From Muribaculaceae bacterium (GTDB lineage Bacteria; Bacteroidota; Bacteroidia; Bacteroidales; Muribaculaceae), in contig JAFLTV010000001.1 of the NCBI GenBank assembly GCA_022509105.1, positions 124,001 to 188,000 of the forward strand: 64,000 nucleotides of DNA. Reading direction: 5' to 3'. Shown here in pieces: positions 1-64,000 of this stretch. A model generated the notes under the pieces. The model was not told where the DNA came from and ran no database searches. It saw only the letters and a list, made by a program, of their open reading frames with translations. Each line of letters opens with the position of its first letter. The first letter of the stretch is position 1. A program made the translations under genes and the position numbers.

Positions 1-117
1 AAAACCAAAATTAAATAAAATTCTCCAAATTCCCTCAGATTCTATTTTCGAAGAGGGCAAAAGACGAGTAACCGCAATAAGAAGGATGAATAAAGTCCGA
101 AGCCCAAGTATTAACAT
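1..117 (-). CDS. possible N-terminus of a membrane protein, cut by the window edge
   Basis: A minus-strand ATG at 117 directly follows an in-frame TAA and opens 39 codons with no stop before the window edge. The predicted start is strongly hydrophobic (LRTLFILLIAVTRLL, about residues 6-20), like a first transmembrane helix or a signal anchor. I see no TAnnTTTG promoter in front of it and cannot name a family. It could be a real gene divergent from mutA or a chance open stretch. Confidence 0.35.
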   Translation of the reverse strand, partial: MLILGLRTLFILLIAVTRLLPSSKIESEGIWRILFNFGF

Positions 118-169
118 AGATTATAAAACGATTTTGCTGATAAAATTTTATTTATAAGAAGATAATCTT

Positions 170-177
170 TAATTTTG
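170..177 (+). promoter_or_regulatory. Bacteroidetes -7 promoter box for mutAB
   Basis: TAATTTTG matches the TAnnTTTG consensus. Transcription would start near 184, leaving a leader of about 107 nt before the mutA ATG. No TTTG lies at the ideal -33 distance. The leader shows no B12-box-like sequence and is too short for a normal cobalamin riboswitch. The remainder of 118-291 holds nothing else I can identify. Confidence 0.5.
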
Positions 178-291
178 CCACAAGGCTTGGAGGATAAGCA
201 AAATATTGAAAAAACCATGTCCTTCGTCTCTGAAATCAATACTAAAAATTAGATTATAAAAAGAAAAACACATTCTAACTAAATAAGAAAA

Positions 292-2145
292 ATGGCAACA
301 AAAGAAAAACTCTTCGACATGTTTTCTCCGACGTCAACACATGACTGGATAGAGAAAATCACTGTCGACCTTAAGGGTGCCGATTTCGAAAAGAAATTGG
401 TTTGGCGTACAAACGAGGGCTTTAATGTAAAGCCGTTCTATCGCCGTGAAGATCTTAAAGATATACCTCACATGGGAACCTTGCCCGGACAATTCCCTTA
501 TGTAAGAGGTACTCGTGAAGACAACAACTGGCTTATCAGACAACAGATTCTTGGTGAGACAGCTGAAGAACTTAACAAAGAGGCGCTTCTTGCCATCAAC
601 CGTGGAGTTGATTCAATAGGCGTTAAAGTTGCAAACGATGTAGATGAAAAATATTTCGAGATTCTTTTCAAGGATATCGATCTCAAGAAAATCGAAGTCA
701 ACATCAGCAGTTGCATGGGCCATGCAGTTGGCGTTGCCAAAGTTTTGGTTGACTATCTGAAAAGCAAAGGTATTGAAAATGATTTCAAAGGCAGCATAGA
801 TTTCAATCCCTTTAAACGTCTGTTAAAACATGGCATGGACTTCCCGAGAGATATCAAAGAGGAAGCCGTTGCAATGTATAACACTGTAAAAGATGTAAAG
901 AATCTGAGATGTTTTGCAGTAGACAGCGTGATGCTTAATAATGCCGGCGCTTACATCACTCAGGAATTAGGTTATGCTCTTGCTTGGGGTGCTGAATGGA
1001 TGACTCTGCTTACCGATGCAGGTCTGACTCCTTGTGAAGTTGCTTCAAGAATTAAATTCAACATGGGCATTTCTTCCAACTATTTCCTTGAAATTGCAAA
1101 ATTCAGGGCTGCAAGAATGTTGTGGGCAGAAGTAGTGAAAGCCTACGGTGCGGAAGATGATTGCTGCAAGATGGTGGCACATGCTGTAACAAGCGTATTT
1201 AATATGACTATCTATGATGCACATGTGAATCTGCTTCGTTCAATGACAGAAACTATGAGTGCAGCAATTGCCGGTGTTGATTCAATCGAAACCTTGCCAT
1301 TTGATCTTCCTTATAAGAAACCTGATGAGTTCTCAGAAAGAATAGCCAAAAATCAGCAATTGCTTCTCAGAGATGAAAGTCATCTTAATAAGGTAACAGA
1401 CCCGGCCGGTGGTTCCTATTATGTGGAAGTTCTTACTAAATCAATAGCCGAGATAGCATGGAAACTCTTTGTGGAAGTTGAAGAAAAGGGAGGTTTCCTC
1501 GCAGAATTAAAGAAAGGCGATATCCAGAAGGCAGTAAACGAATCAGGAGTAAAGAGACACTCAGATGTAGCTCGTCGTAAAGAGATATTATTAGGCACCA
1601 ACCAATATCCTAACTTCAACGAGACAGCTCTCGATAAGATTCAGAAACCGTTAGGTCCTTGTGGTTGCGGATGCTCAGTAGAGCCGCAGGATGGTGCTGT
1701 GGATTATCTAAACTTCGACAGAGCGGCAAGCCAATTCGAACAGCTCAGACTTGACACGGAAAGAAGCGGAAAACGTCCGAAAGTGTTTATGTTGACAATC
1801 GGCAACCTCGCCATGAGACTGGCCAGAGCTCAATTCTCAGCCAACTTATTCGGATGTGCCGGATATGAAATCATCGACAATATCGGTTTCAACACGGTTA
1901 AAGAGGGTGTTAATGCAGCAGTAGAAAAAGGAGCAGATGTTGTTGTGCTCTGTTCAAGCGATGATGAATATGCTGAATATGCTCCGGAAGCGTTCAAAGA
2001 ATTGAACGGAAGAGCAATGTTTGTTGTGGCCGGCGCACCGGCATGCATGGATGAGCTAAAAGCTCAAGGTATAGAAGAGTTTATACATGTGAGAGTGAAT
2101 GTGCTTGACACTCTGATTAAATTCAACGCAAAACTTCTGAAGTGA
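292..2145 (+). CDS. mutA: methylmalonyl-CoA mutase, small (beta) subunit
   Basis: This is the non-catalytic partner of MutB in the adenosylcobalamin-dependent mutase that interconverts succinyl-CoA and methylmalonyl-CoA, a step of propionate formation in Bacteroidales. At 617 aa it has the usual small-subunit length. The N-terminal 450 residues form the mutase barrel (for example [15 protein letters not shown], and [10 protein letters not shown] near residue 370). The C-terminal 130 residues resemble the B12-binding fold but lack the DxHxxG cobalt-ligand motif, as expected for this subunit. A cysteine-rich linker (PCGCGC, about residue 455) joins the two parts. It is followed one base later by mutB, so the two are translated together. 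The ATG at 292 sits after an A-rich leader. Confidence 0.96.
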
Positions 2146-2146
2146 G

Positions 2147-4300
2147 ATGAGACCAAATTTCAAAAATATAGATCTGAGTGCCGTTGTAACAGAGAAAGGT
2201 CCGGCACCAAAAGTTGATTCCAAAGAATCAGACTGGATTACGGCAGAATTAATTCCCGTAAAACCGGTTTATACCGAAGAAGACCTCAAAGATATGGAGC
2301 ATCTTGACTTCGTGTCAGGTTTGCCACCTTTCTTAAGAGGCCCGTATAGTGCAATGTATCCTTTACGTCCTTGGACAATCCGTCAGTATGCCGGTTTCTC
2401 AACAGCAGCAGAATCAAATGCATTCTATCGTAGAAACCTCGCATCAGGACAAAAAGGTTTGTCAGTGGCTTTCGACCTTCCGACTCACCGCGGCTATGAC
2501 GCAAACCATGAAAGAGTAGTCGGCGATGTCGGCAAAGCAGGTGTATCTATCTGTTCACTCGAAGATATGAAGGTACTCTTCGATGGCATTCCATTGAACA
2601 AGATGTCAGTTTCTATGACAATGAACGGAGCAGTGCTTCCTGTAATGGCCTTCTATATCAATGCCGGTCTTGAACAAGGCGCTAAACTCGAAGAGATGGC
2701 TGGAACTATCCAGAACGACATCTTGAAAGAGTTTATGGTTAGAAACACTTATATTTATCCGCCGGCCTTCTCAATGAAGATCATCGCTGATATCTTTGAA
2801 TATACGGCTAAAAACATGCCGAAGTTCAATTCTATTTCAATCTCCGGCTACCACATGCAGGAAGCAGGAGCTACTGCTGATATTGAATTGGCTTATACTC
2901 TTGCCGACGGACTCGAATATCTGAGAGCCGGAGTAAACGCAGGAATGGATATCGACACTTTCGCACCTCGTCTTTCTTTCTTCTGGGGTATATCAATGAA
3001 TTATTTCATGGAGATCGCCAAACTGAGAGCTGCAAGAATGCTTTGGGCGAAGATTGTGAAACAATTCAACCCGAAGAATCCGAAATCTCTGGCGCTTCGC
3101 ACTCACAGTCAGACATCAGGTTGGAGCTTGACCGAACAGGATCCGTTCAACAATGTTGGAAGAACTTGCGTGGAAGCTATGGGAGCAGTGTTGGGTCATA
3201 CTCAGTCTCTCCATACAAATGCACTTGATGAAGCTATCGCATTGCCAACCGATTTCTCAGCACGTATTGCACGTAATACTCAGATCTACATCCAGGAAGA
3301 AACCTATGTAACAAAAGAGATCGACCCATGGGGTGGTAGCTATTATGTAGAAACACTGACTGACGAACTTGCACATAAAGCTTGGGAACATATCCAGGAA
3401 ATAGAGAAGCTTGGCGGTATGGCAAAAGCAATCGAAACCGGCCTTCCGAAGCTCAAGATTGAAGAGGCTGCTGCAAGAACCCAGGCCAGAATCGACTCAG
3501 GCAAACAGACCATCGTGGGTATCAACAAATATCGTCTTGATCATGAAGATCCTATCGATATCCTTGAAGTTGACAACACTGAGGTGAGAAAAGAACAATG
3601 CGCACGTCTTGACGACCTTAAAGGCAAGAGGGATGAAGAAGCTGTTAAGAAAGCATTGGAAGCTATCACAGAAGCAGTGAAAGATCCATCCAAAGGCAAT
3701 TTGCTTGACCTCGCAGTTAAAGCCGCAGGCTTGAGAGCAACATTGGGAGAAATCTCAGATGCATGTGAGGCAGTTGTAGGCAGATATAAAGCAGTAATCA
3801 AAACAATATCAGGCGTGTATAGCAGTGAAGAAAAAGGAGATCCCGAATTTGAGGAAGCTCGTAAAGCAGTTGCTGATTTCGCAAAACGTGAAGGCCGTCA
3901 GCCGCGTATCATGATAGCCAAGATGGGACAAGACGGTCATGACCGTGGAGCTAAAGTTGTAGCTACAGGATATGCAGACTGCGGTTATGACGTGGATATG
4001 GGTCCGCTCTTCCAGACTCCAGCAGAAGCAGCACGTCAGGCAGTTGAAAACGACGTTCACATTCTCGGCGTTTCATCATTGGCAGCAGGACATAAGACAC
4101 TCGTGCCGCAAGTTATTGAAGAACTCAAGAAACTCGGTCGCCCCGACATCTTAGTGACTGCCGGCGGTGTGATCCCCGCACAGGATTATGACTTCCTGTA
4201 CAAAGCAGGTGTTGATGCCATCTTTGGCCCGGGCACACGTGTAGCAAAGAGTGCTTTGGAAATGATCAGACTGCTTAATGAACAGAGAGCTGAAGCTTAA
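2147..4300 (+). CDS. mutB: methylmalonyl-CoA mutase, large (alpha, catalytic) subunit
   Basis: This is the catalytic adenosylcobalamin-dependent subunit and pairs with MutA. The protein is 717 aa, standard for the family. The N-terminal substrate barrel is clear ([13 protein letters not shown] near residue 108; [20 protein letters not shown] near 230). The C-terminal B12 domain carries the DGHDRGAK motif at about residue 595, whose histidine ligates cobalt. The start is one base after the mutA stop (TGAG ATG region), indicating tight coupling. A strong terminator follows 20 bp after the stop, so the transcript is probably just mutA-mutB. Epimerase and decarboxylase genes of the pathway are not in this window. 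Confidence 0.97.
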
Positions 4301-4320
4301 TACTAATAGATTATTATAAA

Positions 4321-4352
4321 AAATGTCGGTGGGAAATTACCGACATTTTTTA
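4321..4352 (+). terminator. Rho-independent terminator of mutAB
   Basis: Perfect 10-bp stem (4321-4330 with 4339-4348) with an 8-nt loop, running into a T tract at 4346-4351. It closes the mutAB transcript. A longer reading of the next gene from the ATG at 4323 would translate this hairpin, so that start is rejected in favour of 4398. Confidence 0.9.
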
Positions 4353-4358
4353 TATTTG
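4351..4358 (+). promoter_or_regulatory. -7 promoter box for the glycosyltransferase at 4398
   Basis: TATATTTG fits TAnnTTTG and begins at the last T of the mutAB terminator, so transcription can restart straight after termination. The distance to the ATG at 4398 (40 bp) is normal. No good -33 TTTG was found. Confidence 0.5.
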
Positions 4359-4397
4359 CATCAAATAATAATTGAATTAATAAAACAAGGAAAAAAT

Positions 4398-5237
4398 ATG
4401 GTGACGGCATCGATAGTGGTTCATAAAACACCGGAGGATCAGCTTCTGAGGGCTATAGACTGCATCATGCAATCATCAATTGATAAACTTTATATTTTAG
4501 ACAACAGTCCGACTGAAGAATTAAAGGGAACAATCCCCGAGAATCCGGAAATTATTTATAAAAAAATAAATAACAATGGATATGGCGCCGGACATAATAT
4601 AGCTATTAAAGAAGCCATGAAATCCCGGAGTGACTATCATCTTGTTATGAATGCGGATGTAGCATGGGAAGGGGATATAATCCTTAGGCTTAAAGACTAT
4701 ATGGACATGAATCCAAAAATCGGGATGATCTCACCGAAAGTATATTATCCCGATGGAGATTTACAATATACTTGCAGGATGCTGCCGACTCCAATAGATC
4801 TTATCTTTAAAAGGTTTCTGCCGGAAAAGATCATAAAAAGGAGAATGGAAAAATACCTCTTGACCGAACATGATCATAACAAGCCAATAAATTGTCCTTA
4901 TCTTTTAGGATCCTTTTTATTTTTTAGGATTAAAGCTTTGGAGGAGTCGGGAATTTTTGACGAGAGATTTTTCATGTATCCTGAAGATATAGACATAACC
5001 CGAAGAATACATGAAAATTGGGAGACTCTATATTGGCCGGAAGTAAAAATTATCCATGAACATCAGGCTGCATCCAGAAAAAGCATGAAAATGCTGGGCA
5101 TTCATTTGAAGAATATGATAAAATATTTCAACAAATGGGGGTGGATTTATGATAAAAAGAGGAAAGAATATAATCTTAGATTGAGAAAATCCATGATTCC
5201 GCTTCCCCGAGAGGAGAGGCCTAAAGGAAGAGGATAA
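4398..5237 (+). CDS. family 2 glycosyltransferase (rhamnosyltransferase-like)
   Basis: The 279-aa protein has a GT-A fold and probably transfers a sugar to a cell-surface polysaccharide on the cytoplasmic face. Visible motifs are ASIVVHKTPEDQL at the N-terminus, NNGYGAGHNIAI, LVMNADV (the DXD-like nucleotide-sugar site) and FFMYPEDIDITRRI (acceptor side), the pattern of WbbL/RfbF-like rhamnosyltransferases. The sugar specificity is inference. The start at 4398 was chosen because the alternative at 4323 lies inside the upstream terminator and adds a non-homologous leader. It converges with the next two minus-strand glycosyltransferase-like genes; the 69 bp between them hold no clear terminator. 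Confidence 0.85.
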   Translation: MVTASIVVHKTPEDQLLRAIDCIMQSSIDKLYILDNSPTEELKGTIPENPEIIYKKINNNGYGAGHNIAIKEAMKSRSDYHLVMNADVAWEGDIILRLKDYMDMNPKIGMISPKVYYPDGDLQYTCRMLPTPIDLIFKRFLPEKIIKRRMEKYLLTEHDHNKPINCPYLLGSFLFFRIKALEESGIFDERFFMYPEDIDITRRIHENWETLYWPEVKIIHEHQAASRKSMKMLGIHLKNMIKYFNKWGWIYDKKRKEYNLRLRKSMIPLPREERPKGRG

Positions 5238-5306
5238 ATATTTAATGTTGAGAGAAGAGTATGAAGAGAAGTGAGAAAATCCAAAAGATTAATGAAAAGG
5301 ATAACT

Positions 5307-6245
5307 CTATTTATAAAAGATCCGGGATATGACTTTAAAAACAGAGGAGCCTAAATAAGAAGCCAGAATCCCGGCCTTGTTTTTAAACCTTACTTTTTTA
5401 TTCATCAAAGAGTCTTTACGATAATCGCAAATCAATTGCCAACATTTACCGGCTTCTTCATTCTCATGATTTAAGGAGGCAAGAGCAAACATATTGAAAT
5501 TGGCACTTAACCGGCGGTCCTTAGAGGCAGGTACTAAGTCAGGATGATTGGTTGACATATAATCTTCTATCTTTTCCGTGACATTTAATACATCCAGACG
5601 TTTTCGACACCAGGAATTGACAATGCTACCGGGAGCTATCCTATAAAAATAAACAGGATTAGAAACGTATGCAACCTTTTGGCATTTTTCAAGAATAAGA
5701 TAGAAAATGTCAAGGTCTTCATACAATATCCCTTCCTGAAATCTCAATTCGTCGAAGAGACTTTTTCTATAAAGCTTTCCACAAGCAGATGGCAACAGGC
5801 AGTCTTGATAAAGAACTTTTTCCATTGCTTCAACCGGCTGGAAAACCTGTATTTTCAATTTTTGAGTTTTCCCTATTTTATAATATTTTGAACGTATTAC
5901 CTTTCCCTCCGCAAAATCAGCATTATTCATTTCAAGTGCCGCTAAGAGATAGCGTATTGAATGAGGATAAAGCATATCATCAGCATCGACAAACATTATC
6001 AATTCTCCGGATGCAAGGTCCAGTCCTCGGTTTCTTGCCGCAGAAAGTCCACCATTTTCAAAATGAAATGCTTTAATATTAGTATATTTTATGGAATATT
6101 CATCGATGATATTTACAGAATTATCTGAAGATCCGTCATCAATAAGGAGAAGTTCCCAATCTTTTAAAGATTGCGATATGATGCTTTCCACACAATCCAC
6201 AAGATAAGATTCAGCATTATAAACCGGAACAATAATACTAATCAT
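5307..6245 (-). CDS. family 2 glycosyltransferase
   Basis: A 312-aa GT2 enzyme of the kind that builds surface polysaccharides from nucleotide sugars. The N-terminus is canonical (ISIIVPVYNAESYL, LLIDDGSSDNS, GGLSAARNRGLDLASGELIMFVDADD), with the DADD metal site near residue 87 and a downstream ILYEDLD acceptor/catalytic segment. The C-terminus (about 250-312) is basic and without recognisable motifs. It lies 9 bp after the NodZ-like gene at 6255-7082 on the same strand, so the two are probably cotranscribed and modify the same glycan. Donor and acceptor cannot be read from the sequence. Confidence 0.88.
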   Translation of the reverse strand: MISIIVPVYNAESYLVDCVESIISQSLKDWELLLIDDGSSDNSVNIIDEYSIKYTNIKAFHFENGGLSAARNRGLDLASGELIMFVDADDMLYPHSIRYLLAALEMNNADFAEGKVIRSKYYKIGKTQKLKIQVFQPVEAMEKVLYQDCLLPSACGKLYRKSLFDELRFQEGILYEDLDIFYLILEKCQKVAYVSNPVYFYRIAPGSIVNSWCRKRLDVLNVTEKIEDYMSTNHPDLVPASKDRRLSANFNMFALASLNHENEEAGKCWQLICDYRKDSLMNKKVRFKNKAGILASYLGSSVFKVISRIFYK

Positions 6246-6254
6246 ATCCTATAT

Positions 6255-7082
6255 TCAATTTTTTAAAATGATTAGTTCGGAATCCCCCATCAAGGCTGCA
6301 ATTTCTGAATAAGAACTCCAAAAAGAGCCATATATTCTGGGTGAATCTGCAAGAATCAACATTTCAGCCATAGCATCAATAATTCCTTCTTTGGTTTTTC
6401 GAGAAGCCGGGGCCGGATTAATAAGAATGTTAGAACCGAATTTTTCTAAGAAATGCCTCTTTACTCCTTCATCGTCTGAAGCGATGAAAATTGATGCGGA
6501 AGGATTATTTTCCAATTCTTCTTTCACCTTGCTTTCAAAAAGAACAAGAGGACTGTTTTTTATTGAGTCATGATTATCCGTGCGTCTAATATGACAGGAA
6601 ATTGTAGGATTCCGGAAATTGAGAATTTCAGCTTTCTTTGATTCGATTACAGGCAATACTTTAAACAGTCTGTCGAAATTATCTTTTTTAAAATCAATGA
6701 AGGCCGAGCCGGAAGAAATTACAAGGTTTTGATTTTGAAGAATCCTTTTGTAGTCTTCCAAGGAAGGGAAACTTAACATAGGTCCTGTGTGAAAAATAAA
6801 TTTATCAGGAGAAAGATTCTGATAAATAGCCGAAATAAATAGATTTCTTTTTCTGGGCACTTCGTAAAGAAGACGGTTTTTGAAAGCTGATATTTCGATA
6901 AGTTCAAAAGGAATATTGTCCGTTCTGAAAATATCACTGAAATTCGCCATAAGGCCATCATCTTTACTCCATTTCACTTTTAAGGAGCAATCTAAAGATT
7001 CAGCTAAAGCATAGGCAGCGGCTATTGCCCGCAGTCTATTGGCCAAACCTCCAACAGGAATCACTGTTATGTTATGTTTCAT
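6255..7082 (-). CDS. NodZ/O-fucosyltransferase-like glycosyltransferase
   Basis: A 275-aa protein that looks like a compact GDP-sugar glycosyltransferase. The N-terminus GGLANRLRAIAAAYALAESL resembles the GGxxNRL..L start of the fucosyltransferase superfamily, and CHIRRTDNHDS (about residue 165) resembles the HxRRxD donor-binding motif shared by NodZ, FUT8 and protein O-fucosyltransferases. A late SFWSSYSEIAALMG segment fits the closing (S/T)FS.. donor loop of those enzymes. Fucose as donor is inference. It is first gene of a two-gene unit with the GT2 at 5307. A near-consensus promoter box (CAATTTTG, one mismatch) lies just upstream on the minus strand. Confidence 0.65.
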   Translation of the reverse strand: MKHNITVIPVGGLANRLRAIAAAYALAESLDCSLKVKWSKDDGLMANFSDIFRTDNIPFELIEISAFKNRLLYEVPRKRNLFISAIYQNLSPDKFIFHTGPMLSFPSLEDYKRILQNQNLVISSGSAFIDFKKDNFDRLFKVLPVIESKKAEILNFRNPTISCHIRRTDNHDSIKNSPLVLFESKVKEELENNPSASIFIASDDEGVKRHFLEKFGSNILINPAPASRKTKEGIIDAMAEMLILADSPRIYGSFWSSYSEIAALMGDSELIILKN

Positions 7083-7177
7083 AAGAGAAAATAACTTCCA
7101 TTAGCAAAATTGCATTATATTTTTCATAATAACACAATTAGACAGTTATTATTTATCAAAAAAAGACATTTATTTTA

Positions 7178-7185
7178 TAATTTTG
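7178..7185 (+). promoter_or_regulatory. -7 promoter box for the methionine operon
   Basis: TAATTTTG matches TAnnTTTG; predicted transcription start near 7192 and leader of about 36 nt. A TTG inside this box could serve as an upstream start in frame, but that would put translation inside the promoter, so the ATG at 7228 is used. The leader is too short for a SAM riboswitch. Confidence 0.6.
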
Positions 7186-7227
7186 CATATTGATAGAAAA
7201 TTGAAAATAGATTTGAAAGAATTAAAG

Positions 7228-8409
7228 ATGAATAAATCGACAAAAGCCATACACACAAAATTTCAACGCAGAGATGCATGGGATGCATTACAAATTCCCA
7301 TTTATACATGCTTGGCTTATGAATTCGACAATGCTGATTATATGTCAGACGTGTTTTGTGGCAAAGTAATAGTCCCGGACTATTCAAGAGTTTTGAATCC
7401 CACAGTGACTCATCTGGAAGAAATAGTTGCCAATCTCACGGGAGCGAAAGAAGTAAGCGCCTTCAATAGCGGAATGGCGGCAATCAGCGCTATGATAATG
7501 TGTGTGGCACAAGCCGGTAAAAATATCGTTACCTCAAAACATCTGTTTGGTAACACCTATTTATTGTTAACACAGACTCTTAAGAGATTCGGGGTAGAGG
7601 CAAGATTAATTGATCTGACAAACCTTGAAGAGATTGAAAAATCAATAGATAGCAACACATGCTGCGTTTTTTTAGAGAGTGTGACCAATCCACAGATGGA
7701 AGTAGCCGATATAAAAGAGATTTCAAAGATTACAAAGAAACATCATATACCATTAATTGCGGATACAACCATTATACCCTTTACCCAGTTTGATGGTAAA
7801 GAACTTGGATTGGATTTTCAGGTTGTCTCATCAACTAAATATATCTCGGGTGGCGCCACGAGCTTAGGAGGTCTGATTATAGATTACGGCAACTATCCGG
7901 AGATTTCTTCATTAATTAAGAAAGATTCTGTTTTTAATCTCGGAGGTTATATGACTCCTCAAGCAGCCTATCAGCAGATAATGGGGCTTGAAACTCTTGA
8001 AGTGAGATATAAACGTCAGGCCGAATCGGCAAAAAAAATAGCAGAGATGCTCGAAAAGACATCCGGAGTGGAAGCGGTTGGCTATTGTGGATTGGAGTCT
8101 CATCCTTTTCATGAGGTTTTCAAAAAGAATTATGGCGAAGAAGCCGGAGCTATGATAACCATAGATTTAAAAAACCGGGAAGCCTGTTACGATTTCATTA
8201 ATTCATTGAAACTTGTTCACAGAGCTACAAATCTGTTTGACAACCGTTCTCTTGCCATTCATCCATATAGCACGATATTCGGGCCCCTTCCTGAAGAGGA
8301 AAGGCTCTCTATGGACATTAAACCGACAACTATAAGATTATCTATAGGACTTGAGGATCCGGAGGATATCTATGAGGATCTGAAACAAGCAATTGAAAAC
8401 GCTCAATGA
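7228..8409 (+). CDS. Cys/Met-metabolism PLP enzyme, probably O-acetylhomoserine sulfhydrylase-like
   Basis: This 393-aa enzyme belongs to the trans-sulfuration (Cys/Met metabolism) PLP family. The family fold is evident in VPDYSRVLNPTVTHLEEIVANLTGA, AFNSGMAAISA, ESVTNPQMEV, IADTT and the PLP lysine in SSTKYISGG (Lys204). The family covers O-acetylhomoserine sulfhydrylase, cystathionine gamma-synthase and methionine gamma-lyase. Sitting ahead of metF and metH, homocysteine formation by direct sulfhydrylation is the most likely role, but sequence reading alone does not separate these activities. Its TGA overlaps the start of the next gene (ATGA), showing coupled translation. Confidence 0.85.
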   Translation: MNKSTKAIHTKFQRRDAWDALQIPIYTCLAYEFDNADYMSDVFCGKVIVPDYSRVLNPTVTHLEEIVANLTGAKEVSAFNSGMAAISAMIMCVAQAGKNIVTSKHLFGNTYLLLTQTLKRFGVEARLIDLTNLEEIEKSIDSNTCCVFLESVTNPQMEVADIKEISKITKKHHIPLIADTTIIPFTQFDGKELGLDFQVVSSTKYISGGATSLGGLIIDYGNYPEISSLIKKDSVFNLGGYMTPQAAYQQIMGLETLEVRYKRQAESAKKIAEMLEKTSGVEAVGYCGLESHPFHEVFKKNYGEEAGAMITIDLKNREACYDFINSLKLVHRATNLFDNRSLAIHPYSTIFGPLPEEERLSMDIKPTTIRLSIGLEDPEDIYEDLKQAIENAQ

Positions 8410-9605
8410 TGGCTGCATACGATTTTGATAAAATTATAGAAAGAAGGGGTTCGGGCGCATTAAAAACCGATCGGCTTAAAGAACGTTACGGCAGAGATGA
8501 TCTCTTGGCTGCATGGGTTGCGGATATGGATTTTGCAACCCCGGATTTTATAATAGACGCCATAAAAGAAAGATTGAATCATCCAATTTTCGGTTATAGC
8601 GTGGAACCCGATGATTATCGTCCGGCAATTATTGATTGGGAGAAGAATCTTCACGGATGGGACATAAAACCGGAATGGATATCCTATATTCCGGGAATTG
8701 TAAAAGGGATTGGGATGGTTATTAATGTCTTTACCAAACCGGGCGACAATGTTGTCATTATGCCCCCTGTTTATCATCCTTTCCGGATAACGACTGAACT
8801 GAACGGAAGGAAAGTGGTAAATATCCCGTTAATACAAAAAGAGAACGTAGAGTATTTCATAGACTTCGAGAAGCTGGAACAATTATCTGAACAAGGAGGA
8901 CTGTTAATATTCTCAAACCCACATAATCCGGGAGGAAGGATATGGACGAAAGAAGAGATGGTCAGACTCGCAGAAATAGCAGAGAAAAAAAATCTTTTAG
9001 TGATTTCAGACGAGATCCATGCCGATATGCCGTTATGGGGAAAGAATCACTTACCTTACATGATGAGCAGCAATCAGGCATTAGAAAACAGTATCACATT
9101 CTGTGCACCTTCCAAGACCTTCAATATTCCGGGAATCGTGAGCTCATTTTCTGTAATAGCAAATGAGAGGATAAGAGATAAATTCTATGGATGGCTTAAA
9201 GCTAATGAATTTGATGAAGCTCCTGTCTTTTCGCACATAGCTACAATAGCCGCATATAGGAAAGGGAATGAATGGAGAAAAGATCTTCTGAAATATATTG
9301 AATCGAACATAGAGACAACAGAAGATTTTTTCAAAAGAGAACTTCCGGAGATAAAAGTCTTGCGACCTGATGCTTCATTTTTAGCATGGTTGGATTGCCG
9401 GGATTTGGAATTGAATCAGGAAGAACTTGTTGATTTATTTGTTAATCATGCAAAAGTCGCATTAAACGATGGAGGGATGTTTGGTAAGGAAGGAGAAGGG
9501 TTTATGCGGCTTAATGTAGGAATGCCAAAAGAGTCCTTATATAAGGTTCTTGAAAGAATAAAAGACGGGGTAAATAATTATAGAAAGATTAAGAATGAAG
9601 ATTAG
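8409..9605 (+). CDS. MalY/PatB-type aminotransferase-fold C-S lyase (cystathionine beta-lyase-like)
   Basis: A 398-aa fold-type I PLP protein of the MalY/PatB subgroup, which cleaves cystathionine or cysteine to give homocysteine or sulfide. Recognisable motifs are WVADMDFATPDFI, the substrate region FGYSVEPDDY, FSNPHNPGGRIW, SDEIHADM and the PLP lysine in APSKTFNIPG (Lys236), followed by RLNVGMP near the end. Two ATGs occur in a row (8406 and 8409); the second was used, the difference being one residue. It overlaps the upstream stop and the downstream metF start, so it sits in the middle of a translationally coupled sulfur operon. A regulatory MalY-like role cannot be excluded. Confidence 0.85.
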   Translation: MAAYDFDKIIERRGSGALKTDRLKERYGRDDLLAAWVADMDFATPDFIIDAIKERLNHPIFGYSVEPDDYRPAIIDWEKNLHGWDIKPEWISYIPGIVKGIGMVINVFTKPGDNVVIMPPVYHPFRITTELNGRKVVNIPLIQKENVEYFIDFEKLEQLSEQGGLLIFSNPHNPGGRIWTKEEMVRLAEIAEKKNLLVISDEIHADMPLWGKNHLPYMMSSNQALENSITFCAPSKTFNIPGIVSSFSVIANERIRDKFYGWLKANEFDEAPVFSHIATIAAYRKGNEWRKDLLKYIESNIETTEDFFKRELPEIKVLRPDASFLAWLDCRDLELNQEELVDLFVNHAKVALNDGGMFGKEGEGFMRLNVGMPKESLYKVLERIKDGVNNYRKIKNED

Positions 9606-10548
9606 CGAAATAATAGAGAACAGCACACAACCGATATTTTCCTTTGAAATTTTGCCTCCTCTTAAAGGAAACAGCATTTATAAAGTTTTTGGCATTATAG
9701 ATAAACTTTTACAATTTAATCCTAAGTTTGTTAATATTACCTCACATCATAGTGAGTATATTTACAAACCAATGCCTGACGGCAGGCACAAGAGAATAAG
9801 TGTTGTGAAACGGCCCGGCACTGTGGCAATTTCAGCGGCAATAAAAAACAAATACGGATTGTTGCCGGTGCCACATATTATCTGCACCGGATTTACAAAA
9901 GAGGAGACTGAATATGCACTCCTTGACCTGAATTTTTTGGGTATAAACAATCTTCTTGTGCTGCGAGGAGATGAAAAAGGAGATATTCCAAATCGGAATA
10001 ATCCGGAAATTTACAACCAATTCGCCACAGATCTGCAGGAACAAATAAATCTTTTCAATAAAGGAATAGGTATTGAAGACACTCGGATAGAGGGTATTCA
10101 GACACCTTTCTCCTACGGTATGGCTTGTTATCCTGAGAAACATGAAGAGGCTCCTAATATGGAATCCGATTTATATTATCTGAAGAAAAAAGTGGAAAAC
10201 GGAGCTGATTATTTCATTTCCCAAATGTTTTTTGACAACGGAAAATATCTTGATTTTATAAAACGGTGTAGGGAGAAAGGAATTAATGTGCCGATTTTAC
10301 CCGGGATAAAGCCTATATCAAAAAAGCAGCATCTGACAATGTTGCCGAAAGTTTTTAAAATAGATATTCCGGAAGAATTAGCATCAGAAGTGAGAGATTG
10401 TAAGAATGACGAAGAAGTTAAAGAGATAGGTATAAGGTGGAGTGTGAAACAATGTAGGGAATTGCTTGAGAAAGGAGCTCCGGGAATTCATTTCTACACA
10501 ATGAGCGCTTCAGAGAGTATAAAAAGAATTGCTGAACAAGTGTTCTGA
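9595..10548 (+). CDS. metF: methylenetetrahydrofolate reductase
   Basis: The FAD enzyme reduces 5,10-methylene-THF to 5-methyl-THF, the methyl donor for MetH encoded next. The 317-aa length fits bacterial MetF. Motifs include FSFEILPPLKG (catalytic Glu), FVNITSHHS, HIICTGFTKEE, LLVLRGDEKGD, FSYGMACYPEKHEEAPN and ISQMFFDN, followed by PILPGIKPI. It overlaps the preceding gene by 11 bp and is followed after 50 bp by metH, consistent with a common operon. Nothing unusual in the reading frame. Confidence 0.96.
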   Translation: MKISEIIENSTQPIFSFEILPPLKGNSIYKVFGIIDKLLQFNPKFVNITSHHSEYIYKPMPDGRHKRISVVKRPGTVAISAAIKNKYGLLPVPHIICTGFTKEETEYALLDLNFLGINNLLVLRGDEKGDIPNRNNPEIYNQFATDLQEQINLFNKGIGIEDTRIEGIQTPFSYGMACYPEKHEEAPNMESDLYYLKKKVENGADYFISQMFFDNGKYLDFIKRCREKGINVPILPGIKPISKKQHLTMLPKVFKIDIPEELASEVRDCKNDEEVKEIGIRWSVKQCRELLEKGAPGIHFYTMSASESIKRIAEQVF

Positions 10549-10598
10549 TAATTATTTAAAAAGTATAAGGTTTTAAGGAATTTAACCGGATTTATTTT

Positions 10599-13361
10599 AT
10601 GGGATTGGCAGAAGAACTAAAGAAAAGGGTGTTATTGCTTGATGGTGGCCTTGGGACAATGATTCAAAAATACGGATTCACGGAGTCAGATTACCGTGGA
10701 CGGGAATTCTTGTCTCATCAGAAACCCCTTTCCGGTTTAAACGATATCCTTAATCTTACAAAACCAAGTTCTATAAAAAAGATTCATGAAGCTTATTTAG
10801 AATCAGGTTGTGATATAATAACGAGCAACACCTTTAATTCAAATAAAATATCATTGGCTGATTATGGGTTGGAAAATGATTCAGATTTAATCAGAAGAAT
10901 AAATAGGGAAGGAGTTTTAATAGCCAAGGAAGCCATAGAAGACTACAGGAAGAGAAATTCCGGAGACAACCCTCTATATGTGGCAGGTTCAATCGGACCT
11001 ACCAACAGGTCGGCATCAATGAGCCCTGACATATCCAATCCTGAAATAAGGAATGTCACTTATGATGATTTATTTGAAGCCTATGAAGTTCAGATAGAAG
11101 GATTGATAGAGGGGGGGGCTGATATCTTGTTGTTTGAAACATTTTATGATACGTTGAATCTTAAGGCCGGTTTGGCAGCAGCTCAACATGCGATGCATAA
11201 ACTGGATACAAGACTGCCTATAATGGTCTCTGCCACCATTTCCGACAAATCAGGCCATATCCTTTCAGGACAAACTTTAGAAGCTTTCATTACGACCATT
11301 AATGATTTTGAAGGTGTTATCTCCATAGGGTTGAATTGCGGGTTTGGTCCGGAAGATATGAGTTCATATCTTGAAGTGATATCCAAATATAGCAATCATT
11401 ATATATCATGTCATCCAAATGCCGGATTGCCTGACGAGACCGGATGCTATAAAATGGATCCGGATGATTTCAAAGATAAAGTTGCAAAACTTCTAGAAAC
11501 CAGTCTTTTGAATATAATCGGAGGATGTTGTGGCACTACACCTGATCATATATTCCGGATCAAGAAACTGGTAAACGAAGTAGAGCCATATACTCCTAAA
11601 GAATTGAAAGACGCATTAAGATTGGCCGGAAATGATGTCTTGATAAAGAAAAGACATAAAGACTTCAGGGTGGTAGGTGAGAGATGCAATGTCGCCGGTT
11701 CAAGGAAATTCTTGCGCTTGATAAAAGAAAACAACTTGGAGGAGGCTTCAGAAATTGCAAAAAAGGAGATAGAGGCCGGGGCTGAGATAATAGACATAAA
11801 TATGGATGATCCTTTGATTGATTCGCAAGCAGAAATGATCAGATTCATCAGATATATCAACTCAGAACCGGAAGTTGCCAAAGTTCCTTACATGATCGAT
11901 TCCTCAAAATGGGAAGTGATAGAGAACGGCTTAAAAAACATACAAGGAAAAGGAATTGTAAACTCCTTATCGTTGAAAGAAGGAGAAGAGGAATTTATAA
12001 GGAAAGCCGGAAAGGTAAAAGAACTTGGTTTCTCATTGATAGTGATGGCCTTTGATGAGAAAGGTCAGGCCGACACTTACGAAAGGAAAATAGAGATTTG
12101 TGAAAGAGCCTACAGATTGCTGACTGAAAAATGTGGCTACAAACCTGATGACATCATATTTGATGTTAATATCATGGCAATAGCTACAGGTATACCGGAA
12201 CATTCCAAATATGGAATAGAATTTATCAGAGCAGTAGAATGGGTAAAAAAGAACCTGCCGGGAGTAAAAACAAGCGGAGGAGTAAGTAATTTATCTTTTT
12301 CATTCAGAGGGAAGAACAAAATAAGGGAATATATTCATTCAATCTTTCTTCATCATGCAGTAGCCTCCGGTCTGGACATGTCTATAGTGAATCCGGGCGC
12401 TTTACCTGACTATTACAGTATTCCTGAAAATATAAGGAATATAATAGAGGATGTCTTATTGACCGGCGATCAGAAAAGCGAAGCCATGTTGTTAGATCTT
12501 GTATTGGATTCTAATCCTGAAAAAAGTAATGAACCAATCGAAGAAAAAAGAAAAAGCCTTTCAGTGGAGGAAAGGCTGAAGGAAGATATGGTTAAGGGAG
12601 ATCTTTTACATATAAAAGATGATCTTGAGGAAGCTTTGACAGACTATGAAGATCCTTTGAAAATAATAGATGGTCCGTTGATGGATGGGATGAAAACAGT
12701 TGGAGATCTGTTTGGAGAGGGAAAGATGTATCTTCCTCAAGTGGTAAAAACAGCCCGGGCCATGAATGTGGCAGTCGATTTCCTGAAACCCTATATTGAT
12801 GAAAAGAAGAATGATGAAAATTCGGCAAAGACAGGGAAAATTGTGATAGCCACAGTGAAGGGAGACGTTCATGATATCGGGAAAAACATAGTCGCTACTG
12901 TGTTGGCTTGCAATAATTTTGAAGTGATAGATCTTGGCGTTATGGTGCCTTCTCAGGAAATAATAGAGAAGATTAAAGAGGAAAAACCGGACATATTATG
13001 TCTTTCAGGTTTAATAACACCTTCATTGACTGAGATGGCGAATGTTGTTGATGAATTAGAAAAAGAGGGGATAAATATACCTGTAATGGTGGGAGGAGCT
13101 GCAACCTCAGGGCTTCATACATTGTTGCATATATCGCCTAAATATTCCGGTGTTGTAATTCACATGAATGATGCTTCGCAAAACCCTATCGCTGCTAAAA
13201 AATTGCTTGGAGAGGAAAGTAGAAAAAGCTTTCTGGAAGAATTAGAAAAGAAGAATCACGAACTTAAAGAAAACCTTTCAGAAAAAAACCAAGGCATTGT
13301 ATCTTTTAAAGAGGCAACAGAAAAAGGACGTAACAGAACGAAAACATCTGATAAGGTTTGA
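10599..13361 (+). CDS. metH: cobalamin-dependent methionine synthase lacking the reactivation domain
   Basis: MetH moves a methyl group from methyl-THF via cobalamin to homocysteine. The 920 residues contain the homocysteine domain (1-320; zinc ligands in GLNCGFG and GGCCGTTPDH), the pterin domain (about 340-620; FRVVGERCNVAGSRKF), the cap (about 640-745) and the B12 domain with KGDVHDIGKN (cobalt ligand His758). Full-length enzymes of E. coli type are about 1,230 aa and continue into a SAM-binding reactivation domain. Here the protein ends in VSFKEATEKGRNR.., the usual linker, and the missing domain follows as a separate gene 8 nt downstream. A run of eight G (11111-11118) lies in the homocysteine domain. 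Confidence 0.95.
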   Translation: MGLAEELKKRVLLLDGGLGTMIQKYGFTESDYRGREFLSHQKPLSGLNDILNLTKPSSIKKIHEAYLESGCDIITSNTFNSNKISLADYGLENDSDLIRRINREGVLIAKEAIEDYRKRNSGDNPLYVAGSIGPTNRSASMSPDISNPEIRNVTYDDLFEAYEVQIEGLIEGGADILLFETFYDTLNLKAGLAAAQHAMHKLDTRLPIMVSATISDKSGHILSGQTLEAFITTINDFEGVISIGLNCGFGPEDMSSYLEVISKYSNHYISCHPNAGLPDETGCYKMDPDDFKDKVAKLLETSLLNIIGGCCGTTPDHIFRIKKLVNEVEPYTPKELKDALRLAGNDVLIKKRHKDFRVVGERCNVAGSRKFLRLIKENNLEEASEIAKKEIEAGAEIIDINMDDPLIDSQAEMIRFIRYINSEPEVAKVPYMIDSSKWEVIENGLKNIQGKGIVNSLSLKEGEEEFIRKAGKVKELGFSLIVMAFDEKGQADTYERKIEICERAYRLLTEKCGYKPDDIIFDVNIMAIATGIPEHSKYGIEFIRAVEWVKKNLPGVKTSGGVSNLSFSFRGKNKIREYIHSIFLHHAVASGLDMSIVNPGALPDYYSIPENIRNIIEDVLLTGDQKSEAMLLDLVLDSNPEKSNEPIEEKRKSLSVEERLKEDMVKGDLLHIKDDLEEALTDYEDPLKIIDGPLMDGMKTVGDLFGEGKMYLPQVVKTARAMNVAVDFLKPYIDEKKNDENSAKTGKIVIATVKGDVHDIGKNIVATVLACNNFEVIDLGVMVPSQEIIEKIKEEKPDILCLSGLITPSLTEMANVVDELEKEGINIPVMVGGAATSGLHTLLHISPKYSGVVIHMNDASQNPIAAKKLLGEESRKSFLEELEKKNHELKENLSEKNQGIVSFKEATEKGRNRTKTSDKV

Positions 13362-13369
13362 TGTTATAA

Positions 13370-14203
13370 ATGAAATCGGCGACAATTCTTCATTTAAAAA
13401 TAGAAGAACTTCTTCCGTTAGTTAATTGGAAAATGTTTTTTTATACCTGGAAGATTCAAGGTTCCTATCTTGAGAACTTTCCTTATTCTCAAAAATCGGA
13501 AGATATAAAAAATTGGAAGGAAAGCCTTCCGGAGGATTTAAAACAAAAGGGAGAGGAAGCCTTAGATGTTTATAAAAAGGCATTGGAAATAATCTCGGAA
13601 ATAATAGAAAGAGAAATATTCGACGGCCGGGCGGCCTTTGTTTTTTTGGATGCATTTTCAGACGATAATAACATTTATATAGAGCAAAAGATGTTTCCCA
13701 TGTTGAGACAACAGAAGGAGGGGTCAGAATATTTATCTGTGTCAGATTTTATAGGAAGCGAAGGTGAAGGAGATAAAATAGGTCTTTTTGCTGTTACAGC
13801 GGGGAGATGTTGGGAGCAAATAAAAGATTCTAAAGTTGGCGAAGATGATACTTATACGGAGCTTGTTGCCCAGGCTGTAGCAGACAGGGTAGCCGAAGCA
13901 AGTGCAGAATGGCTTAACAGAAAATTAGGAAAAGGAATAAGACCGGCATGGGGTTATCCTATGTTGCCGGATCAAAAGCTAATTTTAGATACTAAAGAGT
14001 TCCTTCCTTATGAAAAATTAGGAATTACATTGACTGAAAACGGAGCAATGCAACCCTCTTCTTCCATCAGCGGCCTTTATATTGATAGTCCTGAAGCACA
14101 TTATTTTATGATTGGAGAGATAGGTGACGACCAATTGCAGGATTACGCTGAAAGGAGAGGAGAGAAATTTGAGACAATGAAGTTATTATTGCGTCAGAAC
14201 TAA
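13370..14203 (+). CDS. stand-alone methionine synthase reactivation (SAM-binding) domain
   Basis: The 277-aa protein corresponds to the C-terminal domain of full-length MetH, which uses SAM and an electron donor to repair oxidised cob(II)alamin. It shows LVNWKMFFYTWKIQGSY (compare IDWTPFFMTW in fused enzymes), FGRAAFVF-like and VADRVAEASAEW segments, then RPAWGYPMLPDQK, the SAM-binding signature, and the terminal YFMIGEIGDDQLQDYAERRG. In-frame stop codons (TAA at 13352 and 13367) separate it from metH and the frame differs, so a single sequencing error does not explain the split. The TGATG..TAAATG junction suggests reinitiation. It must act in trans on the upstream MetH. Confidence 0.9.
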   Translation: MKSATILHLKIEELLPLVNWKMFFYTWKIQGSYLENFPYSQKSEDIKNWKESLPEDLKQKGEEALDVYKKALEIISEIIEREIFDGRAAFVFLDAFSDDNNIYIEQKMFPMLRQQKEGSEYLSVSDFIGSEGEGDKIGLFAVTAGRCWEQIKDSKVGEDDTYTELVAQAVADRVAEASAEWLNRKLGKGIRPAWGYPMLPDQKLILDTKEFLPYEKLGITLTENGAMQPSSSISGLYIDSPEAHYFMIGEIGDDQLQDYAERRGEKFETMKLLLRQN

Positions 14204-14244
14204 AGATTGGACCATATACTCTATAGAAGAAACGGGATTTTAAA

Positions 14245-14706
14245 TTATCTTGCTGATAAATTTTTTTCAAACATTTTAAGGAAATAAGAATAAATGGGAG
14301 ATTGAATGGCCAATTCTGATGAAGAATTTTTTAAATCATTTAAAATCTCATGAGCAAAAGAGAGGTTGCGTAAAACTTTAAAGGGTAGAAGTTCGGCTTC
14401 TTCAATTGTTCTAATATCGTTTATAAAGATAGATATATCATCTTTATTCAATATTTCAAGTGGCAATAGATATAAAGAAAGGAGTCTGAATTCCCTACAA
14501 TCTTTTTCTTCCCAAAGAGCTCTCGCCAAATCTATATCTTTTGGATAATTTCTTGCAACTTCCTTTAATTGAGGTAATAAGAGTCCGAAAACATAAACAT
14601 ATGGAGTGCCGGAGTTTTTTAAAGATTCCACCACAGCTCCATTACGAAATCTATAAAAGTCCTTCCGAAGCCTGTTTTTATAATGTTCTATGTCGTTTTC
14701 AGTCAT
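14245..14706 (-). CDS. AlkD/HEAT-repeat-like protein, possible DNA alkylation repair relative
   Basis: A 153-aa all-helical protein. LPQLKEVARNYPKDIDLARALWEEKDCREFRLLSLYLL (about residues 47-85) is the characteristic repeat of AlkD-like DNA glycosylases, which excise alkylated bases. The protein is shorter than AlkD (about 230 aa) and I cannot confirm the catalytic Asp/Arg positions, so function is uncertain. The ATG at 14706 lies 2 nt past the rlmH stop; a TTG at 14712 is an alternative start. It is last in the minus-strand run that begins with the acyltransferase and converges with the MetH reactivation gene. Confidence 0.55.
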   Translation of the reverse strand: MTENDIEHYKNRLRKDFYRFRNGAVVESLKNSGTPYVYVFGLLLPQLKEVARNYPKDIDLARALWEEKDCREFRLLSLYLLPLEILNKDDISIFINDIRTIEEAELLPFKVLRNLSFAHEILNDLKNSSSELAIQSPIYSYFLKMFEKNLSAR

Positions 14707-14708
14707 TA

Positions 14709-15182
14709 TCAATCGTGATGATAAGGTTCTCCTTTAAGAATGGTCATCGCACGATAAATCTGTTCCGTGAAAAATAATTTGGCCATTTCATGGGTAAAGG
14801 TCATCTTAGAAAGTGAAATTTTAAAGTCAGCTTTTTTATAAACCTCTTCAGAAAAACCGTAAGGACCACCAATGACGAATATTAGGCGTTTTTTACCTGT
14901 AGACAATTGTTTCTGAACCCAAACGGAAAAATCACGCGAAGAGAACTCCTTCCCTTTTTCATCAAGAAGCACAACGATATCGGATGAACAAAATTCAGAG
15001 ATTAAAATTTTGCCTTCCAACTCTTTGATCTTATCTATAGCAAGAGATTTGCCATTTTTAATATCAGGAAGTTCTTTATTGACGAATTTCAGATATTTTT
15101 CAATGCGACTTTCAAAAAGTGAAATGCCTTCCTTTATCCAGGAAGAAGAAACTTTTCCTATGGAGAGCAAAACAATATCCAT
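14709..15182 (-). CDS. rlmH: 23S rRNA (pseudouridine1915-N3)-methyltransferase
   Basis: RlmH is a small homodimeric SPOUT methyltransferase that methylates pseudouridine 1915 in helix 69 of 23S rRNA on assembled ribosomes. The 157-aa length is exactly typical. The trefoil-knot SAM site is visible as LLDEKGKEFSSRDFS, FVIGGPYGFSEE and the C-terminal SLSKMTFTHEMAKLFFTEQIYRA, followed by the conserved GEPYHHD ending. It is followed 2 nt later by the AlkD-like gene and lies 24 nt after the nitrilase gene. Confidence 0.97.
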   Translation of the reverse strand: MDIVLLSIGKVSSSWIKEGISLFESRIEKYLKFVNKELPDIKNGKSLAIDKIKELEGKILISEFCSSDIVVLLDEKGKEFSSRDFSVWVQKQLSTGKKRLIFVIGGPYGFSEEVYKKADFKISLSKMTFTHEMAKLFFTEQIYRAMTILKGEPYHHD

Positions 15183-15206
15183 AATTATTATATAAAATGG
15201 AAAAGT

Positions 15207-16004
15207 TTATTTTTCAAGACAAAAATCTTCTGCATCTTTCCAGAAGGGGAACCTTTCTCTATAAGTGGTTAATTTTTGCATTGACAAAGAGGCATAAAGC
15301 ATATTGTCATTTGTTTTGACTGCAATCTCCTTGCCTCTGTAATCAAACAGATGGGAAGAACCGTTATATTCCGCTCCCTTATTGTCGATTCCCCGGCAGT
15401 TCACACCACAAACATAGGCTTCATTTTCAATTGCTCGTGCTTTAAGGAGAGTATCCCAGGTGTCGATTCTTTTTACCGGCCAATTAGCCACTGCCAGCAT
15501 CAAATCATATTCATTGTTTTTATTGCGACACCAAATCGGGAAACGTAAATCATAACAGACGATCATAGAAATATTCCAACCTCTATATCTTAGATTCATG
15601 CGAGAATCGCCTGCCTTCAAGATCTGATCTTCTCCTCCCAAAGAGAAAAGATGTCGCTTATCGGCAAAATATTCATCGCCGGAAGGTTCAATGAAAAAAG
15701 CGCGATTGAATAAAAGGCCTCCCGTATCAGCTATGAAGCTCCCGGCAATGGCCATACAATATTCAGAGCTATATTTTTTGATGATATCGATGGTTTCTCC
15801 GGTGTTTTTTTCAGCTAAGAGCCTGAATTGTTCTTTATCGAGATCTGAAGGAAAACCTGTAGAGAAGGTTTCCGGAAGAACCAGCAAATCAGTTTCCGGA
15901 TGGACACGATTTAGAATATCTTCAAGCGATTTGAGATTGGCGTCTTTATCTCCCCAGCTGATTTCAATGGGAGCCAAACAAACCTTTAAAATAGGGTCGT
16001 TCAT
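15207..16004 (-). CDS. carbon-nitrogen hydrolase (nitrilase superfamily, omega-amidase/YafV-like)
   Basis: A 265-aa cytosolic amidase. The Glu-Lys-Cys triad is recognisable: LPETFSTGF (Glu), ADKRHLFSLGGE (Lys) and MIVCYDLRFPIW (Cys). The omega-amidase/YafV subgroup hydrolyses alpha-ketoglutaramate or ketosuccinamate produced by glutamine transaminases; that substrate is likely but not proven here. The ATG at 16004 was preferred to the upstream TTG at 16013, which would overlap the acyltransferase stop. It lies between plsC-like and rlmH genes in one minus-strand run. Confidence 0.85.
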   Translation of the reverse strand: MNDPILKVCLAPIEISWGDKDANLKSLEDILNRVHPETDLLVLPETFSTGFPSDLDKEQFRLLAEKNTGETIDIIKKYSSEYCMAIAGSFIADTGGLLFNRAFFIEPSGDEYFADKRHLFSLGGEDQILKAGDSRMNLRYRGWNISMIVCYDLRFPIWCRNKNNEYDLMLAVANWPVKRIDTWDTLLKARAIENEAYVCGVNCRGIDNKGAEYNGSSHLFDYRGKEIAVKTNDNMLYASLSMQKLTTYRERFPFWKDAEDFCLEK

Positions 16005-16009
16005 AAGAA

Positions 16010-16552
16010 TCAAGGAATAAAATTATCAGGATGTTTTGCTGCATTCCTTAAGTTGGAATAGTAGTGTCTGACGATTTTTAAATCATTTTCAATATCGCCG
16101 GAGGGGATGAATTCATCCTTAATAATCACTTTTTTATTTTTATAGTCGATAACTCCTAATTGAACCGGCACACCTGCATTATAAGCAATGCGTAAGAAGC
16201 CTGTTTTCCACGTTTCTACAGCTTTACGGGTGCCTTCCGGAGTGATAGCAAGGTTAAGATGAGAAAACCGCTTAAAATCCTCAGTAATCGTTGTTGTCAG
16301 AGAATTGTTTGATTTCCTGTTGACTGGAATACCTCCAAGATAACGGAGGAGATATTTTAAAGGGAAGAAAAACCAAAAGTCCTTCATGAGGAAATTTGCC
16401 TTTCTTCCCAAAGACCTATAAGCCAATAGACCAATAATAAAATCCCAGTTAGATGTGTGGGGTGCCACACAGATAACGGCTTTATCATGATAGGGCACGG
16501 TGATTTCTTGTGACCAACCTATAAGATTGAAACAAGCTTTCCAGATATTCAT
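16010..16552 (-). CDS. 1-acylglycerol-3-phosphate acyltransferase-like protein
   Basis: A 180-aa PlsC-family acyltransferase. It has the catalytic H-x4-D motif (APHTSNWDF, about residue 32), LGGIPVNRK (motif II) and AITPEGTRK (motif III, acyl-acceptor phosphate binding). These enzymes add acyl chains to lysophosphatidate or related lipids at the inner membrane. It is shorter than typical PlsC (about 240 aa) and belongs to the short Bacteroidetes group, so the acceptor is not certain. The next gene downstream begins only 6-7 nt away. Confidence 0.82.
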   Translation of the reverse strand: MNIWKACFNLIGWSQEITVPYHDKAVICVAPHTSNWDFIIGLLAYRSLGRKANFLMKDFWFFFPLKYLLRYLGGIPVNRKSNNSLTTTITEDFKRFSHLNLAITPEGTRKAVETWKTGFLRIAYNAGVPVQLGVIDYKNKKVIIKDEFIPSGDIENDLKIVRHYYSNLRNAAKHPDNFIP

Positions 16553-16566
16553 GCCCTAAAATGTCA

Positions 16567-16920
16567 TTAAGCTTTTTTATTCTGTTCTTTTACTTCTTGA
16601 GGCACTGCGCTGTTGAAAAGTTTCAAAGCTTCATCAATATCTTTATGGAAATCATCGTTTACCTTTACAAACAGTTGTTTATAGAAAGATTTTTTAGCCT
16701 TTGAATATTCCTTAAGGTTATCGAATGCCTTTACTCCTTTATCGAATGTGACATCAGCGTTAGCCTTAGCAGCAGCGACTGCACATAACACTTTTTCTAT
16801 AGCTTTGGCTACAGTGTCTTTATCAACATTCTCATAAGTGTCGAAAACATAAGCCATGTTAGCGCAAGCTGAATCACCGAGAGCTTCAGCATACTTCTTG
16901 AATTCTCTTTTGTTAGCCAT
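16567..16920 (-). CDS. conserved-looking helical protein of unknown function
   Basis: A 117-aa soluble, lysine- and alanine-rich protein, predicted almost entirely helical (for example VAKAIEKVLCAVAAAKANAD, then FDNLKEYSKAKKSFYKQLF). No signal peptide, membrane segment or catalytic motif is visible and I do not recognise the family. It precedes the acyltransferase by 14 nt on the same strand. It is preceded by a 100-bp gap after rodA that contains a 6-bp inverted repeat (16954-16968) but no clear terminator. A good ATG and even codon use argue that it is a real gene. Confidence 0.7.
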   Translation of the reverse strand: MANKREFKKYAEALGDSACANMAYVFDTYENVDKDTVAKAIEKVLCAVAAAKANADVTFDKGVKAFDNLKEYSKAKKSFYKQLFVKVNDDFHKDIDEALKLFNSAVPQEVKEQNKKA

Positions 16921-17021
16921 TTTTTATAAAGTTTAGAAATTTATATTCATTTGAGAAGAGTGTCTTCTATTTATATAACCATTGAAAATGAAAAAATATT
17001 CAAAAGCAATGAAAAAAAGTT

Positions 17022-18500
17022 TTAATCTCTGATCTCTTTTCGGGCAGCGTCAAGTCTGAGCATAATGAAAAGCAAAATAGTGAAACCCCATAAAGAGGAT
17101 CCGCCATAGCTGAAAAATGGAAGAGGTATGCCGATCACGGGACATAATCCTATTACCATTCCAACATTGATGCAGACATGGAAAATCAGAAGAGACACGA
17201 CACAATAGGAATAAACCCGGGAAAATGTAGATTTCTGACGTTCGGCAATGTGAATCAATCTTAAGATAAGAATGAGGAATGTGACCAAGACTGCGGCAGA
17301 ACCTATGAATCCTTCCTCTTCTCCTATTGTGCAGAAGATAAAATCGGTGTGTTGTTCCGGCACATATTTGAGCTTGGTCTGCGTCCCGTTAAGGAATCCT
17401 TTTCCCGACATTCCACCGGAACCGATGGCAATCTTAGACTGATTCACATTATAACCCACACCTCGAATATCATCTTCAATTCCTAAAAGCACGAGGATAC
17501 GGGTTTGTTGGTGAGGTTGGAGCACTTTATCAAAAACATAGTTTACTGAATAAAGGAACCCGATTGAAACAACCACAAATCCTATTGCAACCACAAATTT
17601 GCTAATTCGATGTCGCAGCATGGCTAAAGCCGTATATATCAACGCGGCTGCGATTGTCAGAAGAAAGAAAAGCCGTCCGTTAACCGGAACATTACAAAGC
17701 AGAAGTATGGTCACAATAGTGCCTGCCGCGATGAATCCGACGGTGACATTCCTGGCAATTATAAAATCCTTGCAATAGAAAATAAGCAATAGACAATATA
17801 TTATGCAGATAATTGTCAAGACCATGAATTCTCCGGTTGACAAGCCCATTATCAGTGGGTCCATATATTTTACCGCAAGAACGAAGAAAAGCACACTTAG
17901 GAAGATCGCACTTAAAACGAATCCACTCATTCCTTCCCTGTAAAGAACAAAGACCAGAGAGAGATAAACAAGCGCACTTCCTGTTTCTTTCTGGCAAAGA
18001 ATAATACAAATAGGAACTAAAATTATAATCAGTGCCCTGAAATAATTGCTGGGTTTCGCATTCAGATTAAAATTATAAGAATCAAAAAGTTTAGCCAAAG
18101 CCAGGGAGGTAGCGAATTTTCCAAATTCGGCCGGTTGCAGGCTTACAGGCCCGAATACAAGCCATGAGTGGGATCCATGAATATTAGGAGAGAGGAAGAC
18201 CGTTGCAATCAAAACGAGAATTACAACTCCATATATAGGATAGGCATAGGCCTCATACATTCTATAATCCATTAAAAGGATGATAAAGCCGATGATAAAA
18301 GAGAGGCCTATCCATCTTAATTGTTTGCCGGAGAATTCTGCAAAGTCAAAAATACTTGCCTGGTCGAAGTCATAGCTCGCTGCATAGATGCTGACCGCCC
18401 CGGCTGCCACGAGAAGGATATATAATATCACCGTGACCCAGTCGAGTGATCGAAAAACAGATGGCGACTTATCAGTGCTTCTTAACTCCACTTCCAGCAA
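17022..18500 (-). CDS. rodA: rod-shape SEDS peptidoglycan polymerase
   Basis: RodA is the SEDS-family glycosyltransferase that polymerises peptidoglycan with PBP2 during elongation. The 492-aa protein is all transmembrane helices. Typical segments are SIYAASYDFDQASIF, HGSHSWLVFGPVSLQPAEFGK (catalytic Asp region nearby), FILCQKETGSALVY-like and EEEGFIGS, ending with GIPLPFFSYGGSSLWG, the SEDS signature. It is longer than E. coli RodA (370 aa) owing to extra helices in the middle, a feature of Bacteroidetes homologues. The likely start is a TTG that overlaps the mrdA end by 29 bp, because no ATG precedes the first membrane helix. It is last in the mre operon. Confidence 0.95.
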   Translation of the reverse strand: MLEVELRSTDKSPSVFRSLDWVTVILYILLVAAGAVSIYAASYDFDQASIFDFAEFSGKQLRWIGLSFIIGFIILLMDYRMYEAYAYPIYGVVILVLIATVFLSPNIHGSHSWLVFGPVSLQPAEFGKFATSLALAKLFDSYNFNLNAKPSNYFRALIIILVPICIILCQKETGSALVYLSLVFVLYREGMSGFVLSAIFLSVLFFVLAVKYMDPLIMGLSTGEFMVLTIICIIYCLLLIFYCKDFIIARNVTVGFIAAGTIVTILLLCNVPVNGRLFFLLTIAAALIYTALAMLRHRISKFVVAIGFVVVSIGFLYSVNYVFDKVLQPHQQTRILVLLGIEDDIRGVGYNVNQSKIAIGSGGMSGKGFLNGTQTKLKYVPEQHTDFIFCTIGEEEGFIGSAAVLVTFLILILRLIHIAERQKSTFSRVYSYCVVSLLIFHVCINVGMVIGLCPVIGIPLPFFSYGGSSLWGFTILLFIMLRLDAARKEIRD

Positions 18501-20325
18501 TTGTATTAGAAGAAATCATTCTTTGTTCCAGTCCCTTTCTTTCAGGAGAAATAGAACCGTTAAGATATTTTTCCATCATGAGACTACCGATTGGAACTCC
18601 GTATGTTGCTCCAAAGCCTGCGTTTTCAACATAAACCGCAATAGCGATTTTGGGGTTTCGGTATGGTGCAAATCCCATAAAGACAGAATGGTCTCTGCCG
18701 TGAGGATTCTGAGCCGTTCCTGTTTTTCCACATACTTCAACACCCGGGAATGCAGCTCCACGGCATGTGCCACCCGTGACTGCCATTCTCATACCCTCGG
18801 CAATGCTCTCATAATATTTTTTATCTATCTTGGGAACGTTTTTCTCCCTGAATTTTAAGTCAATAACAGAATCTGAAATTTCTTTAACCACATGAGGGGT
18901 AAAGAAAAAACCGCGATTGGCGATAGTGGCGCTCAGGTTTGCAATCTGGACAGGAGTCGCCAAGACTTCACCTTGACCGATAGCTATGGAAATGATAGCG
19001 TTGCCTCCCCAGTTCGGGCCTCTGAAAGACTTCGAATAATATTCTGAATTAGGGATGAATCCGCGGCTCTCATGAGGAAGATCAATGCCTAACCGATAGC
19101 CATATCCCATTTGCACCAGATAATCTTTCCATTTATTGAGCTGATCTACAGATTTGGTTCCTTTTTTATCAATCATATTTTTTAGACCCCAACAAAAATA
19201 GGCGTTACATGAAGTCTGCAGGGCCGGTTTGAGAGCAATAGGGGAGCCATGACCATGACAACCAACCCGAATGCCATTGACATAACCACGGCTACATGGG
19301 AAGGATGTCCCTTCTGTAATTATTCCTTCTTGAAGGAAAATCAGTCCTTGAGTCGGTTTAAATGTGGAACCCGGAGGATACATCGCCTGAATTGAACGGT
19401 CGTAGAGAGGTTTTAAAGGGTTTAAAACCAAATCGGCATAATTCTTTCCTCTGTCTTTGCCAATCAATAATGAAGGATCATAGCTCGGAGAGGTTACAAG
19501 AGCAAGGATTTCTCCGGTTTCCGGTTCAATTGCAACTATAGCGCCCAGTTTACCTTTCATTAGCTTTTCGCCATATCGTTGCAATTCCATATCGATTGAA
19601 AGAGTAAGATTATTACCGGATTCCGGTGGAACGTCATGAACCCCCTCTTCATATTTACCCTGTATTCTTCCGAGGGCATCTCTCATCAGGATTTCAACTC
19701 CCTTTTTACCGCGCAGAGCTCCCTCATAGCTTTTCTCTACACCAAGGTCGCCTGTGTAATCTCCCGATTTATAATATGTGTCGTTTTTAACATCCTCTGC
19801 AGATACTTCACGAATATTTCCAAGGATATTAGCTCCGACATCATAATTGTATTTTCTAATTGTTCGCGTCTGAATATAGATTCCCGGAAACATATATAAT
19901 TTCTCTTGAAGTTTTCCATAATCTTCAAAAGAAATATGAGAAAGGAATTTTTGTGGTGTATAAGAAGAATACCCGGGATTTTTTTGTGGATTCTTCATGT
20001 CAGCCCACTTTTCCTCAAACTGTTCTTTAGTCATATTGAGCAAAGAACAGAAAGCCATTGTGTCAAGATTCTGCACATCTCGCGGAATAAGCATGACATC
20101 GTATGCCGGCTGATTGAAAACCACAAGTCTTCCTTCACGGTCATAAATAAGTCCGCGGGCCGGATATGTGGTTCGTTTCAGAAAAGCATTACTTTCGGCA
20201 TTAATTTTATATGTTTCGTCTTTCACTTGAAGAGAATAAAGACGAAATAGATAGATTATTACAATCAAGGCAAAAAATCCACCTATAACGAATTTTCTTT
20301 TTTCAAGCTGATAGTTTTTTCTCAT
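18472..20325 (-). CDS. mrdA: penicillin-binding protein 2 (elongation transpeptidase)
   Basis: PBP2 crosslinks peptidoglycan with RodA during lateral wall growth. The 617-aa protein has an N-terminal anchor helix (about residues 11-28), a dimerisation domain, and a transpeptidase domain with the serine motif PPGSTFKPTQ (about residue 318), TSCNAYF (SxN motif) and CGKTGTAQNPHGRDHS (KTG, about residue 532). The ATG at 20325 overlaps the mreD stop as ATGA, so both are translated together. It is the fourth gene of the mreB-mreC-mreD-mrdA-rodA operon. Confidence 0.96.
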   Translation of the reverse strand: MRKNYQLEKRKFVIGGFFALIVIIYLFRLYSLQVKDETYKINAESNAFLKRTTYPARGLIYDREGRLVVFNQPAYDVMLIPRDVQNLDTMAFCSLLNMTKEQFEEKWADMKNPQKNPGYSSYTPQKFLSHISFEDYGKLQEKLYMFPGIYIQTRTIRKYNYDVGANILGNIREVSAEDVKNDTYYKSGDYTGDLGVEKSYEGALRGKKGVEILMRDALGRIQGKYEEGVHDVPPESGNNLTLSIDMELQRYGEKLMKGKLGAIVAIEPETGEILALVTSPSYDPSLLIGKDRGKNYADLVLNPLKPLYDRSIQAMYPPGSTFKPTQGLIFLQEGIITEGTSFPCSRGYVNGIRVGCHGHGSPIALKPALQTSCNAYFCWGLKNMIDKKGTKSVDQLNKWKDYLVQMGYGYRLGIDLPHESRGFIPNSEYYSKSFRGPNWGGNAIISIAIGQGEVLATPVQIANLSATIANRGFFFTPHVVKEISDSVIDLKFREKNVPKIDKKYYESIAEGMRMAVTGGTCRGAAFPGVEVCGKTGTAQNPHGRDHSVFMGFAPYRNPKIAIAVYVENAGFGATYGVPIGSLMMEKYLNGSISPERKGLEQRMISSNTIAGSGVKKH

Positions 20326-20831
20326 ATTTTAGAAGGGATCAGGCTGTCTACAGCAAACAGTATTATGAAAGTGAACAGAGTGCTTGCTGAAGTTAAAATC
20401 ACTATACCCTTAACGTCTGCAAAACTGAAATATTCTATAGTAAAAGCCAGTAAGCAATAAATGGCGATAAAAGTTAACAGAAATTTGCCATAATTGATAA
20501 TTCCGATATTTGAAATAGAGGGAATAAGCCTGCAAGTGACGTCATCTTTAGGAACATAGGCGTAATAAATCGGTTCGCGAAGCGCTGCAATAATAGTGCA
20601 GGCAAGAGCATTCACGCCGGGAGTATCAGAGAAAATATCCATTATAAGCCCGGTAAAGAAAGCGAGGGTAAACACCCATGTCAATTTTAAAGAAATAGGA
20701 AGGCGTAGGATAAAATAAATGAAGACAACAGGGATTGCCACATGAAACAAGACAATGTGGTTGAAAATCAAAGCTTGCGTCAATATGCAGATTAAAAAAA
20801 TCAGGAAATATTTGATAAAATCGTTAGTCAT
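20322..20831 (-). CDS. mreD: rod-shape determining protein MreD
   Basis: A 169-aa integral membrane protein with about five hydrophobic segments. The characteristic MreD part is VALF..TGLIMDIFSDTPGVNALACT (about residues 55-80), the region that resembles S-components of ECF transporters. It bridges MreC and PBP2/RodA in the elongasome. MreD is poorly conserved, so its identity rests partly on position, between mreC (12 nt upstream) and mrdA (4-nt overlap). Confidence 0.92.
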   Translation of the reverse strand: MTNDFIKYFLIFLICILTQALIFNHIVLFHVAIPVVFIYFILRLPISLKLTWVFTLAFFTGLIMDIFSDTPGVNALACTIIAALREPIYYAYVPKDDVTCRLIPSISNIGIINYGKFLLTFIAIYCLLAFTIEYFSFADVKGIVILTSASTLFTFIILFAVDSLIPSKI

Positions 20832-20843
20832 AATTAAATATGA

Positions 20844-21689
20844 TTACCTTTTTTCATCAACTTTGTCAAATTTGCTCAGAGAATCCAGACTTTGTTTGAA
20901 ATTGTCTTTAATGACTCTGACTGTTGAAAGCGACTTAAAATCAGATGTCAACTGGATTTTCAATACAAAAAAGTTGTCGTCTGCACCTTTTATCCGATTC
21001 ATTACCGTTCCAACCGGAATATCACTCGGGAACGCCAAAGAATATCCGCTTGTGACTATCGTGTCTCCCGGATTGAATTTTGCATGTCGGGGCACTTCTT
21101 CCATATAGGCTATAGTGGGATCTCCACCTTTCCAGTTAAGGGAGCCGATGAATTCAGAGTTTTTAATTTTCACAGAAAATCTTTGGTCTTCATTGAGAAG
21201 AGAAATAACTCTGGCCGTGTGTGGACCCACAACATTCACAATACCCACCACACCATTATGGTCAACAACACCTTGTCCGGATTCAATTCCATCTTTACTA
21301 CCTCTATTAATTGAGAAATAGTTTTTAGGATGGCGCACATTATTATTGATTACAGTGGCAGAAACATAATCAAACCTTTGAAAAAAAGGACTTGCCGAAT
21401 CTGAATTTAAAGTTTGATATTCAGCCAGATGATGACGAAGATTTAAAACTTCGTTTTCCAAACGTGCATTGTTTGCCTGAAGGCTTTTATTAATTTCCTT
21501 AAGACCGAAATAACCGGTTACTTCTGAAGATGCTTCATAAATTTTGCTTGTCACCACATTAGCGGAGCTGAGATAAACAGATGCATGATATGCATTATAC
21601 GTGAATAGAACCAGAAGGCTCAAAATTACGTATAAGAAAAAAAGGAACCATGCACCATGCTTAATAAAGAAATTGAGAAGATTTCTCAC
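20844..21689 (-). CDS. mreC: rod-shape determining protein MreC
   Basis: MreC is a bitopic periplasmic scaffold of the elongasome that activates PBP2. The 281-aa protein has one N-terminal membrane helix (about 12-32), a coiled coil (EINKSLQANNARLENEVLNLR) and two beta-barrel domains with the typical KNYFSINRGSKDGIESGQGVVDHNGVVGIV and DTIVTSGYSLAFPSDIPVGTV sequences. The first codon is GTG at 21689. It follows mreB after about 50 bp on the same strand. Confidence 0.95.
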   Translation of the reverse strand: MRNLLNFFIKHGAWFLFFLYVILSLLVLFTYNAYHASVYLSSANVVTSKIYEASSEVTGYFGLKEINKSLQANNARLENEVLNLRHHLAEYQTLNSDSASPFFQRFDYVSATVINNNVRHPKNYFSINRGSKDGIESGQGVVDHNGVVGIVNVVGPHTARVISLLNEDQRFSVKIKNSEFIGSLNWKGGDPTIAYMEEVPRHAKFNPGDTIVTSGYSLAFPSDIPVGTVMNRIKGADDNFFVLKIQLTSDFKSLSTVRVIKDNFKQSLDSLSKFDKVDEKR

Positions 21690-21741
21690 AGAAGTTCAGA
21701 CAGGTGTAAGTCAATAAAAAATTAAAAGGAAAAGATCAAAA

Positions 21742-22761
21742 TTATCTGATAAGGAAAGAGAATTTATTGATATTTTTCAAAGCAACCCCGGTTCCTTTAG
21801 CCACAGCGTGTAAAGGATCTTCAGCCACTTTAAATTCAATTTTAATCTTATCAGTGAGACGTTTGGCGAGACCGTTCAATAGTGCGCCGCCTCCGGCAAG
21901 ATATATTCCGTTTTTAACAATGTCGGCATATAGTTCCGGCGGAGTCTCTTCAAGAGCCGCAAGTATAGCTGTTTCCATCCGAGAGATTGTTTTGTCGATG
22001 CAATGAGAAATCTCTTCGTAGGTAACATTAACAGTCATAGGAAGCGATGTCATACGGTTAGGACCGGTGACAGTGTAAGGTTCCGGACCATCTTCAAGCA
22101 CGGGCAAAGCTGAACCAACATTTATTTTTATTTGTTCGGCCATGGTTGTGCCTACTTTCATATTATGGACACGTCCCATGTGGTCTTGAATATCTGCCGT
22201 AAGGTCGTTTCCTGCAATTCTTATACTTTTGTTGCTGACGATACCTCCTAAAGAAATAACGGCAATTTCGGTGGAACCACCACCTATATCCACAATCATA
22301 TTACCTTCAGGAGCTTCAACATCAAGGCCGATTCCGAGAGCGGCAGCCATAGGTTCATATATCATATACACATCACGGCCGCCGGCATGTTCTGAAGAGT
22401 CGCGTACAGCACGGATTTCTACTTCAGTAGAACCGGAGGGAATACAAACAACCATGCGAAGAGAAGGAGAGAACCATCTGCGTTTAGAGCTTACCATCTT
22501 GATAAGACCCCTTATCATTTGCTCGGCCGCATTAAAGTCTGCTATAACGCCATCGCGTAGCGGACGGATTGTGCGGATACCGGGAGGTTCTTTACCTTCC
22601 ATCTGATGAGCCTGAGTGCCGACTGCCAATAATTTGTCGGTTTTATTTTCTATAGCCACTACTGAAGGCTCGTCTACAACTATTTTATCATTATGAATGA
22701 TGATGGAATTGGCTGTGCCAAGGTCCATCGCAATTTCCTGAGTAAAAGAGAAAAGTCCCAT
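21742..22761 (-). CDS. mreB: bacterial actin MreB
   Basis: MreB forms membrane-bound filaments that direct lateral wall synthesis. The 339-aa protein has actin-fold ATP-binding motifs: AMDLGTANSII (phosphate 1), DIGGGSTEIAVISLGG (phosphate 2), YEPMAAALGIGLDV (connect) and ILAGGGALLNGL-like (adenosine). It is first gene of the cell-shape operon and is preceded by a TAATTTTG promoter box at 22822-22829. Confidence 0.97.
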   Translation of the reverse strand: MGLFSFTQEIAMDLGTANSIIIHNDKIVVDEPSVVAIENKTDKLLAVGTQAHQMEGKEPPGIRTIRPLRDGVIADFNAAEQMIRGLIKMVSSKRRWFSPSLRMVVCIPSGSTEVEIRAVRDSSEHAGGRDVYMIYEPMAAALGIGLDVEAPEGNMIVDIGGGSTEIAVISLGGIVSNKSIRIAGNDLTADIQDHMGRVHNMKVGTTMAEQIKINVGSALPVLEDGPEPYTVTGPNRMTSLPMTVNVTYEEISHCIDKTISRMETAILAALEETPPELYADIVKNGIYLAGGGALLNGLAKRLTDKIKIEFKVAEDPLHAVAKGTGVALKNINKFSFLIR

Positions 22762-22821
22762 AATCTTGTAATTTTATGGTTTAATTTGAAAAATCCGTGA
22801 ATGGATCTTTAATATTAAATG

Positions 22822-22829
22822 CAAAATTA
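22822..22829 (-). promoter_or_regulatory. -7 promoter box for the mreB operon
   Basis: On the minus strand this reads TAATTTTG, matching TAnnTTTG, with about 60 nt to the mreB ATG. The ideal -33 position shows only a partial TTG-like match. Confidence 0.5.
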
Positions 22830-22893
22830 AACAAAAAAGACGAAAAAGTTAAAAAGGCAATAAAAATTAACAGTATAAAATCATCGACAGATA

Positions 22894-22927
22894 TAAAATA
22901 AAAACAGGGCACTTAAAAGCGCCCTGT
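22894..22927 (-). terminator. Rho-independent terminator of the gyrA/TPR transcript
   Basis: Stem 22921-22927 with 22904-22910 (ACAGGGC/GCCCTGT), then a T-rich tract on the minus strand (22903 downward). It lies about 28 nt past the stop of the TPR gene and just upstream of the mreB promoter, insulating the two units. Confidence 0.85.
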
Positions 22928-22955
22928 CAATATTTATTGAAATTATCTGATTGAA

Positions 22956-24194
22956 TCAGAAATTTGTTTCTATGATATAATTAACACTGTCGATCAGGTT
23001 GTCGATATCAGGATCATATTCTCCTTCTTTGAGAGCTTTTTTAGCTTTATTGGCATATTCCAATGATTTGTCGAAGTATTGAGCTTTGATATCCTGTTTG
23101 TCCTGGTTGATTGTTGAGGAAGTGAAATCTAATGCATTCCATTTGTCGCGGCCTACGCGAAGGAATTTATTAGAAGCGTTTTTATAAACTTCTGCCGGGA
23201 CATCCTGCTGTGAAACAGCTTTTTGATATGCATCAAGAGAAAGGTCGTCTTGATTATCTTCTGAATATATAAAGCCGAGCAAACCATAAAGATTCGGATT
23301 ATCCGGATATTGGCTGATCATTTCATTAACTTTGGCAAGAGCCTGAGCGTTTTCGCCATCCTGCACCATAGCGTTAATGAGGTTGGTGAAGAAAATAGGC
23401 TGTTCAAGACCAAAAGCATCATAACCGGCTTGAGCCACAGCCTTGATATTTTGTTTAGCTTCATTCACACGATTTTCGTCTGTGCGCACCACACCATACC
23501 AAGCTGCTATTTCATTATTATAAGGATCAGGTCCTTCAAAGCCTGTGAGTCTTGAATTTTTAAAAGCTTCAGCACTTTTATCAAATTCTTGTGCGTTAAA
23601 TGCATTGAGACCTGCATTGAAATAAGCATAAGGGATAAGCATCGGATTGCTTGCTTTCACATCTTTCAGATTTTCTTCGGGTTGGTTTGCGAAAGTTATG
23701 AAAGCATTGTAAGCTTCAGGATAAGCTTTGCCTGCCTGCAAATAACCTTCTCCTACACGATAAAAGTCAAGGATATGATCCTTTATGGCTTTTTGAATAT
23801 TCTTACTGTATTTAGGTTTGATTTTACCTTTTGCATCAGGAAGAGAATCCAATGGGAGGGCCTGGAGATAATAATTATAGCCGTTCATCAATTCAGCTCC
23901 AAGATTCAAAGGGTCGGTTTCTGCATTTTCAGCACCTAACATCTGAGCATTGAAACCGTTGTCATAAAGTTTCATCTCGATTGTGCCGGCAACATAATAG
24001 GTTCTTGCATCGTTGGAAAATTCAGGATTCTGGAGAGCTTCATTAATGAGATTACGCGCATTAAGAAGATCTGCAGTACTTGGATTCATACCTTTGGTAG
24101 CTTTTTCTGCCTGGTCGACAATAGTATTGGCAGCATTAGCTATTCCTGTCGACAAAATTGCAAGGCTGAGAGCCGTTGTCATTAATTTTTTCAT
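22956..24194 (-). CDS. exported tetratricopeptide-repeat protein
   Basis: A 412-aa protein with a Sec signal peptide (MKKLMTTALSLAILSTGIANA, cut near residue 22) and several TPR-like helical pairs (for example AYFNAGLNAFNAQEFDKSAEAFKNS; NLYGLLGFIYSEDNQDDLSLDAYQKAV; LEYANKAKKALKEGEYDPDI). TPR arrays serve as protein-binding scaffolds; this one would act in the periplasm or at the outer membrane. Its partner is unknown. It starts 31 nt after the gyrA stop with no promoter of its own visible, so it is probably made from the gyrA transcript and ends at the terminator at 22894-22927. Confidence 0.85.
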   Translation of the reverse strand: MKKLMTTALSLAILSTGIANAANTIVDQAEKATKGMNPSTADLLNARNLINEALQNPEFSNDARTYYVAGTIEMKLYDNGFNAQMLGAENAETDPLNLGAELMNGYNYYLQALPLDSLPDAKGKIKPKYSKNIQKAIKDHILDFYRVGEGYLQAGKAYPEAYNAFITFANQPEENLKDVKASNPMLIPYAYFNAGLNAFNAQEFDKSAEAFKNSRLTGFEGPDPYNNEIAAWYGVVRTDENRVNEAKQNIKAVAQAGYDAFGLEQPIFFTNLINAMVQDGENAQALAKVNEMISQYPDNPNLYGLLGFIYSEDNQDDLSLDAYQKAVSQQDVPAEVYKNASNKFLRVGRDKWNALDFTSSTINQDKQDIKAQYFDKSLEYANKAKKALKEGEYDPDIDNLIDSVNYIIETNF

Positions 24195-24225
24195 AGGAAT
24201 CGTTTATTTGGTTTTTTAATAATTT

Positions 24226-26718
24226 TTATTCTTGAACACCTTCTTTGTTTTCCTCTTCTTCAATTTCCTCTTGTGGATTCGAAGAAACTTTGCAAACAGA
24301 GGCTATAGTGTCTCCACGTTTGGTCAGATCGATGAGTTTTACACCTTGGGTGTTTCTACCCATCACTCTGATAGAAGCAACCGGAATTCTAAGTGTTATG
24401 CCGCTTTGGTTAATTATCATCAAATCATTTTCGTCATTGACATTCTTGATAGAAACCAATTCACCCGTTTTATCAGTGATATTCATGGTTTTCACTCCTT
24501 TACCGCCACGGTTGGTTACACGATAATCATCAATTGCCGATCTCTTTCCGTATCCGTTGGCTGAAACCACCATAATAGTATCATTGGATTCGGCCGGCAT
24601 AGTGATCATACCTACAACTTCGTCGCCGTTTTCGCCAAGAGTCATACCTTTCACACCTGTTGAAACTCTGCCCATTTCGCGAACTTTGCTTTCGTGGAAA
24701 CGGATTGCGCGACCCTCCTTATCGGCAAGAATAACTTCCGAGTTGCCATCTGTGAGTCTTACTTGAATGAGCTGGTCGTCTTCCCGGATAATAATAGCGT
24801 TCACACCATTTGCTCTCGGACGCGAGTAAGCTTCGAGCGAAGTTTTCTTGATAACTCCGTTTTTAGTGCAGAAAATAAGGTTATGGGAATTTATATATTC
24901 CTTATCATCAAGATGTTTGATTCTAATGAATGCATTGACGGCATCATCAGCATCTATATTTAGAAGATTCTGAATCGCTCTTCCTTTAGAATTTTTAGCA
25001 CATTCCGGAATTTCATACACTTTAAGCCAATAACATTTGCCTTTCTTAGTGAAGAAAAGCATATAATTATGATTAGTGGCCGGATAAATGTATTCAATAA
25101 AATCTGTGTCGCGAGTGTCACTACCTTTTGCGCCGACACCTCCACGATGTTGAGCACGGAACTCAGACAGGGCAGTGCGTTTGATATACCCGAGATGTGA
25201 GATTGTAATGATCATTTCATCATCCGGGAAGAAATCTTCAGCGTTAAGATCTCCGGCAAAGAGATTAATCTTCGTGCGACGTTCGTCTCCATATTTATTT
25301 TTTATTTCGATAAGCTCGTCTTTCATGACTTGACGGCACACGTCGTCGTTGTTAAGAATATCATTCAAATGAGCAATAAGCTGCATCAAATCATCATATT
25401 CCTTACGAAGTTTATCCATTTCGAGGCCCGTGAGCTGGCGTAGCCTCATTTCAACGATTGCACGAGTCTGGATATCGTCAAGGTTATAAGCTTCGCCAAG
25501 TCTCTGGCGTGCTTCTTCAGTTGTTTGTGAAGATCTGATTATTGCGATAACTTCATCGATATTATCGCAAGCAATCATTAATCCACGAAGTATATGAGCT
25601 CTTTCTTCCGCTTTTTTAAGTTCATAACGTGTGCGTCTGATAACAACTTCATGACGGTGTTCCACAAAAGATTCAAGAAGTTGTTTTAGATTGAGAGTTT
25701 TCGGACGCCCGTTGACTAATGCAACATTATTGACACTAAAAGTGGTTTGTAATTGAGTAAGCTTATAAAGCTTATTTAAAATCACATTGGCATTAGCATC
25801 ACGCTTGATATCGATAGCGATATGCATTTTCCCTCTGGCACTGGTGTCTTTAATCTCCGCAATACCGTCTATTTTTTTCTCGATAGCAAGTTCTGCAATG
25901 CTCTTTACGAGATCATTTTTTATAACACCGTAAGGGATTTCAGAAATGATTATCTGATCGTGAATGCCATCATTTTCTATGTCAGCTTTAGCTCGGATGA
26001 TTATGCGACCTCTTCCGGTTTCAAAAGCATCTTTTACTCCTTGAATTCCAAAAATTTCTCCTCCCGTGGGGAAATCGGGAGCTTTAATATATTGCATGAG
26101 GCCCTCGATATCGATATCGGGATTGTCAATTAAAGCAATACATGCATCAAGTGATTCGGAAAGGTTATGAGGAGGCATATTGGTAGCCATACCCACGGCG
26201 ATACCTGAAGCTCCGTTAATAAGGAGGTTAGGAATTCGGGTCGGAAGCACGGCCGGCTCTTCGAGAGTATTATCGAAGTTTGGCACAAAATCAACAGTGT
26301 CGCGATCGATATCCCGAAGCATTTCTTCACCCATTTTGTCAAGTTTTACTTCAGTATACCTCATGGCGGCAGGAGAATCGCCGTCGATTGAGCCAAAGTT
26401 GCCTTGACCAAAAACCAAAGGATATCTGAGAGACCATTCCTGGGCCATTCTGACCATTGTCAAATAAATTGAACTGTCGCCATGGGGATGGTATTTACCC
26501 ATAACTTCACCGACGATACGTGCTGATTTTTTAGTATCTCCGGAGAAGAAATTGCCCAGTTCATTCATTCCATATAACACTCTTCTATGAACCGGTTTGA
26601 AACCGTCTCTCACATCAGGAAGCGCCCTTGCTACTATAACCGACATTGAATAATCAATGTAGGCGCTCTTCATCTCCGATTCAATATTAATCGGGATTAT
26701 TTTATCTTCACTCTGCAT
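24226..26718 (-). CDS. gyrA: DNA gyrase subunit A
   Basis: GyrA is the breakage-reunion subunit of the type II topoisomerase that introduces negative supercoils. The 830-aa protein has the winged-helix active site (catalytic Tyr121 in AAMRYTE), the quinolone pocket ([17 protein letters not shown]; Ser82, and Leu86 where E. coli has Asp87) and a C-terminal beta-pinwheel with the GyrA box ([10 protein letters not shown], about residue 525). An acidic tail closes the protein. The promoter at 26797-26828 is a near-ideal Bacteroidetes one and overlaps an inverted repeat. Confidence 0.97.
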
Positions 26719-26796
26719 TTAATGATAAATTTATGAACAAAATTCAGGGAATATGACATTCGCTTTACCACGAATCAGACCCTAATTTGCCATAGG

Positions 26797-26828
26797 CAAA
26801 GTTACAAATTTTTATCTTAATTGACAAA
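26797..26828 (-). promoter_or_regulatory. gyrA promoter
   Basis: On the minus strand: TTTG (26828-26825), 20 bp, TAACTTTG (26804-26797). Both boxes match the Bacteroidetes consensus at the ideal distance. A perfect inverted repeat (TTTGCC ATA GGCAAA, 26786-26800) overlaps the -7 box and the probable start site, and could bind a repressor or act on supercoiling-sensitive melting. The rest of 26719-26929 holds only the weak clpC promoter. Confidence 0.7.
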
Positions 26829-26929
26829 CCGGACGGGCATGAGTTTAATGATAATCAAGTCAAAATAAATTATTGGCACATAATTTGCTCTATCTACGTT
26901 AAAATTAAAGAAGTATAAGAAAAAAACTA

Positions 26930-29488
26930 ATGAAAAACGATTATTCAAAGCAGTTTCGTCCTATATTAGAAACGGCTTATAATGAAGCAAAAAGATTTAA
27001 CTCTCCTGTTATTCAGAGTGAGCATTTCGTATTGGGTGCACTCAGAAATCAGGAAGGCTATGCTTTTAAGATTTTGCGTCAGCTTAATATACCGATAACA
27101 GACATAGAACAAGAATTGGAACAATACCTCTTGACAGCCGACACGCCGAAAGAGACCACTACATTATTTGAACAACACTTCAAAATTTCAATGTCTGCAA
27201 TACGTCATTTACATCTTGCTGTTTCTGAAGCAAGGAAAATGAATGCGAATATAGTTTCCGGAGAACATATTTTATTAGCCTTAATTCATGATCAAAGAGC
27301 GATGGATAGTGAAATTCTTAAAAAAATAAAAGAGAGATGGCTCAATTTTGATATCACTATTCAAACGATTCATGATATCAACAATCCATTAAGCGCCAAA
27401 AACTTCGGAGATGATGAGGAGGAAGAAGAAGACGATGAAATGAGACACTTCGGAGCTTCAGAGGGCGGCGGGATGAGCGGAAAAACCGGAGGAGCTAAAG
27501 GGAAAACCGGAAAAAGCGACACTCCGGCTTTAGATAAATTCGGCTATGACATGACAAAAGCTGCCTCCGAAGGACGGCTGGACCCCGTGGTGGGAAGAGA
27601 AAATGAAATAGAGCGATTGGCCCAGATATTATCCAGAAGGAAAAAGAACAATCCGGTTCTGATCGGAGAGCCCGGAGTTGGTAAATCCGCTATTGTGGAA
27701 GGATTGGCTTTAAGAATTGTTCAACATCAGGTGCCTCGCGTTCTTTTCAATAAACGTGTTGTAGGGCTTGATATGGCAGGGATGGTGGCAGGCACCAAAT
27801 ATAGAGGCCAGTTTGAAGAAAGAATAAAGGCAGTGCTTGAAGAATTGCAAAAGAATCCCGATATTATCTTATTTATAGACGAAATCCACACTATAGTAGG
27901 AGCCGGAGGAACAGCCGGGACGATGGATGCCGCCAATATGCTCAAACCGGCATTGGCTCGAGGTGAGATTCAATGTGTTGGTGCAACCACATTAGATGAA
28001 TATCGTCAGAATATTGAAAAGGACGGTGCTCTCGAACGTAGGTTCCAGAAAGTAATGGTTGAACCTACAAGTCCGGAAGAAACTTTGGAAATCCTGCGGA
28101 AAGTAAAAGAGAAATATGAAAGTCATCATAATGTGAATTACACAGATGAGGCTCTTGTAGCCTGTGTGGATTTGACTCAAAGATATGTCAGCGACAGAAA
28201 CTTCCCGGATAAAGCTTTGGATGCTTTGGATGAAGCCGGCTCACGAGTGCATATTTCTAATGTAGTTGTGCCTGAAGAGATAGAAAATCTTGAAAAAGAA
28301 GTAGATAAAATCACCGAGGAGAAACTTTCAGCAGCTAAATCTCAGAATTTTGAACTTGCTGCCTCGTTGAGAGATAAAGAAAACCAGTTGAAAAGCGACC
28401 TTGAGAAGGCAAAAGAAGATTGGGAAAAACGTATCGACAGCGAGCGTCAGGAAGTGAATGAGGAAAATGTGGCTCAAGTGGTGGCAATGATGACCGGCGT
28501 CCCCACTCAACGTATTGCTCAGGCTGAAGGAGCCAGGTTACTCAAGATGGGAGATGTGTTGGAAGGATCTGTAATTGGTCAGGATGATGCTATCAAGAAA
28601 GTGGTGAAGGCAATCCAAAGAAACCGTATTGGCCTTAAAAATCCGGATAAACCTATTGGAGTCTTTATGTTTCTTGGACCAACAGGCGTCGGCAAAACTT
28701 TATTGGCAAAAAAGATAGCTGAATATCTTTTTGATTCGAAAGATTCTTTGATAAGGTTGGATATGAGTGAATTCATGGAAAAATTCACAGTATCAAGACT
28801 TGTTGGTGCGCCTCCGGGATATGTAGGATATGAAGAGGGTGGCCAACTGACCGAAAAAGTGAGGAGACATCCTTATTCTGTTGTTCTGCTTGACGAAATA
28901 GAGAAAGCCCATCCTGATGTATTCAATCTTTTGTTGCAAGTGATGGATGAAGGAAGACTCACAGATTCCTTGGGCAGACGCATAGATTTCAAGAACACTA
29001 TCTTGATAATGACGAGCAATGTTGGCTCACGTCAATTAAAAGACTTTGGCGGAGGAGTTGGTTTTAACACGGAAGAAATATCCAAACAACAGGCTCAAGG
29101 AGTGATTTCAAAAGCATTGAACAGAGCTTTCTCACCTGAGTTTCTCAACCGAGTTGATGATATTATAATGTTTGACCAACTTGAGAAAGATGCCATAATC
29201 CAAATCATTGATTTGGAACTTAAGGATTATTTCTCAAGGGTTGAAAAACTCGGTTTCAAGCTTGAAATTTCAGATGAAGCTAAAAATTTCATGGCAGAGA
29301 AGGGATATGACCGTAACTTTGGAGCTCGTCCATTGAAAAGATCTATCCAAAAATATCTTGAAGATGAATTGGCAGAGCTCATGCTCCGTTTGAATGCTGA
29401 CGGCAAGATCGGAGGAAATATTAAAGTGACATATAAAGAGGGCGATGAAAAGCCAACTTTAGAATATGAATCATTGATTGCAGAATAA
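26930..29488 (+). CDS. clpC: ClpC-type AAA+ unfoldase of the Clp protease
   Basis: This Hsp100 ATPase unfolds proteins and feeds them to ClpP. The 852 residues hold two Clp-N repeats (1-150), a Gly/Lys/acidic linker (165-195, EEEEEDDE then [10 protein letters not shown]), AAA-1 (GEPGVGKSA near 248), a UVR motif coiled coil ([19 protein letters not shown], about 473) and AAA-2 ([13 protein letters not shown] near 586). The UVR motif and the short middle domain separate ClpC from the disaggregase ClpB. It diverges from gyrA; a 7-of-8 promoter box (ATAATTTG) lies at about 26879-26887. A terminator follows at 29514-29549. Confidence 0.93.
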
Positions 29489-29513
29489 ACTTGAAACTTA
29501 AATACTTGGAATG

Positions 29514-29549
29514 AAATGGCGATGGAAATTTTCATCGTCATTTTTTTTT
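29514..29549 (+). terminator. Rho-independent terminator of clpC
   Basis: Stem AAATGGCGATG (29514-29524) with CATCGTCATTT (29533-29543), one G-T pair, 8-nt loop, then a run of nine or more T. It ends the clpC transcript in the 113-bp space before the convergent TPR gene. Confidence 0.9.
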
Positions 29550-29601
29550 CATTCAAATGAATATCCGGATCTTTAAAGTCTTGAAAAAAAGGAGATTGAT
29601 A

Positions 29602-30423
29602 TTAGGGAATAAAGCTTTTGACATATTCAGGATCGAGGCCTTTGTCAATGGCTATTTTTTTATCTGCCTGAGCTTCATTTAATAGATGATTCAACTGACT
29701 CAAATATCCCCTCAGAAGATAGAACATCGGATTATCAGAATTTTTAGACAAAGCATTCCTAAGTAGGGATCGGGCTTCTGAAAATTTTTCCGTCTCAATT
29801 AACAAGAATATATATGAACACAGTGTTTCTTCATCATCCTTATCAATCTCACATGCTATTTTATATAATCTCAATGCTTCATCAACATCACCTTCACGTG
29901 CGGCGATAGTAGCTAGACCAGAATAAGCAATGGAGTTTTCAGGGAAATTGTCACGAAGAGATTCAAAGAATTTCTTAGATAAATCTGTTTGATTAAACTG
30001 CAGGAGAAGCAAGGCTTTAGTCTGGAGAGGCCATTCCTGGATAGAGTCAATTTCAAGACTTATATCTATATCTTGAAGAGCTGCATTATAATCTTCTAAA
30101 ATCAAATAAGTCTTAGCTCGGTTGTTATGTATCACTGTAGATGAAGGAGAGATGGAAAGGCCTAAAGAATAAGATTCTAAAGCTTTCTCATATTCTCCTT
30201 TTTGAGTATGCACAATTCCAAGGTTTGAGAGGAGAAGGGCATTATTGAAGTTAGCCGGTTCAAGTCTGAGAGCCTCATAAATTTTCTCCTCGGCTTTATT
30301 CCAAAGTTCATGATTAATGAAATAATCAGCGGAATCAGCCAGTTCCATATAGCGTGATTGGGAAGCATTGCAATCAATGCTTCCCAACAACAAAAACAAT
30401 AGAATAAAATTTAAAAATTTCAA
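29602..30423 (-). CDS. exported TPR-repeat protein
   Basis: A 273-aa protein of six or so TPR motifs (for example ALLLSNLGIVHTQKGEYEKALESYSLGLSI; AYSGLATIAAREGDVDEALRLYKIACEI). The N-terminus MKFLNFILLFLLLGSIDCNAS is a Sec signal peptide, but only if translation begins at the TTG 30423; the next ATG would remove it, so the TTG is chosen. It starts 2 nt after the dsbD stop, implying translational coupling. The role is unknown; linkage to dsbD suggests a cell-envelope function. Confidence 0.82.
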   Translation of the reverse strand: MKFLNFILLFLLLGSIDCNASQSRYMELADSADYFINHELWNKAEEKIYEALRLEPANFNNALLLSNLGIVHTQKGEYEKALESYSLGLSISPSSTVIHNNRAKTYLILEDYNAALQDIDISLEIDSIQEWPLQTKALLLLQFNQTDLSKKFFESLRDNFPENSIAYSGLATIAAREGDVDEALRLYKIACEIDKDDEETLCSYIFLLIETEKFSEARSLLRNALSKNSDNPMFYLLRGYLSQLNHLLNEAQADKKIAIDKGLDPEYVKSFIP

Positions 30424-30425
30424 TA

Positions 30426-32498
30426 TTATTCCTTGGATTTCTTATAGTTTTCAATACCTGTATTCAAGAATCTCTTATAAGCCGGGATATCTTCATTATA
30501 GGCGTAAGAAGGCGCTAACGGTTTACCATTCTCATCAAGGATTACATAATAGGGTTGAGCGTTAGCTCCGAATTTAGAACGTTGCAGATAGCTCCATTTG
30601 TCGCCATAGGTGCGAAGAGTTCTGATAGTGCCATCCTTTTCAGTGATTTTTATTGGTTCTGGCAGCTCTTTCTTTTCATCCACCATTAAAGTAACGAGAA
30701 CGAAATCTTCATCAAGGCTTTTTTTGATGTCCGGGTCAGTCCATACTGCAGCCTCCATCTTACGACAGTTTACACAACCATAGCCCGAGAAGTCGATCAA
30801 AACCGGTTTGCCAAGTTGTTGTGACAATTTCATTCCTTCCTCAAAGTCGTCTACTTTTGCTGTTACATCACCCTCGTACAGAGAAAAATCCTGGGTTGAC
30901 AACGGAGGAGTGAAAGCACTGATGCTCTTGAGCGGGGCACCCCAAAGACCGGGCAACATATAAACTGCGAATGAAAGCGATATCACAGCAAGCATAAAAC
31001 GGAAGATACCCACTTTTTCCACTTTATCATCATGAGGGAATGTGATTTTTCCGAGCAGATAAATACCAAGAAGGGCAAAAATAACAATCCATAATGCTAC
31101 GAATACTTCGCGGTCGAGAATTCTCCATCCGTAGGCAAGATCAGCCACAGAAAGGAATTTGAGCGCAAGGGCCAATTCGAGGAATCCCAGCACGACCTTA
31201 ACAGTATTCATCCAGCCACCGCTTTTCGGAACGGATTTCAACAATGTCGGGAACATTGCAAAGAGAGAGAAGGGTAGAGCCAATGCAAGCGCAAACCCAA
31301 ACATTCCCACGGCCGGCGAAATAAAGTTGGAAGTGGCTGCAGCTTCAACAAGCAGGGTTCCTATAATAGGGCCTGTGCAGGAGAAAGAAACCAAGGCCAG
31401 GGTGAACGCCATAAAGAAAATGCTTACATAGCCCGACGTGGCATCCACTTTTGAGTCCATTTTGTTCGTCCATGAAGAGGGGAGAGTGAGTTCGAATCCT
31501 CCCATGAAAGAGACGGCAAATATAACCAATAAGACAAAGAAAGCTATATTAAAACCGGCACTCGTGGCCAATTCATTTAGAGCCGAGGCCCCGAACAAAA
31601 CCGTGACTATTATTCCAAGCGCGACATAAATTACAATGATTGAAAGGCCATAAACGGCAGCTGTGGATATGGATTTTTTCTTGCTCTTATTTTGTTTAAG
31701 GAAGAAGCTCACTGTCATAGGAATCATTGGCCATACGCATGGAGTGACCAAAGCTATCAATCCGCCAATAAATCCGGCTATGAAGATATACAACAAAGAG
31801 CGTCCCTGTTGATGGGGATCTTCCGAGAAGACTCTCATCTCGGCTTCAACATTCTCCCACCAAGACTCATGAGCGTTTACTCCACCACTTATTTTAGGCA
31901 CCGGAGTCATGAAAGGTTCAGCATTTTGAAGAGAATCTGTCATCTGAGTCAAAGCCTCAGCTCCCTCTATGCGTTCCTCTTTTTTCTCTTCCTTAGCTTC
32001 TTCTTTTAATTCTTCCTTTTTTGGATCATCCTTGGCTACCTCTTCTTTTTTGGGTTCGGGAGCTTCTCCCTTAAAGGTGTGGGCACCATCAACACGCACA
32101 CAACCCATTTCATTACAAGCCTGGCCTTTTATTTCTGCATTGACGCTCCAATTTTTATCGGTAGGTTGAATTTTCTGTGTGAAAGTAACACTACCGCTGT
32201 AGAAGAATTGATCAACTTCAAATGTGTCGTCAAATTCTTTGGTATAAGATTTGTTGGCCTTTGGTTTTCCAACTGTCTTACAACCCGTGCAGTCAAAATA
32301 GAAAGTCAAGGGATTAGCTCCTCCGGAAGGATTTTCAACAGCATACATGTGAAAACCGGAAGAGATCGTGGCTGTCATTTGGAGAGAGGGAGAATCGGTT
32401 TTATCGCCCACAATTTTATAACTCCAGGTAACGGCATTTTGAGCTAAGCCGATTATCGGAAGAATCAATAGGGATAATACGAATAGGTATTTTTTCAT
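30426..32498 (-). CDS. dsbD: thiol:disulfide interchange protein DsbD
   Basis: DsbD carries electrons from cytoplasmic thioredoxin through the inner membrane to periplasmic reductases. The 690-aa protein has a signal peptide (to about 19), an N-terminal immunoglobulin-like domain with CNEMGC (about residue 128), an acidic/lysine-rich linker (145-185), an eight-helix membrane domain (235-520; TPCVWPMIPM and FSCTGPIIGTLL hold its cysteines) and a C-terminal thioredoxin domain with GYGCVNCRKME (CxxC, about 575). All three modules and their cysteine pairs are intact. A TAAATTTG promoter box lies at 32565-32572. Confidence 0.94.
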   Translation of the reverse strand: MKKYLFVLSLLILPIIGLAQNAVTWSYKIVGDKTDSPSLQMTATISSGFHMYAVENPSGGANPLTFYFDCTGCKTVGKPKANKSYTKEFDDTFEVDQFFYSGSVTFTQKIQPTDKNWSVNAEIKGQACNEMGCVRVDGAHTFKGEAPEPKKEEVAKDDPKKEELKEEAKEEKKEERIEGAEALTQMTDSLQNAEPFMTPVPKISGGVNAHESWWENVEAEMRVFSEDPHQQGRSLLYIFIAGFIGGLIALVTPCVWPMIPMTVSFFLKQNKSKKKSISTAAVYGLSIIVIYVALGIIVTVLFGASALNELATSAGFNIAFFVLLVIFAVSFMGGFELTLPSSWTNKMDSKVDATSGYVSIFFMAFTLALVSFSCTGPIIGTLLVEAAATSNFISPAVGMFGFALALALPFSLFAMFPTLLKSVPKSGGWMNTVKVVLGFLELALALKFLSVADLAYGWRILDREVFVALWIVIFALLGIYLLGKITFPHDDKVEKVGIFRFMLAVISLSFAVYMLPGLWGAPLKSISAFTPPLSTQDFSLYEGDVTAKVDDFEEGMKLSQQLGKPVLIDFSGYGCVNCRKMEAAVWTDPDIKKSLDEDFVLVTLMVDEKKELPEPIKITEKDGTIRTLRTYGDKWSYLQRSKFGANAQPYYVILDENGKPLAPSYAYNEDIPAYKRFLNTGIENYKKSKE

Positions 32499-32564
32499 GA
32501 TTGTAATAAAAGGTTAGTCTTATTAGCTTGGTGTCCGTTAAATGGAGCATCCAACAAATTTTTT

Positions 32565-32572
32565 CAAATTTA
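32565..32572 (-). promoter_or_regulatory. -7 promoter box for dsbD
   Basis: Reads TAAATTTG on the minus strand, about 66 nt upstream of the dsbD ATG. No good -33 box was found. The rest of the dsbD-lipA gap (32499-32790) holds only the lipA promoter. Confidence 0.5.
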
Positions 32573-32727
32573 CATAAAAAAATAAAGTTAGCTGTAAGAT
32601 TTGACATTAAAAAATCTTCATGGAAATTCAATTTTTCATTTTAAGGTTATAATAGACAATCCTTTTCCCAGTCAGAATCACTATAAATAATTTGACATAA
32701 ATATCATAATGCACTATCGGAATAGTT

Positions 32728-32758
32728 TTTGTTAAGAATTCTATATTCTTTAATTTTG
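32728..32758 (+). promoter_or_regulatory. lipA promoter
   Basis: TTTG (32728-32731), 19 bp, TAATTTTG (32751-32758): a full Bacteroidetes promoter. Predicted start of transcription near 32765, with a leader of about 26 nt to lipA. Confidence 0.75.
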
Positions 32759-32790
32759 CAATGAGATAGAAATCATATTTGTGAAGAAAA

Positions 32791-33645
32791 ATGTCAGAAG
32801 AAACGATAATAAGAAAACCGGAATGGCTCAAAATTAAGCTCCCGAAAGGTGTCAAAGCATCAAAAGTTTTGGGATGTCTTAACGGACGTCATCTTAATAC
32901 AATCTGTAGCAGTGGGATGTGTCCGAACCGAGGAGAATGCTGGACCAACGGCACAGCTACTTTTATGATAGGAGGAAGCATTTGCACAAGAAATTGCAAG
33001 TTTTGTAACGTCAGCAGTGGAAAGCCATCCCCTTTAAATGAAAAAGAAATTGATGATATAATAAAATCTGTGAAGGAATTAAAGCTGCGCCATGTAGTGA
33101 TAACTTCAGTAGACAGGGACGACCTGCCGGATTTCGGCGCTTCACACTGGACTAAAATGGCTGCAGCTATGAATCAAGAATGTCCTGACGTGACCTATGA
33201 ATTATTAATACCAGATTTTCAGGGTAAAACAGAATTCCTTGATCCCATTATAGCCTTGCACCCCAATGTGATTTCACATAATTTGGAAACTGTGGAAAGA
33301 CTAACCCCGGAAGTTAGAAGTGTGGCTACTTATAAAAATTCATTGAAAATTATAAAATATATTTCACAAACCGGGATTAACGCCAAATCCGGAATAATGC
33401 TGGGGTTGGGAGAAACGCGAGATGAAATCTTAAAGACAATGGACGACCTTTTGGAAGCAGGATGTTCTATAATGACAATCGGTCAATATCTTCAGCCATC
33501 CAGGAATCATTATCCCGTTAAAGAATACATTCACCCGGATATCTTCGCAGAATATGGAGAAATTGGAAAAGAAAAAGGTTTTCGTCATATAGAAAGCCAT
33601 CCCCTTGTGAGATCCAGTTATCACGCCGAGCGCCATGTCAACTGA
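32791..33645 (+). CDS. lipA: lipoyl synthase
   Basis: LipA is a radical-SAM enzyme that inserts two sulfurs into octanoyl-protein to make lipoate. The 284-aa protein has both iron-sulfur sites: the auxiliary cluster CSSGMCPNRGEC (C-x4-C-x5-C) and the radical-SAM motif CTRNCKFC, followed by the third auxiliary ligand motif RSSYHAE near the C-terminus. It sits in an operon with lipB, 6 nt upstream, and supplies the cofactor for GcvH encoded in this window. Confidence 0.97.
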   Translation: MSEETIIRKPEWLKIKLPKGVKASKVLGCLNGRHLNTICSSGMCPNRGECWTNGTATFMIGGSICTRNCKFCNVSSGKPSPLNEKEIDDIIKSVKELKLRHVVITSVDRDDLPDFGASHWTKMAAAMNQECPDVTYELLIPDFQGKTEFLDPIIALHPNVISHNLETVERLTPEVRSVATYKNSLKIIKYISQTGINAKSGIMLGLGETRDEILKTMDDLLEAGCSIMTIGQYLQPSRNHYPVKEYIHPDIFAEYGEIGKEKGFRHIESHPLVRSSYHAERHVN

Positions 33646-33651
33646 TTAATT

Positions 33652-34323
33652 ATGAGGCCTAACATTGAATTAATAGATTTTGGCGTTTCAGACTACGAAA
33701 AGATACTCCATTATCAAACAGATCTTTTCGAGCAAATGATAAGGGATAAGAAAGAAACAGGAATTACTGAAAAAGAATATCTTTTATTAGGGGAACATGA
33801 AGCTGTGATAACCATAGGAAAGCATGGAAAAAAAGAAAATATACTTTTTGACAGCTTTCAGTTGGAATCTAACAAAATTAAGGTATTCGAAATAGGAAGA
33901 GGAGGAGACGTGACCTATCATTGCCCCGGCCAATTAATAGCTTATCCTCTTATAGATTTAAACAGACATGGTCTCGGAGTTAAAAAGTATGTTGACCTTT
34001 TAGAGGAAACTGTAATAGAAGTTATAGCCGATTATGGCTTAGAAGGAGAAAGGATAGAGGGAGCAACGGGAGTCTGGATAAGAAAAAACGGGGAAGACAG
34101 GAAAATCTGTGCTTTAGGAATAAAATGTTCACGATATTGCACCATGCACGGAATAGCTTTGAATGTCAATTCAAAACTGGATGGTTTCAAAATGATTAAT
34201 CCTTGTGGATTTACAGATAAAGGAGTGACGTCTATTCAGCAGGAATTAAAAAAGGAAATTGATATGAAAGAGGTTAAAAAAAGATTTTCAGACATCTTCT
34301 TCCGCCTCGTATTCTCTCTCTAA
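33652..34323 (+). CDS. lipB: octanoyl-[ACP]:protein N-octanoyltransferase
   Basis: LipB transfers octanoate from acyl carrier protein to the lipoyl domain; LipA then completes lipoate. The 223-aa protein shows GEHEAVITIGKHGKKENIL, RGGDVTYHCPGQLIAYPLIDL and INPCGFTDKGVTS, whose Cys and an upstream lysine (ALGIKCSRYCTMHG) form the catalytic pair. Its last 36 bp overlap mlaF, which is encoded on the opposite strand, so the C-terminus is shared as antisense sequence. Confidence 0.96.
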   Translation: MRPNIELIDFGVSDYEKILHYQTDLFEQMIRDKKETGITEKEYLLLGEHEAVITIGKHGKKENILFDSFQLESNKIKVFEIGRGGDVTYHCPGQLIAYPLIDLNRHGLGVKKYVDLLEETVIEVIADYGLEGERIEGATGVWIRKNGEDRKICALGIKCSRYCTMHGIALNVNSKLDGFKMINPCGFTDKGVTSIQQELKKEIDMKEVKKRFSDIFFRLVFSL

Positions 34324-35070
34324 GAAATTTTTAACCTCCCTGAAGAGTTGTGATGCAAAAACAAAATCATTTAATGATTGGCTTGTGCTTCTGAAAATAT
34401 TTTTATCATTTCCTATCCAATCACAGTGACCCTTATTAATAAAAATAATTTTTTCTCCAATACCCAGAACTGAATTCATATCATGGGTATTGATAATGGT
34501 TGTTATTCCATACTCATGAGTTATATCACTGAGCAATTCATCAATCAAAATAGAAGTCTTGGGGTCTAATCCCGAGTTAGGTTCGTCGCAGAAAAGATAT
34601 TTGGGATTTAAAGCTATGGCTCGAGCAATGGCTACACGTTTCTGCATACCCCCTGAGATTTCAGAGGGATATTTATTGTCAGCATTGGAGAGACCAACTC
34701 TTTGAATACAGAAATGAGCTCTTTCGAGTTGCTCTGCGTGACTCATCTGACTAAACATTTTGAGTGGAAACATCACATTTCCCAAGACAGTTTCATTATC
34801 AAACAAAGCTGAGCCTTGGAAAAGCACGCCGATTTCCATTCTAAGTTTCCTTTTCTCAGCATCAGACATAGCCCTGAATTTTCTGCCATCATAAAGAATG
34901 ACACCCTCTTCAGGAGTCAACAGTCCGATAAGACACTTCATAAAAACTGTTTTACCGGATCCACTCTGACCGATTATAAGATTAGTTTTGCCGGTGTCAA
35001 ATGTAGCTGTGATATCATACAACACTCTCTGACCGTCAAACCATTTCGATATATTTTTAGCTTCTATCAT
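34288..35070 (-). CDS. mlaF: ABC transporter ATPase of the Mla (phospholipid transport) type
   Basis: A 260-aa ATPase that with MlaE transports phospholipids between membranes to keep outer-membrane asymmetry. Walker A GQSGSGKTVF, Q loop GVLFQGSALFDNETV, signature ISGGMQKRVAIARA and Walker B YLFCDEPNSGLDPKT are all present; the NSGLDP variant is typical of the MlaF/Ttg2A group. It starts 2 nt after mlaE. It overlaps the end of lipB by 36 bp. No MlaD-type substrate-binding gene is adjacent. Confidence 0.9.
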   Translation of the reverse strand: MIEAKNISKWFDGQRVLYDITATFDTGKTNLIIGQSGSGKTVFMKCLIGLLTPEEGVILYDGRKFRAMSDAEKRKLRMEIGVLFQGSALFDNETVLGNVMFPLKMFSQMSHAEQLERAHFCIQRVGLSNADNKYPSEISGGMQKRVAIARAIALNPKYLFCDEPNSGLDPKTSILIDELLSDITHEYGITTIINTHDMNSVLGIGEKIIFINKGHCDWIGNDKNIFRSTSQSLNDFVFASQLFREVKNFLEREYEAEEDV

Positions 35071-35072
35071 TT

Positions 35073-35819
35073 TTATTGAAGAAGGAGTTTAGTGAGAATC
35101 ACATCAAAGAGCAGAATCAAAATAGAGCTTGAAACAACCGCCTTCGTGCTGGCTTGTCCCACTTCAAGTGCACCACCTTTAATATAGTAACCATAAAAAG
35201 ATGAGACACTTGCAATTATAAAAGCGAAGACTATGGTCTTAATAATCCCATACCAGACATACCATTCATTAAAAAAACTCTGAATACCAAAGACATAATC
35301 TTCAACAGAAATCATAGTGGTGAATTCAGCGATTATCCAGCCTCCAATCAATCCCATAAACATAGACAGGATACATAATACTGGCACGAAAAGCACAAAT
35401 CCGACTATTTTGGGCAAAACAATAAAATTGGCTGAATTAATGCCCATAATATCTAATGCGTCAATTTGTTCTGTAACTCTCATTGTGCCGATTTCAGATG
35501 CAATATTACTTCCAACTTTACCGGCAAGAATAAGACACATCATCGTTGAAGAAAACTCAAGAAGAAGTATCTCACGGGTGGCCAATCCGGTTGAATAAGA
35601 CGGAATCAAGGGAGAAACAATATTAATTGTCATCTGAATAGTGATAACTGCCCCGATGAAAAGAGAAATTATAATAACGAGAGGAATTGAGTCTACTCCC
35701 AGTTTATTCATTTCAAACACCAATCTTTTCAGAGATTCCTTAATCTTATCAGGAACTCTGAAAACATGGGATAAGAAAATCCAATATCTTCCAAATGATG
35801 CAATAGAAGAAAGAATCAT
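35073..35819 (-). CDS. mlaE: MlaE-family permease
   Basis: A 248-aa permease with five to six membrane helices. It contains the MlaE signature region ITIQMTINIVSPLIPSYSTGLATREILLLEFSSTMMCLILAGKVGSNIASEIGTMRVTEQIDALDIMG (about residues 58-125), which fits the permease core of phospholipid ABC transporters. It is first gene of the mlaEF pair and is preceded by a TAATTTTG box at 35868-35875. Confidence 0.9.
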   Translation of the reverse strand: MILSSIASFGRYWIFLSHVFRVPDKIKESLKRLVFEMNKLGVDSIPLVIIISLFIGAVITIQMTINIVSPLIPSYSTGLATREILLLEFSSTMMCLILAGKVGSNIASEIGTMRVTEQIDALDIMGINSANFIVLPKIVGFVLFVPVLCILSMFMGLIGGWIIAEFTTMISVEDYVFGIQSFFNEWYVWYGIIKTIVFAFIIASVSSFYGYYIKGGALEVGQASTKAVVSSSILILLFDVILTKLLLQ

Positions 35820-35867
35820 CTAAAGTAATATTATAGCTTCCAATAAAAGAAGCGGCATTATAGAATG

Positions 35868-35875
35868 CAAAATTA
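35868..35875 (-). promoter_or_regulatory. -7 promoter box for mlaEF
   Basis: TAATTTTG on the minus strand, 49 bp before the mlaE ATG. It lies back-to-back with the udk box at 35898-35905, so the two divergent promoters share about 50 bp. Confidence 0.5.
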
Positions 35876-35897
35876 ATAAAATTACTAATTAATTTAT

Positions 35898-35905
35898 TAA
35901 ATTTG
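35898..35905 (+). promoter_or_regulatory. -7 promoter box for udk
   Basis: TAAATTTG matches TAnnTTTG. It sits only 15 bp before the udk ATG, so the transcript would have a very short leader. An in-frame TTG inside this box is therefore not used as a start. Confidence 0.5.
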
Positions 35906-35920
35906 CGAAAAACTATTTAT

Positions 35921-36556
35921 ATGTTAATAATCGGAATAGCAGGAGGAACCGGCTCAGGTAAAACCACGGTGGTGAATAAAATTATAGATTCTCTTCCAAA
36001 GGATGAGGTAACTGTGATACCGCAAGATTGCTATTATAACGATAATTTTCATATCCCATTGGAAGAGAGGCTGAAGATGAATTATGATGAACCTTCATCC
36101 ATAGAGTGGAGTTTGTTATGCCGCCATCTTAAGGCTTTAAAAGAAGGTGAGAGTGTGGAAAGACCTACGTATGATTTCCTTACATGTGCACGCTTGAAAG
36201 AGAGTGTGACACTTCATCCCCGCGATGTGGTGGTAGTGGAAGGCATTCTGGTTTTAACAGATCCTCAGCTTCGGGAAATGATGGATGTAAAAGTCTTTGT
36301 TGATGCAGATGCCGATGAAAGATTGATAAGGGTGATAAAGAGGGACTGTATTGAAAGGGGAAGAACTCCTCAAATGGTTATCGACCGATATCAGGAAACC
36401 TTAAAACCAATGCACGAACTCTATATAGAACCTTCCAAGAGATTTGCAGATCTCATTGTTCCGCAGGGAGGAAATAATAATGTGGCCATCATGCTTCTGA
36501 CAGATTATATCCGGTCGCTGCTTAAAAATGGAGTAAATAATCGTAATAGATTATGA
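35921..36556 (+). CDS. udk: uridine/cytidine kinase
   Basis: The enzyme phosphorylates uridine and cytidine for pyrimidine salvage. The 211-aa P-loop protein starts [17 protein letters not shown] (Walker A) and has [11 protein letters not shown], the nucleoside-binding region [20 protein letters not shown] and [17 protein letters not shown], all in family order. The ATG at 35921 was preferred over an upstream in-frame TTG that lies in the promoter box. Its stop overlaps the start of lptB (ATGA). Confidence 0.94.
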
Positions 36557-37482
36557 ATTTCAACAAATTATTTAAGAAAAAAGATAAGCCTGAATTCAAT
36601 TCAAAAGAGAAGAAAGAAATTCAGGAAATGGAATATGCTCCGGTTCCTGATATGCAGGAATATATCTTTGACGAGAAAGAGACGGAGGAAAATTCCGATT
36701 CAAGTATCCAAATAGAAGAAAAAATTGATATACCTGAAAAAGGAATTCTTCGCACTGAAAGTCTTGTAAAGAGATACGGGAAAAGAACTGTAGTTAACCA
36801 TGTGTCGATTAATGTAAAACAAGGTGAGATTGTAGGCTTGTTGGGTCCTAACGGAGCCGGAAAAACCACAACATTCTATATGACTACAGGCCTTATCACT
36901 CCTAATGAGGGTAAGATATTTCTGAATGATAAGGATATCACATCTTATCCTGTGTATAAACGAGCTCAGTTAGGTATAGGTTATTTGGCTCAGGAAGCTT
37001 CGGTTTTTAGAAAAATGACCGTTGAAGATAATATCCGGTCGGTCTTGGAAATGACTCCTACAACTAAAGAATACCGGAAAGAGAAGCTTGAAAGTCTGAT
37101 TGCAGAGTTCAGGCTTCAGGAGGTGAGAAAGAATTATGGCGACAGATTATCGGGAGGAGAACGCCGACGCACGGAAATAGCGAGATGTCTGGCTATAAAT
37201 CCGAAATTTATAATGCTCGACGAACCTTTTGCCGGTGTAGACCCAATTGCTGTGGAGGATATCCAGGAGGTGGTCTATAACCTTAAAAACAAAAACATTG
37301 GAATTCTCATTACTGACCATAACGCACCTGAAACTTTGAGTATCACTGATAGAGCCTATCTTCTTTTTGAAGGTAAAATATTATTTCAAGGCACAAGTGA
37401 AGAATTAGCGGAAAATCCTGTTGTTAGAGAAAAATATCTCGGAAGGAATTTCATATTCCGAAGAAAACAATTCAATGTCTGA
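36553..37482 (+). CDS. lptB: LPS-export ATPase LptB with N-terminal extension
   Basis: LptB powers extraction of lipopolysaccharide from the inner membrane with LptFG. The ATPase core spans about residues 65-309: [36 protein letters not shown] (Walker A), [12 protein letters not shown] (Q loop), [28 protein letters not shown]. The first 65 residues are extra, charged and acidic ([18 protein letters not shown]), compared with the usual protein of about 240 aa; internal ATGs at residues 26 and 34 could be the true start but would leave part of the extension. The start overlaps the udk stop (ATGA). Confidence 0.92.
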
Positions 37483-38404
37483 ACAAGATTATTTACGTCA
37501 ACAAATAAAAGAATCATCTTGCATCCGACTTGCAGTGTTGTTCGGATGTTTCTTTGTGTGTCTGATACTCTCCACACTTATAGGAGGCTTAATCGACTCG
37601 GCATCATTGGGGAGTCTGAGGGATAAACACTTATGGATGTCAGTGGTGCAAAATATTTTGGCATTTTGTCTTCCAGCTTTTTTATTGGCAAGATTTTGCA
37701 GTAAACGGCCTTTTGATTGGCTTGGATTAAAGAAACCGATAAGTCTGAAGCAGATAGCCGGAGTTATAATAGTATATATTCTGACAATGCCGGCTATGGA
37801 ATGGTTAATAGAATGGAATCAACACATTCATTTTCCGGATTCCCTGTCCAATGTGGAACAAATAATGCGAAATTGGGAAAATTCAAGCAATGCAATTTCT
37901 GAAAATTTGTTGAATAGTAACAGTGCCTGGGGCATAATATCCGGAGTATTAGTTATTGGAATTCTTACCGGATTTTCAGAAGAATTGTTTTTTCGAGGAG
38001 GATTGCAGGGACTTTTAAGTAGTTCGGCGTTAAATAAAATAAGCTGTATTTGGATTTCAGCCATAGTGTTCAGCACAATGCACTTCCAATTTTTCGGTTT
38101 TTTCCCGCGTCTGTTAATGGGTGCCTTTTTCGGATATCTTCTTTATTGGACAGGTTCCTTATGGCCTGCAATATTTGCACACATACTTAATAATGGTCTG
38201 ATAGTGATAATCGCAGGTCTTTTAGGACAAGACTCTATTTACCCTTCAATAGCCGAGGAAGAGATAGCAGAAATTATTCTTCCGATAGGGAGCCTGTTTC
38301 TTTCCATCCTGTTTTTTGTTTTCTTCAGAGAATTTTTCTTTAATAGCGAAAACCACAAGTCGATATGGCAAAAAAATCAAGTTCCGCCGATTACAAGGAA
38401 ATAA
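37475..38404 (+). CDS. CPBP-family intramembrane metalloprotease
   Basis: A 309-aa multi-helix protein of the CPBP (Abi/CAAX-prenyl-protease-like) family. It has the three family motifs: [13 protein letters not shown] (Glu-Glu-x3-Arg, residues about 169), [22 protein letters not shown] (His motif) and HILNNGLIV (His-x3-Asn). These families cleave or bind membrane peptides; the substrate here is unknown. The ATG at 37475 overlaps the lptB stop; its 3' end overlaps the holA start by 40 bp. Confidence 0.88.
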
Positions 38405-39405
38405 TGTCTGAAATTAAGAGAGGAAATTTTTCTCCAGTATATTTATTAATGGGAGAAGAAGACTATTATATTGATAAATTGGCAGAAGCCCTGGAAGAAA
38501 CAGTGGTTAGTGAAGAAGAAAAAGACTTTAATGCCAATATCATTTATGGAGCCGACACCGATGTCAATCAGGTTATCTCTCTTGCCCAACAATACCCTGT
38601 TATGGCAGACAGGCAACTGGTTATGTTGAAAGAGTCGCAGACAATGTATAGGGCTAAAACAAATTTGGAAAAATTCGCATCATACGTTAACCACCCTAAT
38701 CCGACCACTGTCTTGGTGGTCATTTATAAAGGTGATTCATTATCTTCCACTTCTGATTTTGTAAAATCAGTTAATAAGATTAACGGGGTGGTCCTGAAGA
38801 GTGAAAGAATCAAGGATTATCTCTTACCTACAAAAGTAGGAGAATATTGCCGTGAAAAAAAGGTAAAAATAGATGATAAGACAATCAGTCTGCTTTGTGA
38901 ATATATAGGGTCACCCTTATCTAAACTCTTTGGAGAAATCGACAAACTTATTGTTGCAAGTGGAGATAGCCGAACCATCACCCCTGAATTAGTGGAATCA
39001 ATAATTGGGATATCAAGGGAATTTAATTCTTTTGAGTTAATTAAATCCATATCTGTCAGGAATTTTGCCACATCAATGAAAATAGTGGATTATTTTTCAA
39101 AGAATCCTAAAGAAAATCCCGGAGTGGTGGTGACTGCAACATTGTTCAATTATTTTTCAAAACTTTTCATAGCAAGCATATCGAAAGATAAAACAGACGC
39201 CGGCTTGATGAAAGAATTGGATTTAAAAAGCTCCTATTCTTTAGGTGATTATAAGAATGGAATCCGAAACTTTTCTCCTGCATCGATAGACGGGATTATA
39301 CATGCAATCAGGCAGCTCGATGCAGAAAGTAAGGGTATAGGATCTTCAAAAAATGAATATGACCTACTTAAAGAATTAATATTCAAAATTTTCACCATAA
39401 AATAA
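38365..39405 (+). CDS. holA: DNA polymerase III delta subunit
   Basis: HolA is the delta subunit of the clamp loader and opens the beta clamp. The 346-aa protein matches DnaX-fold delta proteins by YLLMGEEDYYIDKLAEALEE (N-terminal ATPase-like domain without active P loop), QQYPVMADRQLVMLKE, KLFGEIDKLIVASGD and the C-terminal collar helices (SYSLGDYKNGIRNFSPASIDGIIHAIRQLDAESKGIG). It is translated from an ATG inside the CPBP gene (40-bp overlap). Confidence 0.93.
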   Translation: MAKKSSSADYKEIMSEIKRGNFSPVYLLMGEEDYYIDKLAEALEETVVSEEEKDFNANIIYGADTDVNQVISLAQQYPVMADRQLVMLKESQTMYRAKTNLEKFASYVNHPNPTTVLVVIYKGDSLSSTSDFVKSVNKINGVVLKSERIKDYLLPTKVGEYCREKKVKIDDKTISLLCEYIGSPLSKLFGEIDKLIVASGDSRTITPELVESIIGISREFNSFELIKSISVRNFATSMKIVDYFSKNPKENPGVVVTATLFNYFSKLFIASISKDKTDAGLMKELDLKSSYSLGDYKNGIRNFSPASIDGIIHAIRQLDAESKGIGSSKNEYDLLKELIFKIFTIK

Positions 39406-39414
39406 TAAAACTAT

Positions 39415-40212
39415 ATGGTCTTCTATTTCTCAGGCACCGGTAATTCAGAATTTGTGGCTACGACAATAGCCAATTTTTTAGGTTTAAAGAAATTTTTCAT
39501 TCCGGAATTTGATATAAAGAGTATAGAGGAACCAACAAATCATCTTATATTTGTTTTCCCGGTTTATTCCTGGGGAATTCCTCCACTTGTTGAAAAGTTT
39601 ATTTTTGATTTGCCTGAATATTTTTGGGAAAATATCAAGACCAAAAATATAAATTTAGCCTGTATAATGGTTTGTGGCGATGAAGTTGCTTTAGCTCCGG
39701 AGATGTTTATGAAAACACTTGGGAAAGTAAATATGGAAGTCAATTCTATCTGGAGTGTTATAATGCCTAATAATTACGTTTTACTTCCCGGATTTGATGT
39801 AGATTCCAAAGATGTAGAAAACAAGAAATTGGAGGAATGCAAGGGAAGAATTTTGGAAATCGCCGGCAACATATCAAACTCCTCTAAAAGAATAGATGTA
39901 GTGAGAGGAAGTATGCCATGGTTAAAAACAAAACTTGTGTATCCTCTTTTCAAAAAATGGGGAATTTTCCCAAAAAAATGGTATTATACAGCCTCATGCA
40001 TAAGTTGTGGCAAATGTGCTGCTGCATGTCCGATGTGTAATGTAGAAATGCAAAACGGCCACCCTCAATGGGGCAGCCGCTGCTGTTCCTGTCTTGCCTG
40101 TTATCATATTTGCCCGGTCCACGCAGTGGAGTATTCTACTTTCACGTCAAATAAGGGGCAATATTTCTTTCCTCTTAAAAAAATTTCGTCACGGCGTTGT
40201 CATAAGAAATAA
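39415..40212 (+). CDS. EFR1-type fusion of flavodoxin and two [4Fe-4S] ferredoxin sites
   Basis: A 265-aa electron carrier. The N-terminal half is flavodoxin-like: MVFYFSGTGNSEFVA (FMN phosphate loop) and VFPVYSWGIPPLVEKFI. The C-terminal 80 residues hold two [4Fe-4S] motifs, CISCGKCAAACP and CCSCLACYHICP. This architecture defines the EFR1 family, whose members are thought to pass low-potential electrons in anaerobes; the partner is not known. It follows holA after 9 bp. Its end overlaps the next gene by 38 bp on the other strand. Confidence 0.9.
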   Translation: MVFYFSGTGNSEFVATTIANFLGLKKFFIPEFDIKSIEEPTNHLIFVFPVYSWGIPPLVEKFIFDLPEYFWENIKTKNINLACIMVCGDEVALAPEMFMKTLGKVNMEVNSIWSVIMPNNYVLLPGFDVDSKDVENKKLEECKGRILEIAGNISNSSKRIDVVRGSMPWLKTKLVYPLFKKWGIFPKKWYYTASCISCGKCAAACPMCNVEMQNGHPQWGSRCCSCLACYHICPVHAVEYSTFTSNKGQYFFPLKKISSRRCHKK

Positions 40213-40675
40213 CTATACCTCCTTGTCCGAGATCTACAAGGGAAAAAGCAGGATTATTGTTTTCATCTACAAAAATAACCACATTGTCTTTTAAATTACC
40301 CTTGAAAGTTTTTCCATTTGCTGAAACTGTCCAGTTAGCCCCGTCATTTTGCACTGAAACAGTCTGAGAAGGATTATTTGTAACCTTATAGCTTCCCGGT
40401 TTCGGTGTATTAAAATTGGATGCCAATAATTGTTCGGGAAGATATGCATGCAATCCCGGTGAATATTCCACTTTATACCATCCGGGAAGATGTTCGGATG
40501 TAGAGAAAACCATTCCGGGCACGACTTTTAGTTGATCGCCCATTTGATTTTCTGTGATATATTTATTGTTTGCACCATCATAAATATTTCCCTCTCTGCC
40601 TACTGCAACATAATCAGCAGCCCAAAGAGAAAAAGATGCAACAAAGAGACCTAAGGCAAGAACAAATTTTTTCAT
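40175..40675 (-). CDS. secreted protein with SH3-like domain
   Basis: A 166-aa protein with a Sec signal peptide (MKKFVLALGLFVASFSLWAA, cut near residue 20). The next 70 residues (YVAVGREGNIYDGANNKYITENQMGDQLKVVPGMVFSTSEHLPGWYKVEYSPGLHAYLPEQLL) look like a bacterial SH3 domain, a wall-binding module; the rest has no match that I can name. A periplasmic peptidoglycan- or envelope-associated role is inference. The last 38 bp overlap the convergent EFR1 gene. Confidence 0.75.
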   Translation of the reverse strand: MKKFVLALGLFVASFSLWAADYVAVGREGNIYDGANNKYITENQMGDQLKVVPGMVFSTSEHLPGWYKVEYSPGLHAYLPEQLLASNFNTPKPGSYKVTNNPSQTVSVQNDGANWTVSANGKTFKGNLKDNVVIFVDENNNPAFSLVDLGQGGIVISYDNAVTKFF

Positions 40676-40763
40676 TGTATAAGTTTTTCTTAATTAGACC
40701 ATTAACATTGCACAAGGTTTACTGAACTATTCGCGAATGCCGGATTTAATGGAAAAATTAATG

Positions 40764-43403
40764 TTATTTCTTTATAATAGCATTAAAAATAGCATCTGCT
40801 GCCGCTCCTAAACCATCTGCATCTTTACCCCCAGCCTGTGCAAAGAAAGGTTGACCGCCTCCACCTCCTTTTATGAATTTGGAGGCATTACGGATAATCT
40901 GTGATGCATTTAATCCTTCTTTTACAAGATCATCAGTCAAAGATAGAGTAAGAAGAGGTTTTCCGGCATTTTTTGTAACGCCTATGAATGCTGTTTTTCC
41001 CGGAGAAGCCTTTCTCACTTGAAATGCTAAATCCTTAACAACTTCCGGCAATCGTTCGCCCTGGAGACGGCAAATCTTAATGCCTTCAATTTCTTCGGAA
41101 GAGGAGAGTACTTCCTTTGTTAGATTCTTTACTCTCTCCTCCATGAAATCATCAACTTGTTTCTTGAGCTCAGAGTTTTCCTTGATAGCTTTCTCTATAG
41201 CCGTTTTAAGATTCGAGGCATTCCCCAGGAAAGAGGATATATCCCTCATTGTGTCTTGCATATTATCAAGCACATTTTCCACACCGGCTCCCGAAACTGC
41301 TTCAATTCTACGAATACCGGCTGCTATCGAACTTTCAGATAAAATTCTTACCATGCCGATGTTTCCGGAGTTTGCCACATGGGTTCCTCCACAAAGTTCA
41401 ACGGAGCTTCCATATTTCACTACTCTGACCTTGTCTCCATATTTCTCGCCAAACAAAGCCAAAGCTCCTATTTTCCTGGCTTCCTCTATATCCATTTCCC
41501 GCTCTTCTTCCAAAGGGATGGCTTTTCTGATGCGCTGATTAACCAAATGCTCTACTTTCCGAAGTTCTTCCGGTGTCACTTTCTGGAAATGAGAAAAGTC
41601 AAATCTTAATACTTCGGGAGACACGAATGAACCTTTCTGTTCTACATGGCTTCCCAAAACCTCTCGCAAAGCCTCATGGATAAGGTGAGTTGCAGAGTGA
41701 TTTGCTGAAGTGGCTTCCCGAGCATTAATGTCAATCTCTGCATGGAATGTTGCCGAAGGATCCGACGGCATTTTTTCAGTGATATGTATACCGATATTAT
41801 TTTCCTTTTTTGTGTCGATTATATATACCACCTCCCCGTTAGAAGATGTGAGTTTACCTTTATCTCCGACCTGGCCTCCCATTTCTGCATAGAAAGGTGT
41901 TTTGGATAGAATCACCTGGTAGAGGTCTTTACCTTTTTGTTTGATCTTTCTATATCTTAATATTTCAGTGTCTGCCTCGTGGTGATCATAACCAACAAAT
42001 TCCTGATTACCTTCATTAACCACAACCCAGTCTCCGGTTTCGACAGAAGCAGCATTTCTGGCTCTGTCTTTCTGTCTCTTCATTTCAGTTTCAAACTCTT
42101 CCTTATTCAGAGAAAGTCCGTTTTCACGCAGAATAAGCTCTGTGAGATCCAGAGGGAAACCGAAAGTGTCATATAAAGTGAAGGCATCTTTACCGGAGAT
42201 AGCTTTCTCTCCCTTTTCCTTTGCCTCCTTTATTAGATTATCAAGCAGCTTGATGCCGTTGTCGAGAGTGCGCAAGAAAGTCTCTTCCTCTTCTTTTATA
42301 ACTTTTGTAATCAAGTCTTTCTGAGCAACAAGTTCCGGATATGCTTCACCCATTTCTTTTACAAGCCTGTCGACAAGTAAATAGAGTGTAGCTTCTTTAC
42401 GCTTCAAGAAAGTATAAGCATATCTTACAGCCCTTCGAAGAATTCTTCTTATCACATAACCGGCCTTAGCATTTGAAGGAAGCTGAGAGTCGGCAATTGA
42501 GAAAGCAATGGTGCGAATATGGTCTGCAACTACTCTCATCGCAACATCAACTTTTGGATCAACTCCATATTTGTATCCGGTTATTTCAGAAATTTCTTTA
42601 ATAATAGGAGTGAAAACATCCGTGTCATAATTAGACTGTTTACCTTGAAGAGCCATACAAAGACGTTCAAAACCCATGCCTGTGTCTATAACTTTTTCCG
42701 GCAACGGTTCAAGACTCCCATCTGCCTTTCTGTTATATTGCATAAACACAAGGTTCCATATTTCGATCACTTGAGGATTGTCTTTATTAACAAGAGATGC
42801 ACCGCTTATCTTTTCACGTTCATCATCACTTCTGAGATCAATATGAATCTCACTGCAGGGACCACAGGGACCGGTGTCTCCCATTTCCCAGAAATTATCA
42901 TGTTTATTACCATCTATAATATGGGATACGGGAAGATGATTTTTCCAAAATTCTTCTGCCTCTGTGTCCTTTTGAAGCCCTTCTGATTCTGAGCCTTCAA
43001 AAACAGTGGCATATAAACGATCCGGATCAAGACCTAAAACATCCACAAGATATTCCCAGGCAAAGTCTATGGCCTCCTTTTTAAAATAGTCGCCAAACGA
43101 CCAGTTGCCCAACATTTCAAACATTGTGTGATGATATGTGTCATGGCCCACTTCTTCAAGATCATTATGTTTGCCTGAAACGCGAAGACATTTTTGACTA
43201 TCTGCCACTCTTTTTGCAGCTGCCGGACGATTCCCGAGGATTATATCCTTAAATTGATTCATTCCGGCGTTTGTAAACATCAAAGTAGGGTCGTCTTTAA
43301 TGACCATCGGCGCTGAAGGAACTATTTTATGACCTTTTTTCTCAAAAAAATCTTTAAAAGAATCTCTTACCTCTTTAGCCGATTTTATGTGTGTCTGCTT
43401 CAT
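40764..43403 (-). CDS. alaS: alanyl-tRNA synthetase
   Basis: AlaRS charges tRNA-Ala and proofreads glycine and serine. The 879 aa include the class II catalytic domain ([46 protein letters not shown]), the tRNA-recognition helices, the editing domain ([11 protein letters not shown] and [13 protein letters not shown], the zinc ligands) and the C-Ala domain ending [13 protein letters not shown]. It is divergent from the M23 peptidase and shares its promoter region. Confidence 0.97.
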
Positions 43404-43479
43404 AACTTATTCTTGGGTTGGGGTTTTCAAATGTTTTGAATGTAAGGATTGATTTCAATTTGATAGGGATTCCCTTATC

Positions 43480-43511
43480 TTTGCAAAATTAACTGAAAAG
43501 GTGTAAATTTG
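43480..43511 (+). promoter_or_regulatory. promoter of the M23 peptidase gene
   Basis: TTTG (43480-43483), 20 bp, TAAATTTG (43504-43511): a full Bacteroidetes promoter on the plus strand. Predicted start near 43518, leaving about 18 nt before the TTG start at 43536. Another TAnnTTTG (TATCTTTG, 43476-43483) overlaps its -33 box. It interlocks with the divergent alaS promoter. Confidence 0.7.
43484..43491 (-). promoter_or_regulatory. -7 promoter box for alaS
   Basis: TAATTTTG on the minus strand; the -33 position 20 bp away reads ATTG (43512-43515), one mismatch from TTTG. It adjoins the -33 box of the divergent promoter at 43480, forming the palindrome TTTGCAAA, so the two polymerases cannot bind freely at the same time. 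Confidence 0.6.
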
Positions 43512-43535
43512 CAATAAATGAACAACTAAGAAACG

Positions 43536-44504
43536 TTGGGCAAGAAGGTATTTTATAAATATAATCCGGAGACCGATAATTTCGAGAGATATTATCCCTC
43601 GTGGAAAAATCGTCTTTTACAGGTCACAAAAATAATTATCTTATCATGTATACTTACAGGAGTGACCATTTTGATTTACAGTTATTACTTTGTGACGCCA
43701 ACTGAAGAAAATCTCAGGGTAGAAAACAAGAAATTAAAATCATCCTATTCCGTTTTATCACGTCGTTTGGAGAACATGCATAATGTGGTTGGAAAAATCG
43801 CAGAAAGGGATGATAACTTTTACAGGGTGATGTTGCAAATGGATCCAATGAGTCCGGCCCAACGTTTTTCAGGACTGACTAATGAGAAGAGATATAAAGA
43901 GTTGTCAAAACTTTCGGATGAAAAGCTAGTGGATGAGCTTAACGACAGAATGAACCTGTTGGAAGGAATGATTTCTGCACAGATACAAAGTTTCGAACAG
44001 TTGGGAGTGACATTGAAAAACCAGCAAGACAAGCTTTCTCACATTCCGGCCATACTTCCGATTAATATAAAGGATTATACCATGTCGTCAGGTTTCGGCT
44101 GGAGAAACGATCCGATAATGGATACATCAAAGTTTCATGCAGGGCTCGATTTTGCATCTTCTATGGGGACGGAAGTTTATGCAACGGGAGACGGAAAGGT
44201 GGTTTTTTCCGGTCATAAAACCGGCTATGGAAATTGTATTGATATCGACCATGGTTATAACTACACCACCAGATATGCCCATTTGAGTGAAATTTTAGTT
44301 AACAATGGAGAACAATTAAAAAGAGGTCAATTGATTGGCAAAGTAGGATCAACCGGGAAATCAACGGGGCCGCATTTACATTATGAAGTGAGATATAAGG
44401 ATGAACCGCAAAATCCCGTAAATTATTATTTTTTAGATGTGACTCCGGAGGAATATTATGAAATGATTCAACGTGCTGAAAATGCCGGTCATGTGATGGA
44501 TTAA
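43536..44504 (+). CDS. M23 (LytM) family peptidase with membrane anchor
   Basis: A 322-aa peptidoglycan endopeptidase-like protein. One membrane helix (about 31-52) follows a short cytoplasmic head KVFYKYNPETDNFERYYPS, typical of Bacteroidetes; a coiled coil (KLKSSYSVLSRRLENMHN) leads to the M23 domain with the zinc ligands FHAGLDF and HLHYEV. The catalytic His/Asp set appears complete, so cleavage of wall crosslinks, or a regulatory role towards an amidase, is plausible. The start is TTG at 43536: the only other candidate ATG is at residue 81, behind the membrane helix. Confidence 0.88.
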   Translation: MGKKVFYKYNPETDNFERYYPSWKNRLLQVTKIIILSCILTGVTILIYSYYFVTPTEENLRVENKKLKSSYSVLSRRLENMHNVVGKIAERDDNFYRVMLQMDPMSPAQRFSGLTNEKRYKELSKLSDEKLVDELNDRMNLLEGMISAQIQSFEQLGVTLKNQQDKLSHIPAILPINIKDYTMSSGFGWRNDPIMDTSKFHAGLDFASSMGTEVYATGDGKVVFSGHKTGYGNCIDIDHGYNYTTRYAHLSEILVNNGEQLKRGQLIGKVGSTGKSTGPHLHYEVRYKDEPQNPVNYYFLDVTPEEYYEMIQRAENAGHVMD

Positions 44505-44508
44505 TAAG

Positions 44509-44874
44509 ATGAACGACCTTTCGAAAAAATATTATAAAATCAAGGAGGTTTCAGAAATCGTAGGAGTGCCTCAGACTACTCTAAGATTTTGGGAAAAAGA
44601 ATTTGACGAAATTCAGCCAAGACGAAGTGAACATAATCAAAGATATTTCACCCCTGAAGATATTGAAACAATCCGCATAATAAAATTTCTAATCAAAGAC
44701 AAAGGGATGAAAATCGGCTCTGTGAAGGAGTATTTAAAACATAATAAAAAAAATATTTCACGCCGACTTGAAATCGTAGATAAATTAACAAGAGTGCGCG
44801 AAGACCTTAGAGGCATGTTACACTCTTTGAATCTTCGCGCCAAAGTTTTGGGAATAGAGTCGGAGGATAAATAA
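44509..44874 (+). CDS. MerR-family transcriptional regulator
   Basis: A 121-aa DNA-binding protein. YKIKEVSEIVGVPQTTLRFWEKEFDEIQPRRSEHNQRYFTPEDIETIRII is a full MerR winged helix, followed by a coiled-coil dimerisation stretch and no obvious effector domain, so the ligand is unknown. It starts 4 nt after the M23 peptidase gene and is likely cotranscribed. This peptidase-MerR pairing is common in Bacteroidales. Confidence 0.88.
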   Translation: MNDLSKKYYKIKEVSEIVGVPQTTLRFWEKEFDEIQPRRSEHNQRYFTPEDIETIRIIKFLIKDKGMKIGSVKEYLKHNKKNISRRLEIVDKLTRVREDLRGMLHSLNLRAKVLGIESEDK

Positions 44875-44882
44875 AGCCCGGA

Positions 44883-44905
44883 TTGAATTATGTGATATAA
44901 TTCAA
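44883..44905. terminator. possible bidirectional hairpin between MerR and CYTH genes
   Basis: Perfect 9-bp inverted repeat TTGAATTAT (44883-44891) / ATAATTCAA (44897-44905) with a 5-nt loop. It lies between the convergent MerR and CYTH genes and covers the CYTH stop codon. There is no long T tract on either strand, so termination is only possible. Confidence 0.4.
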
Positions 44906-45348
44906 ACTTTCAGATTTGAATTATAAAATTTAGGATCTCCGGTTATATCTTGTCCGATAAAAGAGGGTTTATTATAAGCAGTGCCTACTTCAGGAATCTC
45001 TACTTCGGCTACAACAACGCCATTTAGAGAACCATGAAATTCATCAACTTCCCACACCATGCCGTCATAAGGAACATAATATCTTGTCTTTTCAACGATT
45101 CCCGGTTCTGAAAGCCTTAGGATTTCTTCAGCATCATGGAGAGGAATTTCATATTCAAATTCCAATCTATGTTCACCATGGTTTCGTCCTTTAACAGTGA
45201 GGAATCCTTTATCATCCATCACTCTTATCCTGACAGTTCTATCGGGATTCCGATTTAGATATCCTTGTCGGATATTCTCCTTCTTGGTTGCCAATTCACG
45301 ATAACTGTCATTGACAACAAGATATTTATGTTCTATTTCGAAGGCCAT
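44902..45348 (-). CDS. CYTH-domain protein (inorganic triphosphatase-like)
   Basis: A 148-aa protein that begins MAFEIEHKYLV, the ExExK motif (Glu4, Glu6, Lys8) of CYTH enzymes, which bind triphosphate through metal ions and basic residues. RTVRIRVMDDKGFLTVKGRN and RLEFEYEIP supply the other charged strands of the tunnel. Known members hydrolyse inorganic triphosphate or act on thiamine triphosphate; the substrate here is undetermined. The ATG is immediately adjacent to the ettA stop. Confidence 0.85.
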   Translation of the reverse strand: MAFEIEHKYLVVNDSYRELATKKENIRQGYLNRNPDRTVRIRVMDDKGFLTVKGRNHGEHRLEFEYEIPLHDAEEILRLSEPGIVEKTRYYVPYDGMVWEVDEFHGSLNGVVVAEVEIPEVGTAYNKPSFIGQDITGDPKFYNSNLKV

Positions 45349-47031
45349 CTACACAAGTTTTCTGTATCTTATTCTATGAGGCGTGTCATTTCCGTCTCGT
45401 TTTTTCTTAAATTCTTCATAATCGGAATAAGACCCTTCATAGAAAGTCACTTGACTGTCTCCTTCAAAAGCGAGGATATGAGTTGCAATTCTATCAAGGA
45501 ACCAACGGTCGTGGCTAACAACAACTGCACAGCCTGCAAAATTTTCAAGACCTTCTTCCAAGGCTCGCAGTGTGTTAACATCAATATCATTAGTAGGCTC
45601 GTCAAGGAGAATAACATTTCCTTCCTCTTTTAATGCCATAGCTAAATGCAGACGATTTCTTTCACCACCTGAAAGGACTCCTATCTTCTTTTCCTGATCG
45701 GCTCCTGTGAAATTGAATTTTGAAAGATAAGCCCTTGCATTCATATCGCGTCCACCCATCCGGAACGATTCGACACCACCGGAAATCACGTCATAAACCG
45801 ACTTTTCCGGATCAAGGTCTTTGTGGTTTTGGTCTACATAAGCAATTTTGACAGTTTCACCGACCTCAAAATCACCTTTGTCAGGATTTTCCAACCCCAT
45901 GATCAGTTTGAAAAGAGTGGTCTTACCGGCACCGTTCGGTCCGATCACACCGACGATTCCATTGGGAGGCAACATGAAATTTAGGTCAGAAAATAAAGCT
46001 TTGTCATCATAAGCTTTGGCAAGATTTTTAGCTTCAATCACCTTATTTCCTAATCTGGGTCCGTTTGGAATGAAAATTTCAAGTTTTTCCTCCCGTTGCT
46101 TTTGATCCTGATTCAAAAGTTTGTCATAGCTTGATAAACGTGCCTTTCCTTTAGCCTGCCGGGCTTTAGGAGCCATTCTAACCCATTCCAACTCTCTTTC
46201 GAGGGTTTTCCTTCTTTTGCTGGCCTGCTTTTCTTCTTGAGCCATTCTTTGGGTTTTCTGTTCAAGCCATGAACTATAGTTGCCTTTCCAGGGAATTCCT
46301 TCCCCGCGGTCTAATTCAAGAATCCATCCGGCCACATGATCAAGGAAATAACGATCGTGAGTAACGGCAATAACAGTGCCCGGATATTGTTGCAGATGCT
46401 GTTCCAGCCAGTCGATACTCTCTGCATCAAGATGGTTGGTAGGTTCATCAAGCAAAAGGATATCAGGCTGTTGAAGGAGAAGACGGCATAGAGCCACTCT
46501 TCTTCTTTCACCACCTGACAGAACATTAATTTTCTTATCATCGGGAGGACATCTTAAGGCGTCCATGGCTCTTTCAAGCTTGTTATCGATATTCCAGGCG
46601 TCACAGGCGTCTAATTTATCTTGGAGTTCAGCTTGACGAGCCATAAGTTTTTCCATTTTATCAGGGTCTTCCAAAACTTCCGGGTCTTCAAAACCCTTGT
46701 TGACCTCGTCATATTCCGCCAAAAGGTCCATAACAGGTTTGACGCCTTCTTCAACAACTTCTCTGACAGTTTTATCAGGATCTAACTTGGGATCTTGCTC
46801 AAGATATCCTACAGAATAACCGGGTGAGAACACCACATTCCCCTGATAACTTTTATCAATTCCTGCTATAATTTTAAGCAAAGTCGATTTTCCGGAACCA
46901 TTTAAACCGATGATGCCTATTTTAGCTCCATAGAAAAAAGAGAGATAAATATCTTTGAGAATCTGACGTTGGGGTGGAATGATTTTGCTGACTCCCACCA
47001 TTGAGAAAATAATCTTTTTATCGTCGGCCAT
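45349..47031 (-). CDS. ettA: ABC-F ATPase EttA (energy-dependent translational throttle)
   Basis: ABC-F proteins bind the ribosomal E site and gate elongation by energy status. The 560-aa protein has two ABC domains: Walker A GLNGSGKST (about 43) and GPNGAGKTT (about 357), signatures [13 protein letters not shown] and LSGGERNRLHLA, each followed by LDEPTNHLDAES and LDEPTNDIDVNT. The inter-domain linker ELEWVRMAPKARQAKGKARLSSYDKL matches EttA. No membrane segment is present. It follows def by 8 nt on the same strand. Confidence 0.93.
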   Translation of the reverse strand: MADDKKIIFSMVGVSKIIPPQRQILKDIYLSFFYGAKIGIIGLNGSGKSTLLKIIAGIDKSYQGNVVFSPGYSVGYLEQDPKLDPDKTVREVVEEGVKPVMDLLAEYDEVNKGFEDPEVLEDPDKMEKLMARQAELQDKLDACDAWNIDNKLERAMDALRCPPDDKKINVLSGGERRRVALCRLLLQQPDILLLDEPTNHLDAESIDWLEQHLQQYPGTVIAVTHDRYFLDHVAGWILELDRGEGIPWKGNYSSWLEQKTQRMAQEEKQASKRRKTLERELEWVRMAPKARQAKGKARLSSYDKLLNQDQKQREEKLEIFIPNGPRLGNKVIEAKNLAKAYDDKALFSDLNFMLPPNGIVGVIGPNGAGKTTLFKLIMGLENPDKGDFEVGETVKIAYVDQNHKDLDPEKSVYDVISGGVESFRMGGRDMNARAYLSKFNFTGADQEKKIGVLSGGERNRLHLAMALKEEGNVILLDEPTNDIDVNTLRALEEGLENFAGCAVVVSHDRWFLDRIATHILAFEGDSQVTFYEGSYSDYEEFKKKRDGNDTPHRIRYRKLV

Positions 47032-47039
47032 ATTATTTC

Positions 47040-47600
47040 TTATTTTGAAGAGATTTTCACTTTATAATCGCAGTCTACTTTCCCTTTGGAAATATTATTT
47101 AGTTTTGATTTAATAAGCTGTTTGCGAATAGGAGCGATATGATCAGTGTAAACTTCTCCCTCAAGATGGTCTAATTCATGTTGTATGATTCTTGATGCAA
47201 AACCCCTGAATTCCTTTTCATGAGGATTGAAATCCTCATCAAGCCATTTAAGCAGAATATGTTCAAAACGTTTCACATTTTCCGACAACCCGGGTAGAGA
47301 TAAGCATCCTTCAGCTCTTGACACAGGATCTTCGTCTTCGATTATTTCCATTTCCGGATTAATCAGAGTCAGTTTCAAATCCTTACACTCGGGAAAATTT
47401 TCAGACAGGACATCGCCGTCAATCACAACAAGCTTGATTGATTTCCCTATTTGAGGAGCTGCAAGCCCGACGCCCTCGGATTTATACATAGTTTCAAACA
47501 TATCTTCCACCAATTTTTTCAAATCGGGGAAATCCTTTTGAACATCAACGGTTTTTTTTCTCAACACCGGATGCCCGTATAAATATATCGGAAGTGTCAT
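47040..47600 (-). CDS. def: peptide deformylase
   Basis: Def removes the formyl group from nascent N-terminal methionine. The 186-aa protein has all three motifs: GVGLAAPQIG (residues about 46), EGCLSLPG (metal-ligand Cys) and QHELDHLEG (HExxH). It is first gene of the def-ettA-CYTH run and has a TAATTTTG box at 47617-47624. Confidence 0.97.
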   Translation of the reverse strand: MTLPIYLYGHPVLRKKTVDVQKDFPDLKKLVEDMFETMYKSEGVGLAAPQIGKSIKLVVIDGDVLSENFPECKDLKLTLINPEMEIIEDEDPVSRAEGCLSLPGLSENVKRFEHILLKWLDEDFNPHEKEFRGFASRIIQHELDHLEGEVYTDHIAPIRKQLIKSKLNNISKGKVDCDYKVKISSK

Positions 47601-47616
47601 TTTCTAATTTTTACTA

Positions 47617-47624
47617 CAAAATTA
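47617..47624 (-). promoter_or_regulatory. -7 promoter box for def
   Basis: TAATTTTG on the minus strand, 16 bp before the def ATG, implying a transcript that begins close to the start codon. It is divergent from the gcvT promoter 40 bp away. Confidence 0.5.
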
Positions 47625-47661
47625 CAAGGAATTTCAATTAAAATAAAATCTATATATAAAA

Positions 47662-47693
47662 TTTGGTCAGATAATTCCATTTTTGTAATTTTG
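47662..47693 (+). promoter_or_regulatory. glycine-cleavage operon promoter
   Basis: TTTG (47662-47665), 20 bp, TAATTTTG (47686-47693), the ideal Bacteroidetes arrangement. Predicted start near 47700, giving a leader of about 40 nt. The leader is too short for a tandem glycine riboswitch. Confidence 0.8.
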
Positions 47694-47740
47694 GAAACGA
47701 TAAACCTTGCTGAAAAGGAAAGAAAATATTTAAAACTAAT

Positions 47741-48835
47741 ATGGAAGAAAAACTCGCTAAGACATGTTTGCACGACAGGCACGTGAAACAAGGGGCTCAG
47801 ATGTCTCCTTTCGGAGGATTTGATATGCCGATCCAATATAAAGGAATTACAGAAGAACACAACGCCGTAAGACAGAAGGTGGGAGTGTTTGATGTAAGCC
47901 ACATGGGAGAAGTAAGGATATCCGGACCCGATGCATATAAATATGTTAGTCATATATTTGTAAATGATGTAACAGGTGCTCCCGACGGACAGATATTCTA
48001 CGGAATGATGTGTTATGAAAACGGAGGCACCGTAGACGACCTGTTGGTCTATAAAGTAACTGATTATGAGTATTTCCTTGTTATAAACGCATCTAATATT
48101 GATAAAGATGTGGCTTGGATTGAAAAGAACTCAGAAGGTTTTGATGTCAGAGTAGAAAATTTAAGCGATTATTACGCAGAAGTAGCTGTTCAAGGACCCC
48201 ACGCAGAAGACACAGTTGAAAAAGTGTTGGGCTTGAAAGTAAAAGATATCGCGTTTTATAATTTTAAAGTGTTTGACATAGGGGTTGAAGAAATAATTGT
48301 GAGCCGCACAGGTTACACCGGTGAAGACGGATTTGAAATCTACGGAAGTCATGGTTATATTCAAAGCGTATGGGACCGTCTGATGGAAGCAGGAGTTCAA
48401 CCTTGCGGCCTTGGATGCCGAGACACTTTAAGGTTTGAGGTAGGTTTGCCTTTATATGGTGATGAACTTTCACCCGAAATCACTCCTCTTGAAGCAAGCC
48501 TCAGCATGTTTGTAAAATTAGACAAACCGAACTTTATTGGCAAAGAAGCTTTAGCCAAGCAGAAAGAAGAAGGAGTAAAAAGAAGAATTGTAGGTCTCGA
48601 GCTTGAAGGGAATGCTATTCCCAGACATGGTTATCCTGTGGAGGTAGACGGAAAGCAAGTTGGAGAAGTGACAACCGGCTACAGATCTATTTCAACGGGA
48701 AAAAGCGTTGCTATGGCCATGATTGAAAAACCCTATGACAAACTTGGCACTCAAGTGGAAGTCAGAATCCGTAAAAAAACCTTCCCGGCAACTGTGGTAA
48801 AGAAACGTTTTTACGATAAAAATTATAAAAAATAA
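47741..48835 (+). CDS. gcvT: glycine cleavage system T protein (aminomethyltransferase)
   Basis: GcvT releases ammonia and passes the methylene group from H protein to tetrahydrofolate. The 364-aa protein fits the family: FGGFDMPIQYKGITEEHNAVR, DVSHMGEVRISGPDA, NDVTGAPDGQIFYGMM, SRTGYTGEDGFEIY and GLGCRDTLRFEVGLPLYGDEL. It heads the gcvT-gcvH-gcvPA-gcvPB-lpdA operon and is divergent from def. Confidence 0.97.
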   Translation: MEEKLAKTCLHDRHVKQGAQMSPFGGFDMPIQYKGITEEHNAVRQKVGVFDVSHMGEVRISGPDAYKYVSHIFVNDVTGAPDGQIFYGMMCYENGGTVDDLLVYKVTDYEYFLVINASNIDKDVAWIEKNSEGFDVRVENLSDYYAEVAVQGPHAEDTVEKVLGLKVKDIAFYNFKVFDIGVEEIIVSRTGYTGEDGFEIYGSHGYIQSVWDRLMEAGVQPCGLGCRDTLRFEVGLPLYGDELSPEITPLEASLSMFVKLDKPNFIGKEALAKQKEEGVKRRIVGLELEGNAIPRHGYPVEVDGKQVGEVTTGYRSISTGKSVAMAMIEKPYDKLGTQVEVRIRKKTFPATVVKKRFYDKNYKK

Positions 48836-48849
48836 AAATAAACAAGAAA

Positions 48850-49230
48850 ATGAGCAAAGTATTAGACGATCGGAAATATGCTGATTCCCATGAATGGGCA
48901 AAATTGGATGGAGATATCGCCACAATAGGCATCTCAGATTATGCACAACATGCACTTGGCAATATCGTATATGTTGATATGCCGGAAGTGGGAGATGAAG
49001 TGACAAAAGGAGAAGACTTTGGTGCAGTGGAATCAGTGAAGGCTGCAAGCGACTTGCTCTCTCCTCTGTCAGGTGAAGTTGTTGAAGTAAACGAAGAACT
49101 TTCTGACAAACCTGAACTTCTTAATGAAGATGCAAATGAAAATTGGATTATCAAAGTAAAGGTTTCTGATCCTTCAGAATATGATGAACTTCTGAATGCT
49201 GAAGAATACAAGAAAATTTGTGAAGAATAA
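48850..49230 (+). CDS. gcvH: glycine cleavage system H protein (lipoyl carrier)
   Basis: GcvH is a small lipoylated shuttle between the P, T and L proteins. The 126-aa sequence has the lipoyl site in FGAVESVKAASDL (Lys64) and the typical hammerhead fold (EWAKLDGDIATIGISDYAQHALGNIVYVDMPEVGD). It lies 14 nt after gcvT and depends on LipA/LipB encoded elsewhere in the window. Confidence 0.97.
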   Translation: MSKVLDDRKYADSHEWAKLDGDIATIGISDYAQHALGNIVYVDMPEVGDEVTKGEDFGAVESVKAASDLLSPLSGEVVEVNEELSDKPELLNEDANENWIIKVKVSDPSEYDELLNAEEYKKICEE

Positions 49231-49252
49231 TCCAACTTAAAAAATAAAGCAG

Positions 49253-49285
49253 AGGCGTGAAGGATGAAAAAATTCCATCACGCCT
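49253..49285 (+). promoter_or_regulatory. intercistronic hairpin between gcvH and gcvPA
   Basis: Perfect 8-bp stem AGGCGTGA (49253-49260) / TCACGCCT (49278-49285), 17-nt loop, no T tract. As it is not a terminator it may stabilise the gcvT-gcvH message or be a processing site. It lies in the only sizeable gap (100 bp) of the operon. Confidence 0.5.
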
Positions 49286-49330
49286 TGGCCGTATTTATAT
49301 AAATTGACATTAACTAAAATCAACACTATT

Positions 49331-50653
49331 ATGTCTCATAAATTTATGCCACATTCCGACAAGGAAATCAAAGAGATGCTTGATGTGATCGGCGTGGCAT
49401 CAATAGATGATCTTTATTCTGATGTGCCTGAAGAAGTGATGTTTACGCGAGAGTATAACATTCCATCAGCAATGTCGGAAATAGAATTAAGAAAGCATTT
49501 TAAAGAATTAGCAGAAAAAAATAAAAGCCTGACCATATTTGCCGGAGGTGGCGCTTATGATCATTATTCTCCCTCCGTGATTCCGCATATTCTTTCCCGC
49601 AGTGAATTTTATACTGCCTACACACCCTATCAGCCGGAGATTTCGCAAGGCACATTGCAATATATCTTTGAATATCAAAGCATGATTACGGAACTGACAG
49701 GTCTGGAAGCAACAAACGCCTCCATGTACGACGGGGCCACTGCTGCAGCTGAGGCCATGTTTATGATGGTGGCATCTGCCAAAAAGAAAAACAGGGTTTT
49801 AATCTCGGCCACAGTTGGAGAAAAAATCAGAAAAGTTGTTGAAACTTATACCCGGTTTCACGGTATAGAGCTGACAGTTATTCCTGAAAAAGATGGAGCC
49901 ACCGATTTGGATTCCCTCTATGCAGAACTTGAAAAAGGAGATGTGGCAGGAGCTCTGCTTCCAACTCCCAATAAATACGGAATCATCGAAGATTTTAAGG
50001 GAGTTTCAGACAAGATTCATGAAAAGAAGGCTTATTTTGCAATTTACGCAGATCCTTCATCATTAGCAGTTTTGAAAACACCCGCACAGTGGGGCGCTGA
50101 TGTTGCATGCGGCGACGGACAGACATTAGGCATGCCTTTGACTTTCGGAGGCCCTTATCTCGGTTTTATATCATGCAACAAATCTATGATAAGAAAGATT
50201 CCCGGAAGAATTGTTGGAGCCACAACAGACGCCGACGGTAAAAGGGCTTTTGTATTGACCTTGCAAGCCCGTGAACAACATATCCGAAGAGAGAAAGCCA
50301 CAAGCAATATTTGCTCCAATCAAAGTCTTATGGCTCTTTATGCCACTATCTATGTGTCATTATTAGGAGACAAAGGCCTCAAGGAGGTAAATGAACTTGC
50401 ATGTGATGGAGCTCATTATCTTTATGACAGATTGATAGAAAGCAAAAAATTTCATGCTGTCTATAACAAACCATTCTTAAAGGAATTTGTGGTTTCCTCA
50501 GATCTTGACATGAAGAAAGTGAACGAATATTTGTTGAAAAACGGAATAATGGGACCTCTTCTTCTGGAAGACGGTAAAGTGGAATTTGCAGTTACAGAGA
50601 AGCGCTCAAAAGAAGAAATAGACCGTCTTGTCAAATTAATGCTTGAAGCCTGA
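49331..50653 (+). CDS. gcvPA: glycine dehydrogenase (P protein), subunit 1
   Basis: Half of the PLP glycine decarboxylase; subunit 1 forms an alpha2beta2 enzyme with GcvPB. The 440-aa protein shows MPHSDKEIKEMLDVIG, AGGGAYDHYSPSVI, YTPYQPEISQGTLQ, TNASMYDGATAAAEA and REQHIRREKATSNICSNQSL. The ATG at 49331 is preferred over an upstream TTG at 49304 that adds an unconserved leader. It is followed 1 nt later by gcvPB. Confidence 0.96.
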   Translation: MSHKFMPHSDKEIKEMLDVIGVASIDDLYSDVPEEVMFTREYNIPSAMSEIELRKHFKELAEKNKSLTIFAGGGAYDHYSPSVIPHILSRSEFYTAYTPYQPEISQGTLQYIFEYQSMITELTGLEATNASMYDGATAAAEAMFMMVASAKKKNRVLISATVGEKIRKVVETYTRFHGIELTVIPEKDGATDLDSLYAELEKGDVAGALLPTPNKYGIIEDFKGVSDKIHEKKAYFAIYADPSSLAVLKTPAQWGADVACGDGQTLGMPLTFGGPYLGFISCNKSMIRKIPGRIVGATTDADGKRAFVLTLQAREQHIRREKATSNICSNQSLMALYATIYVSLLGDKGLKEVNELACDGAHYLYDRLIESKKFHAVYNKPFLKEFVVSSDLDMKKVNEYLLKNGIMGPLLLEDGKVEFAVTEKRSKEEIDRLVKLMLEA

Positions 50654-50654
50654 T

Positions 50655-52124
50655 ATGAAAACATACGATAAAATAATTTTTGAACTTTCAAAAGAGGGAA
50701 GGCAAGGATATTCTCTTCCAAAGAATGAATATAAAAAGAATTCGCTGAATGCTCTTCCGAAGGAACTGATGAGAGAGAAACCTGCGGAATTGCCTGAAGT
50801 GAGCGAATTGGATGTAGTGCGTCATTTCACCAACCTTTCAAGTAAGAATTTTGGAGTAGACACAGGTTTCTATCCTCTCGGAAGCTGTACAATGAAATAT
50901 AATCCAAAAATAAACGAGGAATTGTGCGTGCTTCCGGAATTCACCTCACTCCATCCCCTCCAAGACGAAGAAAGTGTGCAAGGAGCATTGGAGCTTTACT
51001 GGAATCTGCAGAACATGCTTTCTGAAATAGCCGGCCTTGAAGAATTTACACTTAACCCTTATGCCGGAGCTCATGGAGAACTCACCGGCTTGATGGTTAT
51101 GAAAAAATATCATGAGTCAAGGGGTGACAAGAAACGCACAAAAGTGATAGTGCCCGATTCGGCACACGGCACAAACCCGGCGTCTGCAATGGTAGCAGGG
51201 CTTGAAGTTGTCGAAGTGAAATCCAAGCCTAACGGGTCGATAGACGTTGAAGATTTGAAACCGTTGCTTGATGACACGGTTGCCGGCATAATGATGACAA
51301 ATCCCAACACTCTGGGAATGTTTGAAACTGAAATAAACGACATAGCCAAGCTCGTGCATGATGCAGGAGGATTGCTATATTATGACGGAGCTAATTTAAA
51401 TCCGTTGCTTGGAAAAGTTCGTCCGGGTGATATGGGATTCGATATCATGCATATAAACCTGCATAAGACCTTTTCCACGCCTCACGGCGGAGGAGGCCCG
51501 GGTTCCGGTCCTGTTGGAGTGGCAGCCCATTTAGTGAAGCATCTTCCGAATCCCCGTGTCGTTAAAGATGAAAACGGGAAGTTCCATATAGAGGCATCCG
51601 ACGATTCTTTAGGCTCAATATCCACATTCTTAGGCAACTTTGGAGTGATGATAAGAGCTTATGCTTATATTCTTTCTTTAGGAAAAGAGAATATAAAAAA
51701 TGTAGGACCCTTGGCTACATTAAACGCAAATTATATAAAGGAATCATTGAAAGATGATTATCTGCTGCCTATTGAAGGAGTTTGCAAACATGAGTTTGTT
51801 TTTGACGGACTAAAAGACAAATCAACAGAAGTTACTACTTTGAATGTGGCGAAACGTCTTCTTGACTATGGTTTTCATGCTCCCACAATCTATTTCCCGC
51901 TTCTTTTCCATGAATCAATGATGATAGAACCCACAGAAACTGAAAGTAAGGACACTCTTGATGAATTTATAGACGTAATGCATAAAATAGCCAAAGAGGC
52001 TAAGGAAACTCCTGAAGTTGTGAAAGAGGCTCCAAACAACACTATAGTGAGGAAACTTGATGAAACTACCGCAGCAAAGAATCCCATACTTACGTTTAAG
52101 GCATTAAAAGAATCACAACAATGA
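50655..52124 (+). CDS. gcvPB: glycine dehydrogenase (P protein), subunit 2
   Basis: The subunit that carries the PLP lysine, in HINLHKTFSTPHGGGGPGSGP (about residue 270). The 489-aa protein starts MKTYDKIIFELSKEGRQGYSLP and contains PLGSCTMKYNPKINE and PDSAHGTNPASA. Start ATG is at 50655, 1 nt after the gcvPA stop; a TTG at 50643 would overlap. Many Proteobacteria and Bacteroides have a fused P protein of about 950 aa, so the split form is notable. Confidence 0.96.
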   Translation: MKTYDKIIFELSKEGRQGYSLPKNEYKKNSLNALPKELMREKPAELPEVSELDVVRHFTNLSSKNFGVDTGFYPLGSCTMKYNPKINEELCVLPEFTSLHPLQDEESVQGALELYWNLQNMLSEIAGLEEFTLNPYAGAHGELTGLMVMKKYHESRGDKKRTKVIVPDSAHGTNPASAMVAGLEVVEVKSKPNGSIDVEDLKPLLDDTVAGIMMTNPNTLGMFETEINDIAKLVHDAGGLLYYDGANLNPLLGKVRPGDMGFDIMHINLHKTFSTPHGGGGPGSGPVGVAAHLVKHLPNPRVVKDENGKFHIEASDDSLGSISTFLGNFGVMIRAYAYILSLGKENIKNVGPLATLNANYIKESLKDDYLLPIEGVCKHEFVFDGLKDKSTEVTTLNVAKRLLDYGFHAPTIYFPLLFHESMMIEPTETESKDTLDEFIDVMHKIAKEAKETPEVVKEAPNNTIVRKLDETTAAKNPILTFKALKESQQ

Positions 52125-53476
52125 AGGCTGATTTGTTGATAATAGGTGCCGGTCCGGGTGGATATGAAACCGCCCTGACTGCTGCAAAAGAAGGGAAGAG
52201 CGTTGTTCTTTTTAACGGAGGAGCGCTTGGCGGCACATGTCTTAATGAAGGCTGCATACCCACAAAATGCTTGTGCCGAAATGCAGAAGTTGTCTCTTTG
52301 ATAAAAGAGAGCGACAAATTCGGAATAGATGATTTCACTTTTACTTTAGACTATAATAAGGTTATGGCAAGGAAAAATGAAGTCATCTCAAGCCTGCAGG
52401 GGGGTATTGAAACGATGTTGAAACAGGCAAAAGTGACAGTTATCAACTCAATGGCTTCTTTTAAAGATTCCAAGACATTAATCGCCGGAGGAGAAGAATA
52501 CACCGGCGACAACATAATCATTGCAACGGGGTCAGTTTCAAAATCTTTACCTATTCCTGGTCATGATTTGGAATGTGTGATGGATTCAACTAAACTTCTA
52601 AATCTCGAATATATTCCCGCTTCTTTGACAATCATTGGAGGTGGAGTTATCGGTATGGAGTTTGCTTCTATTTTCCATCAGTTGGGATCGAAGGTGACTG
52701 TTATAGAATTTATGAAGCAGATTCTCCCTCCATTTGATGTAGACATAGCAAAGAGATTGAAGCAGACGCTTTCCAAAAAAGGAATAAATATAATCACAGG
52801 AGCAGTCGCCAAGGAGATTCGTCAGAATGAATTTTATGAAATAGAGGTTGTCTATGAAGTAAAAGGCAAAGAAGAGAAGGTCGTTTCCAGCGATTTGTTA
52901 ATGGCAGTGGGAAGAGCCCCAAGAGTTGAAGGTTTAAACCTTGAAGCAGCAGGAGTGTCTTATAATCAGAAGGGTATAGAGGTTAACGAATTTATGCAGA
53001 CCAATGTCCCGGGCATTTATGCCATAGGGGATGTCAATGCAAAAATGATGTTGGCCCACGTGGCCTCAAAGCAAGGAGAAAGAGCTTTGAATGTCATCAA
53101 TTCGAAGAAAGACAATATCCGTTTTGACATTGTTCCGAGTGCAGTGTTCACGGTTCCTGAATGTGGAATGGTTGGAAAGACAGAACAACAATGTAAAGAA
53201 GATGGTATTGAAATAAAAATAGGCACCTCCTTCTATAGAGCTAATGGAAAAGCCTTGGCAATGGGCGAACCGGAAGGCCTATGTAAATTAATATTTAGAA
53301 AAGAGGATGGTTTGTTAATCGGAGCCCATATAATGGGAACTGAAGCTGCCGATCTGACCCAACAATGTGCCGACCTTATGAACAGGAATACAACGTTGGA
53401 TGAAATGAATGATATGATATTCGGACATCCGACAATTAGTGAAATAATTTCCACAGCCTGCAAAATGACGAAATAA
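52121..53476 (+). CDS. lpdA: dihydrolipoyl dehydrogenase
   Basis: LpdA reoxidises dihydrolipoyl-GcvH (or the lipoyl domains of 2-oxoacid dehydrogenases) with NAD. The 451-aa flavoprotein has an N-terminal FAD site LLIIGAGPGGYETA, the redox disulfide GGTCLNEGCIPTKC (Cys39, Cys44), the NAD-binding IIGGGVIGMEFAS and the FAD motif AIGDVNAKMMLAHVASKQGE; the C-terminal GHPTISEII gives the catalytic His-Glu dyad. It overlaps gcvPB by 4 nt, so it is the dedicated L protein of this operon. Confidence 0.96.
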   Translation: MKADLLIIGAGPGGYETALTAAKEGKSVVLFNGGALGGTCLNEGCIPTKCLCRNAEVVSLIKESDKFGIDDFTFTLDYNKVMARKNEVISSLQGGIETMLKQAKVTVINSMASFKDSKTLIAGGEEYTGDNIIIATGSVSKSLPIPGHDLECVMDSTKLLNLEYIPASLTIIGGGVIGMEFASIFHQLGSKVTVIEFMKQILPPFDVDIAKRLKQTLSKKGINIITGAVAKEIRQNEFYEIEVVYEVKGKEEKVVSSDLLMAVGRAPRVEGLNLEAAGVSYNQKGIEVNEFMQTNVPGIYAIGDVNAKMMLAHVASKQGERALNVINSKKDNIRFDIVPSAVFTVPECGMVGKTEQQCKEDGIEIKIGTSFYRANGKALAMGEPEGLCKLIFRKEDGLLIGAHIMGTEAADLTQQCADLMNRNTTLDEMNDMIFGHPTISEIISTACKMTK

Positions 53477-53482
53477 ATAGAT

Positions 53483-53905
53483 ATGGAAAAGCTAAAATCA
53501 ATTTTTTTGGCAGTTTTTATGCTGTCGTTATCGCTGCCGATTTGCGCACAGTCGGCGAGTGAAAGTGAAGAAATGTTGAAAATGGTGGCCAACGAATTGA
53601 ATTCCGAGTGTCCGATGGATTATGGAAACGACATAGCCATGACATCAGTGACTTACAGCAACAAAACCTTGGAAATCAATATGGATATGCCAATAATCGA
53701 CGACACTTTATATCCCGCGATTTCCGACACCTTCAGAGATTCATTCTTGCAAGGTTTATTCGGGACTGCAGGCGGTGAGTATATCTATGAGTGGATGACC
53801 ACAGCAAATGTGAAACTGAATATCGTTTTCAAATTGAAAGGTGGCGCCAAAAGGACTATGACTTTCACGCCAGGTGATTTAAGGAAATATATAAATACTC
53901 ATTAA
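53483..53905 (+). CDS. secreted protein of unknown function at the end of the gcv operon
   Basis: A 140-aa protein with a clear Sec signal peptide (MEKLKSIFLAVFMLSLSLPICAQS, cut near residue 23). The mature part (about 115 aa) has alternating strands and no motif I recognise; an anonymous sequence such as ELNSECPMDYGNDIAMTSVTYSNKTLEINMDMP marks it. It starts 6 nt after the lpdA stop and is followed by the operon terminator at 53932, so it is probably cotranscribed. A role in glycine metabolism is not implied by its periplasmic location. Confidence 0.7.
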   Translation: MEKLKSIFLAVFMLSLSLPICAQSASESEEMLKMVANELNSECPMDYGNDIAMTSVTYSNKTLEINMDMPIIDDTLYPAISDTFRDSFLQGLFGTAGGEYIYEWMTTANVKLNIVFKLKGGAKRTMTFTPGDLRKYINTH

Positions 53906-53931
53906 TACCAATAAAATTGAATTGAAAAGGG

Positions 53932-53965
53932 GTGAACCATAAGTAACAACGGTTCACTCTTTTTT
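53932..53965 (+). terminator. Rho-independent terminator of the gcv operon
   Basis: Stem GTGAACC (53932-53938) / GGTTCAC (53951-53957), 12-nt loop, then a T-rich run (53958-53966). It closes the plus-strand gcvT..53905 unit 27 nt after the last stop. Between it and 54028 only an AT-rich spacer and a short repeat remnant (54012-54020) are seen. Confidence 0.88.
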
Positions 53966-54027
53966 ATTATATAATCCTTTACTTGCATTTCTGAATTCAA
54001 TTAGACCTTTTTGAATGGCCCGGCTAT

Positions 54028-54134
54028 AAAAAAGTATAGCCCCCACAGTGTTTCCACTAACTGGAGGCTATTGTCCCGGTCCTGTTTCACGTATGTGTAA
54101 AAGCCCTTTTATAGAACTATGAATGGCCGGGAAT
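54028..54134 (-). repeat. 107-bp direct repeat, copy 1: structured 3' end of the 72-aa gene
   Basis: Identical base for base to 54461-54567. In the minus-strand RNA it begins 11 nt after the stop of the gene at 54146. It can form a closing stem TCCCGG/CCGGGA, small hairpins in the AAAAGGGCTTTT and TTTACACATACGTGAAA segments, and at its end (54071 down to 54028) an intrinsic terminator: stem ATAGCC-CC/GG-GGCTAT with an inner GTG/CAC hairpin followed by six T. A plus-strand reading would lack the T tract, so it is oriented with the gene. Whether it acts only as a terminator or as an RNA element or sRNA is open. Confidence 0.9.
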
Positions 54135-54145
54135 GCTCTTTTATA

Positions 54146-54364
54146 TTAATTACCAAAATTTGTAACGCCTGTTGTGTCTTCAAAGAAGCCTATGGAGAAA
54201 ATCCACCAAAGCAAGAGAGCTACTAAAACCAAAACCCCGAGCCAAAGCCATAGACGGTTGATTTTGCGTGTATGATATCTTTCCCTATCTTTCTGATGAG
54301 CCTCCATAGATTTTGCAATCTCTCCGGCATTATCATTATTATGGTGTCTGTTTTCGTGTGCCAT
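54146..54364 (-). CDS. small single-helix membrane protein (copy A of a tandem pair)
   Basis: A 72-aa protein with a charged, His/Asn-rich head (residues 1-33; NNDNAGEIAKSM) and one membrane helix (about 38-60, INRLWLWLGVLVLVALLLWW), then a short acidic tail. About 34 of 54 aligned residues match the neighbour at 54581, so the two are paralogues from a duplication. No family is recognised. The 13-bp motif TAATGTTATAATA lies 18 nt upstream of the ATG, as in the neighbour. The gene is followed by a 107-bp structured 3' element. The orientation of the tail (cytoplasm or periplasm) cannot be decided. Confidence 0.75.
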   Translation of the reverse strand: MAHENRHHNNDNAGEIAKSMEAHQKDRERYHTRKINRLWLWLGVLVLVALLLWWIFSIGFFEDTTGVTNFGN

Positions 54365-54382
54365 TTTTTAATTCTTGTTTGA

Positions 54383-54395
54383 TATTATAACATTA
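54383..54395 (-). promoter_or_regulatory. shared 13-bp upstream motif, copy A
   Basis: TAATGTTATAATA on the minus strand, 18 nt upstream of the gene at 54146. The same 13 bases occur at 54798-54810, 19 nt upstream of the paralogue. It may be part of a promoter, or a leftover of the duplication. Confidence 0.5.
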
Positions 54396-54460
54396 CTGGT
54401 GTTTATATTGTTCACTTAAAATTCATAAAAGTTTCGTGCCCTTGATAAACTCAAAAATTC

Positions 54461-54567
54461 AAAAAAGTATAGCCCCCACAGTGTTTCCACTAACTGGAGG
54501 CTATTGTCCCGGTCCTGTTTCACGTATGTGTAAAAGCCCTTTTATAGAACTATGAATGGCCGGGAAT
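54461..54567 (-). repeat. 107-bp direct repeat, copy 2: structured 3' end of the 65-aa gene
   Basis: Base-for-base equal to 54028-54134; the offset is exactly 433 bp. It starts 13 nt after the stop codon of the gene at 54581 and ends on the minus strand in the terminator hairpin plus T tract (54504 down to 54461). The perfect identity contrasts with the diverged genes to which the copies belong. Confidence 0.9.
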
Positions 54568-54580
54568 ATATTTTCTATCT

Positions 54581-54778
54581 TTATTGAACAGAGGCTTCAA
54601 AAAGGCCTAATCCAAAGATAAACCAAATGAGGATAGCCACCAAAAACAAAACTGCCAACCAAAGCCACAAACGATTCATGCGGCGCGTTGTTTCTCTTTG
54701 TTTGTCTTTTTCTTCAGCCAACATAGACTTAGCGATCTGATCGGCATTGTCTGTGTTTTGTTTTTCGTTTCTTTCCAT
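54581..54778 (-). CDS. small single-helix membrane protein (copy B of a tandem pair)
   Basis: A 65-aa protein with a polar head (NTDNADQIAKSMLAEEKDKQ), a basic stretch (TTRRMNR) and a membrane helix (about 37-59, LWLWLAVLFLVAILIWFIF). The positive residues before the helix predict a cytoplasmic N-terminus. It is paralogous to the gene at 54146 and comes first in transcription. A TAATTTTG box is found at 54830-54837. The function is unknown; small single-helix proteins often modulate membrane enzymes or act as toxins, but nothing here decides this. Confidence 0.75.
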   Translation of the reverse strand: MERNEKQNTDNADQIAKSMLAEEKDKQRETTRRMNRLWLWLAVLFLVAILIWFIFGLGLFEASVQ

Positions 54779-54797
54779 AACTTTTCTGTTTATGCAT

Positions 54798-54810
54798 TAT
54801 TATAACATTA
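54798..54810 (-). promoter_or_regulatory. shared 13-bp upstream motif, copy B
   Basis: TAATGTTATAATA on the minus strand, 19 nt upstream of the 65-aa gene; see the identical motif at 54383-54395. Its position is just downstream of the TAATTTTG box at 54830. Confidence 0.5.
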
Positions 54811-54829
54811 AATTCTTCGAGGATGTTTA

Positions 54830-54837
54830 CAAAATTA
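54830..54837 (-). promoter_or_regulatory. -7 promoter box for the small-protein cassette
   Basis: TAATTTTG on the minus strand, 52 bp before the ATG of the 65-aa gene. A TTTG is present 12 bp upstream of it, shorter than the ideal distance. The surrounding 54838-54890 is made of A and T runs and has no clear dnaB terminator. Confidence 0.45.
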
Positions 54838-54890
54838 GTTTATTTTTTTCAAAAAAATAAATTTTTTTTCAACTAAGAGAGAGATTAGCA

Positions 54891-56366
54891 TTAAAAAGGC
54901 ACTTCATTGTTATCCGGAGCAACCATATTGTTCATTTTGGAACTCAGTTTGAAAGTGTTGTCATTTAGCGTTTCCTGCATTATGTCATATCCTTCTTCCC
55001 AATTTTCAAACTTGGCATATTTTGAAATAAAATGCAGTTTTACATCACCTACTGCTCCCGATCTATGTTTTGCCACTATTAAATAAGCCAAACCTCTGAT
55101 ATTATTACCCTCGGCATCTTCCGAAGCTTTAGTGTAATATTCAGGCCGATGAATAAAACAGACTATATCAGCATCTTGTTCGATAGCTCCTGATTCACGC
55201 AAGTCTGATAACACGGGGCGTTTATCCTCACGGCTCTCAGTGCTACGGTTTAATTGAGACAATGCTATTATTGGAATATCCAGCTCTTTAGCGAGCGCCT
55301 TTAATGAACGGGAAATAGTGCTGACCTCCTGTTCACGGCTACCTAATTTGAGGCCGGTGGCATTCATCAGTTGCAGATAGTCTATCATTATGAGTTTGAC
55401 ACCCTTTTCTCTTACAAGTCTTCTTGCCTTAGTTCTTAATTCGCTTATAGACAGTCCGGGCGTTTCATCAAGGTAAAGAGGAGCTCCATAAACTGTTCTT
55501 ATTCTTGTGTTGAGCCTGTCTTCCTCGTCGGGAGTTAAACGTCCACTTTTAATTTTCTCTCCCTCAAGACTGGCGACATTGCTTATCAATCGTTTGATTA
55601 ATTGCACATTCGACATTTCAAGAGTGAAAATAGCAATAGGAACATTATAATCCACCGCCATATTCTTTGCCATAGACAAGACAAAAGCCGTTTTTCCCAT
55701 AGCCGGACGGGCGGCTATAATGATTAGATCGGAATTTTGCCAACCGGAGGTTATTCGGTCTAATTCACGATAACCGGTTTGAAGACCGGAAAGACCGCTT
55801 TCACTGTTAGCTGCATTCTGAATCTGCTCCAGAGCCGTGTTGATTACAGGATCGATCTGTGTGACTTCCCTTTTTAATTGATTCTGTGAAATCTCGAAAA
55901 GCTGGCTCTCGGTTTCCTGAAGGAGTTCTTCAATATCGTTACTTTCATCATAAGCCTTAGTTTCAACATTCGCCGCAAAAGAGATGAGACGCCTCGCAAG
56001 ATATTTTTGAGCCACAATTCCGGCATGAAACTCGAGATTAGCTGATGAATAAACGCGGGCTGTCAATTCTGCAATATGAACAGCTCCGCCCACTTCTTCC
56101 AAAGTGCCGTCGCGTCTTAATTGCTCAGTGACGGTTATTATATCTATAGGCTTTTGATTTAAACCAAGAGTGGTTATAGCCTGAAAAATCTTTTTGTTGA
56201 CAGGATCGTAGAAACTATCGGGCACTAAGAGATCGCATACATTCATATATGCATCCTTTTCAAGCATACAGGCTCCTAAAACAACCTCTTCGAGTTCTGA
56301 ATCTCTTGGGGGCAGTTTCCCTGTTATATCGGTAAGTGTTTGTTTATGTTCAGGTTTCTTTGGCAT
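54891..56366 (-). CDS. dnaB: replicative DNA helicase DnaB
   Basis: DnaB is the hexameric helicase at the replication fork. The 491-aa protein has the N-terminal collar (PRDSELEEVVLGACMLEKDAY), the linker helix, and the RecA-like domain with IAARPAMGKTAFVLS (Walker A), LIMIDYLQLM (Walker B), KALAKELDIPIIALSQLNRSTESREDKRPVLSDLRESGAIEQDADIV. The ATG at 56366 overlaps the menA stop (TAATG), so an upstream leader of 26 codons is discarded. It is the last gene of the ribE-cmk-ispH-tadA-menA-dnaB run. Confidence 0.95.
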   Translation of the reverse strand: MPKKPEHKQTLTDITGKLPPRDSELEEVVLGACMLEKDAYMNVCDLLVPDSFYDPVNKKIFQAITTLGLNQKPIDIITVTEQLRRDGTLEEVGGAVHIAELTARVYSSANLEFHAGIVAQKYLARRLISFAANVETKAYDESNDIEELLQETESQLFEISQNQLKREVTQIDPVINTALEQIQNAANSESGLSGLQTGYRELDRITSGWQNSDLIIIAARPAMGKTAFVLSMAKNMAVDYNVPIAIFTLEMSNVQLIKRLISNVASLEGEKIKSGRLTPDEEDRLNTRIRTVYGAPLYLDETPGLSISELRTKARRLVREKGVKLIMIDYLQLMNATGLKLGSREQEVSTISRSLKALAKELDIPIIALSQLNRSTESREDKRPVLSDLRESGAIEQDADIVCFIHRPEYYTKASEDAEGNNIRGLAYLIVAKHRSGAVGDVKLHFISKYAKFENWEEGYDIMQETLNDNTFKLSSKMNNMVAPDNNEVPF

Positions 56367-57274
56367 TATGGAAAAATAAAAATTGAATCCGGATTCTCCG
56401 GTTTTAATGCTGCAAAGATAATAAGAAGATATATGCTGACACAAAGGAGGAGCAGAGAGGTTATCTTCAATATATCGTTAAGTTTTGCACCGGTAGATAC
56501 TCTCATTTTGCTCCAGAGCATCGAGTGGAAGCCAAAATAGGAAAGCCAACCTGCTGAAACCCAAAAGGGTAAAGGAGAAGAAGCCATTGCCAGCAAAATG
56601 GCTGAACATGCTCCATTGAAGAAATAAACCATGTTCATAACTTTTCTACCCAGAATAACAACAGAAGTTCTTTTGCCTACCGCTTTGTCGTCTTCCATAT
56701 CCCGGTAGTTATTAACAATAAGCACATTGGCAGCCATCAAGCCTACTGCCACGGCCACAAACCAGGTGGTTGAGTCAAAATATAGGATTTCAGTTTGAAC
56801 ATATTCCGTGAAAATCACAGGTACCAACCCGAAGAAAATTATTACGGCTATCTCCCCGAGTCCGTTATGGGAGAGTGGGAAAGGACCGGCACTATAAGCC
56901 AAAGCAAATATTCCTATGGCCAATCCTACAAAAATCAACCACCAGCCTCCCCAGATTATAAGACTGCAACCGAAACAGGCTGCAACAAGAAGGGTGAGAT
57001 AGGTGGCTCGCTTCATTGACTGAGGTTTTATATCTCCTTCTGTGACTCCTCGTCGGAAACCTTCCCTTCCTTTTCTGTCAAGGCCGTTTTTATAATCATA
57101 ATATTCATTTGCGAAATTTGAGGCTATTTGACATAAAACTGCAAAACAAAGGCAAATAAGGAAAGGCAAAACAGAAAACCCATGATGGAAAATGGCACAT
57201 GCCGTGCCTGCTACCACTCCTGCAACACTGACCGGAAGGGTGCGAAGTCTCATGGCTTCAATCCATTCTTTCAT
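56366..57274 (-). CDS. menA: 1,4-dihydroxy-2-naphthoate polyprenyltransferase
   Basis: MenA attaches the isoprenoid tail to DHNA for menaquinone, the quinone of anaerobic fumarate respiration. The 302-aa protein starts MKEWIEAMRLRTLPVS and has the Asp-rich site FANEYYDYKNGLDRKG, the second metal site NNYRDMEDDKAVGKRT and about eight membrane helices. The ATG at 57274 follows the tadA stop by one nucleotide, and menA overlaps dnaB by one base. Confidence 0.94.
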   Translation of the reverse strand: MKEWIEAMRLRTLPVSVAGVVAGTACAIFHHGFSVLPFLICLCFAVLCQIASNFANEYYDYKNGLDRKGREGFRRGVTEGDIKPQSMKRATYLTLLVAACFGCSLIIWGGWWLIFVGLAIGIFALAYSAGPFPLSHNGLGEIAVIIFFGLVPVIFTEYVQTEILYFDSTTWFVAVAVGLMAANVLIVNNYRDMEDDKAVGKRTSVVILGRKVMNMVYFFNGACSAILLAMASSPLPFWVSAGWLSYFGFHSMLWSKMRVSTGAKLNDILKITSLLLLCVSIYLLIIFAALKPENPDSIFIFP

Positions 57275-57275
57275 T

Positions 57276-57743
57276 TTATCTTCTTTTAAATTTGAAGAAA
57301 TCAGACATAAGTTTTGAACATTCTTCTTCGAGTATACCGCTTGTGACAATAGTGCGCGGGTGAAGGGGGGAACGATTAAAATCGCAAAAGTTAGTGAATC
57401 CTTTTTTTATATCCGATGCTCCATAAACCACTCGTCCTATTTGACTCCATCCTAAGGCCCCGGCACACATTATACAAGGTTCAACTGTGACATATAAAGT
57501 ACATTGAGGCAAATATTTGCCTCCTAACGTTTCAGAGGCTGCAGTCAGAGCTATCATTTCAGCATGAGCTGTCACATCATTCAATGCTTCTGTCTGATTA
57601 TGGCCCTTTCCGACAATCTTATCGTTACAAACAATCACAGCGCCCACCGGCACTTCATCTTCATCAAAAGCCAGTTGAGCCTCTTGAAGAGCGAGGGTCA
57701 TAAAAAATTCATCACGCGGATCTGTGCTTTCCTGTAAGATCAT
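57276..57743 (-). CDS. tadA: tRNA-specific adenosine deaminase
   Basis: TadA makes inosine at the wobble position of tRNA-Arg(ACG). The 155-aa protein has the zinc motifs HAEM (with catalytic Glu) and PCIMCAGALGWSQIGRVVYG; the final region carries the F/YF... tail that closes the active site. It is translated within a compact minus-strand operon and is followed by menA one base later. Confidence 0.95.
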   Translation of the reverse strand: MILQESTDPRDEFFMTLALQEAQLAFDEDEVPVGAVIVCNDKIVGKGHNQTEALNDVTAHAEMIALTAASETLGGKYLPQCTLYVTVEPCIMCAGALGWSQIGRVVYGASDIKKGFTNFCDFNRSPLHPRTIVTSGILEEECSKLMSDFFKFKRR

Positions 57744-57752
57744 TTATATATC

Positions 57753-58637
57753 TTATGGTTTACTTGCACAATTTTTTACTAAGGAGGCCACTTTTTCCAT
57801 AAGCCATAGCGGAGTGGAAGTGGCCCCGCAGATACCTACAGATTCAGCATTTTCCACCAAAGAGAAATCAAATTGTGATTCATCAGAAATAAGAAATGTA
57901 TTGGGATTGACATCTTTACAGAGCTCAAACAACACTTTTCCATTTGAACTTTTAGCACTGCTCACAAAAAGAACTACATCATGTGATTTAGCAAATTCCT
58001 TCATTTTCTCCATTCTATTGGAGACCTGTCTGCAGATAGTGTCGTAGAATTCAAAGTTGCCATTCTTTTTTCTCTTTTTAATTTCGGCAACTATTTCCCG
58101 AAAACCGTCAAGAGATTTAGTTGTCTGCGAATAAAGAATGATATCTCGGTCAAAATCAATAATGTCAAGTTCACTTTTGTCTTGAATTACTATCGCTTCA
58201 CCGTTTGTCTGTCCAACCAGACCGTTTACTTCAGCGTGTCCGTTTTTGCCATAAATAACGATCAGAGGTCTCTGACCCCCTGCTGCTTCAAGTGAGAGGC
58301 CATCATCATACGATTTTTTTATTCTTCTTTGAAGCTGCAAAACCACAGGACAGGTTGCATCAATAACTTCTATATTGTTTTTAGAAGCCACTGAATAGGT
58401 CTTCGGAGGTTCGCCATGAGCACGCAAAAGAACCTTCACATTTTTCAAATCAGAGAGTTCTGCATGGGTTATAGTTTTCAACCCTTTGTCTTGAAGGCGT
58501 TCAACTTCCTTTGCATTATGCACGATATCCCCGAGACAATAAAGCTGTCCGCTGTTGTCTAATTGCTCTTCTGCCTTACGGATAGCCGTGACAACGCCGA
58601 AACAGAAACCAGAATTGCTGTCGATTTCAACCTTCAT
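57753..58637 (-). CDS. ispH: 4-hydroxy-3-methylbut-2-enyl diphosphate reductase
   Basis: IspH catalyses the last step of the MEP pathway, making IPP and DMAPP, which feed MenA next door. The 294-aa iron-sulfur enzyme has the three conserved cysteines in SGFCFGV, DATCPVV and GICGATSTP. The ATG at 58637 overlaps the cmk end by 11 bp; an upstream in-frame ATG at 58652 adds five residues not expected in the family. Confidence 0.95.
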   Translation of the reverse strand: MKVEIDSNSGFCFGVVTAIRKAEEQLDNSGQLYCLGDIVHNAKEVERLQDKGLKTITHAELSDLKNVKVLLRAHGEPPKTYSVASKNNIEVIDATCPVVLQLQRRIKKSYDDGLSLEAAGGQRPLIVIYGKNGHAEVNGLVGQTNGEAIVIQDKSELDIIDFDRDIILYSQTTKSLDGFREIVAEIKKRKKNGNFEFYDTICRQVSNRMEKMKEFAKSHDVVLFVSSAKSSNGKVLFELCKDVNPNTFLISDESQFDFSLVENAESVGICGATSTPLWLMEKVASLVKNCASKP

Positions 58638-59370
58638 TCTCCAATTTTTCAATTGTCTGCTGGAAAAGTCTCATAAGCCATTCCATTTGTTCCTCATGAG
58701 TTATCGCACCATTGTCGAGCTCATAGGCATCTTCTGCTTTCGTTAATGGAGAAACTTCCCTTGTTGTATCAATCCGATCTCTTTCTGCCACATTTTCATA
58801 TACCTCCTCAAAACGAATGTCCAAACCTTTTTGAGTTAGTTCCCTCCATCTTCTGCGGGCCCTTTCGTGGAGACCTGCAACTACAAACACTTTTAGCTCG
58901 GCATCAGGGAAGACTGTGGTCCCTATATCCCGCCCATCCATCACAATTCCTTTCTCTCTTCCGAACTCTTGTTGAATAGCTACCATTCTCTCCCTGACTT
59001 CAGGAATAACGGCAATAGGGCTCACATGATTACTTACCTCAAGGCTTCTTATTTCTTTTTCTACATCCTCACCGTTTAAGAGGGTGTGTTGCACGCCGTC
59101 TTCATGAGCGACAGGTTCGAAATCGACATAAATGTCTGAGAGTTTAGGGATAAGGGCTTCAACATTGACCGAACCGTCGGGATTAATCATCCCGTTCCGC
59201 ATGGCATATAAAGTTACAGCCCTATACATAGCTCCTGAATCAATATAAATATATCCGACTCTTTTTGCGAGCTCTCGTGCCATTGTGCTCTTTCCGGAAG
59301 ATGAATATCCGTCGATCGCTACGATTATTTTCGGAGCATCTGTTATTTCATATATTTCTTCCATAATCAT
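58627..59370 (-). CDS. cmk: cytidylate kinase
   Basis: Cmk phosphorylates CMP and dCMP. The 247-aa protein shows the P loop VAIDGYSSSGKSTMA, YIDSGAMYRAVTLYAM, VMDGRDIGTTVFPDAELKVFV and RDRIDTTREVSPL. Two ATGs lie in tandem (59370, 59364); the first overlaps the ribE stop as ATGA and is used. Its end overlaps ispH by 11 bp. Confidence 0.95.
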   Translation of the reverse strand: MIMEEIYEITDAPKIIVAIDGYSSSGKSTMARELAKRVGYIYIDSGAMYRAVTLYAMRNGMINPDGSVNVEALIPKLSDIYVDFEPVAHEDGVQHTLLNGEDVEKEIRSLEVSNHVSPIAVIPEVRERMVAIQQEFGREKGIVMDGRDIGTTVFPDAELKVFVVAGLHERARRRWRELTQKGLDIRFEEVYENVAERDRIDTTREVSPLTKAEDAYELDNGAITHEEQMEWLMRLFQQTIEKLENEG

Positions 59371-59972
59371 CTGAAATCATTTAAACGGGCAAGGTATTTT
59401 CCGATTATATCAAATTCGATATTTACCTTGGAATCCTTTTTAATTTGAGAAAAATTTGTATGATCGTGGGTATATGGAATTATAGCCACACTGAAAGAGT
59501 CTTTCCTGGAATCGCAAACCGTCAGACTGACGCCGTTTACAGTAACAGAACCTTTTTCTACGGTCATATAACCCTTGCGAGCCAATTCTGTGCTGACGTC
59601 ATATTTAAAGTTATATCGCCAACTTCCGTCAAGAGTTTCTACTCCGGTGCAAATAGCAGTGGTGTCAACATGGCCCTGGACAATATGGCCGTCAAGCCTG
59701 CCATCCATTTTCATACTTCTCTCTACATTCACCAAGTCGCCGACTTTCAAATCTCCGAGATTACTTCTGTCGAGGGTTTCTTGAATGGCTGTGACTGTAT
59801 AAGTGCCGTCACCCGGGAGAGCCACCACTGTCAGACACACGCCGTTATGTGCAATACTTTGGTCTATTGTAAGTTCATCCACAAAAGGGCATTTCATTGT
59901 TATATGAAGATTTGTGCCTTCTCTTTTGAGATTGACAACTTCAATAGCCATTTCAACTATACCTGAAAACAT
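59367..59972 (-). CDS. ribE: riboflavin synthase, alpha subunit
   Basis: Two lumazine-binding repeats make riboflavin from 6,7-dimethyl-8-ribityllumazine by dismutation. The 201-aa sequence shows both: MFSGIVEMAIEVVNL.. and LARKGYMTVEKGSVTVNGVSLTVCDS, joined through VNVERSMKMDGRLDGHIVQGHVD. It is first gene of the minus-strand operon through dnaB. No FMN riboswitch is seen in the 372-bp upstream gap. No clear promoter box was found there for the minus strand. Confidence 0.95.
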   Translation of the reverse strand: MFSGIVEMAIEVVNLKREGTNLHITMKCPFVDELTIDQSIAHNGVCLTVVALPGDGTYTVTAIQETLDRSNLGDLKVGDLVNVERSMKMDGRLDGHIVQGHVDTTAICTGVETLDGSWRYNFKYDVSTELARKGYMTVEKGSVTVNGVSLTVCDSRKDSFSVAIIPYTHDHTNFSQIKKDSKVNIEFDIIGKYLARLNDFR

Positions 59973-60014
59973 ATCTAAAAAATTAATATTCTAAGCTATT
60001 AACATATATTACTC

Positions 60015-60049
60015 TTCTAATGTTTGAAAATTCAGAGGAAACATTAGAA
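60015..60049. repeat. perfect 11-bp inverted repeat upstream of ribE
   Basis: TTCTAATGTTT (60015-60025) and AAACATTAGAA (60039-60049), spacer 13 nt. No T tract on either side, so it is not a terminator. It lies 43-77 bp upstream of the ribE ATG, where it could be an operator or a 5'-UTR hairpin. Confidence 0.6.
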
Positions 60050-60234
60050 ACCAGCATTAAAATTAATCAAAATTCTTAATATAAATCGGGCAGAGATAAA
60101 ATTATTAAAATTGAAATAACAGAAAAAGAAAATCGTAGAGGTAGAAAAGGCATGATAATTGGAAATAAACAATTAAAAATTGTTAAAAATGAAATATTTT
60201 ATGTTTTATAACATAGTTTTAAAGAAATATTTTG

Positions 60235-60242
60235 TAATTTTG
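60235..60242 (+). promoter_or_regulatory. upstream -7 promoter box in the phosphatase leader
   Basis: TAATTTTG on the plus strand. A transcript begun near 60249 would be stopped by the terminator at 60285-60315, giving an RNA of about 65 nt that includes an 8-codon ORF (MVLDFKVN, 60256-60282). Confidence 0.5.
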
Positions 60243-60284
60243 CATTGAGTTTTTCATGGTATTAGATTTTAAGGTTAATTGAAG

Positions 60285-60315
60285 ATTGATTGTCGGGAGG
60301 CAATCAATTTTTTTT
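60285..60315 (+). terminator. intrinsic terminator or attenuator in front of the histidine phosphatase
   Basis: Perfect 8-bp stem ATTGATTG (60285-60292) / CAATCAAT (60301-60308), 8-nt loop and eight T (60308-60315). No plus-strand gene upstream needs it, because ribE is on the other strand, so it probably terminates a short leader RNA or acts as an attenuator. Confidence 0.75.
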
Positions 60316-60317
60316 AT

Positions 60318-60325
60318 TAATTTTG
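60318..60325 (+). promoter_or_regulatory. proximal -7 promoter box of the histidine phosphatase
   Basis: TAATTTTG on the plus strand, 19 bp before the ATG at 60345 and 2 bp after the T tract of the terminator. No TTTG at -33. Confidence 0.5.
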
Positions 60326-60344
60326 TGTTATAATTTATCACAAT

Positions 60345-61649
60345 ATGATAAAAATAAAAGATACCGCCGGATCAATAGCGATAGCGATGTTGAGTATGGT
60401 GGCTTTAAGCATGCCGGCCATCTCTCAGACTATTGAAGATATAGACTTCTTCGAAGCCGGAGGCAACTATTATTGTTATCCCTGGTTAAATCAGGCTCCT
60501 CCTGTTCAAACCCCTGCTCCGGAAGGGTATACACCTTTCCATCTTGAACATTATGGCAGACATGGCAGCCGTTGGCACATTGGAAGCTACAATTATGACG
60601 TGCCTTACAGCCTTCTTCTGAAAGCTCACAATGCCGGAAAGCTCACTCCTTTAGGCGACGAGACATTCCATATAGTTTGCGATATCAGAGATGAATTTAT
60701 AAAAGGCAGGGATGGGGAATTGTCGGATAAAGGAGCTATTCAACATCAGGAAATTGGGAAAAGAATGGTGGAAAATTACCCTGAAATTTTCTCCTCCGAC
60801 GCATATATTGATGCACGCTCCACTATAGTGATTCGTTCTATTCTTTCAATGTTCAATGGGTTGAGCGGAATTCAGTCGTTAGTTCCTGATATTCATATAA
60901 AGACAGATGCAAGCAAAGCAGACATGTATTATATGAATTTTTCAGACACTACCCATCATCGTATTAAACACCACGCTGACACTACACTTTTAAGGGAATT
61001 CAGCCAAAAACACGCTAACAAGGGTGAATACCTTTCAAAACTATTTAATGATGCTGATTATGCAAGAGACAGTATAGGCTCTGAATTATTCGACCCTTTA
61101 TTTTCCCTTTTAATCAACACTCAAAGCCATTATGCCCAACCTTGGATTGCCGACAAAATTTTCACAATTGATGAAGCCAGAGAAAGATGGATGATTAGGA
61201 ATGCTAACTGGTTTCTTGATGCCGGAAATTCTAAATTAACTGAAAACCACCAGCCATACACTCAATCAAACTTGGTGAGAAATATTATAGAGAGTGCAGA
61301 TTCGGCAATAAACTCACCGGTAAAAAGCGTGAATCTGCGGTATGGTCATGACAGCATAATCATGCCTTTAAGCTGTCTGTTGGAAATAAACAATTTCGGC
61401 CGGGAAATAAATGATTTGGAAGATCTTGCAAATTTAGGTTGGCACGACTATCTGGCTGTTCCTATGGCATCGAATATTCAAATTGTGTTTTACAAGCCTG
61501 CAGTAAATGAAACGGTTTCTGATGACGATGTTTTAGTTAAGGTGTTGCTTAACGAAACTGAATGTGAACTGCCGTTGCAAAAAGTGACAGGTCCATATTA
61601 TAAATGGAGTGATTTTAAAAACTATTATTTGAAAAAGATTAACGGGTGA
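60345..61649 (+). CDS. secreted histidine acid phosphatase (MINPP/phytase-like)
   Basis: A 434-aa branch-2 histidine phosphatase. The signal peptide runs to about residue 28. The active site is EHYGRHGSRW (RHGxR, Arg72-Arg76, nucleophile His73) with the second motif YGHDSIIMPL (about 333) that supplies the proton donor. Bacterial MINPP phytases have HAE there while classical phytases have HD, as here. It may hydrolyse phytate or other phosphate esters in the periplasm or outside; substrate is not known. A short attenuator-like leader precedes it. Confidence 0.82.
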   Translation: MIKIKDTAGSIAIAMLSMVALSMPAISQTIEDIDFFEAGGNYYCYPWLNQAPPVQTPAPEGYTPFHLEHYGRHGSRWHIGSYNYDVPYSLLLKAHNAGKLTPLGDETFHIVCDIRDEFIKGRDGELSDKGAIQHQEIGKRMVENYPEIFSSDAYIDARSTIVIRSILSMFNGLSGIQSLVPDIHIKTDASKADMYYMNFSDTTHHRIKHHADTTLLREFSQKHANKGEYLSKLFNDADYARDSIGSELFDPLFSLLINTQSHYAQPWIADKIFTIDEARERWMIRNANWFLDAGNSKLTENHQPYTQSNLVRNIIESADSAINSPVKSVNLRYGHDSIIMPLSCLLEINNFGREINDLEDLANLGWHDYLAVPMASNIQIVFYKPAVNETVSDDDVLVKVLLNETECELPLQKVTGPYYKWSDFKNYYLKKING

Positions 61650-61692
61650 GATCTGTCTGTTAATCTTTAAACAAAACCTAATCCGGGAATTA

Positions 61693-62382
61693 ATGAGCAC
61701 AGAAGACAAAGAAGAGATATATTATAATTTGGAGGATGATTTAGATCAATCGCCCCTTAATTATGCATCTTTAGAGAATCAGGAAGAAGCCGAAGATGAG
61801 ATAACAGAAGAGAAAGAAGAGAAAGGCTATGATCGGAATGCCTGGGGTCTTCTTTTTAGTGTGATGTTCAATCCTGTGGAGGGTTGGAAAAAAATCAGGA
61901 GAGTAAGGAAATCTGCTGAGAAATTGCAATCAGGTTGTTTTTATCCTTTGTTAGCCTTATTGGCTCTAAGCAACTTCACGGATTATATTTATTCAGTAAA
62001 TGTAAATTTGTCTACAATAGTCACTAAAGCTGCCGTAGCTTTTGTGTCATATTTTTTCGGATATTACTGTATCTTGTTTCTTGAAAATATATTTTTTTCA
62101 AAACCGATTTCTGAAAACTTTGATAAAGACTACGGCAAATCTTATATAATCATTGGTTTGTCAACTTTATCACTGTTTGCAATTCTGATAAATATTTTGC
62201 CGATGTTGTGGCCTATTCTTATTTTCTTGCCTCTCTGGACTTTATATCTTCTTTATAAAGGCTCGAAATATTTTAAATTGCCCGAATCGCAAGCTTTAAA
62301 ATTCATTGTATTAACCTGTCTGTTTGTAGTTGGGATGCCGATTCTGATAGATTGGGGATTGAATGAGATAATGCCTTATTGA
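61693..62382 (+). CDS. Yip1-family membrane protein
   Basis: A 229-aa protein with an acidic N-terminus (residues 1-45, [14 protein letters not shown]) and about five membrane helices from residue 78 to the end. [21 protein letters not shown] before the first helix is the Yip1/DUF1282-type entry (FNP..GW). No biochemical role is established for the bacterial group. It lies 43 nt after the phosphatase and 14 nt before smpB, so it may be cotranscribed with both. Confidence 0.7.
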
Positions 62383-62396
62383 CAATAATAGATAAA

Positions 62397-62849
62397 ATGA
62401 AAGCAAATCAAGTAAATATAAAAAACAAGAAAGCCCATTTCAATTATGAAATAGGCGACACCTTCACTGCCGGAATGGTGTTGACCGGCACTGAAATTAA
62501 GTCGATAAGGGATGGGAAGGCAAGTCTCACAGATTCTTATTGTGTCGTTGATAATGGAGAAGTGTGGGTTAAAAACATGCATATTTCAGAGTATTTTTAT
62601 GGTTCTTACAATAACCATTCCGTAAAGAGAGACCGTAAACTGCTTTTAAATAAAAAAGAGATTGCTAAAATTGCTAAAGCGGCATTAGAACCGGGATTTA
62701 CAATTGTTCCCATAAAGATTTTCATTAACGATAAAGGATATGCCAAGTTGGTTGTGGGCATAGGCCGCGGTAAGAAACAATACGATAAGCGCCAGACAAT
62801 AAAGGAAAGGGAAGACAAACGAAACCTTGACAGGTTTTTTAAGAAATGA
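62397..62849 (+). CDS. smpB: tmRNA-binding protein SmpB
   Basis: SmpB brings tmRNA to stalled ribosomes (trans-translation). The 150-aa protein has [40 protein letters not shown] and the lysine/arginine tail [28 protein letters not shown]. The ATG at 62397 was preferred over a codon at 62379 that overlaps the upstream gene. The tmRNA gene (ssrA) is not in this window. Confidence 0.96.
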
Positions 62850-64000
62850 GATCTCTTGAACTCCTATCTCCGGCGTTAAACTCTGAAACTGCCATACAGG
62901 CTGTTCTTCATGGAGCAGATGCGGTTTACATGGGAGCGACTTCCCATGGTGCAAGAAAAGCTGCCTCCAACTCTTTAGATCAAATAGCAAAAGTAGTGGA
63001 TTTTGCCCACCAATATAGGGCCAAAGTATACACTACAGTAAACACTATCATTTATGATGGAGAGATTAAAAAAGTGGAGGAATTATGTCGGAATCTTTAT
63101 CATATAGGCGTTGATGCCTTGATCATACAGGATATGGGAATGTTGCGTATGAATCTGCCCCCGATAGCACTTCATGCCAGCACTCAATGTGATATTCGGA
63201 CTCCTGAAAAGGCTAAATTTCTCGAAAAAGTAGGGTTTTCTCAATTGGTATTGGCAAGGGAGTTGACTTTATCTGAGATCAAAGATATATCATCGTCTGT
63301 GAATATTCCGATTGAATGTTTTATTCACGGCGCCTTATGTGTTTCCTATTCAGGAAGATGTCATGCCAGTCTCGCCCTGACGGGAAGAAGTGCAAACAGG
63401 GGTGAATGTGCTCAGATTTGCCGTTATCCATTCACTCTTAAAGATTCTTCCGGAAAGACGCTTGCCAAAGATAAATATTTACTTTCTCTTAAAGATTTCA
63501 ATGCCTCTTATAATCTGATGCAATTGATAGAGGCAGGAGTTTCTTCTTTCAAAATAGAGGGACGTTTGAAAGACCTGGGATATGTGAAGAACATAACTGC
63601 TTATTATAATGATCAGTTAACAGAAATAATAAGGAACAGCAAAGAAAATTTAAGAAGAACATCTTTTGGGAAAATTGATTTAAAATTCAATCCAGATCCT
63701 TATAAAAGTTTCAACAGAGGATTCACTGATTATTTTCAGAAGCTAAGACAGCCAATGAAAATAATTTCTATGTACACTCCAAAATCTCAAGGTGAGAAAA
63801 TTAAGGATTATAAGCAACTTAATAATGGCGACGGAATAAGTTTTTATGACAGGGAGGGAAATTTCACGGGAGTGAATATAAATAAAGTAGAAAACGGGAA
63901 ATTGATAACAGCAAGAAAAATTGATATCCCGGCACATACAGATATCTACCGAACTTCCGATGTTAAGTGGGAAAAAATGATTAAAGGGGAGACTGGTACC
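62846..64000 (+). CDS. U32-family peptidase-like protein, truncated by the window edge
   Basis: 385 codons without stop run off the right edge. The start ATGA overlaps the smpB stop. The protein begins [31 protein letters not shown] and has the U32 signature [19 protein letters not shown] (about residue 155), whose cysteines, with those of [10 protein letters not shown], bind an iron-sulfur cluster. Related proteins TrhP (YegQ) and RlhA (YdcP) hydroxylate tRNA and 23S rRNA; the specific target cannot be told. This frame is one long ORF in the sequence although its end is beyond 64000. Confidence 0.88.

Follow-up and report, generated by a model that had tools for sequence, protein, structure and literature searches.

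The two small membrane-protein gene cassettes found in a Muribaculaceae genome each end in an element that is almost certainly a conserved structured RNA and that, judged by its sequence, represents an RNA family that is new, although its general kind is known. Members of the Muribaculaceae are abundant in the gut of mice. The element lies in a stretch of 64,000 nucleotides of assembly GCA_022509105.1 (contig JAFLTV010000001.1, positions 124,001 to 188,000; referred to here as the window). The favoured reading, at about even confidence, is that the element forms the 3' module of a stress-regulated mRNA and would yield an approximately 100-nt 3'UTR-derived sRNA acting mainly in trans. The trans action, the targets and the stress signal are inferred.

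A preliminary description of this locus had proposed two small minus-strand genes for proteins of 72 and 65 aa, and both were recovered. ORF A (54581-54778) encodes a 65-aa protein with one hydrophobic stretch, and ORF B (54146-54364) encodes a 72-aa protein that is a paralogue of ORF A by protein and nucleotide comparison. The two proteins were said to be paralogous but diverged (34 of 54 residues identical), which is consistent with the 58% identity measured over residues 3-62 of the 65-aa query. Searches of Pfam and NCBIfam with the small proteins returned only matches below the cut-off. A repeat search verified that the same 107 nt follow both genes with 100% identity (54028-54134 and 54461-54567), and the distance from stop codon to element, given as 11-13 nt, was measured as 11 nt for the 72-aa gene and 13 nt for the 65-aa gene. 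Each element is encoded on the minus strand and consists of two domains. Domain I of element A (54506-54566), comprising a stem P1, an internal loop with the sequence UUCA and a hairpin P2, is matched by covariance model R1 with 65.5 bits; domain I of element B (54073-54133) is identical according to the repeat search and the covariance model match. Domain II was assigned by sequence and folding as an intrinsic terminator, located at 54461-54505 in element A, where the hairpin carries an apical GAAACACU and is followed by a T-run, and at 54028-54072 in element B. The stem TCCCGG/CCGGGA that had been noted earlier is present in the element, as is the terminator hairpin with its six T residues. 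Promoters of ECF sigma factors consist of a -35 AAC box and a -10 GTT box at a fixed spacing, and the motif reported ahead of each small ORF turned out to be an ECF-like site in both cassettes. These minus-strand sites, TAAAC-...-TGTTATAAT for cassette A (54799-54829) and TGAAC-...-TGTTATAAT for cassette B (54384-54414), were identified by a regular expression and by the consensus of 50 anchored sites in relatives. The upstream neighbour of the cassettes is the minus-strand gene for the DnaB replicative helicase (54891-56444; Pfam DnaB_C, E 1.1e-104). Convergent to the cassettes is a plus-strand ORF of 140 aa (53483-53905) whose start resembles a signal sequence and for which Pfam gave no match. 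A 12-nt repeat of the element start that follows element B (54012-54023) was considered as a third partial copy and rejected, as its local score of 22 is reached by 6.8% of shuffles.

The whole 107-nt element has a minimum free energy of -40.3 kcal/mol compared with a shuffled mean of -24 (z -5.19), and none of 200 shuffles was as good. Domain I is built, in this order, from a 5-bp P1, a C.A mismatch, a C-G pair, the sequence [A/G]UUCA, the hairpin P2 and a variable linker that leads back to P1. The A of the P1 mismatch is invariant and the C is found in 94% of copies, the UUCA is unpaired and invariant across copies, and a U.G pair within the domain is nearly invariant (51 of 52). P2 follows the pattern A/G-G-U-Y-C-U ... 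A-G-G-G-Y-Y, and its loop usually has 5-6 nt. A covariation test across homologues had been proposed for this element and revealed compensatory pairs. When 41 sequences were aligned with MAFFT, 92.9% of the cells paired and six pairs showed two-sided changes; these changes occupy 19 cells compared with 5.2 in shuffles, a value reached by none of 500 shuffles. An alignment of 52 distinct rows, which was fitted to the very structure whose covariation it scores, gave 93.1% pairing, six two-sided pairs and 20 cells compared with 6.0. The aligned sets contain distinct sequences only, and the first alignment lacks L054 and includes a mis-cut L032; RNAalifold applied to it recovered only the four central pairs of P1. 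Structures that were slid along the alignment scored below the true structure. These compensatory changes demonstrate the predicted fold of domain I. Pairing holds for 578 of 621 cells on the gene strand, compared with 497 of 621 on the complement; P2 makes use of G-U wobbles and consequently pairs better on the gene strand, which indicates an RNA molecule with the same direction as the genes. A type I toxin-antitoxin pair would call for an antisense RNA covering the small-protein mRNA, and the G.U pairs of the fold place the RNA on the gene strand. The stem of the domain II terminator varies freely in sequence among the copies. Of 49 distinct cases, 37 have the tetranucleotide CACT inside the terminator hairpin, and in 32 it stands no more than 4 nt from an apical loop. 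Among terminators with perfect stems, CACT stands at the tip in five of the six linked to an element and in none of 17 others, small numbers in both groups.

The occurrence of the element beyond this genome had been raised as a question and was answered positively: a DNA search detected copies in 14 of 61 sampled genomes of the genus (Muribaculaceae), and the covariance model detected copies in 34 of 61, leaving 27 of 61 without a detectable copy. The metagenome-assembled genomes HAN053, HAN057 and HAN058 carry the element. In the 32 genomes with strong matches (50-74 bits), the element is situated behind the dnaB-linked small-protein gene in 32 of 32 and starts between approximately 7 and 193 nt past a stop codon. 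A predicted position at the 3' end of the small-gene mRNA, with its own terminator assigned by folding, was likewise found in all 32. The small-protein family itself is matched in 56 of 61 genus genomes (E <= 0.01), 22 of which are without a detectable element. The loci L026 and L190 (G022 and G423) contain tandem small-protein genes with a single element at the end, so that here one element serves a gene pair rather than each gene. A protein profile run against 149 genomes of the order matched 13, and the best match outside the own genome reached 33.8 bits. On a tree of DnaB, built from the 38 of 46 loci with a DnaB piece longer than 150 aa (80 small-gene rows overall), the presence of the element requires 5 changes compared with 11.6 when shuffled, and thus the element follows descent with repeated loss or gain.

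Outside the genus, no convincing copy was detected among the sampled family and order genomes. At the family level, a model containing P1 matched 10 of 149 genomes, eight of them in the genus, and a P1-free model matched 29 of 297 genomes, 28 of them in the genus; among 247 genomes at the order level, the matches were the own genome and two weak ones. These large searches employed the stricter filters of Infernal, so diverged copies may be missed. The weak matches outside the genus look like chance: the UUCA core is absent by eye in G131 and G146, though their outer arms can pair, and the 5-nt arms of G196, G542 and G559 are not complementary. Inside the genus, a pattern tolerating up to three mismatches found 214 places compared with 239 in the reversed control (summed). 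Of the matches with one or two mismatches that lie apart from the known copies, four were examined (G032, G014, G041:C17 and G039); they possess no complementary arms, and three of the four fall into open frames of 178-333 codons. Rfam 15 gave no match at the gathering score at the locus, with four nearby matches (E 3.4-7.8) all far below cut-off, and none at cut-off in ten relatives. Two sub-threshold matches in these relatives touch the element: on L081 it is Phe_leader (29.4 bits, cut-off 55), and on L080, at the edge, ctRNA_p42d (24.9 bits, cut-off 50).

In two relatives, G028 and G041, the element is found behind a gene for a protein of 68 aa instead of the dnaB-linked gene. The 68-aa protein shows two hydrophobic stretches by eye and gave no alignment with the 65-aa protein. 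Its gene is surrounded by what we take, from the sequence, to be a pyrF-like gene and, in G028, also a glyA-like gene. The P1 stem of both copies reads CGAGT/ACTCG, compared with CCCGG/CCGGG elsewhere, and the C.A mismatch, the C-G pair, the UUCA and P2 are kept. Both copies were initially weak with the P1-containing model and are matched by a P1-free pattern with zero mismatch. The 5-nt P1 arms pair perfectly in both, compared with none of seven chance matches examined, and the predicted stem is re-paired by compensatory changes. The 68-aa family is present in 48 of 61 genus genomes. Where the downstream region of the 68-aa gene was read (18 of 30 loci), the element was found in G028 and G041 only, and none was detected downstream in G018, the nearest 68-aa relative by protein identity. 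A lipoprotein-like gene located just upstream of the 68-aa host (L114 in G041 and L171 in G028) has an ECF-like site.

When the upstream regions of 50 small genes were anchored on the GTT of their conserved motif, AAC was found 21 nt before this GTT in 41 of them, and the motif thus combines AAC and GTT boxes at the fixed spacing of ECF-type promoters. The regular expression NAAC-N16/17-NGTT, which was composed after the host promoters had been seen, found a match at 45 of the 51 small genes that bear an element and at 18 of the 28 that do not, as well as at 11 of 23 genes for the 68-aa protein and at 10 of 24 superoxide dismutase (SOD) genes; seven of these SOD sites lie at -52 to -60. On shuffled sequence the match rate was 1.2-1.9%. 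Among 433 long ORFs there were 24 matches, which by reading comprise 11 SOD genes and 13 others; these 13 include SufC-like, rubrerythrin-like and the L171/L114 lipoprotein-like genes. Pfam supported the assignment of SOD, glutathione peroxidase, thioredoxin and ABC ATPase among motif-bearing genes, and the AAC box is absent from the glutathione peroxidase site by the same expression. A position weight matrix derived from the small genes placed 10 of 23 68-aa genes above the 99% shuffle level; scores above 12 bits were reached by none of 293 long ORFs and by only 3 of 20 SOD genes. The core pattern of this matrix occurred at 62 places in four genomes compared with 45 in a reversed control, a modest excess, and 23 of these 62 loci were read. 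The upstream tests of the 68-aa gene cover 23 of 30 fetched loci out of the 48 genomes with the gene, and those of SOD cover 20 (matrix) or 24 (expression) of 30 fetched loci. ECF-like promoters were seen ahead of SOD, SufC-like, thioredoxin-like and rubrerythrin-like genes (L255-L261, L246, L241 and L160), and sites at such genes suggest that an oxidative-stress regulon may exist in the genus. Within the window, a further ECF-promoter-like site was observed on the plus strand at 13341, 28 nt ahead of an ORF starting at 13369. The nearest parallel in the literature comes from Bacteroides thetaiotaomicron, in which the non-canonical -10/-30 promoter PM2 is enriched at oxidative-stress genes (PMC7366714) and contains TGTT near -10, resembling promoters of the SigH-1 regulon (PMC12596196). 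The small-gene promoter shares with PM2, as described there, two boxes near -10 and -30, the TGTT near -10 and the tie to oxidative-stress genes. This likeness concerns the TGTT and the box positions described there, and a link between the two promoters is regarded as a lead.

The coding regions of the two cassettes provide a reference for the identity of their elements. ORF A and ORF B of the window share 60% nucleotide identity while their elements are 100% identical. ORF A shares 79% nucleotide identity with ORF A of HAN053, 67% with that of HAN057 and 64% with that of HAN058, and ORF B is 69% identical to that of HAN057 and only 60% identical to the diverged ORF B of HAN053. The window elements are 88-92% identical to the other elements compared. 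A similar pattern is seen in HAN057, whose two elements are 91% identical and share changes that are absent from every other row compared; its second element is equally close to the elements of HAN053 (92%) and HAN058 (91%). As the coding regions remain diverged, gene conversion inside the genome is the best explanation of the identity over 107 bp, though the same picture would result if only the element had recently been duplicated again. Gene conversion, recent spread and selection on an RNA had all been offered as causes, and the first gains support from these comparisons, while the last is shown by genus-wide conservation with compensatory pairs. Spread by a mobile element found no support in searches with the exact core pattern in viral contigs or in searches of phage and plasmid collections, none of which gave a match. 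The element suggests concerted evolution of an RNA while the neighbouring coding regions drift apart. In HAN053, the second element is a decayed remnant (score 40 compared with 30 for the best of 1000 shuffles) and its ORF is still open. HAN058 (L079) contains cassette A with a single element; the gene that comes next shares 67% identity with the gene following cassette B in HAN057 (L078), a gene order expected if recombination between elements had removed cassette B.

The function that is favoured for the element would proceed as follows. An ECF-type sigma factor would transcribe the short small-membrane-protein mRNA from the NAAC-N16/17-NGTT promoter seen in the sequence, and transcription would be ended by the terminator that the element itself appears to provide. 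The 3' part of this transcript is predicted to fold into domain I (P1 with the C.A mismatch, unpaired UUCA and P2) and domain II (the terminator, in which CACU often lies close to the tip). The RNA may then be freed by cleavage or may be active within the full mRNA, and the invariant unpaired UUCA and P2 would touch another RNA or a protein. Gene conversion probably holds the two copies of this genome identical. In two relatives a different small gene, with a promoter of this type, precedes the element, which would keep the output of the element in the same regulon. Several observations favour such a host-independent RNA: two unrelated hosts share one promoter type, the HAN053 element decayed while its ORF B persists, the downstream gene is inconsistent across 38 loci, and the invariant letters of the core include the unpaired UUCA. 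At these 38 loci, a convergent ORF follows in 18 and a same-strand ORF in 14 (within 300 nt in seven), with six undetermined. Against this reading stands the absence of a detectable copy from 27 of 61 genomes, while 18 of 28 element-free small genes do have the promoter. A separate promoter of the sigma-ABfr type inside the ORF (TTTG-N17-21-TAnnTTTG) was considered as a source of a free sRNA and found before only 2 of 52 elements; lacking it, a free sRNA would need to be processed from the mRNA.

The lack of an internal promoter in 50 of 52 cases also speaks for a role of the element in cis, in which the fold would govern the stability, translation or membrane delivery of its own mRNA and no independent RNA would exist. 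This is the alternative that survives best, and it is considered possible but rather unlikely. Every confident copy is located at the 3' end of a gene whose product is small and hydrophobic, and such products at both hosts would be expected under a cis role as well. In addition, the sequence AAGGTT just before the ATG accompanies the element, being present in 37 of 52 rows compared with 4 of 28 without it, counts that include some start codons mis-chosen by the script. It was found before none of 195 long ORFs and is present, for example, at the small genes L009 and L010. However, AAGGTT is absent at the 68-aa gene (0 of 23), the host gene differs in G028 and G041, HAN053 kept ORF B with a decayed element, and 22 of 56 genomes with the small gene are without a detectable element. 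A pairing of the 5' AAGGTT-ATG with the element was also considered, but by eye the version in the window cannot form it.

A further alternative is that domain I recruits or titrates an RNA-binding protein, so that the UUCA, the U.G pair and the C.A mismatch would be protein contacts and not a seed. The invariant unpaired UUCA, the conserved C.A and the U.G in 51 of 52 copies, set amid an otherwise variable RNA, agree with this idea. The Bacteroides protein RbpB, whose sRNA ligands are enriched in a 41-nt motif, is however reported to favour single-stranded regions (PMC11697453), and a protein-binding role is judged improbable. An ordinary terminator that was recently duplicated would account for the identity of the two copies and for the distal half of the element, which is an intrinsic terminator, but is most improbable because a genus-conserved and covarying domain I precedes the terminator. 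A riboswitch-type leader that steers the next gene through its terminator is equally hard to credit and was ruled out by gene order. In its favour are the aptamer-like fold that precedes a terminator, the position of copy A ahead of ORF B and the same-strand ORF that comes next at 14 of 38 loci (7 within 300 nt). Against it, the gene that follows copy B is convergent, as is the next ORF at 18 of 38 loci, and the same-strand ORFs are of many sizes.

The favoured trans-acting sRNA resembles the 3'UTR-derived sRNAs mapped in B. thetaiotaomicron in its location at an mRNA 3' end, the shared intrinsic terminator and the probable co-regulation with its host (PMC7366714), and an sRNA from the 3'UTR of glutamine synthetase is described as another such example (PMC9731577). 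Different from these known sRNAs, the element has a conserved domain of two stems whose internal loop is invariant, and it was found in a single genus, with two unrelated hosts. It is also similar to the candidate structured RNAs of microbiomes, some from Bacteroidetes, in having been discovered computationally (PMC8040213). With the supplementary tables of that study set aside, no paper on the element was found in the literature searched, and a search by family name and RNA terms found no literature on regulatory RNAs of Muribaculaceae. A more far-reaching proposal is offered as doubtful, a little more so than the cis role: the element may be a genus-specific oxidative- or envelope-stress RNA that plays an OxyS- or RyhB-like part in gut anaerobes, a portable 3' module swapped among small membrane-protein genes of one ECF regulon, whose core of C.A, UUCA and U.G hairpin would recognise a new kind of partner. 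The defined core, the likely stress promoter and the host switch together offer a clean test of whether the 3'UTR RNAs of Bacteroidota regulate in their own right or as parts of the host mRNAs. The FopS/GibS sRNAs (RF04319), a Bacteroidetes family of paralogous sRNAs, come from the same order and likewise end in an intrinsic terminator (PMC11697453). FopS is described there as a single-stranded 5' stretch plus terminator, unlike the element, which gave no cut-off match to RF04319. The sole FopS match of the window in this Muribaculaceae genome is located on the plus strand at 60247-60317 (73 bits, cut-off 56), approximately 5.7 kb from the element.
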